DNA from: Bacilli bacterium
GTDB taxonomy: Bacteria; Bacillota_I; Bacilli_A; RFN20; CAG-288
Direction: 5' to 3'
Length of the DNA stretch: 42,399 nucleotides
Assembly (NCBI GenBank): GCA_017470005.1
Contig: JAFUFH010000083.1
Span: forward strand, 1-42,399
Shown: one piece after another, positions 1-42,399 of the stretch
Numbering within the stretch: position 1 is the first letter of the stretch
How the letters are laid out: every line of letters starts with the position of its first letter
Notes under the pieces: model-generated
Databases searched by the model: none
Seen by the model: only the letters and a program-made list of their open reading frames with translations
What the model was told of the DNA's origin: nothing
Position numbers and translations under genes: made by a program

Positions 1-1
1 A

Positions 2-289
2 AGCAGACTGCTGACGTATGAAGAGAAGATAGAAAGAGCAGAGGATTACAATGATTTCTATGGTGAAAGACTTGTCGATCCTGAGGAATTTGCAAAAGAG
101 GAAATCTATGATTCCAGTGTCGAAATGAAGTGTTTAAACTGTGATTTCGAAGACGAACTGGAACTGGATGAAGTTTTGGAGTGCCAGGAAATGACCGGAG
201 ATGAAGACTACGCCATGTTCTGCCCATACTGCGGGGAAGAACAGCTCGTTCCGAAAAGCATTTACAAAGAAAAGAAGCCCCCTAGGTAG
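2..289 (+). CDS. Zinc-ribbon protein, C-terminal fragment (5' end outside window)
   Basis: The frame is open from the window edge to a TAG stop at 287-289 and gives the last 95 residues of a protein whose start lies outside. It is very acidic. Near its end it carries two CxxC knuckles about 35 residues apart, MKCLNCDF and FCPYCGEEQ, the layout of a zinc ribbon. The DNA is richer in GC than the genes that follow. No enzymatic motif is visible in the fragment, so its role cannot be given; zinc ribbons of this type often mediate protein or nucleic-acid contacts. The open frame and the paired cysteines make it likely to be a real gene. Confidence 0.6.
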   Translation, partial: SRLLTYEEKIERAEDYNDFYGERLVDPEEFAKEEIYDSSVEMKCLNCDFEDELELDEVLECQEMTGDEDYAMFCPYCGEEQLVPKSIYKEKKPPR

Positions 290-344
290 ACCCGAAGAAA
301 AGAACGGATACGGATGTGAAAAAGTAAATTCCTAGAGAAAAGAA

Positions 345-369
345 AACACGTGTTAAGCCAACACGTGTG
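345..369 (-). terminator. Intrinsic terminator after the tRNA gene (minus strand)
   Basis: A perfect 9-bp inverted repeat (ACACGTGTT at 346-354, AACACGTGT at 360-368) with a 5-nt loop. Read on the minus strand it is followed by a T-rich run (TTTTCTTTTC), and it lies 10 nt beyond the tRNA 3' end. On the plus strand no T run follows, so it serves the minus-strand transcript. Confidence 0.7.
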
Positions 370-378
370 ATAAATATA

Positions 379-457
379 TGGTGACCCTAGAGTGATTTGA
401 ACACTCGACACTCGATTTCGAAGACCGATGCTCTGATCCGGGCTGAGCTATAGGGCC
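379..457 (-). tRNA. tRNA-Arg (anticodon TCG), CCA encoded
   Basis: The minus strand folds into a full cloverleaf of 79 nt. The acceptor stem is GGCCCTA/TAGGGTC with one G-T pair. The D arm is GCTC/GAGC, and the anticodon stem is TCGGT/ATCGA around loop CTTCGAA, which gives anticodon TCG (reads CGN arginine codons). The variable loop has 5 nt and the T arm is GAGTG-TTCAAAT-CACTC. The discriminator is A and the CCA end is in the DNA. It lies about 40 nt downstream of the hydrolase gene on the same strand and may be co-transcribed with it. Confidence 0.95.
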
Positions 458-496
458 ATGGCTAATATTTTAATCCTATCAAAAAGAAAATTAAAC

Positions 497-1726
497 TTAT
501 TTAATTCGAACTTTATCGTAATCTTTTTTGAAGTTTCTCTCTTCTTCTTTACCTTTTTTGATCTCTTCTCGTTGGATTCTAACATCCTTGTTATAAGAAG
601 GGATGTGATGCATCGCACAAGAAATGAATAAATTAGAGAGACGAGTGAGAATCTTTCTGTTTTGTTTGCTCTGTTTTTGTGAGAAAGAAAGGAATTTTGC
701 AATAGCGTCTCCGACATTTCTTTCAATTTGTAAAGCGTCCGTAAATCCAGAAGTATCAATGACTGCAAAAATGACATCGATTGCTGGTTTCAAATCTTTG
801 GGATCTACTTTTTCTAAAACGAATTCTTGTAAGACCTTTTCGATATATTTGGATTGGGGAGTTCTCTCTTTGACTTTGACAAACTCTTTTCCTTCCACTT
901 TCCAGGTAAAAGGATCGTGTTGGATGAAGAAATCAAAATACCCTTGGGCATCAATGATATAAGCGGGTTCATTGTGATAGAGAAGAGTTCCAATCACATC
1001 AAATTGGGGAACCAATAATTTGATCTTGTCTTGGATTTGTTTGTATCCATCGCTTTCAAAGATTTCTTTTCCGAATCCTGGTCCATCTAAATTATAGATA
1101 CAAAGGATTTTATCTGTGTCTTTTGAAGGGATACAAGAAGCAGCATAAGCGGCTAAATGTCCGCCTTTAGAATGGCCGACAACATAAAACGATTTGTTCT
1201 CATTTGTTTCGATTGCTTTTAATAAGAACTCCTTAGATTTTACGTAGCTTCCAACTTTAGTGTTAGCAGCTAAATTCAAGTTTTCTTTCCATCCTACCAA
1301 GGTTCTATCCGTACCTCTATAGGCGATGAGACTTCTCTTTTCGTCCAGTTCTATTTCTAAAGCAGCAAACTGTGTTTCTTTCTCTTTGGAAAAGGTATAT
1401 TCAAAGCGTTTTACCAACAAATCTTTATATCTTTTCTTATTTAAAAGCGCCATGCCTAAAAGCAAGAACTTACGGAACCATGCGGCCATCTCTAGACTGA
1501 TATATTCACTTCTCACCCATGAGAGGAAATTAATACAACAATCTTGTACGCTCATCTCCTCAAAGGGAACACCAGTCTCTTCTAAAGGGAAATAAGCAAA
1601 GATAGAAAAGACTAGCGCATCAATATCATTGAAATCCTCTTCTTGAAAGGAAAGATTTCCGTATTCGTGCACATAATCAACAACGTTTGTATAGTTTTTA
1701 AAATAGAAAGGTGACTTATCTAGCAT
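497..1726 (-). CDS. Lipase-like alpha/beta hydrolase, DUF2974 (Mbeg1-like) family
   Basis: A 409-aa cytoplasmic protein with no signal peptide. The nucleophile elbow VVGHSKGGHLAAYAA (G-H-S-K-G-G) is intact and is preceded by the RGTDRTLVGWKENLN block, as in the Bacillota DUF2974 proteins distantly related to class-3 lipases. The N-terminal segment NVVDYVHEYGNLSFQEEDF is also typical of that family. It probably hydrolyses an ester, but the substrate is unknown. The ATG at 1726 is preferred because the family-like region begins shortly after it; the frame also extends to a GTG at 1768. Neither start has a strong SD. The gene is divergent from the sugar transporter. Confidence 0.8.
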   Translation of the reverse strand: MLDKSPFYFKNYTNVVDYVHEYGNLSFQEEDFNDIDALVFSIFAYFPLEETGVPFEEMSVQDCCINFLSWVRSEYISLEMAAWFRKFLLLGMALLNKKRYKDLLVKRFEYTFSKEKETQFAALEIELDEKRSLIAYRGTDRTLVGWKENLNLAANTKVGSYVKSKEFLLKAIETNENKSFYVVGHSKGGHLAAYAASCIPSKDTDKILCIYNLDGPGFGKEIFESDGYKQIQDKIKLLVPQFDVIGTLLYHNEPAYIIDAQGYFDFFIQHDPFTWKVEGKEFVKVKERTPQSKYIEKVLQEFVLEKVDPKDLKPAIDVIFAVIDTSGFTDALQIERNVGDAIAKFLSFSQKQSKQNRKILTRLSNLFISCAMHHIPSYNKDVRIQREEIKKGKEEERNFKKDYDKVRIK

Positions 1727-1863
1727 ATCTCTATCATAGTCCAAAGTTAGTAAAAAGCAAATACTCACTTATTTTCTTTCTTCAAATTGGTAAAAAAGTC
1801 TCGAAACTTCTTACAAAAGTAGTAAACTAATAATACATAATAAAGCGAAAGGACGTTTCCAAA

Positions 1864-3300
1864 ATGAACAACCAACCTCTCAAGCTGAATTATAAGCGAA
1901 CCTTTATCATCGGTTTCGCCTTTTTTGGCATTCTTTTGATGTGGCAAGTTTGGGACTCTTATTGTTCCTCTTTCCTATCAGAATCTTTTATCAAAGCCTT
2001 CTTTGATAGCTCTAGCACTCTCACTCACAAGCAGCAAGCGGAGCAAGTGCAATGGCTTGTCGGTATCATGATGGCCATTGATAACTTAGCCGCTCTCATC
2101 ATGATGCCTATCTTTGGTAGACTCTCCGATAAGACCAACACCAAGATTGGTAAGAGAATGCCTTATATCTTGATTGGTACCTTTGTTTGTGCCGTGGTCT
2201 TCCCCTTCATCCCTCTTGCCTTCCACTACAACAACCTCGCCGCTCTCATTGTCTTGATGGTCATCACAGTCTTCTTTGCCATGATGTACCGTAACCCTGC
2301 TGTCGCTTTGATGCCTGACCTCACTCCTAAGCCTTTGAGAAGTAAAGCCAATGGTATCATCAACATCATGGGTTATGTCGGTGGTGCTGTCCCTACTCTC
2401 TTAGGTATGTTCTTAGTCTTATCTGACTATTTAGGAACAAGTGCTGAACCCAAATTTCCTGGTCAATTCCATCAGCTTTGGGTCATTGAAGTTCCCTTCC
2501 TTCTCGCCTCTGTCTTGATGGTTGTCTCTGTTGTTGTCTTATTCTTGCTCATCAAAGAAAAAAAGATCAAAGAAGAGATCAAAGATGACCTCATCCGCGG
2601 TGAACAAGAAGCCGAAATCCAAGACTCTGTTGAACATGATGATGAAAAGCCTATGTCTAAAGCCAATAAGACCATGCTCTTCTTAATCTTGATTGCGGAA
2701 TTCTTCTGGTTCATGGCCGATAACGGTATCTCTACCTTCATGAGTAACTACACCATCTATCACTTAGGTGCTTCTACTGGTTCTAATTCTTTAAACACCA
2801 TCATCGGTGGTTTGATGTCTGTCGCTGGCTTTGCTATCGCCGGTTTCGTCGTCAAGAAGTTCGGTCGTAAATGGACTCTTACTGGTGGCTTAGGTCTCAC
2901 CATCTTAGCCTATGCTGTCTGGCTCATTCTCTCCTTTGTCATCCAACCCTCTGGCAACTTCCCCTTCTATATCTACATCATCTTCGCCTTCAAAGGATTC
3001 GGTATGGCTCTCGTCCATGTCAACTCCTTCCCGATGGTTGTCGAGCTCTGCTCCGCAAAGAAAATCGGTTTATTCACCGGATATTATTACGCTTCTTCCA
3101 TGCTTGCTCAAACCATCACTCCTTGCACTTTAGGCTTACTCCTTCTCACTCCTAATTTCGACTTCGGTTTACTTCCTCTTTACGCCCTTGTCTGTGTCAT
3201 CATCTCCTTCGTCTTATTCTTATTCGTCAAGAACGTCCGTCTCAATAAGACCAAAGATGAAGTCAAGGTGGGTATTGAAGCCTTAGGCGGAGACGATTAA
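1864..3300 (+). CDS. MFS sugar transporter, SLC45/GPH-like
   Basis: A 478-aa integral membrane protein with about 12 hydrophobic segments and an acidic central loop (roughly residues 227-262). The signature GRLSDKTNTKIGKRMPYILIG after the second helix pair is typical of SLC45/GPH-type sucrose and maltoside importers. By family it is a cation-coupled importer of a di- or oligosaccharide in the cytoplasmic membrane. The genes behind it encode a HAD phosphatase and MalQ, which points to maltose or malto-oligosaccharides. An AAAGGA ribosome site lies about 10 nt before the ATG. A strong terminator follows, so it is transcribed on its own. The substrate is inferred from context only. Confidence 0.85.
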   Translation: MNNQPLKLNYKRTFIIGFAFFGILLMWQVWDSYCSSFLSESFIKAFFDSSSTLTHKQQAEQVQWLVGIMMAIDNLAALIMMPIFGRLSDKTNTKIGKRMPYILIGTFVCAVVFPFIPLAFHYNNLAALIVLMVITVFFAMMYRNPAVALMPDLTPKPLRSKANGIINIMGYVGGAVPTLLGMFLVLSDYLGTSAEPKFPGQFHQLWVIEVPFLLASVLMVVSVVVLFLLIKEKKIKEEIKDDLIRGEQEAEIQDSVEHDDEKPMSKANKTMLFLILIAEFFWFMADNGISTFMSNYTIYHLGASTGSNSLNTIIGGLMSVAGFAIAGFVVKKFGRKWTLTGGLGLTILAYAVWLILSFVIQPSGNFPFYIYIIFAFKGFGMALVHVNSFPMVVELCSAKKIGLFTGYYYASSMLAQTITPCTLGLLLLTPNFDFGLLPLYALVCVIISFVLFLFVKNVRLNKTKDEVKVGIEALGGDD

Positions 3301-3315
3301 TCTAAATTTACGTGC

Positions 3316-3353
3316 AAATGAGCCAGTTTTACTGGCTCATTTTTTCTTTTTTT
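3316..3353 (+). terminator. Intrinsic terminator after the sugar transporter
   Basis: An 11-bp perfect stem (AATGAGCCAGT at 3317-3327, ACTGGCTCATT at 3331-3341) with a 3-nt loop and a long T run that continues through TTTTTCTTTTTTT. Confidence 0.95.
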
Positions 3354-3382
3354 GCTATACTTCATCGATAGGAGATTTCATT

Positions 3383-4093
3383 ATGTTAAAAGCGGTTTTC
3401 TTTGATTTAGATGGCACTCTTCTTCCCATGGATGAAAAAGTGTTTGTCCCATATTATTTCAACATCCTTCATCCGACGGTTAAGGATTTAGGATACCAGG
3501 ATAAAGACCTTCTATATAAGACCGTTTGGGCTGGAGTTTACGCCATGTATCAAAATGATGGCAAAAGAAATAATGATGAAATCTTCTGGGATGCTTTTGC
3601 CAAAGTTTACGGAGAAGAAAGTAGACTTCATCGAGAAGTATTCGATCATTTCTACGCCACAGAATTTGCAAAAGCCAAAGCGATTTGTAAAGAGAATCCT
3701 TTAGCAAGAGAGATTGTGGATTTCTGCAAAAAACATGTGGAGAAGCTTATCCTTACCACCAATCCTATCTTCCCTCTTCCTGCACAGAAGACGAGACTCT
3801 CTTTCATCGGTTTAAATTATGAAGATTTTGATTTTGTCTCGGATTATGAAAACTTCAATTACTGCAAACCGAATCCTCATTATTTCTTAGAAATCATGAA
3901 GAGATTCTCTCTCAAACCAGAGGAATGTCTTCTCTTTGGTAACAATCAAATTGAGGATGGAGATTGTGCATCTTCCGTAGGAATTAAAACTTATTTGGTC
4001 AAAGGTTTTATCATCTATTCCGAAAAAGCCAAGGGGCAATATGAAGAGATAGAGATGAAAGACATTATTCCAACAATTGAAAAATATCTATAA
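3383..4093 (+). CDS. HAD-family phosphatase
   Basis: A 236-aa soluble hydrolase. HAD motif I is FFDLDGTLLPMD (residues 6-17), motif II is LILTTNP, the motif III lysine region is CKPNPHYFLEIM and motif IV is LLFGNNQIEDGD. The helical cap sits between motifs I and II, as in class C1 enzymes. It should dephosphorylate a small phosphorylated metabolite, perhaps a sugar phosphate given its position between a sugar transporter and malQ; the substrate cannot be read from the sequence. A TATACT -10-like box (3356-3361) and an AGGAG site precede the ATG, so it has its own promoter just after the terminator. Confidence 0.88.
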   Translation: MLKAVFFDLDGTLLPMDEKVFVPYYFNILHPTVKDLGYQDKDLLYKTVWAGVYAMYQNDGKRNNDEIFWDAFAKVYGEESRLHREVFDHFYATEFAKAKAICKENPLAREIVDFCKKHVEKLILTTNPIFPLPAQKTRLSFIGLNYEDFDFVSDYENFNYCKPNPHYFLEIMKRFSLKPEECLLFGNNQIEDGDCASSVGIKTYLVKGFIIYSEKAKGQYEEIEMKDIIPTIEKYL

Positions 4094-4214
4094 ATCATTA
4101 TTACATTTTTTACAATCCTACTTCTTTGTCATTGCTTATGGAAAAGGATAAATTCTTTTCTTTCTTATCCTATCTTTTATTCTCTAAAATAAAGTAAATA
4201 GAAAGGCTGTATTT

Positions 4215-5711
4215 ATGGAACGTATCAGTAGAGAAAACGGAATTTTATTCCACATCAGTGCCCTTCCTGGAAAATATGGAATTGGTACCATGGGAAAAGA
4301 AGCTTACCGTTTTGTAGATTTTTTAACTTCTTGCAAAGTGAACATCTGGCAATTGCTGCCATTGAATTTGACTTCTTATGGAGATTCTCCTTATCAATCT
4401 CCTTCTTCCACCGGTTTGAATTACTATCTCATCGATTTAGATACTTTGATTGAAAAGAAACTTCTCACTAGAAAAGAAGTGGAATCTTTTGATTTTGGAA
4501 GCGATGAGAGCAGAGTCAACTATGGTCTTTTATTTGATAATAGAGCCAAAGTATTAAAGATTGCCTTCTCTCGTTACAACAAAAACAACCGCAGTTTCTT
4601 AGAATTTGTCAAGAAAGGAAAATATTCTGATTTTGCTTTCTTCATGACCATGAAGGAAAAGAATCATTTCTCTCCTTGGTATGAGTGGGAAGAAAAAGAA
4701 AGATTCTATTCTCCTATCTTAGAAGAGAGAATCAAGAAAGAATATAAAGAGACTTATCTCTTCTATCTTTGGACTCAGTATGAGTTCTTACAACAATTTA
4801 AAGCCTTAAAGAGCTATGCCAATAGAAATGGTATCTCTATCATGGGCGACCTTCCCTTATATTTAGCAAGAGATAGTGTGGAAGCGTATAAATATCCTGA
4901 GATGTTCCTCTTTGATGAGAAACACAATCCCACCGTTGTCGCTGGTGTTCCTCCGGATTATTTCAATGAGAATGGTCAATTGTGGGGAAATCCGATCTAC
5001 AACTGGGAGAAGATGAGAGAAGATAACTTTGCTTGGTGGAATGAGAGAATCCGTTCTAACTTTGAACTCTTTGACATCGTCAGAATCGATCACTTCAGAG
5101 GTATCGCCGCGTATTATGTCATTCCTTTCGGAGCAGAGAATGCGAAGAACGGAGAATGGAGAGATGGTCCTAGCGTCTCCTTATTTGAGGACAAGAAGGA
5201 CTTACCTATCGTCGCCGAAGATTTAGGTTTCATCGATGATAAAGTGAGATATCTCTTACAAGAGACCGGATATCCGGGAATGAAGATTTTGGAATTTGCT
5301 TTCGATGGTGATCCTAAAAACGATCATAAACCTTCCAATGCCAAATATAACTTCATCGCCTACACCGGCACTCACGATAATGAACCTCTTCTCTCGTACT
5401 TAGAGAACTTAGATGAGAAAGGCTTAGAAGTCTTCAAGAAGGATGTCAAGAAAGAGTGTAAGCTCTTCGCTGTCCCTTATCAGGATAAAGACTTAAAGTC
5501 CTTAGTAAAGACGGTAGTCTCTCTTTGCTACGCTACTCCTTGCCGTCTTGCTATCCTTCCGATGGCTGACCTTTTAGCCTTAGGAAAAGAAGCAAGAATC
5601 AACACTCCTGCTGAGCTTAACGGCATCAACTGGACCTATCGTTATAAGAAGGAAGACTTCACCGCTTCCTTAAAGAACTTTATCTTGAAGAACGTCGAAA
5701 CTTATCGTTAA
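4215..5711 (+). CDS. malQ: 4-alpha-glucanotransferase (amylomaltase)
   Basis: A 498-aa GH77 enzyme of normal length. The N-terminal GDSPYQSPSSTGLNYYLIDL block is characteristic. The catalytic triad is visible as D292 (FDIVRIDHFRG), E335 (IVAEDLG) and D388 (GTHDNEP), matching nucleophile, acid/base and transition-state stabiliser of amylomaltases. It transfers alpha-1,4-glucan segments between malto-oligosaccharides in the cytoplasm, which fits the upstream sugar importer. An AGAAAGG site lies before the ATG and a TAAAAT -10-like box is at 4185-4190. A strong terminator follows. No maltose phosphorylase or alpha-glucan phosphorylase is seen in the window. Confidence 0.97.
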   Translation: MERISRENGILFHISALPGKYGIGTMGKEAYRFVDFLTSCKVNIWQLLPLNLTSYGDSPYQSPSSTGLNYYLIDLDTLIEKKLLTRKEVESFDFGSDESRVNYGLLFDNRAKVLKIAFSRYNKNNRSFLEFVKKGKYSDFAFFMTMKEKNHFSPWYEWEEKERFYSPILEERIKKEYKETYLFYLWTQYEFLQQFKALKSYANRNGISIMGDLPLYLARDSVEAYKYPEMFLFDEKHNPTVVAGVPPDYFNENGQLWGNPIYNWEKMREDNFAWWNERIRSNFELFDIVRIDHFRGIAAYYVIPFGAENAKNGEWRDGPSVSLFEDKKDLPIVAEDLGFIDDKVRYLLQETGYPGMKILEFAFDGDPKNDHKPSNAKYNFIAYTGTHDNEPLLSYLENLDEKGLEVFKKDVKKECKLFAVPYQDKDLKSLVKTVVSLCYATPCRLAILPMADLLALGKEARINTPAELNGINWTYRYKKEDFTASLKNFILKNVETYR

Positions 5712-5733
5712 TCTATTTCATTTACAAACAAAT

Positions 5734-5762
5734 GGCAAGCTCACATCAAGCTTGCCTTTTTT
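5734..5762 (+). terminator. Intrinsic terminator after malQ
   Basis: An 8-bp stem GGCAAGCT (5734-5741) / AGCTTGCC (5749-5756) with a 7-nt loop, followed by six T. Confidence 0.95.
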
Positions 5763-5870
5763 GAGACTTATTACAGAAGAACCATTTTTTCGTTCTTTAC
5801 AAAACAACATTTCACCTTTCCAAAAATGTTTTAAAAAGAAAGATGTAAAAATATCTATAAGATGATAGAT

Positions 5871-7211
5871 TTAATTTTCCAATTCTTTTAAGAATTGAGG
5901 CAATAAATAAAGTGGCTTTAACTCCAACATTTCGTCATGGGAAATATCGCTTTGAGAAAACAATACTCTTCTTGAAATCCTTGAAGAATACTTTTTTGAA
6001 AACTCATTGATTGATTTATGATTATTTACCTCTGAAGACTTTACCTCAATAGGAATGAGTTTTGATTGATTATCAATGAGAAAATCTATTTCATAGGGGT
6101 GCGTTTGATTCTCATTTTTCCAAGTGTGATAAAGCAATTCCCTGCCATATGAATTTATGATTTGTGCTACTGCATTTTCATATATATAGCCCAAATTGGC
6201 TTCCAGTTTATCACCCAAAAGCTTAAGATAGATGTTTTCATCCACCAATGATTTACTATTAAATATTTGAGTAATAAACAAACCAATATCTGCAAAATAC
6301 AGTTTATAAGTGTCAAAATCTGTTGTTAGATTTAAAGCGATAGAGGGATCTTTCACATTTCTGCATAGTAAGACGGTCTTAGAATCAATTAAATCCGCAA
6401 GGAACTCTTCATCTTTGACTCTTTTTCTGCTATTTGTTGCTTTACTAATAAAGAATCTATTTTTTTGCAAGGCAAGCTGACTCGGAATGGATTCGAAAAT
6501 AGCTGAGATTCTTCCACTTGGATCAATTTTTCTAAAGTCATCTTTATACAAATTGATAATCTCTTTTTTTATCAAATCAATTTCTCGGAACGATTTTTTA
6601 TTTATATACGCTTCAACAGCTTGAGGCATACCACCAACAGCCATATAAGTCCTGAAATCTCTCATCAATATCCTATTCGTAGATGAACCAACAGCTTTCT
6701 TACTAGAATATACCTTTTCGTAAATCGAATAATCTTTATTACATGCCCAATTAAATTCTTCATAATCCATTGGGTATATATCTATTTTAATTTCTTCAGA
6801 TGGTATCAATATGTTCTTAACATTCTTTTTGATGCTGATAAGTGATCCTGTTTCAATATAATCATACCTACCATCTTTAACTAAATGCTTAATTGCCTGG
6901 CGAACCTTTGGAGCCAACTGAATTTCATCAAAAATAATCACAGAATTTCTCTCATATAATTCTGTTGATGTCAATGCTTGGAGTTTTAGAAAGAAAATGG
7001 CTAAATTAGAAATATCATCAAATACCTCGTTTAACTCACTAGAAATATTCGAAAAATCAATCATGATGTAGCTTTTATAATTTTCTTTGGCGAAATTTTC
7101 CGCAATGGTGCTTTTACCAACACGTCTTGCACCTTGCAATAGTACAGCGTATTTTCCGCCATAGTTTTCTTTCCACCATTTCAGTTTATCGGTTGCTTTT
7201 CGTTTAAACAT
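5871..7211 (-). CDS. AAA-family ATPase with DUF4143 nuclease-like C-terminus (copy 1)
   Basis: A 446-aa protein of the COG1373 / AAA_14-DUF4143 family. Walker A is GARRVGKST (residues 27-35) and Walker B is VIIFDE with D95-E96. The C-terminal domain carries EIDFLIDN...IPIEVKSS with D376, E389 and K391, the D...ExK arrangement of PD-(D/E)XK folds. The cellular function of this large family is not established. The start has a near-perfect SD (AAAGAGGTGAT) and a TATAAT box just upstream, so expression should be strong. Its promoter runs into a 33-bp-period repeat array (7240-7359). A second paralog of exactly the same length lies at 17204-18544; both begin MFKRK but share little beyond the family motifs. 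Confidence 0.9.
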   Translation of the reverse strand: MFKRKATDKLKWWKENYGGKYAVLLQGARRVGKSTIAENFAKENYKSYIMIDFSNISSELNEVFDDISNLAIFFLKLQALTSTELYERNSVIIFDEIQLAPKVRQAIKHLVKDGRYDYIETGSLISIKKNVKNILIPSEEIKIDIYPMDYEEFNWACNKDYSIYEKVYSSKKAVGSSTNRILMRDFRTYMAVGGMPQAVEAYINKKSFREIDLIKKEIINLYKDDFRKIDPSGRISAIFESIPSQLALQKNRFFISKATNSRKRVKDEEFLADLIDSKTVLLCRNVKDPSIALNLTTDFDTYKLYFADIGLFITQIFNSKSLVDENIYLKLLGDKLEANLGYIYENAVAQIINSYGRELLYHTWKNENQTHPYEIDFLIDNQSKLIPIEVKSSEVNNHKSINEFSKKYSSRISRRVLFSQSDISHDEMLELKPLYLLPQFLKELEN

Positions 7212-7231
7212 TTCATCACCTCTTTGAGTAT

Positions 7232-7259
7232 ATTATATATGAAAAATGCATTTTTGCAA
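7232..7259 (-). promoter_or_regulatory. Promoter of ATPase copy 1, overlapping repeat unit 1
   Basis: On the minus strand a perfect -10 box TATAAT (7232-7237) lies 16 bp from TTGCAA (7254-7259, 4 of 6 to TTGACA). The -35 element is inside the first unit of the repeat array, so anything binding the array would touch RNA polymerase. Confidence 0.65.
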
Positions 7260-7359
7260 TGCTTCACAACCAAAAAATGTGCATATTTGCAATGCTCCAG
7301 AGACCAAAAATGTGCATATTTGCAATACTCTGACACATAAAAACATGCATATTTGCAAC
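7240..7359. repeat. Four-unit direct repeat, exact 33-bp period, upstream of ATPase copy 1
   Basis: Units begin at 7240 (degenerate), 7273, 7306 and 7339. Each has a 21-bp core followed by a 12-nt variable spacer. Units 2 and 3 are identical over all 21 bp of the core; unit 4 differs at a few positions, and unit 1 is degenerate in its left half. The core contains TGCATATTTGCA, an imperfect dyad. The array lies within 30 nt of the ATPase start and overlaps its -35 box. The rest of the 7212-7501 gap contains only a weak hairpin (TCACTAT at 7477-7483, ATAGTGA at 7487-7493, then TAATCTTTTT). An operator array is the simplest reading. Confidence 0.9.
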
Positions 7360-7501
7360 ATCAATAAGAAATTTTGCTCTAATGAAATACATATATTACC
7401 TAAAAACGTCACTAAAAATGGAGTGCTAAAGTTTTCTCGCTTAGACTTTATTATCCCCTAGAAAATGAAATCTGAGTCACTATAAGATAGTGATAATCTT
7501 T

Positions 7502-10500
7502 TTAATACAAGGAAGAGGTCGTAATCTTCTTTCCGTTATCGCTGACAGCAAGCTTAGATCCTGTTTCGATAAACCAAGTCTTGTTCTTATAAGTTTGCTC
7601 GACCTTAGAAATCTCATAGAAATCGGATTCGGAATAAGTGGAGAAATATTTATTTTCTACCTTATCCATCATATCTTGGAATTCGATAGAAGTAGAGATG
7701 ACAGAAGCATTCAGAGTCAAATCGATGGTGATGATACCGATGATTTCTAAGACCTGACCAGAGATAGCAATGGATTTTAATTCACCTTGGTTTTCACTGT
7801 TATCGGTGTGAGTGATATCCACAGAGACATCATTTCCTAAAGAGATGATAGCAATACCTAAATCGATACTAGATAGATCTACGCCAAGATGGAAGGTCTT
7901 ATTTCCTTCATTATAAGCCATCGTTTTGATGAGTTTTTCTGGATAGATGGCAGTACCCATGATGCCACCTTTGTCTTCTTTCTCTTCACTGGTAGCAGAA
8001 GAATTGATGGCTCCTTCAATTTGAGCGACTGCATAATTCTTAACGGCACCCACTCCCTTTAAAAGACTTTCTTCTTTTTCAAAATTGAGGGCCATGCCTA
8101 AGATATAGTAACCAAAGTGCTTCAGTAATTCGCTAGCTCTGACGTGAAGAATGACATTATTGCTATTGCTATAATGCTTATAAATCAAGCAATCCTCATC
8201 TTGAGGTCTAATAAAGAACTGCGTATAAGTTCCTTCTCCATCGGTAGGAGTAATCTTGATATAAGCGGTGACATCGGCTTTCTTATTCTTATCTCCAGGA
8301 ACGACATGAATCGAAGCTTGTAAATCAGCAGTAACATCGCTGAGGACCGGTAAATCTACTTCAAGATTACCGCTGATATTAAAGTCCGTATTTTCAGTGG
8401 TATTCAAGGTTAAATCTACCATCAAAGGTAAGAAATCAAAGTTGATGTAAGAGAAGCTAGAAGTGAATAAAGTGGAGGGTTTATAGTCGGGATCATAATC
8501 ATTGAGAGTGATACTTCCTGATAAGATCTTTGTACTGGAAAGACTTAAGTTGGAAATATCTGCTCCGGTGATGCCATTGTTTTCATCGTAATTGACGGTG
8601 AGAGTAAAAGCACCATCTCCTTTTAATCCAATCGCGTGATTATAGATAGATAAAGAGATTTGATTGGGAGTAGATAGAAGAATCGATTCCATATAATCAT
8701 CAAAGAATTTGGTGTAATCCTCTACTTTGACATCTCCGGTATTGGCAAGTCTTAAAATCTCTAAAATGGGTTGTAAATACTGATATAAGAGATTGCTCTC
8801 TTGGATATGAAGGAGAGAACTTAAGGCTTCACCGATGGTAGCGGAACCCATCTCTAATCCTAAATAATTGGAAGAATTCTTAGAGCGGTACATCGCATAA
8901 GTCTTGTTGGACATATCCATTCCGTTATAAGAAGGATTGTTGTGAACAAAGTCTAAGATAGGATCATAAGAGTTTCTATCGATATCGATGACAATAGATC
9001 CCATATACATGGAATTGGGATAATCGAATTGGACTTTACCATCAATGTCAATATATTTAGAAGCATTCTCTAAATCCTCAATTCTCATATCCAAATCGAC
9101 TTGATATTGTAAAGAAGAAGAAAGGATATCGAATAAACCGGTGATGAAGATATTTAAATCTTTCACTTCTTTTCCATCAAAAGAAGAAAGATCAAAATCT
9201 CCACCCATATAGCTCATATCCAATGGGGAGACATAATCTTTTAAGTTTAAGGTTAAAGAGATGGTCAAGTTCTTATAAGAGAAACCAGACACATCTAAGG
9301 AGAGGAATTCTCCGCTGGTATCAAAAGCGATAGCGATGGTTCCAAAGTGACTATCTAAAGAGAGAGAAGCGGTGTTTAAGATAGCGACAAATTTGTCATC
9401 ACTGCATAAAACGTTATCGGTAGAAATCAAATTCGTAATCGAATCTAAGTCAATTCCACCAGCGATAGTGAAAAGAGAAGAAAGAGAATCTAAAGCCCCA
9501 GTGAAATCACTGGTGTCAACTGCATCCTTTCCTTTCCATGCTTCCATGCCATCTAAGATAGCATGATAGATTGCGCCTGTCTCATCCGAGGAGACATATT
9601 CTTTTAAGATATGATCTAAAGAGAGATAGTTATTATTCCCGATTCTTCTAATATCGATATAGTGATTATGATTGTTGACAATAGTAGAGACAGAAGCCGC
9701 AAATTCTAAAGAAGTCAAATCTTCTTTGGAAGAGACTTGAGAGAGATCTAGAGTAGCTTCTCCCATAAAGGAGGTGTTGACATCATTATCTTTTTCATAG
9801 ATATCGACACTGAAATCAAAAGATCCTTTCTTGCTATCCAAATAAGGATAAATCTCGGAGACTACAGGAAGGATTCCGTTGTAATTTCCGTAATTCTCTT
9901 TGTCGATAGCGATTCTCTTTTCTGCGGTCAAATCTTCCAAAGTCAAAGTGATATTGATAACATCGTTAGCGATAGGAAGAGATAAGACTTCTATCTTTTC
10001 AATTTGAATCTTTTCTTGATCGACAAAAGAGATCTTCACTTGCATCTCTTTCTCTTCGCTTGTAAGACCAAAAGCCTTGCTCGATAAAGAGATGCCTAAT
10101 TCTGTTCCATCTTCATTAGCATGAATCGCGGTGATAAAATCTCCATAAACAGAATAATCTCCATGTAAGATTTTATAAATGGAAGTATCACTATCAAAGA
10201 AAGAACCGACCTTTTCTAGTGCGGTAGTAGCTTCTATTGTAGATGTCTCTTTTCCTAAAGTGGAGATGAGATCCGAGATATTTGCTTGATCGATGAAGCC
10301 TTTGATTCCTTCATTGACATTGACATAGATTCTCTCATTATCGTAAGTGACAAGAGCAGAACCTTTGACATAATCACTTCTTTCTTCGGAAAGAGAAGCT
10401 TGAACAAAAGGAGTATCTTCACTCAAATCAGCAGAGATATCTAATCCTACTTTCTTATTCCCTTCACGGAAATCTTCCCCGCGGATAGAGACATCGACAG

Positions 10501-11338
10501 CGACATCAAATTTCTTCTCTTTGGCCATATTGACCAAGGTGAGAAGGAAAGGATCTAAACCATCTAAATTGATATCGTTTTGTGTCTCTAAAATCGAGGT
10601 AGCAAGAGAAGAGACATGACTCACCTTAGCATCCCCATCCAAAGAGAGGGAAAGAGGTTCTTTTCCTTCTCTTTCCATCACCAAAGGAGTCGGAGTATTA
10701 ATCGAAGTTAAATCAAAGTGAGAATCACTTTCTAAGACAACATTTCCGTACTTGGTGGTGAAATCAAATTGATAACTATCTTCGATCTTCTTTTCAATGG
10801 CCGTCTCTACGCTGTTTTCGACTTCTCCTAAAATATCGTTGACGGTGGAAAGTAAATCTTCATTCGCCATTGCGCTAGTGGAGAACGTAGGAAGAGAGGA
10901 TAAGATGTAAAAGATATCCCCTAGTGTATCCATATGACAATAATAGATTTTGTTGTCATAATGGACAGAGACTCTCTCTTCATCTACAGACATCAAAAAG
11001 GATCCTTGCACCGTATCATATTGAAGGTCAAAAGCACCAGAGAGACGAGAGATAGGATGATTTCCTTCATAGGCTTCAATATAATTGACGGCAAGATTGC
11101 TTGCGTGAAGGGATAAAGGTTTATCTCCAAGACCATCTAAAGTTAAATAGAAGTGATCAAAACAGATGGAAGCGGAGTCAAAAAGGTTAGCAAAAAGCTC
11201 TTCCTTATCGGAAGTCGATTGTTTTTCATCGATGAAGATATCCCCTTCATATTGCTCTCTTTGCGTAGAGATAGAAGAGCAAGAGGACAAAGAGAGCGAG
11301 AGGAGAAGAAGAGGAAGGAAGAGCTTTTTTGCTTTCAT
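7502..11338 (-). CDS. Giant lipoprotein, paralog of the upstream gene, function unknown
   Basis: A 1278-aa protein with a lipoprotein signal (MKAKKLFLPLLLLSLSLSSC; lipobox LSSC, Cys about residue 20), so it is anchored outside the cytoplasmic membrane. The body has few charged clusters and many alternating hydrophobic beta-strand patterns, with segments such as LSLDVSGFSYKNLTISLTL recurring in variant form every 250-300 residues. This suggests repeated beta-rich domains. It shares domain order and blocks (LDGLDP, KKFD, KEDKGGI, DLSSID) with the 1398-aa product just upstream, which is evidence for tandem duplication. No SD is obvious; it follows the upstream stop by about 12 nt and is probably coupled. 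I do not recognise the family. Confidence 0.85.
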   Translation of the reverse strand: MKAKKLFLPLLLLSLSLSSCSSISTQREQYEGDIFIDEKQSTSDKEELFANLFDSASICFDHFYLTLDGLGDKPLSLHASNLAVNYIEAYEGNHPISRLSGAFDLQYDTVQGSFLMSVDEERVSVHYDNKIYYCHMDTLGDIFYILSSLPTFSTSAMANEDLLSTVNDILGEVENSVETAIEKKIEDSYQFDFTTKYGNVVLESDSHFDLTSINTPTPLVMEREGKEPLSLSLDGDAKVSHVSSLATSILETQNDINLDGLDPFLLTLVNMAKEKKFDVAVDVSIRGEDFREGNKKVGLDISADLSEDTPFVQASLSEERSDYVKGSALVTYDNERIYVNVNEGIKGFIDQANISDLISTLGKETSTIEATTALEKVGSFFDSDTSIYKILHGDYSVYGDFITAIHANEDGTELGISLSSKAFGLTSEEKEMQVKISFVDQEKIQIEKIEVLSLPIANDVINITLTLEDLTAEKRIAIDKENYGNYNGILPVVSEIYPYLDSKKGSFDFSVDIYEKDNDVNTSFMGEATLDLSQVSSKEDLTSLEFAASVSTIVNNHNHYIDIRRIGNNNYLSLDHILKEYVSSDETGAIYHAILDGMEAWKGKDAVDTSDFTGALDSLSSLFTIAGGIDLDSITNLISTDNVLCSDDKFVAILNTASLSLDSHFGTIAIAFDTSGEFLSLDVSGFSYKNLTISLTLNLKDYVSPLDMSYMGGDFDLSSFDGKEVKDLNIFITGLFDILSSSLQYQVDLDMRIEDLENASKYIDIDGKVQFDYPNSMYMGSIVIDIDRNSYDPILDFVHNNPSYNGMDMSNKTYAMYRSKNSSNYLGLEMGSATIGEALSSLLHIQESNLLYQYLQPILEILRLANTGDVKVEDYTKFFDDYMESILLSTPNQISLSIYNHAIGLKGDGAFTLTVNYDENNGITGADISNLSLSSTKILSGSITLNDYDPDYKPSTLFTSSFSYINFDFLPLMVDLTLNTTENTDFNISGNLEVDLPVLSDVTADLQASIHVVPGDKNKKADVTAYIKITPTDGEGTYTQFFIRPQDEDCLIYKHYSNSNNVILHVRASELLKHFGYYILGMALNFEKEESLLKGVGAVKNYAVAQIEGAINSSATSEEKEDKGGIMGTAIYPEKLIKTMAYNEGNKTFHLGVDLSSIDLGIAIISLGNDVSVDITHTDNSENQGELKSIAISGQVLEIIGIITIDLTLNASVISTSIEFQDMMDKVENKYFSTYSESDFYEISKVEQTYKNKTWFIETGSKLAVSDNGKKITTSSLY

Positions 11339-11350
11339 ATTTTTTTATTT

Positions 11351-14300
11351 TTAGTCGTTTTCTTTATTGATGTTCACTTCAGGAACCACAACATCATCGA
11401 TGCTGATTTCGCTAGGATTCTCTAAAGTGTTGTTATCTTCAACAGAGATATAGTAATAAGAACCGTGTCCCATGAATTCTTGATGATAGAGTTGTTCTAC
11501 CTTGTCAATGACATAGTAGTTCTTATTCTCCATTTGAGAGTCATAGTAGGCTTTGTAGGCTTGTTTGGTTTCTAAGAGAGCGAATGGCTCACTCTTTTCC
11601 ATAGCGATATCCACAGAGATAGAAGCAAGAGAAGCGACAGAAACTACTTTACCCGTGATACCAAAGCCAGTGAGAGAGTTTTCATCATGTGTGACATAGG
11701 CTTTCAAGAGATTTCCAAGATGGATACCTTTGACACCCACATCGATGCTAGATAAGTCGAGGGCAAGAGAGAAGATACCCTTCTTTTGTTGCTCATCTAA
11801 ATAGGTGTGACCACTCTCTTTGACATTGATGAGATTCTCAGGAAGAATCGCGCTTCCTAAGATACCACCCTTATCTTCTTTGACTTCTTCACTCTCTTCT
11901 TCGCTAGAGGTAGAACCTAAAGCGGATAAGTCTAAATTATCTAAAGCGGAGACAAGGAGAGTCTTGACAGGGATGATCTTGCTAGAAGCGATATCGGCAG
12001 AGAAGTTAAGACCTTCACCTAATAAGTAATAACCGATGTGCTTGATGAGTTCATCGCTAGTGACATACTTCATGGTAGTCTTCACTTTTGCTAAGTTATG
12101 TTTGACAATCAAGAAGTCTTTATCCACAGAATCATAGAAGAATTCAGTGCTATAGGTTTGATGATAATCGCTCAAGCGGAGATAGACATCGAAAGTTGTC
12201 TTCTCTCCATTCTCGCCAGGATTGACATTCAAACCGAAGTAGATATTGGTGTAGAAGTCATCGATGACAGGGATAGAGACACGCAAGTGACCATCCATGG
12301 TGAAGGTTTGTTTATCGGTGGAATTAAGACCCAATTTGATGAAGAGAGGGAGATCATCCATAGAGATGTATCCCACTTCATTCATCGGGTATTCCACACC
12401 GTGGAATTCCTCTTCATAATCGACAAGAGAAGCTTCTAAGGAGAATTCTTTTCCTAACAATTCTAAGCCAGTGACAGAGAGTCCTTTGATGACACCCTTC
12501 TTTTCTTCTTCGACGACCTCATATCCATAAGCGACAGAGATTTTCACTTCCCCACCGTTTTCGGTGAGTCCTAAAGCATCGGTATTGAGATAGATATCCA
12601 AAGATTGATTGGTGATATCGATCTTGTTGATCAAATCGAGATTGAGAATCTTGAAGTAATCATAATCGCCAGAGATCATGTCAGAGAGAGGGAGAGAAGA
12701 GGTGGCGTTAGAGAGAGAATGGATGAGTCTATAGAGAAGGTTGGTTTCATTGATAGAAGTGACCGTATCGATGGTGGAGGAGATAGTAGAACCATATAAG
12801 GCCACACCGATCTTATTGACTGCAGCATTGACAGGCGTTCCATCGCTATTTTCGTGAGTGTAGAGAGCATAGAGTCTAGGAGCACTCTCTTCTCCTTGGA
12901 CACTCTTATCGTTATAAGCGAATTCGATGACAGGATCATAATTGTTCTCATCGATATCGGCGACAATCTTACCTTGATAGATAGAATTCTTGATATCGAA
13001 TTGAGCTTTACCATCGATAGAGATACCGTATTTGGATTTATCTAAAGCATCGCTCATATTGGCCTTTAAGGAGATCGCGTATTGTTGTTTTTCGCTGGTG
13101 ATGAGATTGAAGATTCCAGAGGCCATATAGTGGAAGTCTGTAACTTCGGTTCCTTCAAATTCGCTCTTATATTCTTCTGCGCTCTTGCTTTGACCAAAGT
13201 AAGGAATCTCATAATAGCTGTGATAAGAAGTCTTGTCATAGTTAAGATTCATGGAGAAGACATAATCTTTATATTCGACACCAGTGATAGAGACGCTTAA
13301 GAACTTCTCTTCGCTAGAATCCAAAGCCAATTCAATGGTACCAAAGCCTAAATCGATGATGGAGGTGTTGACCTTTAAGATGAGAGTATCTTCATCGCTT
13401 GAGGGAGAGACAGAGAAGAACTTTTCTAAGTTTTCAATGTTAAGTCCGTCAGAGACAGAGAAGATGGTGGAGATCTTATTTAAGACGGTATTTAAGGCAG
13501 TAGATTCACTACTCTCATCGCTTTGTGCGCCCTTATCATTCATCTGAGCCACACCCGTCATGACGGCGTTGATGATAGAACCTAATTCTTCATCTTTCAT
13601 GCTCTCTTTTAAGACATCGTCATAAGCGACATAGGTAGTGCCATCGATCTTTCTAGCATCGATATAGTGGTCAACATTCTCTACCTTAGTATGTGCGGTG
13701 AAAACGGCATCTAAGGGTAAGTTATTCTCTTCTAAGGAAATATCTTTGATAGAGGATAAATCCGCAGCGATAGTGCCATCTAAGGAGTGAGAATAAGCAA
13801 GCTTGTTGTTTCCGATGGTGATGTCATAGGAGAGAGCAAATTTCTTCTCGTTGACAATCTTCATCAGGGATCCGATAAATCCTAAAGCACCATTGTAAGT
13901 GTAAGAATAATTGTCTTGGTTGATCTCTTTGAAGGAGTGACCATCATTATTTTGTAAGCCGATTTCGACAGAGAACTTGTTGTTACCAAAGAGGATATTG
14001 CTCACTTTTGCTTTGTAGAATTGAAGAGGAGTTTCAGGAGAATAGAAGAGTTCGACTTTGATGCAATCTTCTTTGCTCTCTTCTTGTCCTTCTTCTAACT
14101 TGTTGAGTCCTAAAGCGACATTAGAGATATATAAAGTGACATGGCTTCCATCGGTGTTGGTCTCTAATCCTTTTAAGAATTGATCATAGACGCTGTAATC
14201 GCCTTGTAACATCTTAGAAAGAGCGCTGTCTCCTAAGAACTTAGCAGCGACTTCGGCGACATTGATGGCATCGCTTGCGCCAGATTCACTTCCTAAGATA

Positions 14301-15547
14301 TCCATCAAATCGCTGACAGAAGTGTAATCAAGATATCCTTTCTCATGTCCGTTGACATCGATATAGGTTCTATTTCCGGTGAAGGTAGCCATGACATTTC
14401 CTTTGACATAGCTATCATTTCCATTTTCGTTGATGGCAGCTTGAACCACCATGGAATCACCTTTATTCTTCAAATCATCGAAGTCGGCGCTGAGACGGAT
14501 AGAAGCGTTCTTTTCTTCTTCCTCTCCTCTTTGAATTCCTAAGTTGACATAACCGTCAAATTTCTTGGTCTTAGCGATATCAAAGATGGTGATAAGAAGA
14601 GGATCTAAGCCATCTAAGTTTGCGGCAGTAGAGGCATCAAAGTCTTGTAAGGTATTCGTGACAAGATTGTTATTTAAGTCTTGTTCACCTGTAGCGTTGA
14701 GCAAGATTTTTAATGTCATATCATCACTGACTTTGATGGATAATTCTGCTTCCACCCCTTTGAAAGTTAATTCTGGAGTCGCATAGAGAGTGATATCTCC
14801 ATAGGTAGTAGCAAAGGTGTAAGAATAACCATCATCTAACACTTTCTCTTCGGCGTTGGTGATGGCATTTTCCATCTCTCCTAAGATATCCGAGACGGTA
14901 TCTTTGGTGGATTTCTTATTGGGATTTTCTGTCTCTTCTTTGCTAGAGAAGGTGTTCATCAATGCACCTAAATCAAAATTATTGGTGATGACAGCAACCA
15001 TATCTCCTAAAGTATCCATATCTAAGAAATAATAGCCGTCTCTATATTTGACAATCGCTCTTTCATTAGAAGCATAAATCGTAGCATTTTCAGCAACGAT
15101 AGGAGCGCTAGCGGAGATATGAGCACTTCCTTGCTCTAAATCTCCGTAACGAACGGAGATATTTCCGGCAAATTTAGAAGAGAGATCCACATTTCCCTCA
15201 ACAAGAGTGGAATCCAAATAATTGATGGCAAGGTAATCGGAATAGATTCCGATACCTTTGCCTTCTTGGAAGCCGGAGATCTCCGCATTCAAAGAATTCA
15301 ATTTCAAAGAAGCGGAGCCTAAGATATTTCCTAAGAATCTCTCTTGTTTGCTTTCCACATAAGGATCTTCTTGTGTGGGTGTAGCTCCTTCATCGTGATT
15401 GAGGGCAAAAGAGACACTATAACTCGTTCCTGTAGAGATAGAAAGAGATAATAATGCAAGTGTCGCAATAGTGGTAATAGATGTCTTAACACCACCAGTA
15501 GCTCCCACCTTTGCTGCGGTAGTGAATAAATTTCTTTTCATTTTCAT
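11351..15547 (-). CDS. Giant secreted protein, paralog of the downstream lipoprotein
   Basis: A 1398-aa protein with a long N-terminal hydrophobic segment (about residues 22-48, ITTIATLALLSLSISTGT) that looks like an export signal or anchor but has no lipobox. The body repeats the same beta-strand-rich modules as the 1278-aa lipoprotein: LDGLDPLLITIFDIAKTKKFDG, HYIDARKIDGTTYVAYDD and KEDKGGILGSAILPENLI have direct counterparts there. The start has a clear SD (AAGGGGGA) that lies inside the end of the upstream gene, and its ATG overlaps that gene's stop as ATGA. It is cell-surface or secreted; its role is unknown. The two proteins may form one extracellular assembly. Confidence 0.85.
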   Translation of the reverse strand: MKMKRNLFTTAAKVGATGGVKTSITTIATLALLSLSISTGTSYSVSFALNHDEGATPTQEDPYVESKQERFLGNILGSASLKLNSLNAEISGFQEGKGIGIYSDYLAINYLDSTLVEGNVDLSSKFAGNISVRYGDLEQGSAHISASAPIVAENATIYASNERAIVKYRDGYYFLDMDTLGDMVAVITNNFDLGALMNTFSSKEETENPNKKSTKDTVSDILGEMENAITNAEEKVLDDGYSYTFATTYGDITLYATPELTFKGVEAELSIKVSDDMTLKILLNATGEQDLNNNLVTNTLQDFDASTAANLDGLDPLLITIFDIAKTKKFDGYVNLGIQRGEEEEKNASIRLSADFDDLKNKGDSMVVQAAINENGNDSYVKGNVMATFTGNRTYIDVNGHEKGYLDYTSVSDLMDILGSESGASDAINVAEVAAKFLGDSALSKMLQGDYSVYDQFLKGLETNTDGSHVTLYISNVALGLNKLEEGQEESKEDCIKVELFYSPETPLQFYKAKVSNILFGNNKFSVEIGLQNNDGHSFKEINQDNYSYTYNGALGFIGSLMKIVNEKKFALSYDITIGNNKLAYSHSLDGTIAADLSSIKDISLEENNLPLDAVFTAHTKVENVDHYIDARKIDGTTYVAYDDVLKESMKDEELGSIINAVMTGVAQMNDKGAQSDESSESTALNTVLNKISTIFSVSDGLNIENLEKFFSVSPSSDEDTLILKVNTSIIDLGFGTIELALDSSEEKFLSVSITGVEYKDYVFSMNLNYDKTSYHSYYEIPYFGQSKSAEEYKSEFEGTEVTDFHYMASGIFNLITSEKQQYAISLKANMSDALDKSKYGISIDGKAQFDIKNSIYQGKIVADIDENNYDPVIEFAYNDKSVQGEESAPRLYALYTHENSDGTPVNAAVNKIGVALYGSTISSTIDTVTSINETNLLYRLIHSLSNATSSLPLSDMISGDYDYFKILNLDLINKIDITNQSLDIYLNTDALGLTENGGEVKISVAYGYEVVEEEKKGVIKGLSVTGLELLGKEFSLEASLVDYEEEFHGVEYPMNEVGYISMDDLPLFIKLGLNSTDKQTFTMDGHLRVSIPVIDDFYTNIYFGLNVNPGENGEKTTFDVYLRLSDYHQTYSTEFFYDSVDKDFLIVKHNLAKVKTTMKYVTSDELIKHIGYYLLGEGLNFSADIASSKIIPVKTLLVSALDNLDLSALGSTSSEEESEEVKEDKGGILGSAILPENLINVKESGHTYLDEQQKKGIFSLALDLSSIDVGVKGIHLGNLLKAYVTHDENSLTGFGITGKVVSVASLASISVDIAMEKSEPFALLETKQAYKAYYDSQMENKNYYVIDKVEQLYHQEFMGHGSYYYISVEDNNTLENPSEISIDDVVVPEVNINKEND

Positions 15548-16668
15548 AAGTTACATTTCCCCCTTAGGTATGTTGCCATCTTCGTCTCGTCTAAACTGTG
15601 CCTTTCTCCAAACTCTTCATTGGGTTTTGGAGGTTTGACTTCTCTTCCTTGTTCATCTAGGAAAGGAGTAGAGGAAGTGAAGTAATAGGTGTAATCATCT
15701 CCCGTACACTGCGCTTTCACGCCCATGGTTTTGGCGATGTATTTGGAGATAGAACGAACATAATTCAGTTCTAGATTCTCGCTCATATGGTATTCAAAGT
15801 CCGCACTTTGGAAGGCGGGTAGAGCAGAGAGTGAACCTGTCATTTGCATCTGAGCAGCCATCTCTCTGAATCCTGCGACATTCTCGCTAGACATGTGAAC
15901 CTGTATGAGATATCCATCCCCTTCTTTCTGGATGGATGCTTCTTCCATAGTGGATGCATCGAAGTTGAATCCCGTAAATCCCATCTCTTGAATGGAATAG
16001 TCTTTTTCGTTGACATCATAGGAAGCAAATTTTCGGTTCGATCCATCTTTTTCGGTGTGAAGCTTGTAGAAAGGAGAACAGAGTTTTCCTCTCAGCTGAA
16101 TCATTTCATCATAAGTTTTAGAATCATCTTCTTTGCCTTCCCAATCTTTCGGATATTGCCCGTTATAATTGTGAATGCTTCCATCTTTGTAATCGTAATA
16201 TCGATCTGAAGTGTGAACCATAGAAGAGTTAGAGATGTTCTGAGAGAAGTACATATCTGGTCCAAAATAGAGAAGAGCTTCTACATCTTGTTTGACATTG
16301 ACACCCGCTTTGACATTGACTACTTGCTGAGTGTAAGCGTAAGTGTAAGGTGACTGATACAGTTTGTAATAAGAGGTGTTAATGGCAAGAGCGGCTCTTG
16401 CTTTGACATCTCTTGTCTTCAAATTGACATCATTCATATCTTCAATCTCTGAACAAGAGAGATAATCGTATCCTTTGAAGTAGAGAGAATAATCATTTTC
16501 TTTCCCAGAGATACCAAACAAAGAATACAAGAAATATCCTGCTCCTGCTCCTATTCCCAAAGAGAGAACAATGACAAGAGACAGAGAGACAATCTGTTTT
16601 GGTGTTTTCCGATAAGTATTGATACGTTCCGCTTTTCTAGGACCGTGTTGTATTACATTTTCAGCCAT
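15544..16668 (-). CDS. Membrane-anchored extracellular protein, first gene of the giant-protein operon
   Basis: A 374-aa protein with one transmembrane segment near the N-terminus (KQIVSLSLVIVLSLGIGAGAGYFLYSLFG) after a basic cytoplasmic stretch, and a large outside domain with no motif I recognise. The frame is open to a GTG at 16722, but a promoter-like pair (16702-16729) would start transcription inside that extension, so the ATG at 16668 is chosen. The stop overlaps the next gene by 4 nt, which implies translational coupling. It could anchor or chaperone the two giant proteins encoded after it; that is inference from the operon only. Confidence 0.8.
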   Translation of the reverse strand: MAENVIQHGPRKAERINTYRKTPKQIVSLSLVIVLSLGIGAGAGYFLYSLFGISGKENDYSLYFKGYDYLSCSEIEDMNDVNLKTRDVKARAALAINTSYYKLYQSPYTYAYTQQVVNVKAGVNVKQDVEALLYFGPDMYFSQNISNSSMVHTSDRYYDYKDGSIHNYNGQYPKDWEGKEDDSKTYDEMIQLRGKLCSPFYKLHTEKDGSNRKFASYDVNEKDYSIQEMGFTGFNFDASTMEEASIQKEGDGYLIQVHMSSENVAGFREMAAQMQMTGSLSALPAFQSADFEYHMSENLELNYVRSISKYIAKTMGVKAQCTGDDYTYYFTSSTPFLDEQGREVKPPKPNEEFGERHSLDETKMATYLRGKCNL

Positions 16669-16701
16669 GTTTTGGTAATTTTGTCCGTTATACTTTGTAA
16701 A

Positions 16702-16729
16702 AGTATAAAGATAAAAATACACATGTAAA
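16702..16729 (-). promoter_or_regulatory. Candidate promoter of the giant-protein operon
   Basis: On the minus strand TTTACA (16724-16729) and TATACT (16702-16707) are 16 bp apart. The predicted start near 16695 leaves a short leader before the ATG at 16668. Confidence 0.45.
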
Positions 16730-16756
16730 ATATTATTTGTTCAAACAGTTATTCCT

Positions 16757-16850
16757 AAAAACTATTTGAAAAACAACAATAGTTTTGTAAGACAAACGAT
16801 TCTTTTTTGTTTAATATCATATTGTTTGAATTTAAAACTATTTGGAAAAA
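16757..16850. repeat. Three AAAACTATT-type boxes upstream of the giant-protein operon
   Basis: AAAACTATTTG occurs at 16758-16768 and 16834-16844, and an inverted copy CAATAGTTTT lies at 16777-16786. The first and inverted copies form a small dyad. They sit 30-120 bp upstream of the candidate promoter and could be sites for a regulator. The region is very AT-rich, so chance recurrence is possible. Confidence 0.35.
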
Positions 16851-17203
16851 AACAAACAAAAAAGACGAAATGTAAAAACGGAAAAGTCTCGATAAATGCT
16901 CAAACATAAGGATTTTCATCCCATTCGATGGATTTACTTTCTTTATGCTACGTTCTTTTTTTTCTCACTCTTTATATTGTGATTGTAAATAAATCCTATT
17001 TCTTGATTCTTTTGTCTTTTCCCAAAAGAAAAGTGACTACAAATCTCGGTCACTAGAAAAGCATTTGATTCTTTAAAATCATGCCAAAATCAAAGCCATT
17101 TTTAATGACTTCACCAAAGGTGTATTATTGTAACAATAGCCTTTCTTATGGAATCTCAATTTTTATACTTTGCTCTTTAAAACCACATTAGCTAACAATC
17201 CAA
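16851..17203. other. AT-rich intergenic stretch without a recognisable gene
   Basis: About 350 nt between the giant-protein promoter region and the end of ATPase copy 2. I see no open frame of useful length, no tRNA-like fold and no convincing terminator. A short CACC-TTT-GGTG hairpin is near 17113-17123 but has no T run. Confidence 0.5.
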
Positions 17204-18544
17204 CTAATTTAATAAATAAGCCATATATAATGGTATCGTGACAGTTTTATCTTTAACAGATATATTACCATCAATTAGTTTAATAGCCTTATGTACATCA
17301 TATTTATCACTAGTTAATACTTTTTCCAAAGATCTTGCGTTACCATTTCTAGATTTAACCTCTATTAAAGTTATTTCATCATTAAATTTAGATACAAAAT
17401 CTATTTCTAATCCTACAGATTCACTGTAATAATATAAGTTTTTCCCTAATTTTGAAAAAGCATCAGCAATGATATTTTCAAATATGGCTCCCTTATAGAT
17501 TTTTAAATTCCCATTTAAAATATGATTTGTTGTCCCTTTTTCTAGCATGGCGACAAATAAACCGGTATCGGCAAAATAAATCTTAAATTCATCCTCTTTT
17601 TTATAGGCATCTAATGGTAACTCAAGATGAGAAAGATTATGGCATATATTGATTAAGCCAAATTCTTTTAACCACATTATCGAATCATAATACTCTCTTG
17701 CTCTAGCATTTTTATCAATTTCACTATACTTAAATTTCTTGTTTTCTTTCGCTAATTGATTTGGAATAGAATTATATACTTCCATAATCCTTGTTAATTC
17801 TATTCTATTAATTGTCTCTTCTTCATTCTCATCTAAATGTTTTCCAAAATCATCTTTATATTGTTCTAATATAGTTCTTTGTAAATCATAGACTTGATTT
17901 AAATCATTTGTTTGTAAGAATAAATCCACTACATCTGGCATTCCACCCACACATAAATACTCTTTAAAATAGTTCATAAAAAAGATATTTAAAGAATCAC
18001 TGACTTTTTCTTTGTTTAAAAAGCAGTTTTTTACATATTCCAATAAATCTTCACTGATACCTTTTGCTAACAAATATTCCTCAAAATCCATGGGATACAT
18101 TGTTATGGTATATTCAAAACCTGTTGGTACTCCCTTGGATTTCTTTTTATTGTATCCCCTTAATCCTATCAAAGAACCTGTGGCGATAATATCATATCTT
18201 CCATCAATCATAAATGGCTTAATTGCAGATCTTGCATTGGAGCATTCTTGAAGTTCATCAAAAATAATAACCGTTTCATTCGGAACAAATTTAGAATTCG
18301 GAAGTGCAGCCGATAAGTCCCTTACGATATCATTCACTACCAAATCATGATCGAATATTTTTTTTAAGGATGTATTCTCCATGAAATTGATATAAACAAC
18401 ATTTTTATATTTTTCTTTACAATATTGCTTAACAATCGTAGTTTTTCCAACCTGTCTTAAACCTTTGATGACTAAAGCTCGCTTTTTTATTTTAAGCGAA
18501 TCCTCCCATCTTAATATTTCATTCATTATCTTTCTTTTAAACAT
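17204..18544 (-). CDS. AAA-family ATPase with DUF4143 nuclease-like C-terminus (copy 2)
   Basis: A 446-aa COG1373-type protein, the same length as copy 1. Walker A is GLRQVGKTT (residues 28-36) and Walker B is VIIFDE with D96-E97. The C-terminal EIDFVSKF...ITLIEVKSR gives D382, E395 and K397, again a PD-(D/E)XK-like arrangement. Both motifs are intact, so it should be active, but the family's biological role is not settled. A GGAGAT SD lies 10-15 nt before the ATG. Its promoter is embedded in a second 33-bp-period array (18568-18689) of a different sequence. Divergence from copy 1 argues against a recent duplication. Confidence 0.9.
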   Translation of the reverse strand: MFKRKIMNEILRWEDSLKIKKRALVIKGLRQVGKTTIVKQYCKEKYKNVVYINFMENTSLKKIFDHDLVVNDIVRDLSAALPNSKFVPNETVIIFDELQECSNARSAIKPFMIDGRYDIIATGSLIGLRGYNKKKSKGVPTGFEYTITMYPMDFEEYLLAKGISEDLLEYVKNCFLNKEKVSDSLNIFFMNYFKEYLCVGGMPDVVDLFLQTNDLNQVYDLQRTILEQYKDDFGKHLDENEEETINRIELTRIMEVYNSIPNQLAKENKKFKYSEIDKNARAREYYDSIMWLKEFGLINICHNLSHLELPLDAYKKEDEFKIYFADTGLFVAMLEKGTTNHILNGNLKIYKGAIFENIIADAFSKLGKNLYYYSESVGLEIDFVSKFNDEITLIEVKSRNGNARSLEKVLTSDKYDVHKAIKLIDGNISVKDKTVTIPLYMAYLLN

Positions 18545-18564
18545 AAGATACTATCTCCAATCAT

Positions 18565-18593
18565 ATCTTACACGAAATTCAACCCTTTATCAA
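18565..18593 (-). promoter_or_regulatory. Promoter of ATPase copy 2, inside repeat unit 1
   Basis: On the minus strand TTGATA (18588-18593) and TAAGAT (18565-18570) are separated by exactly 17 bp. The spacer and part of the -10 box are made of repeat unit 1. Confidence 0.6.
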
Positions 18594-18689
18594 TAGAGTT
18601 TTACACGAAAATCAATCCTTTTTTCTCTACTTTTTACACGAAAATCAATCCTTTTTAGAACCTCTTTTACACATTTTTGTAAAAAAGGC
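18568..18689. repeat. Four-unit direct repeat, exact 33-bp period, upstream of ATPase copy 2
   Basis: Units begin at 18568, 18601, 18634 and 18667. Units 2 and 3 share TTACACGAAAATCAATCC plus a following T run without mismatch. Unit 1 has a few substitutions. Unit 4 keeps only TTACAC and then diverges into a hairpin (TTTTACA at 18665-18671, TGTAAAA at 18678-18684). The core is about 22-23 bp with a 10-bp variable remainder. The sequence is unrelated to the array at 7240-7359 but the pitch, unit number and place relative to the ATPase are the same. The remaining gap to 18960 holds a terminator (18780-18829) and nothing else I can name. Confidence 0.9.
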
Positions 18690-18779
18690 TTCTCCTACAC
18701 CATTTTAACACAGCTAAAAAACGGCGTCCTAGACTCCTCAAATTCATGCTAAAACACGAATATAATTAAGTCTGCAAAA

Positions 18780-18829
18780 TTTAAAAAGCACGAACGATTC
18801 CTATGTCCTCTTATAGGTGTTGTTCGTGC
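18780..18829 (-). terminator. Intrinsic terminator after the GGDEF-EAL gene (minus strand)
   Basis: Read on the minus strand GCACGAAC (18829-18822) pairs with GTTCGTGC (18795-18788). An inner CCTAT/ATAGG stem extends the hairpin, and TTTTTAAATTTT follows. It lies about 130 nt beyond the stop of the c-di-GMP phosphodiesterase gene. Confidence 0.75.
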
Positions 18830-18960
18830 CATTCGCTTTTAAACTTCTTTTGATATGTTCTTCCACTCTTTTCTTGCTTCCTTCTATCCGTGGTAATAAA
18901 AGAATGTGATCTAATAAATACTCACTTACTAAAGAAGCGTATCAAAGTAATAAAGAGATA

Positions 18961-21126
18961 TTAGAGACCTTCTGTCATAATTCCAAAATGCGTGGAAACA
19001 ATGTTGGTGCCATCGGCAATCTTAGCTGCTAACTCTTCTTTGGGCATCGGTTTACCAAAGAGATATCCTTGTAATCTTTCACATCCGATCTCTTTTAAGA
19101 ATTCTTTCTCTTCGTCGGTTTCTACGCCTTCTGTTAAAGTACGCATAGAAATCTTAGAAGCTAAATCCACAATAGAACGAAGAATGGATTTAGCTTTCGG
19201 ATTGGAAGAGAATCCGGATAAGAACTTCATATCAATCTTTAAGACATCGAAACTGTAATCTTTTAAGACATTTAAAGAAGAATATCCGCTTCCGAAATCA
19301 TCTAACCAAATCGCATATCCTTTTTCTTTCAACGATTTGATGGTTTGATCTAATACAGCGATATTTCCAACCAAAGCAGATTCTGTGATTTCCACATGGA
19401 GATAATCTTTAGGAATCTGATATTTGCTAGTCATCTCTTCTAAGACAGAAACAGGATCCATCAATTCAAAATCTAAACGAGAGAAGTTGACAGAGACAGG
19501 GATGATAGGACGGTGACTATCGATAGCGATTCTTAAGTCTCTACACACTTGCTCTAAGATACAAATATCTAATTTATGAATGAGATGCATCGTCTCTAAA
19601 GCGGGGACAAATTGACCAGGATTCATAAAACCTTTTTCTGGATCAATCCAACGGGCAAGAGCTTCGACACCGCAGAGATTTCCATCCTCAGACCAGACCA
19701 CTGGCTGATAATAAACTTTGATGTAACCTTCTTGTATTGCTTTATCGATATTATTAGAGACAAATCTCATATTTCTTAATACTTGAAGTGCTTTATCATC
19801 ATAGAGTTTATAGAAGACATTTCTATCCATCTTGATAAAGTTGCAAATATATCTTGCCTTGTCAAGACTGTGGCGAGGTTCTTCTTTTGTATCATACAAT
19901 TCATAGATACCACAACAGATATCTAAGCTGACTCCATCAAAGGGAATTCGCACATCTTCTCTTAACGCCTCTAAACGTTTCTCATAATCTTTATAAGAAG
20001 TAAAGATGACAAAGTGATCATCGTTAGCTCTAGTGATATGACAATTTTCAAAGTGTTTTCTTAATAGTTTTGCAAACTGTCTTAAGTATTCATTACCTGT
20101 CGCAAACCCTTTTTGATCGTTCAAGACTTTAAATTCACGAATATCGACATAGATGTAATAATATTGTTCATCTTTATTCTCTAATGAGATTTGATGAGAG
20201 ATATTTAAGAAGTGTTGGAAAGAATCTAATCCGGTCAAATCATCATAATTAGCGATATATTCTAATTCTTCATCTTTTTCGCCTTCTGAGACACGTTGTA
20301 CATAAATAGAGACAGAAATCATCGCTAAGGAGATAAAGAAGGTCAAAAAGTTAACAAAATCGCCTTCTGTAAAGGTAACTTTATCGGGATTCAAGGAAGT
20401 GACAAGATAATAGAAGCCAAAGAAGATAACTCCTAATATAGATAGAGAAATATAAGGCTTCCAAATCAAGAGACAAGCGACATATATGACCATAGTGAGG
20501 AAACAAATCGCTTGATTCTTTTCCACTTTGATCAAATCTGTGTAGGAAACAAAAGTGCCAAAGACGAGACAGATGAGAGCAAATAAGGCAATGGCTGCTA
20601 CAGCGATAGCGACAAAGCTTTTCTTTTTAAACATCTCTAATGTGCTATAAACTAGGATACAAGCAGCAAAGGTAGAAGAAACTATATATAGCATCACTAA
20701 GAGTATCTGAGGAACTAAAACGAATTTGGAAAAGGAAGGTAGAGCTATTTGACCGAAGACTAAGAAGCCATAGAAGAAGGTGATACTAGAGGGAATCAGA
20801 TTTAGAAGCCATTTCTTTAATGGTGACATCTTCTTGCTTAGATAAGTCAAACAGAAGAAGAATAAGGATAGAGCTACAAAGAATAGTAACCAGAAATAAG
20901 AGGTAAATTGGAAGTAGGAAACAATTCCCCATACTTCTCTACCATCTTGACATCGTGGTATCCAATATTTCACCGTCTGTCTAATGATCATCCAAGCCTC
21001 TAAGGAGATGACAACTAAGGACATCAAAAGAGAAGAACGAACATTAGCATCGTTCAAATATTGGTATACATATTTACTATTTCTTTGTATTCCTGTGTAT
21101 TTACGAAAATTTCTCGAAAAATTCAT
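18961..21126 (-). CDS. Membrane c-di-GMP phosphodiesterase, degenerate GGDEF plus intact EAL
   Basis: A 721-aa protein. The first ~270 residues hold about seven to eight hydrophobic segments and may form a membrane sensor. A GGDEF-like domain follows (DLTGLDSFQHFL onward), but its signature is NDDHF (368-372) instead of GGDEF, so cyclase activity is unlikely. The EAL domain keeps EALARW (E488), VSVNFSR, VEITES, WLDDFGSGYSSL, LKIDMKFL, EGVETDEE and LQGYLFGKPMP, the full set of metal and substrate residues. It should hydrolyse c-di-GMP to pGpG. It is divergent from a c-di-GMP riboswitch across a shared intergenic region, so it probably lowers the ligand that switch senses. A GGAAG site precedes the ATG. 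Confidence 0.93.
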   Translation of the reverse strand: MNFSRNFRKYTGIQRNSKYVYQYLNDANVRSSLLMSLVVISLEAWMIIRQTVKYWIPRCQDGREVWGIVSYFQFTSYFWLLFFVALSLFFFCLTYLSKKMSPLKKWLLNLIPSSITFFYGFLVFGQIALPSFSKFVLVPQILLVMLYIVSSTFAACILVYSTLEMFKKKSFVAIAVAAIALFALICLVFGTFVSYTDLIKVEKNQAICFLTMVIYVACLLIWKPYISLSILGVIFFGFYYLVTSLNPDKVTFTEGDFVNFLTFFISLAMISVSIYVQRVSEGEKDEELEYIANYDDLTGLDSFQHFLNISHQISLENKDEQYYYIYVDIREFKVLNDQKGFATGNEYLRQFAKLLRKHFENCHITRANDDHFVIFTSYKDYEKRLEALREDVRIPFDGVSLDICCGIYELYDTKEEPRHSLDKARYICNFIKMDRNVFYKLYDDKALQVLRNMRFVSNNIDKAIQEGYIKVYYQPVVWSEDGNLCGVEALARWIDPEKGFMNPGQFVPALETMHLIHKLDICILEQVCRDLRIAIDSHRPIIPVSVNFSRLDFELMDPVSVLEEMTSKYQIPKDYLHVEITESALVGNIAVLDQTIKSLKEKGYAIWLDDFGSGYSSLNVLKDYSFDVLKIDMKFLSGFSSNPKAKSILRSIVDLASKISMRTLTEGVETDEEKEFLKEIGCERLQGYLFGKPMPKEELAAKIADGTNIVSTHFGIMTEGL

Positions 21127-21149
21127 ATTGCTCGTCTACTTCCAAAGTG

Positions 21150-21155
21150 ATTATA
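21150..21155 (-). promoter_or_regulatory. -10 box of the GGDEF-EAL gene
   Basis: A perfect TATAAT on the minus strand about 25 nt before the start codon. The upstream -35 region is only T-rich, so the promoter is weak or needs an activator. Confidence 0.45.
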
Positions 21156-21314
21156 TAACATATCCGTTAAAAAAAATTCTTTTTTATTTCTTTTTGTGTT
21201 TTTCCATCATTTAATTGTTTTCTTAAAAGAAAACGTCTCATGTTTAGTCACTTTTTCATTTTTGTCTAACATTTTGAAAAAGTAAAAAATTATATTTATA
21301 TAAATATAAATGAC

Positions 21315-21343
21315 TTGCAAAAATGGTTTTTATGTTTTAAAAT
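21315..21343 (+). promoter_or_regulatory. Promoter of the riboswitch transcript
   Basis: TTGCAA (21315-21320) and TAAAAT (21338-21343) are separated by exactly 17 bp. The predicted transcription start, near 21350, coincides with the first nucleotides of the riboswitch aptamer. Confidence 0.75.
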
Positions 21344-21350
21344 TAGTCTA

Positions 21351-21420
21351 GTTAAAAGCAAAGCTGAAGTAATTCAGTGACGCAAAGCTATAGGGTCCAA
21401 TAAGGATAGCCAGTTGCCTA
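21351..21420 (+). promoter_or_regulatory. Cyclic di-GMP-I (GEMM-I) riboswitch aptamer
   Basis: All diagnostic parts of the class I c-di-GMP aptamer are present. The P1 5' strand includes GCAAAG. P2 is CTGAA-GTAA-TTCAG with a GNRA tetraloop. The conserved joining segment GACGCAAAGC follows. P3 is GCTAT/ATAGC with an inner CC-AATAA-GG hairpin and an AGGG bulge that acts as tetraloop receptor. The P1 3' strand contains TTGCC. P1 here is only about 4 bp plus a mismatch. The 3' strand of P1 is shared with the terminator hairpin at 21410, so ligand binding should favour read-through (an ON switch). It controls the two secreted-protein genes downstream. Confidence 0.95.
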
Positions 21421-21447
21421 AAAGATGTTCGGCAGTTGGTCTTTTTT
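21410..21447 (+). terminator. Riboswitch-controlled terminator
   Basis: CCAGTTGCC (21410-21418) pairs with GGCAGTTGG (21431-21439), nine pairs with two G-U, then TCTTTTTT. Its 5' arm overlaps the aptamer P1 3' strand (TTGCC), so the two structures exclude each other. Confidence 0.9.
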
Positions 21448-21454
21448 GATTAAT

Positions 21455-22312
21455 ATGGAAAATAGCTTGAGAAACAAATTAAAGATCATCGCTTCCATTT
21501 CCTTATGTGTGTTCTCTACCATAAGTGTGTTTTCCGGTGTCTTAGCTTGGTTCACTGCTAGAAGAGTCCAGGATCCCGATTCTGATTCGATGAAGGTAGT
21601 CAACCCTACTGGTGTTTTTAAACAATTAACCATTCATAAATGGATTAAAGAAAGTAGCACTTCTGAAAATTATGTTTTCAATTCTACTCCAGATATCATC
21701 TTAAAAAACGATGGTAATAACAACGCTCTCTTTTATGATAATTCTGGAAACCAGATTGTGGATCAAAGCAGTGTTCACTTGAATAATTCCGCTTATGACT
21801 TATTAGACCGTAGACATCCATTGCTAGTCTTGATTGAACTGAATGATAGCAACGAAAACGTTTCTATCCGTTCTCAAATCAAAACTTATTCAGAACAAGA
21901 GATTAATGATGGATATTCTTGTGAGTTTTTAGGGGATAAAAGGGTAAATCATCAAATCTATGATGAAAATAACGTCTTACAAGGAAACTCTACTTCTCTT
22001 AATAACAATGGTAAATTCCCTTTATCTTCTATCATCCAATATAAGGTCCTTACAGGAATGAATGCTGCCACTTATACCTACGCCATTCCTCAATCTTATG
22101 ATTCCATGCTTGTTACAACCAGTATCCCTTACGCAGTCAACAAAAATGAAATCCCTCTTTATTCGGGAACATGGAGTCGTTTTATTCCGATTATTGTGGA
22201 TTATTTTGATACAGCTATCGATATGATTTACGGTAATTATTTGGGTGTCCAATGCATGTCCGATCCGGATTTTGTCATGAATTATTGCTGTGATTTTACT
22301 TTAACGATTTAA
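21455..22312 (+). CDS. Secreted protein with SipW-type signal peptide, under c-di-GMP riboswitch
   Basis: A 285-aa protein. Its N-terminus (NKLKIIASISLCVFSTISVFSGVLAWFTARR in outline; key end GVLAWFT) matches the signal class used by TasA/camelysin-like matrix proteins that are cut by the special signal peptidase SipW. The mature part is rich in N, S, D and beta-prone residues and has no catalytic motif that I recognise. The ATG at 21455 is chosen because an earlier in-frame ATG at 21425 lies in the loop of the riboswitch terminator. No SD precedes it, only 7 nt after the terminator's T run. It is the first gene of a two-gene operon and is likely an extracellular matrix or adhesin component. 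Confidence 0.8.
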   Translation: MENSLRNKLKIIASISLCVFSTISVFSGVLAWFTARRVQDPDSDSMKVVNPTGVFKQLTIHKWIKESSTSENYVFNSTPDIILKNDGNNNALFYDNSGNQIVDQSSVHLNNSAYDLLDRRHPLLVLIELNDSNENVSIRSQIKTYSEQEINDGYSCEFLGDKRVNHQIYDENNVLQGNSTSLNNNGKFPLSSIIQYKVLTGMNAATYTYAIPQSYDSMLVTTSIPYAVNKNEIPLYSGTWSRFIPIIVDYFDTAIDMIYGNYLGVQCMSDPDFVMNYCCDFTLTI

Positions 22313-25300
22313 ATGATGAAAAAATTAAAAATGTTTCTTCCCGCACTCATGGTGGCATTCTCTCTCGTTGCTAGCTTGACTGCATCCATCGCTTGGTTTA
22401 CTTCCACTACTATGGTGGAAAAGAACAATTTGTTAGATGGTGGCACAAAAGGTGCCTATTTTGCCTATGGCGATGGAAAATCTGCTGGTACTGCTTATGG
22501 AATCAAACACCCTGTCCATTTATATAACTTAGCTTGGCTTCAATATTTAGGCTTTATCAACGATGGAACCATCGGTGCTGGTGAAAATAAAATCACCTAT
22601 TTTGAATTAGCGGATGATTTGAATATGAGTGGTTGGGTCATTCCCCCTATCGGCACAGAAAAAGATCCCTTCTTTGGTATTGTCAATGGTAAAAACCACA
22701 CCATTTCCAATCTCACTGTCAGCAATGCTTTCAATGACTATAAGTCGCAGCATCCCACAGCCATCAGCGGTTTTGATGCCAACAATCCTGCTCCTCACAT
22801 CGTCGGTTTATTTGGTGTGGTAGGATCTTATAACAACATTAATAATACCGAATACACTTCAAACATTTATGGCACTAGCGCTAATGCTATTTATGCTTTC
22901 AATATCAATGGTGCTACTATCAAGACAGGAGTCAGTGATAGTTTGATGGGTGTTTTAGCTGGATATGTTAATGGCCCCATCGAAAACTGTGGTATTTCTA
23001 ATTCTTCTCTTTCTTTATCTAATGCAACAGTGTACTCTCCAACCGGTGCAACTTGGTCCAACATCTCAGATTATTCTGTTATTGGGTATTGTACTGACGC
23101 TTATAAAGATAAAGTAAATCATTCCGTAACCACAATGTATCAACCTACAACCCCTGTTTCTAGTGATGTCATCGTTCAAGAAGATGGCGAAAACCAAGGC
23201 TGGGGTGGATCTATCCCAATGAGTGAAATATTTGATAATCTTGCAAAGGTTAAAAAAAGTGCTGTTGAAAGTGGAGCTCCGCAATATCCTACTGCTAAAA
23301 CCGTTAACTATAGATATGACGGTACAATTGAAACAGAAACTTATGATCCAAGCAGCTATACTTCTACAACAAATATGCAAGGGAAAGAAAACCAAAGCCG
23401 TTTTTCTAACCCTGATACAGACAGAGACTATAATTATTTCACTTATGAGCAAACAGATGGAGGAGAGGTTACAGCCTCTTACTCAATTACAAACTATAAT
23501 TCAAGTCTATTTACTTGTTTAACTGGTAAAAAAACCGTTTACGTAACAAATGAATTGACAACCACAAAGAATTATTTCAAGGATACGGAACGTTTTTATA
23601 TCACTTACTCTGATGCTGAAACTACCCATTATTTAAGTTTAAATGGCACTACTATTTCAGATGTCAGTACAACAGGAAATACACCTCCTGCAGATGCAAC
23701 AGCTTGGTGCTTTGATACGAATAACCGACTTTACACATTTGATGCAAACAATCACACCTCTTCTCAAAGTATAACTTATTTAAGAAATTATAGTAACACG
23801 CTTTCTACGGGATCTATTGATCAAGCTAGCACTTGGACTAGTAATAATTCTCGCACATATTTCCTAAATAATAGGTATAAAATATACTTTAATGGAACAA
23901 ACTGGGTATTAAATCCATACTATGTAAACATTAGTACCACTGATGGCACTATTATGACACATACTGGAACAACTCTAAATACTGGTGGCACAGATAGGAA
24001 TTTCCTTTATGATGGTACTGGATATTACGTTTTAAGTGATAGCACAAAATACTATCTTAGATATAGCAATAGAAGTGTCAATCTATCCACTGGTACTACT
24101 AATCTTTTTACTTCTACTAGTGCAAACGAATTCGGTGAAGCTAGCAACACATATTTGCAATATTATAACAGTAGATATTATTACATTTATTACAGCAGTG
24201 GATGGACTAGATCCAGAGACTATGCATCTCGGTTTAATATCACCTTAGCCAATGACCAGAATTTATCTTGTCCTGCTGCCTCTAGTGCAAAGAAATACAC
24301 TACGGAAGAAATCACAGAAGACGCCCCTCTTGAATTGATTCCCACTTTCTTCCCATTAAAACAAGGGAATGAAGAATACGGGCAGGAACAAAGATATGTC
24401 TTCTATTATACCAATGGCAATACTAGATATTATTTATGCTTTGATGGAACTATTTATCCCACTTATGTCAGTAGTACTACTAATGAAATTCCAGAAACTG
24501 CTACCTTAATGATGGTTGATAATAATGGATATATTAGGCCAGTAGATCATCCCGAATATTATCTATGTTTGTATTACTATTACAACGCACAACCCATTTT
24601 TTATACATCAACTCAAAATAATATAATCCGAATGACATTTAATAATAATAGAGTTTCGGCATATTATAATCGCAATTATTATTTAACTTTTTCAAACGGC
24701 TGGTCAATGTCTACCACTACATCTACAATTAATAGAAGCACAAAAACGATTGATGTTTCTGGTGGTACTGGTGTCCCTTTGTCAACCAACACTGGTTATG
24801 TCGTTAGTGGGGGCAATTACTGGGTAGATCAATTTGGGGATATTCGCTTTGGTCAATTTGCTAAAACAACTTATTTGCCTCATTCTCTAGATACCATATA
24901 TACAATTCAAAGTCCTAATCCAGGCAATTCAAACAACAGTATTGAAATTTCAACTAGTGACCTATATGAAGACAGTAACAGAAAACAAGTGTTCGAAAAA
25001 TCCAAAAAATATATGCAAGATAATTTGGATAAAACATCTTTTATTTCTGGTCTTCACTTTATGTCAGCAACAATTAACAAAAATAGTACTACAATTATTC
25101 CAAAGGCTATCGTTAATGGTACTACATATTCTAATTTCGAGGTCCCAAACGACTGCATCGACTTTAATCTAAAAGAAAAAGGCTATATTAACTTCTTTGC
25201 AGGCTCTTATTTCCAAAATCAAACTTCAGGCAAAAATGATTCTTTCTTTACCCTTCACGAAATTCAACGTGGATCTAACCCTTCTAATAGTAGTAATCCT

Positions 25301-26650
25301 ACTCCCATCACAAATATCAGCGAAATTGTTCGAATTTACACAAACAACAAGGAAACCGATTCCTATGTTTATGAATATGCAACAAATAATGGAAGTGGCA
25401 TTTATTCCGTTCCATTCACTTTTGATAACGAAGGTAATAAAGTTATCTTGGATGAAGAAGCACCTGATAGAACCTATCACCCCTATTCAAGGATGGAGAG
25501 CCTCTATTCAGGATATGACACTGTTGTTTTCGACTCGAGATGGATTGGAATCAATACTTTAAAAATGGAAAACGATGACACAACAGGTTTTGCTTATTAT
25601 TTTGATATCTCTATGAACGCTGGAGAATACGCTTTAGGTTCTGTTCCTGGTGGTGTTGGCGCTTATTTGATGTATCTAGATATCGGTGCAAATGCTGAGA
25701 AAATGAAGAGATCAGCAATAATAGATATCATTAAAATATCTGAAGAAATGCAATCCTATCCTACTGGTGTTTTCATCATCCGTGCAGCTGGAACATCCTC
25801 TGATAAAAATTCATACTGCATCTCAATCAAAAATTCTTATGATGGGACTCTCTCTTTAGGAGACATATCAGAAGGAAAACAAGCTATTGCAAGACAAACA
25901 CCTGAAAATGCGAATATCACACTCTCTTATGCTTCAAGTGATCTTACCGTAACAAAAGATGCGCAAATAAATAATAAATATAGCGTAGTTTCAACAGCAA
26001 CAGAAACACTGATAGAACGTGCAACTTATATTGAATATCACCCGTCAAACAACACTACGACAATGATGGTGGTAACCAAAACAACAATCAATAATGACAC
26101 CGAAAATGCAAATACAACAGCACAGGGTTACATCTTGAAAAATGGGGTATGGGAAGAAAAAGATGATTTAGTTCTCTATTATGATGAAATGTGGGGTAAC
26201 GGAAATCAAAGTGGTAAGAAAGTCACAGATTTAAGTACTTATTTTGATAGTCTATATTTTGATGTAGCAAGAACCCAATCTTACTCGTCTTATTCCGCTA
26301 CAACATTATCAAACGGAACTATTGCGATTCAATTAGATACTAACCTATACGGAGCAACACCAGGAAATGTTGTCGCTATTACTTTTACCCCAACAACAAA
26401 TATCAATGGAAACACTCATGTACATGGTTTGACTGGCTATGATATTTCCATCTCTTATGTAGATTCAAATGGTAATGTTGTCACTATTAATGGGGAATCT
26501 GTTGTAAAAGTATTTAATCCTCAAGTAACAATATTAGATAATAATGGTGATTCTGCAACGGTTACTTTAACATTTACACTCAATTCAACAATAATAACTG
26601 CTGTTAACCAAGCCATCACAATTACAATTACAATACCTGTTAATCCTTAA
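22313..26650 (+). CDS. Giant secreted adhesin/matrix-like protein with SipW-type signal peptide
   Basis: A 1445-aa protein starting directly after the stop of the preceding gene with no SD, which suggests translational coupling. The N-terminus is a SipW-type signal (SLVASLTASIAWFTST). Residues ~95-240 contain a FFGIVNGKNHTISNLTVSN segment like the GLUG/beta-helix repeats of surface proteins. Residues ~410-830 form at least two Tyr-rich modules with recurring YYL...NG and W.F patterns. The C-terminus (~1340-1445) is an all-beta Ig-like stretch ending in NPVNP-type threonine/isoleucine-rich strands, with no LPXTG motif. It is very rich in N, T, S and Y. Its probable role is extracellular attachment or biofilm matrix, controlled by c-di-GMP. 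Confidence 0.82.
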   Translation: MMKKLKMFLPALMVAFSLVASLTASIAWFTSTTMVEKNNLLDGGTKGAYFAYGDGKSAGTAYGIKHPVHLYNLAWLQYLGFINDGTIGAGENKITYFELADDLNMSGWVIPPIGTEKDPFFGIVNGKNHTISNLTVSNAFNDYKSQHPTAISGFDANNPAPHIVGLFGVVGSYNNINNTEYTSNIYGTSANAIYAFNINGATIKTGVSDSLMGVLAGYVNGPIENCGISNSSLSLSNATVYSPTGATWSNISDYSVIGYCTDAYKDKVNHSVTTMYQPTTPVSSDVIVQEDGENQGWGGSIPMSEIFDNLAKVKKSAVESGAPQYPTAKTVNYRYDGTIETETYDPSSYTSTTNMQGKENQSRFSNPDTDRDYNYFTYEQTDGGEVTASYSITNYNSSLFTCLTGKKTVYVTNELTTTKNYFKDTERFYITYSDAETTHYLSLNGTTISDVSTTGNTPPADATAWCFDTNNRLYTFDANNHTSSQSITYLRNYSNTLSTGSIDQASTWTSNNSRTYFLNNRYKIYFNGTNWVLNPYYVNISTTDGTIMTHTGTTLNTGGTDRNFLYDGTGYYVLSDSTKYYLRYSNRSVNLSTGTTNLFTSTSANEFGEASNTYLQYYNSRYYYIYYSSGWTRSRDYASRFNITLANDQNLSCPAASSAKKYTTEEITEDAPLELIPTFFPLKQGNEEYGQEQRYVFYYTNGNTRYYLCFDGTIYPTYVSSTTNEIPETATLMMVDNNGYIRPVDHPEYYLCLYYYYNAQPIFYTSTQNNIIRMTFNNNRVSAYYNRNYYLTFSNGWSMSTTTSTINRSTKTIDVSGGTGVPLSTNTGYVVSGGNYWVDQFGDIRFGQFAKTTYLPHSLDTIYTIQSPNPGNSNNSIEISTSDLYEDSNRKQVFEKSKKYMQDNLDKTSFISGLHFMSATINKNSTTIIPKAIVNGTTYSNFEVPNDCIDFNLKEKGYINFFAGSYFQNQTSGKNDSFFTLHEIQRGSNPSNSSNPTPITNISEIVRIYTNNKETDSYVYEYATNNGSGIYSVPFTFDNEGNKVILDEEAPDRTYHPYSRMESLYSGYDTVVFDSRWIGINTLKMENDDTTGFAYYFDISMNAGEYALGSVPGGVGAYLMYLDIGANAEKMKRSAIIDIIKISEEMQSYPTGVFIIRAAGTSSDKNSYCISIKNSYDGTLSLGDISEGKQAIARQTPENANITLSYASSDLTVTKDAQINNKYSVVSTATETLIERATYIEYHPSNNTTTMMVVTKTTINNDTENANTTAQGYILKNGVWEEKDDLVLYYDEMWGNGNQSGKKVTDLSTYFDSLYFDVARTQSYSSYSATTLSNGTIAIQLDTNLYGATPGNVVAITFTPTTNINGNTHVHGLTGYDISISYVDSNGNVVTINGESVVKVFNPQVTILDNNGDSATVTLTFTLNSTIITAVNQAITITITIPVNP

Positions 26651-26662
26651 ATCATATAACCC

Positions 26663-26690
26663 AAGGGGCAGAAAAATCCGCCCCTTTTCT
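26663..26690 (+). terminator. Intrinsic terminator after the c-di-GMP-controlled operon
   Basis: AAGGGGC (26663-26669) pairs with GCCCCTT (26680-26686) across a 10-nt loop, followed by a short T run (TTTTCT). Confidence 0.88.
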
Positions 26691-26729
26691 AAAGATAAAG
26701 CATTTCTTTTGTTTTTGTTTCACGAACAC

Positions 26730-26758
26730 TTGTATTTCATACAAAGACAATTTAAAAT
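26730..26758 (+). promoter_or_regulatory. Promoter of the threonine operon
   Basis: TTGTAT (26730-26735) and TAAAAT (26753-26758) lie exactly 17 bp apart. The leader is only about 15 nt and has a GGAGG site (26768-26772), so there is no room for a T-box, riboswitch or leader peptide. Confidence 0.7.
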
Positions 26759-26779
26759 AATGTCCATGGAGGCACACCT

Positions 26780-29077
26780 ATGTACTACAGCTCTAGAAAT
26801 AAACAAAATAAAGTCAGCTCCTCTTTCGCTCTCTTACATGGACTAGCAAGTGATTCTGGATTATTCTTGATGGAAGAGATTCCTCACTTCTCTTTAGAGA
26901 AACTCTATCCTCTCTCTTATCCAGAATTAGCTTATGAAATCTTATCTCCTCTCTTTGATGATTTCAGCAAAGAAGAGATTCAATACTGTATAGATAAAGC
27001 CTATAACAAAAGTAATTTTGCCGATGGAATGGTGGAAGTAAAAACTTTTGCTTCTCACTCTTTTTTAGAGCTCTTTAAAGGGCCTACTCTCGCCTTTAAA
27101 GATATGGCTTTAACTTTGCTTCCTTTCTTGATGGAAGTAGCGATGAAACACTTAAAGAAAGAGAAACTGAGCATTGTTACTGCGACTAGTGGAGACACAG
27201 GTAGTGCAGCACTTTCTGCTTTCTCTAAAAGTGATAAGATTCAAATCAAGGTCTTATATCCAGAGAAAGGTATCTCTCCTATCCAAGAGAAGCAGATGTT
27301 ATATTTCACTTCTCCTTCTTCTCGCGCTTACGCTCTAAAAGGAGGAGATTTTGATGATTGTCAAAGTCTTGCCAAAGAGTGTCTCTCTTTGGATAAAGAG
27401 AATCTCTCAAGTGCAAATTCCATCAATATCGGAAGATTACTTCCTCAAACCATCTATTATTTCTATGCTTATTTTGAATTGGTGAGAAATCAAGTGATCT
27501 CTTTAGGAGAAGAGATCGATGTCATTGTTCCTACGGGTAATTTTGGTAATATCTTTGCTCTCTATCTTTCTAAGAAGATGGGATTACCGATCTCTCATCT
27601 TGTTTGTGCTTCGAATAAAAACGATGTCTTAGATCAATTCTTTAAGACAGGTGTTTATGATGCTAGAAGAGAATTATATGTGACCAATTCTCCTTCGATG
27701 GATATATTGGTATCTTCTAATTTAGAACGACTTCTTTCTCTTATCCTTCCTCAAGAGAAGTTATTAGAAAAGATGAGAGATTTAAAAGAAAAGAAAGTCT
27801 TCTCTATCGAAGAAGAATACAGAGAATCTTTAAAAGATTTCCTTTCTTGTTCTGCCAGTGAAGAAGAGACTCTTCTTGCTATGAGAGACTCTTTTGAAAA
27901 AGATCATTACTTGATTGATCCTCATACCGCGGTTGCTTATCACGCGTATTTAAAAAGAAAGAAAGAATTCTCTCATCATGTCTTAATTGCAGCGACAGCA
28001 TCCTTTTATAAATTCCCCAAGGCGGTCAAAGATGCCTTGCAATTACAACAAGATAGTGATGAAGGCATCTTAAAAGAAGCCGAGAGACTCACCAAAGTTA
28101 AACATCCTAAGATTTTAGATGACATCAAAGAGTGTCACACTCCCAAATATGTGATAGATAAAGATACTTTCAAAAAAGAATTATCCTTAAAGAAAGATAT
28201 CGATATCTATGCCAGAGCAAGCAGCGCCAATCTTGGCTCTTGCTTTGATATCGCTGGCTTATCTCTATCCTTATATAATAGATATCGTTTTTCAAGAAGT
28301 GATAAAGATGAAGTCATCCATTTCCAAAAAGGATATGATGTAGACCACAATCTTGTCTTAAAAGCATATCACTATTATTTTAAAAAGCTTCAGATGAAAG
28401 AGATTCCTGTACGAATTGAAGCCATAGAAGAGAATATCCCAATCTCTAGAGGACTAGGATCATCTTCGGCTTGTATTGTCGCGGGGATTTTAGGAGCCAA
28501 TGAAATCTCTAATCAAAAAGCCTCTAAGCAGGAATTATTAGAGATGATGATCGAATTAGAAGGGCATGGAGATAATGTCGCTCCTAGCTTTTTAGGCGGA
28601 TATCAAACCTTGATAAAACAAGGAAATACGTATAGAGCCATAGAAAGAGAAGTGAATCCAGAATGGAACTTCTACGCTTATATCCCTTCTTCTAGAGTCT
28701 CTACTAAGAAAGCCAGAGGATTACTCCCTCTCTCATATCCTAAAGATGTCGTTATCTCTTCTCTCTCTCACGCCTCTTTACTTCCTTACGCTTTAGAAAA
28801 AGAGGATCTCTCTCTTCTTCAAGAAGTGTTCCATGATTTGATCCATCAACCTTATCGTTATCCTTTGATTGAGGGAGCAGATAAGATGAGAGAGTTTGCT
28901 CTCTCTCATGATGCTGCCATTTGTATCTCCGGTTCTGGATCTACTCTATTACTCATTTCTAAGAATAAGGATTTAGAGAAAGAATATCAAAAAATGAAGG
29001 ACAACAAAGATGCTCTCTTCCTACCTTTAAAGGTAGAAAGAGGTAGCACAAAGATAGAGGAGAACTATCATGAGTGA
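26780..29077 (+). CDS. thrCB: Threonine synthase - homoserine kinase fusion
   Basis: A 765-aa fusion of two consecutive enzymes of threonine synthesis. Residues 1 to about 450 are threonine synthase (PLP enzyme): the N-terminal SSRNKQNKVSSSFALLHGLASDSGL block, the PLP lysine K107 in GPTLAFKDMAL, and TATSGDTGSAALSAF. Residues about 473-765 are a complete GHMP homoserine kinase: ARASSANLGSCFDIAGL, ATP loop ISRGLGSSSAC (558-564 GLGSSSA), HGDNVAPSFLGG and the C-terminal CISGSGSTLLL. The joined product would phosphorylate homoserine and convert it to threonine. The DNA between the two parts is an open frame with no stop. It has a GGAGG SD, and its end overlaps the next gene by 8 nt. Confidence 0.94.
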   Translation: MYYSSRNKQNKVSSSFALLHGLASDSGLFLMEEIPHFSLEKLYPLSYPELAYEILSPLFDDFSKEEIQYCIDKAYNKSNFADGMVEVKTFASHSFLELFKGPTLAFKDMALTLLPFLMEVAMKHLKKEKLSIVTATSGDTGSAALSAFSKSDKIQIKVLYPEKGISPIQEKQMLYFTSPSSRAYALKGGDFDDCQSLAKECLSLDKENLSSANSINIGRLLPQTIYYFYAYFELVRNQVISLGEEIDVIVPTGNFGNIFALYLSKKMGLPISHLVCASNKNDVLDQFFKTGVYDARRELYVTNSPSMDILVSSNLERLLSLILPQEKLLEKMRDLKEKKVFSIEEEYRESLKDFLSCSASEEETLLAMRDSFEKDHYLIDPHTAVAYHAYLKRKKEFSHHVLIAATASFYKFPKAVKDALQLQQDSDEGILKEAERLTKVKHPKILDDIKECHTPKYVIDKDTFKKELSLKKDIDIYARASSANLGSCFDIAGLSLSLYNRYRFSRSDKDEVIHFQKGYDVDHNLVLKAYHYYFKKLQMKEIPVRIEAIEENIPISRGLGSSSACIVAGILGANEISNQKASKQELLEMMIELEGHGDNVAPSFLGGYQTLIKQGNTYRAIEREVNPEWNFYAYIPSSRVSTKKARGLLPLSYPKDVVISSLSHASLLPYALEKEDLSLLQEVFHDLIHQPYRYPLIEGADKMREFALSHDAAICISGSGSTLLLISKNKDLEKEYQKMKDNKDALFLPLKVERGSTKIEENYHE

Positions 29078-29501
29078 AGAATATTTATTGGTCCATAAGG
29101 ACTGTTTACCCAAATATTATGAGGTCATCTTAAAAGCCAAAGAAGAGATAGAAAGTAAGAATGGTTCGATCTCCGAAGTTTGTAAAAAGTTAAATATTTC
29201 TCGTTCTACGTATTACAAATATAAAGATTTGGTTTTCTTTCCTTCCAATGGAGAGATGAGAAGAGCGACCATCACTTTTCGAGTGAAAGATATCCCTGGT
29301 ATCTTGATTCAAATCTTAGAAGTCTTTTCTAAGAATAATTGTAATATCTTAACCATCTCTCAAAACATGCCGATCAATCATGTCGCCTTCATCTCTTTGA
29401 CCATCGATATTCATTTATTGACTCTTCCTTTAGAGAAGTTATTAAAAGAATTCTCAAAAGAGAAAGGGATCTATCAAGTGGAGGTGATCTCTCATGAATA
29501 A
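29070..29501 (+). CDS. HTH-ACT domain protein (PheB/UPF0735-like)
   Basis: A 143-aa protein. Residues ~20-50 form a helix-turn-helix (VCKKLNISRSTYYKYKDLV) and residues ~65-143 an ACT domain (ATITFRVKDIPGILIQILEVF ... VAFISLTIDI), the domain that binds amino acids. Proteins of this build (UPF0735, PheB) commonly accompany homoserine dehydrogenase genes in Bacillota. It may give amino-acid feedback to the short homoserine dehydrogenase that follows, which lacks its own ACT domain, or act as a local regulator; neither is proven. It overlaps its neighbours by 8 nt on both sides and has a GGAG SD. Confidence 0.85.
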   Translation: MSEEYLLVHKDCLPKYYEVILKAKEEIESKNGSISEVCKKLNISRSTYYKYKDLVFFPSNGEMRRATITFRVKDIPGILIQILEVFSKNNCNILTISQNMPINHVAFISLTIDIHLLTLPLEKLLKEFSKEKGIYQVEVISHE

Positions 29502-30558
29502 TATCGCTCTCTTAGGTTTTGGAACGGTAGGAAAAGGAGTTTTTGAACTATTAAAAGATAGAAGAGATGTCTCTATTACAAGAGTTTTAGATCTCCCTAC
29601 AAAAAAAGAAGAATTAGGAAGTTTATATTCGACAAAAGAAGAGATTCTCCAAGATGAAAATATCTCGACTATCATTGAATGCATGGGCGGAGATACTCTC
29701 GCTTATGAAATCATCAAAGAAGGATTAACAAGAGGTAAGAATGTCATCACCTCTAATAAAGAGACTGTCTCTCTTCATTTTGAAGAATATCTCTCTCTTG
29801 CTCAAGAGCATCACTGTTGTTTCCGCTTTGAAGCATCGGTAGGTGGAGGAATTCCACTTCTAGATCCCGCTTATCAAATCTCTTGTTTTGACCAAGTAGA
29901 GAGAATCGAAGGTATCTTAAATGGAACGACCAACTTCATTCTCTCTAAGATGCAGAAGGAAAATCTCTCTTTCCAAGAAAGCTTAAAGCTTGCTCAAGAG
30001 AAAGGCTTTGCCGAAAGAGATCCTAGCGCGGACTTACAAGGCTTAGATATGGTAAGAAAAGGAGTGATTCTCTCTTCTCTTTGTTACCACAAAGAGATTC
30101 ATAATGAAGATGTGATTCATTTTGGAATCGAACATATCGATTTAGATCTCATTCACGATATTCAAAAGAGAGGAAAAGTATTACGTTTCTTGATGTTATC
30201 CTCTTATCAAGAGAAGCTCTCTCTTCAAGTGATTCCTGCTCTTCTTTCTCCCTCTCATCCTCTCTCTCAAATCCAAGAGGAATACAATGGAGTCACACTC
30301 TATTGCAAGAATAATTCTTTGGTCACTCTCTCTGGAAAAGGAGCGGGTAGATATCCTACCGCTAGTGCGATCTTACAAGACTTAAATCACATCTTAGAAG
30401 GAGCTGCTCCTTTTAGAAGAGAGAAAGTATCTCTTTTAAAGAATGAAGTCGATATGAGCGGAGATTATTATGTCTATGATGGAAAAGAGAGCAAGATTCT
30501 CTCTTCTCCTTCCTTCAATACGCTATCTAGTTATCCATTTGTTGCGAAAATTCTATGA
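29494..30558 (+). CDS. hom: Homoserine dehydrogenase, short form without ACT domain
   Basis: A 354-aa NAD(P)-dependent oxidoreductase that reduces aspartate semialdehyde to homoserine. The N-terminal Rossmann segment NIALLGFGTVGKGVFELL is intact. The homoserine-binding region EASVGGGIPLLDP with RIEGILNGTTNFILSKM is the family signature, and GFAERDPSADLQGLDMVRK contains the catalytic region. It is shorter than the ~430-aa Bacillus enzyme because the C-terminal ACT domain is missing; a stand-alone HTH-ACT gene directly precedes it. A perfect GGAGGTGAT SD lies before the ATG, and it ends in TGA, used as a stop. Confidence 0.95.
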   Translation: MNNIALLGFGTVGKGVFELLKDRRDVSITRVLDLPTKKEELGSLYSTKEEILQDENISTIIECMGGDTLAYEIIKEGLTRGKNVITSNKETVSLHFEEYLSLAQEHHCCFRFEASVGGGIPLLDPAYQISCFDQVERIEGILNGTTNFILSKMQKENLSFQESLKLAQEKGFAERDPSADLQGLDMVRKGVILSSLCYHKEIHNEDVIHFGIEHIDLDLIHDIQKRGKVLRFLMLSSYQEKLSLQVIPALLSPSHPLSQIQEEYNGVTLYCKNNSLVTLSGKGAGRYPTASAILQDLNHILEGAAPFRREKVSLLKNEVDMSGDYYVYDGKESKILSSPSFNTLSSYPFVAKIL

Positions 30559-30568
30559 GGTATACCCT

Positions 30569-31558
30569 ATGAAACAATATCATTTTGCTATCGTTGGTGC
30601 TACTGGCCTTGTCGGTAGAACCTTCTTAAAAGTATTAGAAGAATATGACTTACCTATCGCTTCTCTTCATTTATTTGCCTCCGAAAAATCCAAAGGAAAA
30701 AAGATTCTTTTTCAAGGAAAAGAGATCGAAGTAGAAGCTCTCTCCCCCACCTGTTTTCAAGGCATGGATTTTGCCTTGTTTAGTGCAGGAGCTACAGTCT
30801 CTAAAGAATGGGCACCTGTTGCGGAAAAAGAAGGGGCGATTGTTGTGGATAATTCCTCTTGTTGGAGAATGGATGAGAGTGTCTCCTTGATTGTTCCTGA
30901 GATCAATATTGAAGATTATCATGAGAAAAGAAAGATCATTGCTAACCCGAATTGTTCTACCATTCAAAGCGTTCTTCCTTTAAAAGCTTTAGATGAAGAA
31001 TTCCATCTCAAGAGAGTCGTATATACTACCTATCAAGCCGTCTCTGGTTCTGGAATGAAAGGAATTGAAGATTTAAGAAGATGTCAAAAAGGAGAAAAGA
31101 ATCAATTCTATCCTTATGATATCTCTCAAACTTGTATCCCAGAGATTGATGTCGCAATGGATAATCTCTATACCAAAGAAGAGATGAAGATGGTCAATGA
31201 GACAAGAAAGATTCTTCACCGCCCGAACTTAAAAGTCGCCGCCACTTGTATCAGAGTTCCTGTCGAAGTTGCTCATGGCGTGGTGATGCAGTGTGAATTT
31301 GAAAATGAAGTGAGTGTAGAAAGAGCAAGAGAAGTCTTATCTTCTATGGAAGGCATCAAGGTAGTAGATGATTTAAAGAATCATATCTATCCTGTCTCTA
31401 CTTTAGCCAAAGATAATGATTTTGTTTATGTCGGTAGAATCAGAAAAGATTTATCTTGTGAAAATGGGTTAATCCTTTATTGCGTAGGAGATAATGTAAG
31501 AAAAGGTGCTGCCGCTAACGCCGTTCAAATCGTAAAGAAGATCATCGAAGGGAGATAG
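30569..31558 (+). CDS. asd: Aspartate-semialdehyde dehydrogenase
   Basis: A 329-aa enzyme that reduces aspartyl phosphate to aspartate semialdehyde. The N-terminal NADP loop is FAIVGATGLVGRTFLKVLEE and the catalytic cysteine is C129 in NPNCSTIQSVLPL. The substrate-binding YQAVSGSGMKGIEDL follows, and a late histidine is in RVPVEVAHGVVMQCEFE. The reading frame is open further upstream into the end of hom, but the ATG at 30569 has a GAGG SD at proper spacing, and the family's Met-x-x-Y-x-A-I-V-G-A start fits here. It lies in the threonine operon. Confidence 0.97.
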   Translation: MKQYHFAIVGATGLVGRTFLKVLEEYDLPIASLHLFASEKSKGKKILFQGKEIEVEALSPTCFQGMDFALFSAGATVSKEWAPVAEKEGAIVVDNSSCWRMDESVSLIVPEINIEDYHEKRKIIANPNCSTIQSVLPLKALDEEFHLKRVVYTTYQAVSGSGMKGIEDLRRCQKGEKNQFYPYDISQTCIPEIDVAMDNLYTKEEMKMVNETRKILHRPNLKVAATCIRVPVEVAHGVVMQCEFENEVSVERAREVLSSMEGIKVVDDLKNHIYPVSTLAKDNDFVYVGRIRKDLSCENGLILYCVGDNVRKGAAANAVQIVKKIIEGR

Positions 31559-31560
31559 TT

Positions 31561-32865
31561 ATGAAAGTATGTAAATTTGGTGGCTCCTCTTTGAGCTGTT
31601 CCCTTCAATTTGAGAAAGTAAAAAACATCATCCAAAAAGACAATCAAAGAAATGTCGTGATTGTCTCTGCTCCAGGAAAAAGAAGTTCTGATGACAATAA
31701 AATTACCGATCTCTTGTATTTGACTTATTTCCACATCAAATACAAAGTTGATTTTGCTCGCGTCTTTGATTTGGTCAAAGAAAGATATCTTGAGATCAGA
31801 GATAACCTTCATTTGAATGTGGATTTAGAGAGTGAATTCGCCTCTTTAGAAGAGAGAATGAGAAGCAACAAAATCAGCGAAGAAGAATTGGTTTCTAGAG
31901 GCGAATATTTCAACGCAAAATTGATGGCCGCCTATTTAGGCTATGCTTTTGTCGATGCCAAAGATGTCATCTTCTTCAACTTTGATGGCAGAGTCAATGT
32001 CGAGAAAACGGAGAGTTCCATCAAAGCAATCTATGCTTTAAATAACAAAATTGTTATTCCTGGATTCTACGGATGTTATCCGGATGGCTCTATCTCTTTG
32101 TTTTCAAGAGGAGGCAGTGATGTCACCGCCTCTTACTTTGCCAAAGCCTTAGATGTCACCATGTATGAAAACTGGACGGATGTCTCTGGATTCTTCAAAG
32201 CTGATCCTAAGATTGTCAAAAACGCACAACCGATCAAAGAAGTCTCTTACGATGAACTAAGAGAACTCTCCTATATGGGAGCTTCTGTCCTTCACGAAGA
32301 AACCATCATACCTCTTTTAGGAAGTGATATTCCTTTGATGGTATTAAATACCAATCATCCCGAAGAGAGTGGAACCATGATCTCTTCAGAATGTCAGGAT
32401 AAAGATACTCTCATCACTGGTATCACAGGAAAGAAAGGATTCATCTCTTTAACCTTTGTTAAATCTAGAACTTCCGATAAATTGAAAGTGATGTTGCAAG
32501 TCTTAAAAGTCTTTGATCACCTTCAAATCTCTGTCGAACATATCCCCTCTTCTATTGATTCTTTTTCTGTCATCATTGAAAAGGATAAGATGGAGCACAA
32601 GTATTTCGATTTGATAGCGGAGATCAAAAAGATTGATGATGTCTTATCGGTAAAAGAATATGATGATATCGCTCTTATCGCTGTCGTGGGTAGAAACATG
32701 GTCACTAAGCCTGGTATCTCTGGAAAGATCTTATCGGTCTTTGGACAAGAGAAAGTCAACATCAAACTCATCGACCAATCCAGAGAAGAAATCAATATCA
32801 TCGTCGGTATCGGTAATGATGACTTTGAGCGCAGCATCAATATGCTCTATCAACAATTCTGCTGA
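31561..32865 (+). CDS. lysC: Aspartate kinase (monofunctional)
   Basis: A 434-aa enzyme that phosphorylates aspartate, the first step of the aspartate family. The N-terminal KFGGSSL, the VSRGEYFNAKLMAAYLG helix, FSRGGSDVTASYFAKAL and the ACT pair in the C-terminal third (VMLQVLKVFDHLQIS, VVGRNMVTKPGISGKILSVF) are clear. The two ACT segments indicate allosteric control by an end product such as threonine or lysine. It starts 2 nt after asd with a GGGAG SD and closes the operon, so the operon runs from the last steps (thrCB) back to the first. Confidence 0.97.
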   Translation: MKVCKFGGSSLSCSLQFEKVKNIIQKDNQRNVVIVSAPGKRSSDDNKITDLLYLTYFHIKYKVDFARVFDLVKERYLEIRDNLHLNVDLESEFASLEERMRSNKISEEELVSRGEYFNAKLMAAYLGYAFVDAKDVIFFNFDGRVNVEKTESSIKAIYALNNKIVIPGFYGCYPDGSISLFSRGGSDVTASYFAKALDVTMYENWTDVSGFFKADPKIVKNAQPIKEVSYDELRELSYMGASVLHEETIIPLLGSDIPLMVLNTNHPEESGTMISSECQDKDTLITGITGKKGFISLTFVKSRTSDKLKVMLQVLKVFDHLQISVEHIPSSIDSFSVIIEKDKMEHKYFDLIAEIKKIDDVLSVKEYDDIALIAVVGRNMVTKPGISGKILSVFGQEKVNIKLIDQSREEINIIVGIGNDDFERSINMLYQQFC

Positions 32866-32868
32866 AGT

Positions 32869-32892
32869 TTTACATTTGTATACGGATGTAAA
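32869..32892 (+). terminator. Weak hairpin after the threonine operon
   Basis: TTTACAT (32869-32875) pairs with ATGTAAA (32886-32892) over a 10-nt loop and is followed only by TTTGAATT. It may terminate, but the stem is AT-only and the T run is short. Confidence 0.35.
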
Positions 32893-33074
32893 TTTGAATT
32901 AATACGCATTTCACATTTGTTCTTTTATATGCAATAAAAATGTTTGAATAATCTATTTAGATTGTTTCATCCAAATTTTACGCATTTATTCGTTCAATAT
33001 TTTCAGTATGTTTCCAATAGCAAACTGTATATTTTAAATTGTTACACAAATGTAGATTAACTTTATGATTGTCC

Positions 33075-33101
33075 TTGGTTGGCTTTTAGAGTATTTATAA
33101 T
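33075..33101 (+). promoter_or_regulatory. Promoter of the LRR lipoprotein gene
   Basis: A perfect -10 TATAAT (33096-33101) with TTGGTT (33075-33080) 15 bp before it. The spacing is short, so the -35 choice is uncertain. Confidence 0.45.
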
Positions 33102-33141
33102 AATGTAAAGGAAACATATTAGAACAAATGGAGGAGTTTTT

Positions 33142-34650
33142 ATGAGAAAAAGGAAATGCATGTTTGTTCTATTGTCTCTTCTTTTGGCTTCCTGCGGAGG
33201 AGCTCTTGACGAGAAGACTCCTGCCACAACTGTCCCAGAAGTCAGCCTCAAAGAGGAATCGACAGATGACAGTCAAGTCTCCATTCAGAATGAGGAAAGC
33301 ACCAAGGAGAGCGTGGACTCAGGCTCTGCTTCCGATACCAGAGAAAGTGGTAGCACCAGCAATTCCTCGGACACACCGAAGGAAACCCTTGTCTCCACTC
33401 TTCTTTTCCAGGGCGAGACGTTCTCCTACCCCAACGAAGAACTGTTTGGAATCTTCGTGGAGAATGACAACGGCCTTACCATGACTGGTTTTGGAAATGT
33501 GGACAACATTGATTTCTTTGTCATTCCCGAGGAAGTCAACGGAAAGACAGTGACCCAGGTGAGTATAAGCGATCCTGCCGAAGTGGAGAAGCTCAACACC
33601 AAAGTCAAGGTCGTCATCCCAAAGACACTTCAAAGCATCTACATTCCTGTCGTTCCCTGTTGGAGCATTCTCTATTGCGGAAATCAACAGGACTGGCTCT
33701 CTTCCGGACTAGGTCTCAATAGAAAAATGGAAGGAATTGCCGACCTCTATTTCCTGGAAGGCAAGGAATTCACCCTGGTCAAGGACCTTGTCATTGAGGA
33801 AGGCACAGAAGAGATTCCCGCCTTTGCCTTTGCTTACACAAGCATAGAGACCCTAAAGCTTCCCTCATCTGTCAAAGTCATCAAAGGAGGTGCCTTTGCT
33901 TATTGCGGATATCTCAACACGATTGAACTCAATCCAGGCCTGGAAGAAGTGGGCATTGCCTCCTTTGAGCAATGCAACAGACTTCTCTCCCTCTCTCTTC
34001 CCTCCTCTCTGAAGAAGCTTTCTTCCACGGCATTTGGAGGAGAGAATCTTCTTTCCGTGGAGGTCGAGGAAGGTCTCACCCTTACCAAAGGAAGCCTTGC
34101 CCAAGCATTTGCAGCCTGTACAAAGATCTACCGTTTCCTCAACCATTCCAGTGAAGTAACTCCTACCTTTGCCTCCATCCAAATTACAACGGATAACAAC
34201 GACAAAGGCGACATCTTCGCTTTGGATGGATATTATTATGGATATGTGGAAAATGAACTGACCATGCTCACCTATTTGGGAGAAGAGAAGACACTCACTC
34301 TTCCTCAGCAGGTGACATACAAGGACAAGACGTTCACAAAATACGTCATCGGAATTGCCTGTTTCTATCACTATTGCTTTGCCGCGTCCTTGCATCCTGA
34401 CATGGACTATGATTACCTCAATCCCCTTCCGGTTTTGGAATCCATATCCGTCCCCTCTTGTGTTACAGACATCCTAGGCAAGACCACCTTCTCACACTAT
34501 GTGAAGTTCACAGAGGAAAGATACGGACTCAAGGAAATCTATTTTGACATGGACCAAGAGAAAGTCTCCTCCTTTGCCTGCATCAAAAACATCCATCCCG
34601 ACACCAAAGTCTACTACAAGACAGCAGATGGATATGCGCTGTTGAAATAA
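33142..34650 (+). CDS. BspA-type leucine-rich-repeat lipoprotein
   Basis: A 502-aa lipoprotein (signal MRKRKCMFVLLSLLLASC; lipobox LASC, Cys18). A Ser/Thr/Glu-rich linker of about 70 residues follows. From ~residue 215 to ~300 there are LRR_5-type repeats: EEGTEEIPAFAFAYTSIETLKLPSSVKVIKGGAFAYC, LNTIELNPGLEEVGIASFEQC, LLSLSLPSSLKKLSSTAF. BspA-like repeats usually mediate adhesion to host or other bacteria. The gene stands alone with a GGAGG SD. Its base composition is clearly richer in GC than its neighbours (many CTC, GGA, AAG codons), a sign of different origin. The ligand is unknown. Confidence 0.88.
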   Translation: MRKRKCMFVLLSLLLASCGGALDEKTPATTVPEVSLKEESTDDSQVSIQNEESTKESVDSGSASDTRESGSTSNSSDTPKETLVSTLLFQGETFSYPNEELFGIFVENDNGLTMTGFGNVDNIDFFVIPEEVNGKTVTQVSISDPAEVEKLNTKVKVVIPKTLQSIYIPVVPCWSILYCGNQQDWLSSGLGLNRKMEGIADLYFLEGKEFTLVKDLVIEEGTEEIPAFAFAYTSIETLKLPSSVKVIKGGAFAYCGYLNTIELNPGLEEVGIASFEQCNRLLSLSLPSSLKKLSSTAFGGENLLSVEVEEGLTLTKGSLAQAFAACTKIYRFLNHSSEVTPTFASIQITTDNNDKGDIFALDGYYYGYVENELTMLTYLGEEKTLTLPQQVTYKDKTFTKYVIGIACFYHYCFAASLHPDMDYDYLNPLPVLESISVPSCVTDILGKTTFSHYVKFTEERYGLKEIYFDMDQEKVSSFACIKNIHPDTKVYYKTADGYALLK

Positions 34651-34759
34651 ACAAAAAAACGGATAAGAGAAAAGACTCCCTTCACCCTCTTTCCTTGCTC
34701 ATAGACATATAGCATCAAAACGGCTGTGACTGAACTGACTTCAGTCATGAGAGTGTTAA

Positions 34760-34792
34760 AAGAGCCTTATGCCACACAAGCATAAGGCTCTT
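34760..34792. terminator. Strong convergent terminator hairpin
   Basis: A 13-bp perfect stem AAGAGCCTTATGC (34760-34772) / GCATAAGGCTCTT (34780-34792), loop 7 nt, between two convergent genes. On the minus strand TTTTAAC follows, on the plus strand AATTTACTTTG, so it may act for both. A smaller hairpin (GACTGA/TCAGTC) lies just upstream near 34727-34748. Confidence 0.75.
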
Positions 34793-34795
34793 AAT

Positions 34796-35020
34796 TTACT
34801 TTGCTAGGATCAGATGCTTAAACAAAAGTACCCAGACAAGATCAACCCAACCGAAGGCAAAACCGACAATAATGGCAATAATCAAACCGAGGATATTGCC
34901 TAAAGATGGTTTTTCGATGACGGCAGTGATACGAACGATAATTTCTGTGATCCAGTTCACACCAGGAATCAATAGAAGTAAGAACTGAACCAAACGAGGG
35001 AGACTATTAAATGTTTTCAT
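34796..35020 (-). CDS. Small membrane protein, unknown function
   Basis: A 74-aa protein with two hydrophobic segments (about residues 11-30, LVQFLLLLIPGVNWITEIIV, and 42-66, ILGLIIAIIVGFAFGWVDLVWVLL). No charged motif or known short-protein signature is recognised. The start has an AAAGGA site, and the gene lies 55 nt after the ABC transporter gene on the same strand, so it may belong to that transcript. The stop is followed by the strong hairpin at 34760-34792. Its length and real SD favour a true gene. Confidence 0.7.
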   Translation of the reverse strand: MKTFNSLPRLVQFLLLLIPGVNWITEIIVRITAVIEKPSLGNILGLIIAIIVGFAFGWVDLVWVLLFKHLILAK

Positions 35021-35075
35021 AAGTGTTTTCCTTTCTTTTGTTATTAAACCACAATTGTTTCGTTTAAGATATGGT

Positions 35076-37847
35076 TTATTCTGTTCTCAGTGCAACGACA
35101 GGATCTTTTCTTGCGGCGCTAGCGGCAGGGATGATACCAGCGATTGCCGTGAGTAGAATAGAAATCAAGATGACAATCAAAGCGGCAAGGATAGGAAGGT
35201 TAGCGATCATACCGATATTGGCAAAATTCAATCCGATGATGAAGTTGAGCACGGTTTGAATCACATAAGTGATGGCAATACCAAACACACCAGAGAAGAG
35301 ACCAAGCATCCACGCTTCCGCATTGAATAGACGAGAGACATCCTTCTTTCGTCCACCCATAGCACGAATGACACCGATTTCCTTGATACGTTCCATGACA
35401 GAGACATAGATGATGATAGCAATCATGACGGTAGAGACGACAAGAGAGAGAGCAGTGAAGGCAATCAAGGCGATAGTGACAATGTCGATCATGGTCTTGA
35501 TGATAGAAATGATGACTTCGAGATTATCATTGTAAGTGACTTTATCTCTTTCTTCCGCTTTGATTGTTCTATCGGGAAGAACAATATCCTCTTTGTTGTT
35601 CCATTTGTCTAAATAATCTGTGACCAAATATTTGTTCTTAAAGTCGTTAGGATAGATGGTGATTCTTGTCGGATGATCACTTCCCCCAACCGCATTTAAG
35701 GAGAGATTTGCTGTAGACATAGAGTTTCCAGAAGAAGAGCCAATGAAGGAAGAGAGAATAGAAGAGAGAGAATTGCTGCTTCCCACAAGAGCGTAGTTAC
35801 CAAGATATGTCGTACCTTCTAATTCATAATCATATTGATAATAGATACCCATGGCTTGGGTGGTACCCATAGTGGTTAAGATATAGGAGCTATATCCATC
35901 CACTTCATTCCCTTCTTCTTTTTGTGCAGCGATAAAATCGGAGATATAAGTAGAGATAGAAGATTTCAAATTATCTTTGATGAAGCGTTTAGCAAAGGCG
36001 GGAGTGTAATAGAATCCTGGTTCTAAGGAAGAGTATTGACGATCTTTCTTCGGCTTTAAGATACCCGTGATTTTGAAGTTAAATCCACTGTTCCAAGAGG
36101 AATCTTCATAATAGGAATAATAATAAGGACGAGTCATACTCTCCATAGGGTCTTCCACTTTGGTAAAGACAGTATCATTAGGATAGTATGTAAATCTCTT
36201 ATTCATCAAGGAATCGAGAGTGAATCTCCTCTTTTCTTCAAAGGCATCTTTATCATATTCTTCATCGTTGAAGCGACGGACAATATTGAGGAAGTCTTCT
36301 TGTCCATAATAGCCAAGAAGGGTCAATTGGAAGTCTTGTAATTCTTGATTAGAAGAGAGAACGATCATCATTTCATCTTCTTTTTGTGCCACACTTCCTT
36401 TGACGACATCATATTGAGAGAGAAGGTAATCGGCATTGTTTAAGGATTGAGAGAAGGTGCTTCCATAAGAGGAGACAAGAGAGGAGTAAGCAGAGTATCC
36501 CGCTTGAGACAATTTCTTTTCTAAGATAGAAGTCGCAAAGGAACGAATCGCGCTGAGAGAAAATGCACTCTTTGTTTGTCCTGTGATATCATCTTCGGTA
36601 TAAATATTGTTGGTAATGTTGATGGAATAGCTCTTGACGATATCCTGATAGAAAGAATCTGGCATATTGTCGATGAAGGCTTCATAATCCTTCGTGATAT
36701 CGTTAGAGATCATGGCTGAGCCTGCTTCTTTGGCTCTCTTGATGAGTGTCTCGGTCAAGAAGTCAACATTGACATAACCGTCCTCTACACTCTCTTTGAC
36801 TGCTTGGGCTTGTTCTTGCACACCCATGCTATTCATCAAAGAGGAGAGGTCCATAGACTGAGTAGCGACATAGACGGGGTTACCAGAGAGAAGTTCATCC
36901 TGGATAGATTCAATGTAGCCGTTGACACCATAAGAGACGGATAAGACCGCGGAGACACCCACGATACCGACAGAGGAAGCGATAACGGTCATCACCGTTC
37001 TCTTCATCTTAGAGACCAAGTTTTTCGCAGAGAGCTTGAAGGCAGTCCACCAAGACATCTTGGCAAATTCTTTCTTCTCCACTTTCTTTTCTAAGCCAGA
37101 AGTGAGAAGTTCATGATTCACACTTTCTTGAACAGGAATAACTTTTCTTTCCTTCTCTTCTTCTTCGATAGAATAAGGAGCGCTATCTTCGAGTAGTTCA
37201 CCATCTAATAGTTTGACGATACGAGTAGAATACTTCATGGCAAGGTCCGGATTGTGAGTGACCATGATGACCAACTTATCTTTGGAGATCTCTTTGATCA
37301 AATCCATGATTTGAACAGAAGTCTCACTATCTAGAGCACCGGTAGGTTCATCCGCTAACAAGATCTCGGGTTCATTGACAAGAGCTCTAGCGATAGCGAC
37401 TCTTTGACACTGACCGCCAGAGAGTTGATTCGGTTTCTTGTTGTATAAACCATGTAATCCAACTCTATCTAAGGCTTGCTTTGCTCTTCTTGTTCTCTCT
37501 TCTTTGGAGACACCACCGATGGTTAAGGAGAGCTCAACATTAGAGAGAATATTTTGATGAGGAATCAAATTGTAAGATTGGAAGATGAAGCCGATAGAGT
37601 GATTGCGGTAGATATCCCAATCGTGATCTTTAAAATTCTTTGTGGATTTTCCATTGATGAGCAAATCTCCACTCGTGGCGTGATCTAAGCCACCGATGAT
37701 GTTTAAAAGAGTTGTCTTACCGCATCCAGAAGGACCAAGGATAGAAACAAATTCACTCTTTCTAAAGCAGATAGAAAGACCTTTGATGGCGTGAACCACA
37801 TTGTCTTTCATCAAATAATCTTTTTTGATTTGATCTAATCTTAACAT
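35076..37847 (-). CDS. MacB/LolCDE-type ABC exporter, ATPase fused to permease
   Basis: A 923-aa protein. The ATPase domain (about 1-225) has Walker A GPSGCGKTT (38-46), signature LSGGQCQRVAIARAL and Walker B ILLADEPTGALD. The permease has one membrane segment near residue 290 (TVMTVIASSVGIVGVSAVL), a large extracytoplasmic domain of about 450 residues, and three C-terminal segments with the FtsX-type VMERIKEIGVIRAMGGRKKDV motif. Such machines act by mechanotransmission and export peptides, lipoproteins or drugs. The ATG at 37847 has GGAGG 10 nt before it and overlaps the MarR stop by 7 nt. The substrate is unknown; the MarR partner suggests inducible efflux. Confidence 0.93.
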   Translation of the reverse strand: MLRLDQIKKDYLMKDNVVHAIKGLSICFRKSEFVSILGPSGCGKTTLLNIIGGLDHATSGDLLINGKSTKNFKDHDWDIYRNHSIGFIFQSYNLIPHQNILSNVELSLTIGGVSKEERTRRAKQALDRVGLHGLYNKKPNQLSGGQCQRVAIARALVNEPEILLADEPTGALDSETSVQIMDLIKEISKDKLVIMVTHNPDLAMKYSTRIVKLLDGELLEDSAPYSIEEEEKERKVIPVQESVNHELLTSGLEKKVEKKEFAKMSWWTAFKLSAKNLVSKMKRTVMTVIASSVGIVGVSAVLSVSYGVNGYIESIQDELLSGNPVYVATQSMDLSSLMNSMGVQEQAQAVKESVEDGYVNVDFLTETLIKRAKEAGSAMISNDITKDYEAFIDNMPDSFYQDIVKSYSINITNNIYTEDDITGQTKSAFSLSAIRSFATSILEKKLSQAGYSAYSSLVSSYGSTFSQSLNNADYLLSQYDVVKGSVAQKEDEMMIVLSSNQELQDFQLTLLGYYGQEDFLNIVRRFNDEEYDKDAFEEKRRFTLDSLMNKRFTYYPNDTVFTKVEDPMESMTRPYYYSYYEDSSWNSGFNFKITGILKPKKDRQYSSLEPGFYYTPAFAKRFIKDNLKSSISTYISDFIAAQKEEGNEVDGYSSYILTTMGTTQAMGIYYQYDYELEGTTYLGNYALVGSSNSLSSILSSFIGSSSGNSMSTANLSLNAVGGSDHPTRITIYPNDFKNKYLVTDYLDKWNNKEDIVLPDRTIKAEERDKVTYNDNLEVIISIIKTMIDIVTIALIAFTALSLVVSTVMIAIIIYVSVMERIKEIGVIRAMGGRKKDVSRLFNAEAWMLGLFSGVFGIAITYVIQTVLNFIIGLNFANIGMIANLPILAALIVILISILLTAIAGIIPAASAARKDPVVALRTE

Positions 37848-38275
37848 GTTTGAAAGTCCTCCAATAAACAACAGATCTTCTTGACAATCTCTTTAAACTT
37901 GCTCATATCTTCCTCACCGATCTCTTCGTGAACCTTTTTCACGATAGAGGTGATGATCTCTTTATCTTTCTTTACGCATTCTCTTCCTTGTTCTGTCAAA
38001 GAGACTTTTGTGATTCTCTTATCAAAAGAAGGGTGAGAGCGAAGAATCCATTCTTTCTTCTCTAAGCTTTTTAAGATCGCAGCCATACGGGAAGTCTTGA
38101 TATCTAATTCTTCACAGAGCTTTCCGGAAGAGAGAGCCTCTTCTTTGAAAGAGAGATAGTGAAGAACTCTTCTCTCTCCAAAAAGAGAGGTCATCTTTTC
38201 GATGCCAATATTCTTCTTCGGTGTGAGCAAAGATAAGAATTCGAACGCTTCTGTTAAGTACTTTTCGTTTTCCAT
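37841..38275 (-). CDS. MarR-family transcriptional regulator
   Basis: A 144-aa regulator with the MarR winged helix: SSGKLCEELDIKTSRMAAILKSLEKKEWILRSHPSFDKRITKVSLTEQGRECV, including the wing DKRITKVSLTEQG. An extra upstream frame exists to 38350, but the ATG at 38275 fits the family and lies after a promoter (-35 TTAGAC at 38308-38313, -10 TATATT at 38284-38289, 18-bp spacing). It overlaps the ABC transporter gene, so both are one operon, likely repressed by this protein until an inducer binds. Candidate operators are at 38311-38330 and 38423-38441. The inducer is unknown. Confidence 0.92.
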   Translation of the reverse strand: MENEKYLTEAFEFLSLLTPKKNIGIEKMTSLFGERRVLHYLSFKEEALSSGKLCEELDIKTSRMAAILKSLEKKEWILRSHPSFDKRITKVSLTEQGRECVKKDKEIITSIVKKVHEEIGEEDMSKFKEIVKKICCLLEDFQTC

Positions 38276-38283
38276 ACCACAAG

Positions 38284-38330
38284 AATATATCACTTTGAAA
38301 AGCAAAAGTCTAACACTATGAGATAATTTT
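38284..38330 (-). promoter_or_regulatory. marR promoter with an overlapping operator-like site
   Basis: -35 TTAGAC (38308-38313) and -10 TATATT (38284-38289) on the minus strand, spacing 18 bp. The segment 38311-38330 matches 12 of 20 positions of the palindrome at 38423 and covers the -35, which fits autorepression. Confidence 0.45.
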
Positions 38331-38422
38331 GTGAATAATAACGCTTTCACAAAAAGAAAAGGTAAAAAAGCTTCTCCTTTTTATCTTTGTTGTTTTTTAA
38401 CTTATGTCTAAAAATGAGTCCT

Positions 38423-38441
38423 TTTTATCTATAAGATAAAA
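38423..38441. promoter_or_regulatory. 19-bp palindrome, candidate MarR operator
   Basis: TTTTATCT-ATA-AGATAAAA, two perfect 8-bp arms around a 3-bp centre, a size and symmetry typical of MarR boxes. A half-site TTTATCT also occurs at 38452-38458, touching the -35 of the lipoprotein promoter. It lies between the divergent marR and lipoprotein promoters. Confidence 0.6.
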
Positions 38442-38457
38442 TTTAACATCATTTATC

Positions 38458-38487
38458 TTGACACTTCTAATCTCTATCTTTTTAAAT
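38458..38487 (+). promoter_or_regulatory. Promoter of the lipoprotein pair
   Basis: A perfect -35 TTGACA (38458-38463) with TTAAAT (38482-38487) at 18 bp. The implied start near 38494 excludes the earlier in-frame ATG at 38489 as start codon and supports the one at 38513. Confidence 0.6.
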
Positions 38488-38512
38488 ATTGTATGAATTA
38501 GAGGAAAAACTT

Positions 38513-39628
38513 ATGAAAAAAATCATCTTTTGTTCCCTTCTCTCTCTCGCTCTTCTCTCTTCTTGTGGAGGAGAAGTCTCCACCACAAATCAAAGCCAGG
38601 AAAGCGTGAGTGAGACTACAACAAATTCCGATAGCAAAGATAGTGAAAGCTTAGAGATCGAGCAAGATTCTCCTTTCTTAAAATTAGATAGTGAAGAAGC
38701 TTTCTCCTTATATCATGAAAGCTTTATGTTAGAGCTCTATTATGACAAGGAGGGTGGATACAATCTCTTCTTGACCGATTATTCTTTAGGGGATGATATC
38801 AGAGGATACGGATGTACTCTCTCTTCTGATACGTTCTCTCTTTCTTTTAAAGGAGTAGAGAAATCTCTTCTTTTCCCGTTAGAGAAAAGTGAAGTTTATA
38901 CTCTCACTTATCAAAAAGAAAATTCATCCTTCTCTTTAACTGGAAAAGATATCCTTTACACTTTAAGCACAAAAGAAGTGGAAAGAAAATATTATTTCAA
39001 CCCGTCTCTTGTCGGATTATGGGATATCAAAGAGAAAGAAGAGGATGACCTTCTCTTCTTTGCGGATATCCAAATGGTCTCCTATCAACCGATCATTAGA
39101 ATTCAAGAAGGAGATGTTTGTTTCACCACCACTCTCACTCATTCCGAAAAAGGAAGCACAGCGACCTTAGTCGGAGAAAAGGATGGTGCTACGTTAAAAG
39201 TAGGAGATGAGATTCTTTTCACTGTCGATGAGAGCAACCAAAAGAAAGCCGTAGTTAACAATCACACCTATTCTCTCTTTGTTCATATCGATGATAGTTA
39301 TGAATATGAAGAAGGTTATTTCTCTCTTTCCAATCTTCCCAATAACACTTACTTCACTTATCAAGACTTAAAGCTCACCTTAAAGACTCCAATCGGAGCG
39401 ATCCGACGTTGGGTGAAGATAGAAGAAGGTGACTTCTCTAAAGAAGAGCTCTTTGAATGTGAACAGAATCAAGGAATTCTCTCTTATAACTGTCAAATTG
39501 AAGGAAAAGAGGGAATCATCAAAGAAGGTGTCACTTATAAATTAGCGGCCATCAAAGAAGATTCTTCTGTCTCTGTTCACCTTTTAGGAAGCGATGGAAG
39601 TAATTTACTCATGGAGGAACACAAATGA
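38513..39628 (+). CDS. Lipoprotein of unknown function (first of a pair)
   Basis: A 371-aa lipoprotein: signal MKKIIFCSLLSLALLSSC with lipobox LSSC (Cys18), followed by a Ser/Thr/Glu-rich linker to about residue 55 and a beta-strand-rich body. No catalytic motif is recognised. The ATG at 38513 has GAGGAAA before it; an ATG 24 nt earlier would add residues ahead of the signal and lies before the predicted transcript start. The stop overlaps the next lipoprotein gene as ATGA. Its promoter faces the MarR operon and shares candidate operator sequences, so its product may belong to the same export or stress response. Confidence 0.83.
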   Translation: MKKIIFCSLLSLALLSSCGGEVSTTNQSQESVSETTTNSDSKDSESLEIEQDSPFLKLDSEEAFSLYHESFMLELYYDKEGGYNLFLTDYSLGDDIRGYGCTLSSDTFSLSFKGVEKSLLFPLEKSEVYTLTYQKENSSFSLTGKDILYTLSTKEVERKYYFNPSLVGLWDIKEKEEDDLLFFADIQMVSYQPIIRIQEGDVCFTTTLTHSEKGSTATLVGEKDGATLKVGDEILFTVDESNQKKAVVNNHTYSLFVHIDDSYEYEEGYFSLSNLPNNTYFTYQDLKLTLKTPIGAIRRWVKIEEGDFSKEELFECEQNQGILSYNCQIEGKEGIIKEGVTYKLAAIKEDSSVSVHLLGSDGSNLLMEEHK

Positions 39629-41208
39629 AACATAAATCCTTATTATTACTCTCCTCTTTTCTTCTTTTAACCTCTTGTGGAGAAAATACATCCCATTGGG
39701 ATTCTACTTCTCCGTATTTTGTAGAGACCACTCCTCTAGATTCTCAAAGTGATGAGAGCACGACTTCTTCCAAAGTCATCACTCCTTTTATCGATGAATT
39801 TTACCAAGACATTGAATTTGGTTCCTATGTCGCCGATAATGGCGTGAGCAAACAAACCTTCTATGGAGAGAAGGGAATCTTAATGGAAAATGAAGAAGAA
39901 AGCTATGGCTTTGTCAAAGTCGAAGAGCAAGGAATCTTTGAATTCCATGTCAAAGAGGATGGAGATTATGAAGTCCACGGCATGCTCTCTCCTAACAGCG
40001 AGCTTCCTTTATTCCGCTTCGCTTATTGTTTTTCTCAAATCTTAGATTTAGATAGCGATTTATTCTCTTTTGTACAAGAGAAGGGATTCTATCATTTAGA
40101 AGCGAATGATAAAGCAAAAAGCGTCTTCTCTTACTTAGGATTGCTCACAGATATAGACAATATCAAAGAAGCCAATCTCTATCAAAATAGCAACGGTTAT
40201 CTCTTTGAAAGCGTGTATGAGGATGCTTCCACCGTCTATATCACGATCACCGATATCGGAAAGACCAAGTCTAAAAAGATGGATACGTTTGCTTCTACAA
40301 AGAAAGAGAAACAAACAGAATGGAATGATTATCAAAAGAAAGCCATCTCCTATTATGGATTCTGGGACATTCCTTTCTTTTCTAGTTACACCTTAGGATT
40401 ACAACTTTATTTCCAGACCATCAATCTCAATGGTTTATCTCTCACTGCTTGTATCTGTTACGATTATCTCTCTTCTAAAGATAGTGAAACATCTATCGCT
40501 TCCGAATTAGAGAATCGTTTCGGATACAAAGAACATAGCTCTTCTAAACAAGGGGGTATCTATGTCTACACGAAGCCTTATAACAATGACATGGACTTAT
40601 TTGTCTCCTTCCGTTTTGTGGATGTGAGTGAGGTGAGCGCTAATGATGCTATCGCTTATCCTTATGGATATATGCAAGTCTCCTATTCTTATGCGCCGAG
40701 TGAAAAAGATTACACTAGCGAAGACTTAGATGCTCAACTTCTCTCTTTCCATTATCCTGCCCTAGGATTAGATGATTCGAAGTTAGAAAGAATCTATGAG
40801 ATCTCTTATAAAGATTCTCAAAATGATGCTTTTATGTCTTCTCCCGATTTCATCGAGATGTTAAAAGAGAAGGGATTAGAACCTGGTCCTGTCTTTGAAG
40901 AATATTTCTCTTTGTATCTTGTCTCTAAAGAAGAAGATTATCTCTGTTCTACTTTAGATACCTTCATCAGCAACTTAAAACAATTAGGTTTTGCTATCCG
41001 TATCGGATTTGAAGATTATGATTCTCTCTCCATCAAGCAAATGCCTAACGGTATCGGGTTTGATCTCTTTGATGAAGATGGCTATCCTTCTGTTACGTTT
41101 GAATTCTACACCAAATCCTTAGATACAGGAAAATATGAAGGAAGCATGGAGATTGTCTTAACCCAATACACCGAATTAGCCAAGAAACTCTTCTTCGATA
41201 AGCCCTGA
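39625..41208 (+). CDS. Lipoprotein of unknown function (second of a pair)
   Basis: A 527-aa lipoprotein: signal MKHKSLLLLSSFLLLTSC, lipobox LTSC (Cys18), then a short Ser/Thr linker. The body has many aromatic and acidic residues and no recognised domain. It starts at an ATGA overlap with the preceding lipoprotein gene, with a GGAGG-like SD (ATGGAGGAAC) inside that gene, so the two are translationally coupled. The products resemble each other in size of linker and style of N-terminus but not clearly in the rest. Confidence 0.83.
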   Translation: MKHKSLLLLSSFLLLTSCGENTSHWDSTSPYFVETTPLDSQSDESTTSSKVITPFIDEFYQDIEFGSYVADNGVSKQTFYGEKGILMENEEESYGFVKVEEQGIFEFHVKEDGDYEVHGMLSPNSELPLFRFAYCFSQILDLDSDLFSFVQEKGFYHLEANDKAKSVFSYLGLLTDIDNIKEANLYQNSNGYLFESVYEDASTVYITITDIGKTKSKKMDTFASTKKEKQTEWNDYQKKAISYYGFWDIPFFSSYTLGLQLYFQTINLNGLSLTACICYDYLSSKDSETSIASELENRFGYKEHSSSKQGGIYVYTKPYNNDMDLFVSFRFVDVSEVSANDAIAYPYGYMQVSYSYAPSEKDYTSEDLDAQLLSFHYPALGLDDSKLERIYEISYKDSQNDAFMSSPDFIEMLKEKGLEPGPVFEEYFSLYLVSKEEDYLCSTLDTFISNLKQLGFAIRIGFEDYDSLSIKQMPNGIGFDLFDEDGYPSVTFEFYTKSLDTGKYEGSMEIVLTQYTELAKKLFFDKP

Positions 41209-41218
41209 TAGAGAGCAT

Positions 41219-41247
41219 TTGTGTTAGAAGAGAAAAAGAAGTAAAAT
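41219..41247 (+). promoter_or_regulatory. Promoter of the MreB-like gene (start codon at or near the transcript start)
   Basis: TTGTGT (41219-41224) and TAAAAT (41242-41247) are exactly 17 bp apart. Only 7 nt separate the -10 box from the ATG at 41255, and no SD is present, so the transcript would be leaderless if this promoter is used. Confidence 0.5.
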
Positions 41248-41254
41248 AGATGCT

Positions 41255-42250
41255 ATGAAAAAAGATTATATCGGTATTGATTTAGGTTCCGCAAACACCC
41301 TCATCTACTCCTCTTTCAAGGATAGCATCGTCTATCATGAGCCCACTTGTATCGCGTTAGACTTGGTCAGCAAAGAAGTCAAAGAGATTGGTTTCTTAGC
41401 CTCTAAGTTAGCGGGAAAGACTCCTTATCATTATTCGGTCATCTATCCTGTCGAACACGGAATTGTCGAAGATGATGAGGCAGCTTTCTTATACTTAGAT
41501 ACCGTTTTAAAGAGCTTAAAACTCGACAGAAGAAAAGGTCATGACACCATCATCTTCACCGCTCCTTCTAACACCGGAAAAGCCAATAAAAGAACTCTTC
41601 TTCAACTGGGAAAGAAGTTAGGAGCCAAAGAAGTCATCATCGAATCTCAAGCTAAGATTGCTGCTTTAGGATGCGGAGATAGTGTCTTTGCTCCTACGGC
41701 TACTCTTCTCTGTCAAATCGGAGCAGGGGTTAGCGATGTCTGTTGTCTCTCTTTAGGAGAGATTGTTTATGCTTCTTCTACCTTCATTGCGGGTCTTACT
41801 TTTGATGAAGCCATCCGTCGATACATGATTCAAAATCAGCATCTCTCTATCGGATTAAAGAGCGCGGAATATTTGAAGATGAGAGTCGGAAGTGTCGCTT
41901 CACTTCCCGAGAATCGACTCGCGGAAGTCAAAGGAAAAGATACCATGACTTCTCTTCCTTCCTCTATCGTTGTCTCTTCGGGAGAAATCAAGAATGCCTT
42001 GATTCCTTTAGCGAATTTCATCTCCTTAAAAATCAGCGATGTCATCGCTTCTTTACCGGAAGAATTAATTGCCGATTTAAAGAGCAGCGGTCTCATTCTC
42101 TCTGGCGGTGGTGCGCTTCTTTCTGGCATGAGAGATTATTTACAAAACCTTCTCTCTATCCCTGTTCGCCTCGCCGATAAACCTTTAGAAGTCACTTTGG
42201 AAGGTTTCCGCTCTTACAGCAAGATTTTGGAAGAAAAGAGTCCAAAATAA
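41255..42250 (+). CDS. Atypical MreB/Mbl-family actin-like protein
   Basis: A 331-aa actin-fold protein of usual MreB length. Phosphate-1 loop GIDLGSANTLIY, a glutamate in IIESQAKIAALG (E130) at the place of the MreB catalytic region, and adenosine motif LILSGGGALLSGMRDYL are present. In phosphate-2 the usual VDIGGGTT is CQIGAGVS, with Q154 in place of the aspartate, and several residues are changed in the first third. It is likely to bind nucleotide but perhaps not to hydrolyse it normally. By family it acts under the membrane in cell shape. A canonical MreB may exist elsewhere in the genome. No mreC or mreD is adjacent; a terminator follows. Confidence 0.85.
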   Translation: MKKDYIGIDLGSANTLIYSSFKDSIVYHEPTCIALDLVSKEVKEIGFLASKLAGKTPYHYSVIYPVEHGIVEDDEAAFLYLDTVLKSLKLDRRKGHDTIIFTAPSNTGKANKRTLLQLGKKLGAKEVIIESQAKIAALGCGDSVFAPTATLLCQIGAGVSDVCCLSLGEIVYASSTFIAGLTFDEAIRRYMIQNQHLSIGLKSAEYLKMRVGSVASLPENRLAEVKGKDTMTSLPSSIVVSSGEIKNALIPLANFISLKISDVIASLPEELIADLKSSGLILSGGGALLSGMRDYLQNLLSIPVRLADKPLEVTLEGFRSYSKILEEKSPK

Positions 42251-42315
42251 AGAAACTTTCTAGTCATTACTCATAAACCTTAAAAATCCCCCATTTTCGC
42301 TTTTAGTTCGCATCG

Positions 42316-42350
42316 AAAAAAGACAGAACTCAGATTGTCCTGTCTTTTTC
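42316..42350 (+). terminator. Intrinsic terminator after the MreB-like gene
   Basis: AAAAAAGACAG (42316-42326) pairs with CTGTCTTTTT (42340-42349), continuing into TTTTTC. The A run on the other side lets it also act on the minus strand. Confidence 0.85.
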
Positions 42351-42399
42351 TGTTGTGAAAGGTTCTGTCATCGACAGTTTCCTATTTTTTGCTTTCCTT

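Follow-up and report, generated by a model that had tools for sequence, protein, structure and literature searches.

Private fixed-pitch repeat arrays at the promoters of solitary ATPase-nuclease genes and their probable role in self-repression

What reads two rows of direct repeats that keep the same exact step, have unrelated sequences, and each stand at the promoter of an ATPase gene? The question is raised by the window analyzed here, a stretch of 42,399 nucleotides from a Bacilli bacterium (GenBank assembly GCA_017470005.1, contig JAFUFH010000083.1). Comparison of genes, repeats, and predicted structures across the family points to a likely answer: each gene would encode a solitary ATPase-nuclease that binds its own private array and represses itself.

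Both genes lie on the minus strand and encode proteins of 446 aa with the Pfam domains AAA_14 and DUF4143. ATPase 1 (5871..7211) belongs to the GARRVGKS sub-group of clade A and ATPase 2 (17204..18544) to the GLRQVGKT sub-group of the same clade. Directly 5' of each ATG is an array of four units at a 33-bp step. Array 1 (7240..7361, minus strand) has its units at 7240, 7273, 7306, and 7339 and reads, on the minus strand, GCATTGCAAATATGCACATTTTT; array 2 (18568..18689, minus strand) has its units at 18568, 18601, 18634, and 18667 and reads GGATTGATTTTCGTGTAA. Tandem Repeats Finder (TRF) reported period 33 for both (array 1, 7247-7358, score 127; array 2, 18568-18672, score 100), and these were the two highest scores of the whole window. 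The lag-33 score of either gene's upstream region was reached by none of 100 dinucleotide shuffles. A sequence-only reading of this DNA had described the step, the unit positions, the lack of relation between the two unit sequences, and the adjacent 446-aa ATPases, and our results agree on each point. It had also described the central units as identical over their core; in array 2 they are identical over 18 bp, and in array 1 they differ at 1 of 23 positions. That both proteins happen to be equally long was judged to be a coincidence.

Each array is unique to its gene. With up to 3 mismatches allowed, the array 1 unit had no other occurrence in the window's genome, and no full copies of the array 2 unit were found elsewhere in it. 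A shared regulon is ruled out, because each window unit is confined to its own promoter in the genome. The neighbors of the two ATPase genes resemble metabolic, lipoprotein, and EAL-domain genes.

The same arrangement recurs throughout the family. The window's genome, 1.9 Mb in size, harbors 28 DUF4143 ATPase genes, and nearly all of its clade A and clade B copies have their own, differing promoter array. Among clade A loci, which come from several phyla and include both window genes, an array was present in 96 of 107, at a pitch of 32 to 34 bp in 94; a significant array was absent from the other 11. The upstream 33-bp periodicity expected by the sequence-only reading is thus found in most homologs of this clade. 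Clade B arrays have a pitch of 23 bp or double that value (91 of 97 loci; 91 of 95 arrays), and inverted repeats are often present in clades C and D. A single pitch for the whole family is therefore ruled out, and pitch is a property of the protein clade. Arrays contain 2 to 5 units, usually 2 or 3, so that the number four, which had been read as part of the rule, is not. The clade-specific pitch (33 versus 23 bp), the variable unit number, and the joint movement of array and gene described below all go beyond that first view.

As had been proposed, the repeats overlap the core promoter. In each of two phyla with unlike promoter types, the overlap falls on the final core unit: of 23 Bacillota, 12 have TATAAT at core position 32-33 and none has TAnnTTTG, which 13 of 23 Bacteroidota carry at core position 20-21. 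Either activation or repression would be consistent with such an overlap.

The predicted protein combines an ATPase with a nuclease fold. The Walker residues are kept in 163 of 163 sequences; in ATPase 2 the Walker A motif GLRQVGKT is encoded at 18440..18463 (minus strand), with G33 and K34 invariant in 163/163. The full-length AlphaFold model of ATPase 2 has a pLDDT of 93. Its best structural match in Foldseek was the archaeal ATPase PAB2304 (2qen; E 2.2e-8), and a PDB sequence search matched nothing except a P-loop stretch of midasin. The C-terminal domain (residues 308-446; 17204..17623, minus strand) was assigned to the PD-(D/E)XK nuclease fold from its AlphaFold model (pLDDT 89 when modeled separately) and from the motif E380-x-D382 ... 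E395-x-K397, whose triad is retained in 160 of 163 sequences. The model matches PD-(D/E)XK nucleases, including the DdmD nuclease, Can2, and McrC, with modest E values of about 1e-3 to 1e-2. In ATPase 1 both the Walker and the PD-(D/E)XK residues are intact.

Array sequence co-varies with protein sequence. Unit similarity climbs with protein identity (Spearman 0.40), its median being 6.0 for pairs of 20-25% identity and 19.4 for pairs of 70-90%, and none of 62 same-genome paralog pairs shares a unit. No selection for extra divergence of paralogs within a genome was seen, as they are as unlike as any identity-matched pair. The co-variation reaches down to a single residue-base pair. Among clade A genes whose arrays fit a consensus core (58 of the 87 members tested), residue 402, which lies in the PD-(D/E)XK domain, predicts base 5 of the unit in 54 of 56 genes. 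The rule came from a scan; every one of the 6 independent pairs obeyed it (sign test, p 0.03), as did 16 of 16 held-out genes whose units had been placed blind to base 5. In ATPase 2 this residue is encoded at 17339..17341 (minus strand). Array 2 and that of an 85%-identical relative, L333, lie off the consensus and break the rule if forced onto it, so the rule is inapplicable to array 2. A search of clade B for a specificity residue located no specificity region. Because the base at one unit position can be predicted from one residue of the nuclease-like domain, the ATPase appears to read its own array. The functional rule suggested by the sequence-only reading thus gains support, and the PD-(D/E)XK-like domain, which that reading had named in one of its possibilities, carries the strongest specificity signal.

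Array and gene also travel together. Between related genes of different species, the shared DNA extends from the array to the stop codon and usually no further; for the array 2 locus and L333 it starts at about 18680. The moving unit is the array plus a single gene, about 1.5 kb in all. A precise empty site was not found in sister species, whose genomes are too diverged and have lost synteny. The DNA common to relatives contains one open reading frame and no gene for an antitoxin or control protein; the two linked genes of a toxin-antitoxin module, toxin and antitoxin, are therefore lacking.

Taken together, these observations suggest the following mechanism. The protein, a lone AAA+ ATPase joined to a PD-(D/E)XK nuclease-fold domain, would bind the private row of direct repeats over its own promoter, and would probably repress its gene through that row. 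The resemblance of the full-length fold to, among others, archaeal Orc1/Cdc6 in complex with origin DNA is in keeping with such binding. The subunits may bind head to tail, at a pitch that the protein architecture sets: about 33 bp for clade A proteins and 23 bp for those of clade B. The unit core of about 18 bp would be read with the help of the nuclease-fold domain, in which residue 402 adjoins the ExK strand. Since the last unit is predicted to sit over the -35 (or -33) element, an occupied array should close the promoter and keep the protein at a low level. Because array and gene move jointly as one small unit, many copies could coexist in a genome without cross-regulation.

The strongest competing reading accepts an array-bound protein and assigns it another purpose: the array would hold an anti-phage nuclease at rest, and infection (through competing DNA, array loss, or the ATP state) would free it to cut DNA, with self-repression as a side effect. 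It overlaps our preferred reading and is not exclusive of it; we regard it as rather unlikely. PADLOC classes both window proteins, nearly full length, as PDC-S01 (ATPase 1, E 4.1e-90, residues 1-440; ATPase 2, E 3.3e-135, residues 1-445), which stands in PADLOC-DB for phage defense candidate, single gene 01. In a survey (PMC12988326), PDC-S01 is described as an ATPase fused to a PD-(D/E)XK domain, a trait present here, and is counted at about 39,500 copies as the fourth most common prokaryotic defense candidate, still unvalidated, validation of most such candidates being reported as pending; the "defense" label rests on genomic embedding reported in a preprint. Retention of the nuclease triad would be odd for a mere repressor, the C-terminal fold has defense nucleases among its neighbors, and the gene is unevenly distributed within a single genus, at 1 to 28 copies. 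Against this, the homologous unit is one gene only, and this analysis turned up neither an effector target nor a trigger nor a link to phages.

The other readings fare considerably worse. The ATPase could be an initiator resembling Orc1/Cdc6, in which an AAA+ core is joined to a DNA-binding C-terminal winged helix, and the array its iterons, as a relic or a conditional origin. Direct repeats do adjoin the gene of an AAA+ protein, family members occur on plasmids and viral contigs, and Foldseek matched the full-length fold to archaeal Orc1/Cdc6 on origin DNA (2qby) and to ORC subunits (E about 1e-5). However, the TM scores are low (0.2-0.34), Orc1/Cdc6 lacks the nuclease domain for which fold and motif are present here, the array overlaps the promoter in a fixed register, and 28 copies in a single genome make replication origins unlikely, so that we consider this reading quite improbable. 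Still more improbable is that another host factor reads the arrays, or that they act as RNA, with only an indirect link to the ATPase. Within one genome the units differ from copy to copy, so that no single host factor could read all of them; base 5 changes with a residue of the protein encoded next to it; and the majority of units precede the predicted -10 and would stay untranscribed. Chance or slippage in AT-rich intergenic DNA would suit an AT-rich host, but it is ruled out for practical purposes by the shuffles and by seven control regions of the clade A loci, in which a 32- to 34-bp pitch occurred in 0 to 7 of about 100, near background. Nor would it be expected to give a fixed pitch in 94 of 96 clade A and 91 of 95 clade B arrays of unrelated sequence, or cores that persist while the stretches of about 15 bp between them diverge.

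Self-repression through a private array therefore remains the reading that we prefer. We propose more tentatively that these genes form a mobile class of a new kind, each member being a self-addressed ATPase-nuclease made up of one gene: a domain of restriction-enzyme fold may read a private, fixed-pitch promoter array through a protein-DNA code, the addresses may permit dozens of copies per genome, and the array-bound state may restrain an active nuclease. A private DNA address whose pitch is set by the clade, together with one readable residue-base pair, yields a predicted binding site for each member, and the family would supply a large natural collection of regulator-operator pairs that appear to be insulated from one another. 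If true, the proposed class would provide a common working principle for one of the most abundant uncharacterized prokaryotic gene families.

Our literature search found no published account of these arrays. The family resembles PDC-S01 in the full-length model match of both window proteins and in the fusion of ATPase and PD-(D/E)XK domain, but the literature found describes PDC-S01 as an unvalidated defense candidate and makes no mention of arrays, private sites, or a DNA code. With autoregulated toxin-antitoxin and restriction-modification control loci it shares a compact mobile unit, a putative operator at its own promoter, and probable nuclease activity; unlike them, it is single-gene, and its conserved unit holds no antitoxin or control protein. 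PAB2304 is its best structural match, and AAA_14 also matches Methanocaldococcus jannaschii members of the archaeal ATPase_2/DUF234 family, but the three M. jannaschii plasmid members, which are ATPase_2 and not DUF4143, have neither a 33- nor a 23-bp array. Iteron-controlled plasmid Rep genes likewise place fixed-pitch direct repeats, typically at about 20 to 22 bp, upstream of the gene for the expected binder and repress themselves, as is putative here; the window family lacks a Rep fold and a demonstrated replicon. In archaea, each orc gene adjoins its own origin repeats, and Orc1/Cdc6 paralogs have private repeat sequences. The linked ORB repeats of Orc1/Cdc6 thus offer a likeness, an AAA+ protein encoded next to direct repeats of its own, but the structural match is low (TM 0.34), and the window family is set apart by its promoter-overlapping array, its C-terminal nuclease fold, and its tens of copies per chromosome.

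Arrays 1 (7240..7361, minus strand) and 2 (18568..18689, minus strand), found at the coordinates that the sequence-only reading had assigned to them, outscore every other tandem repeat in the window. Each lies directly upstream of a 446-aa gene with Pfam matches to AAA_14 and DUF4143 (5871..7211 and 17204..18544, both on the minus strand), and for both genes the score at lag 33 was reached by none of 100 dinucleotide shuffles. The window is a complete contig of a 1.93-Mb genome with 28 DUF4143 matches. When the 300 bp upstream of each of these genes were inspected, almost every member of clades A and B proved to carry a short direct-repeat array of its own immediately 5' of the start codon, with a unit sequence that varied between genes. 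Between the two ATPase cassettes lie two adjacent very long ORFs of 1278 and 1398 aa (7502-15547), which are secreted or lipoprotein-like and apparently mutually related.

The pitch of the arrays differs between clades, which were assigned by Walker motif (GARQVGKT type for clade A, including both window genes; GPKxxGK type for clade B). In the genome of the window and 18 relatives, significant arrays were present in 24 of 40 clade A genes (lag 32-33 in 23) and in 15 of 16 clade B genes (mostly lag 23). Direct arrays were absent from most genes of clades C and D in these genomes, and nearly half of the C and D genes had significant inverted repeats, which probably represent another operator geometry. 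Such inverted repeats are seen at the promoters of, for example, loci L026, L027, L056, L073, L085, L092 and L102 from the window's genome (G000) and its relatives; some C/D promoters carry direct copies spaced 20 bp apart (TTAAGGGGG...CCCCCTTAA), and some carry TGTAGAATTCTACA palindromes in pairs.

A clade A profile search recovered 80 loci from many phyla and 31 viral contigs, and arrays were significant at 73 of 79 loci on genomes and at 24 of 30 on viral contigs, almost all at 32-34 bp. The periodicity read from the two window promoters recurred in most clade A homologs: in a matched test, 96 of 107 loci had an array in the 300 bp upstream, 94 of them at 32-34 bp. Seven matched control regions, placed further upstream, within the gene and downstream, gave 0 to 7 arrays per about 100, at scattered lags. 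A further set of 58 clade A genes contained 45 arrays, all at lag 32 or 33. Plasmid-borne members from Fusobacterium, Vibrio and Collinsella also had arrays at 32-33 bp; that of a Glaesserella plasmid (lag 33) fell slightly under threshold, and none was seen for the Ruminococcus albus plasmid member. For clade B, arrays were found in 22/22 genes of a first sample and 95/97 of a larger one (lag 23 in 83, lag 46 in 8). The first sample took in clade B ATPases of relatives in which TGA encodes tryptophan (loci L242-L246), at least three of the five with the usual 23-bp array. Pitch is therefore tied to the protein clade, at 32-34 bp in clade A versus 23 or 46 bp in clade B; adjacent bound subunits may touch, so that protein size and geometry would set the spacing.

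The placement of the arrays over the promoter is operator-like. Fifty-five clade A genes have a unit that matches the common core A-A-T-A-T-T-C-G-C-T-T-G-A-A-A-A-A-G; in these the median distance from the start of the last core to the start codon is 54 bp. Of the 23 from Bacillota, 12 have a TATAAT-like hexamer that begins at core position 32-33, making TTGAAA of the core a -35 element with a spacer of 16-17 bp. In Bacteroidota, a lineage-specific TAnnTTTG element, seen in none of the 23 Bacillota genes, begins at position 20-21 in 13 of 23. One array placement thus serves two promoter types, as would an operator. The arrays might instead act as RNA, which is unlikely because most units lie upstream of transcription.

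Each array appears private to its gene. A whole-genome search allowing up to 3 mismatches matched the units of array 1 nowhere beyond their own promoter, and those of array 2 at their own promoter and at two imperfect single sites (a reversed control gave one); no unit was common to two paralogs of one genome in 62 pairs. Array and gene also travel together. In 16 of 20 informative clade A pairs from different species, DNA homology begins within the array region, between 58 and 138 bp upstream of the start codon. In these it extends at most 15 bp past the stop codon, although for three of the 16 the available downstream sequence is too short for a judgement. The remaining four look syntenic, with homology well beyond the array upstream and, in three, beyond the stop codon. 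ATPase 2 and its 85% identical relative L333 share DNA from 136 bp upstream to the stop codon, that is, array plus ORF. Species of the window's genus differ in DUF4143 copy number, from 1 to 28, which suggests frequent gain and loss, and no relative of the window ATPases adjoins the orthologous flanking gene in sister species. Taken together, these observations indicate that inheritance and exchange involve array and gene jointly, as a unit of about 1.5 kb. Four separate viral contigs (L211-L214) carry a near-identical clade A ATPase with its array, a virus-borne copy.

Array sequence co-varies with the ATPase. In a set of 118 clade A genes, units become more alike as protein identity increases (Spearman 0.40): their median similarity is 6.0 at 20-25% identity and 19.4 at 70-90%. 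The approximately 15-bp spacers are unrelated even between genes with agreeing cores. With overall identity removed, the association is strongest at residues 373-383 and 402-415 (ATPase 2 numbering), loops that flank the PD-(D/E)XK motif on both sides. When every variable residue was scanned against every unit position, residue 402 and unit base 5 came out as the top pair (Z 16; 13 after APC correction): N or Q accompanies C or G, and K, H, M or R accompanies T, in 54 of 56 genes (runner-up column 88%, each column choosing its own split). The residue class changed at least 8 times on a maximum-likelihood tree, and base 5 switched with it in 6/6 independent pairs (sign test, P = 0.03). The rule was also correct in 16/16 new genes, which are relatives of those used to derive it and whose units were placed with base 5 ignored. 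The rule is valid only for core-fitting arrays; array 2 and that of L333 do not fit the core and would break the rule if forced onto it.

The proposal that each ATPase reads its own cognate array is supported and enlarged by these sequence comparisons; most probably the proteins bind the arrays at their own promoters and restrict their own expression. Among clade A proteins, 163/163 conserve the Walker A and B motifs and 160/163 the nuclease triad, which is likewise near-invariant in clade B, which argues that ATPase and nuclease activities are both under selection. A role in defence, with the array additionally restraining the nuclease, would be compatible with this reading. Full-text literature searches, with most subscription journals outside their coverage, returned nothing on promoter arrays in the PDC-S01/DUF4143 family. 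The full-length model of ATPase 2 (pLDDT 93) matched the archaeal ATPase PAB2304 best, followed by Orc1/Cdc6 and ORC subunits with low TM-scores, and its C-terminal domain modelled separately (pLDDT 89) resembled PD-(D/E)XK nucleases such as those of DdmD, Can2 and McrC. PADLOC classifies both window ATPases as PDC-S01, which is described as a fusion of an ATPase with a PD-(D/E)XK domain and is reported to rank fourth by abundance among defence candidates in prokaryotes; validation is pending for most PDCs (PMC12988326).
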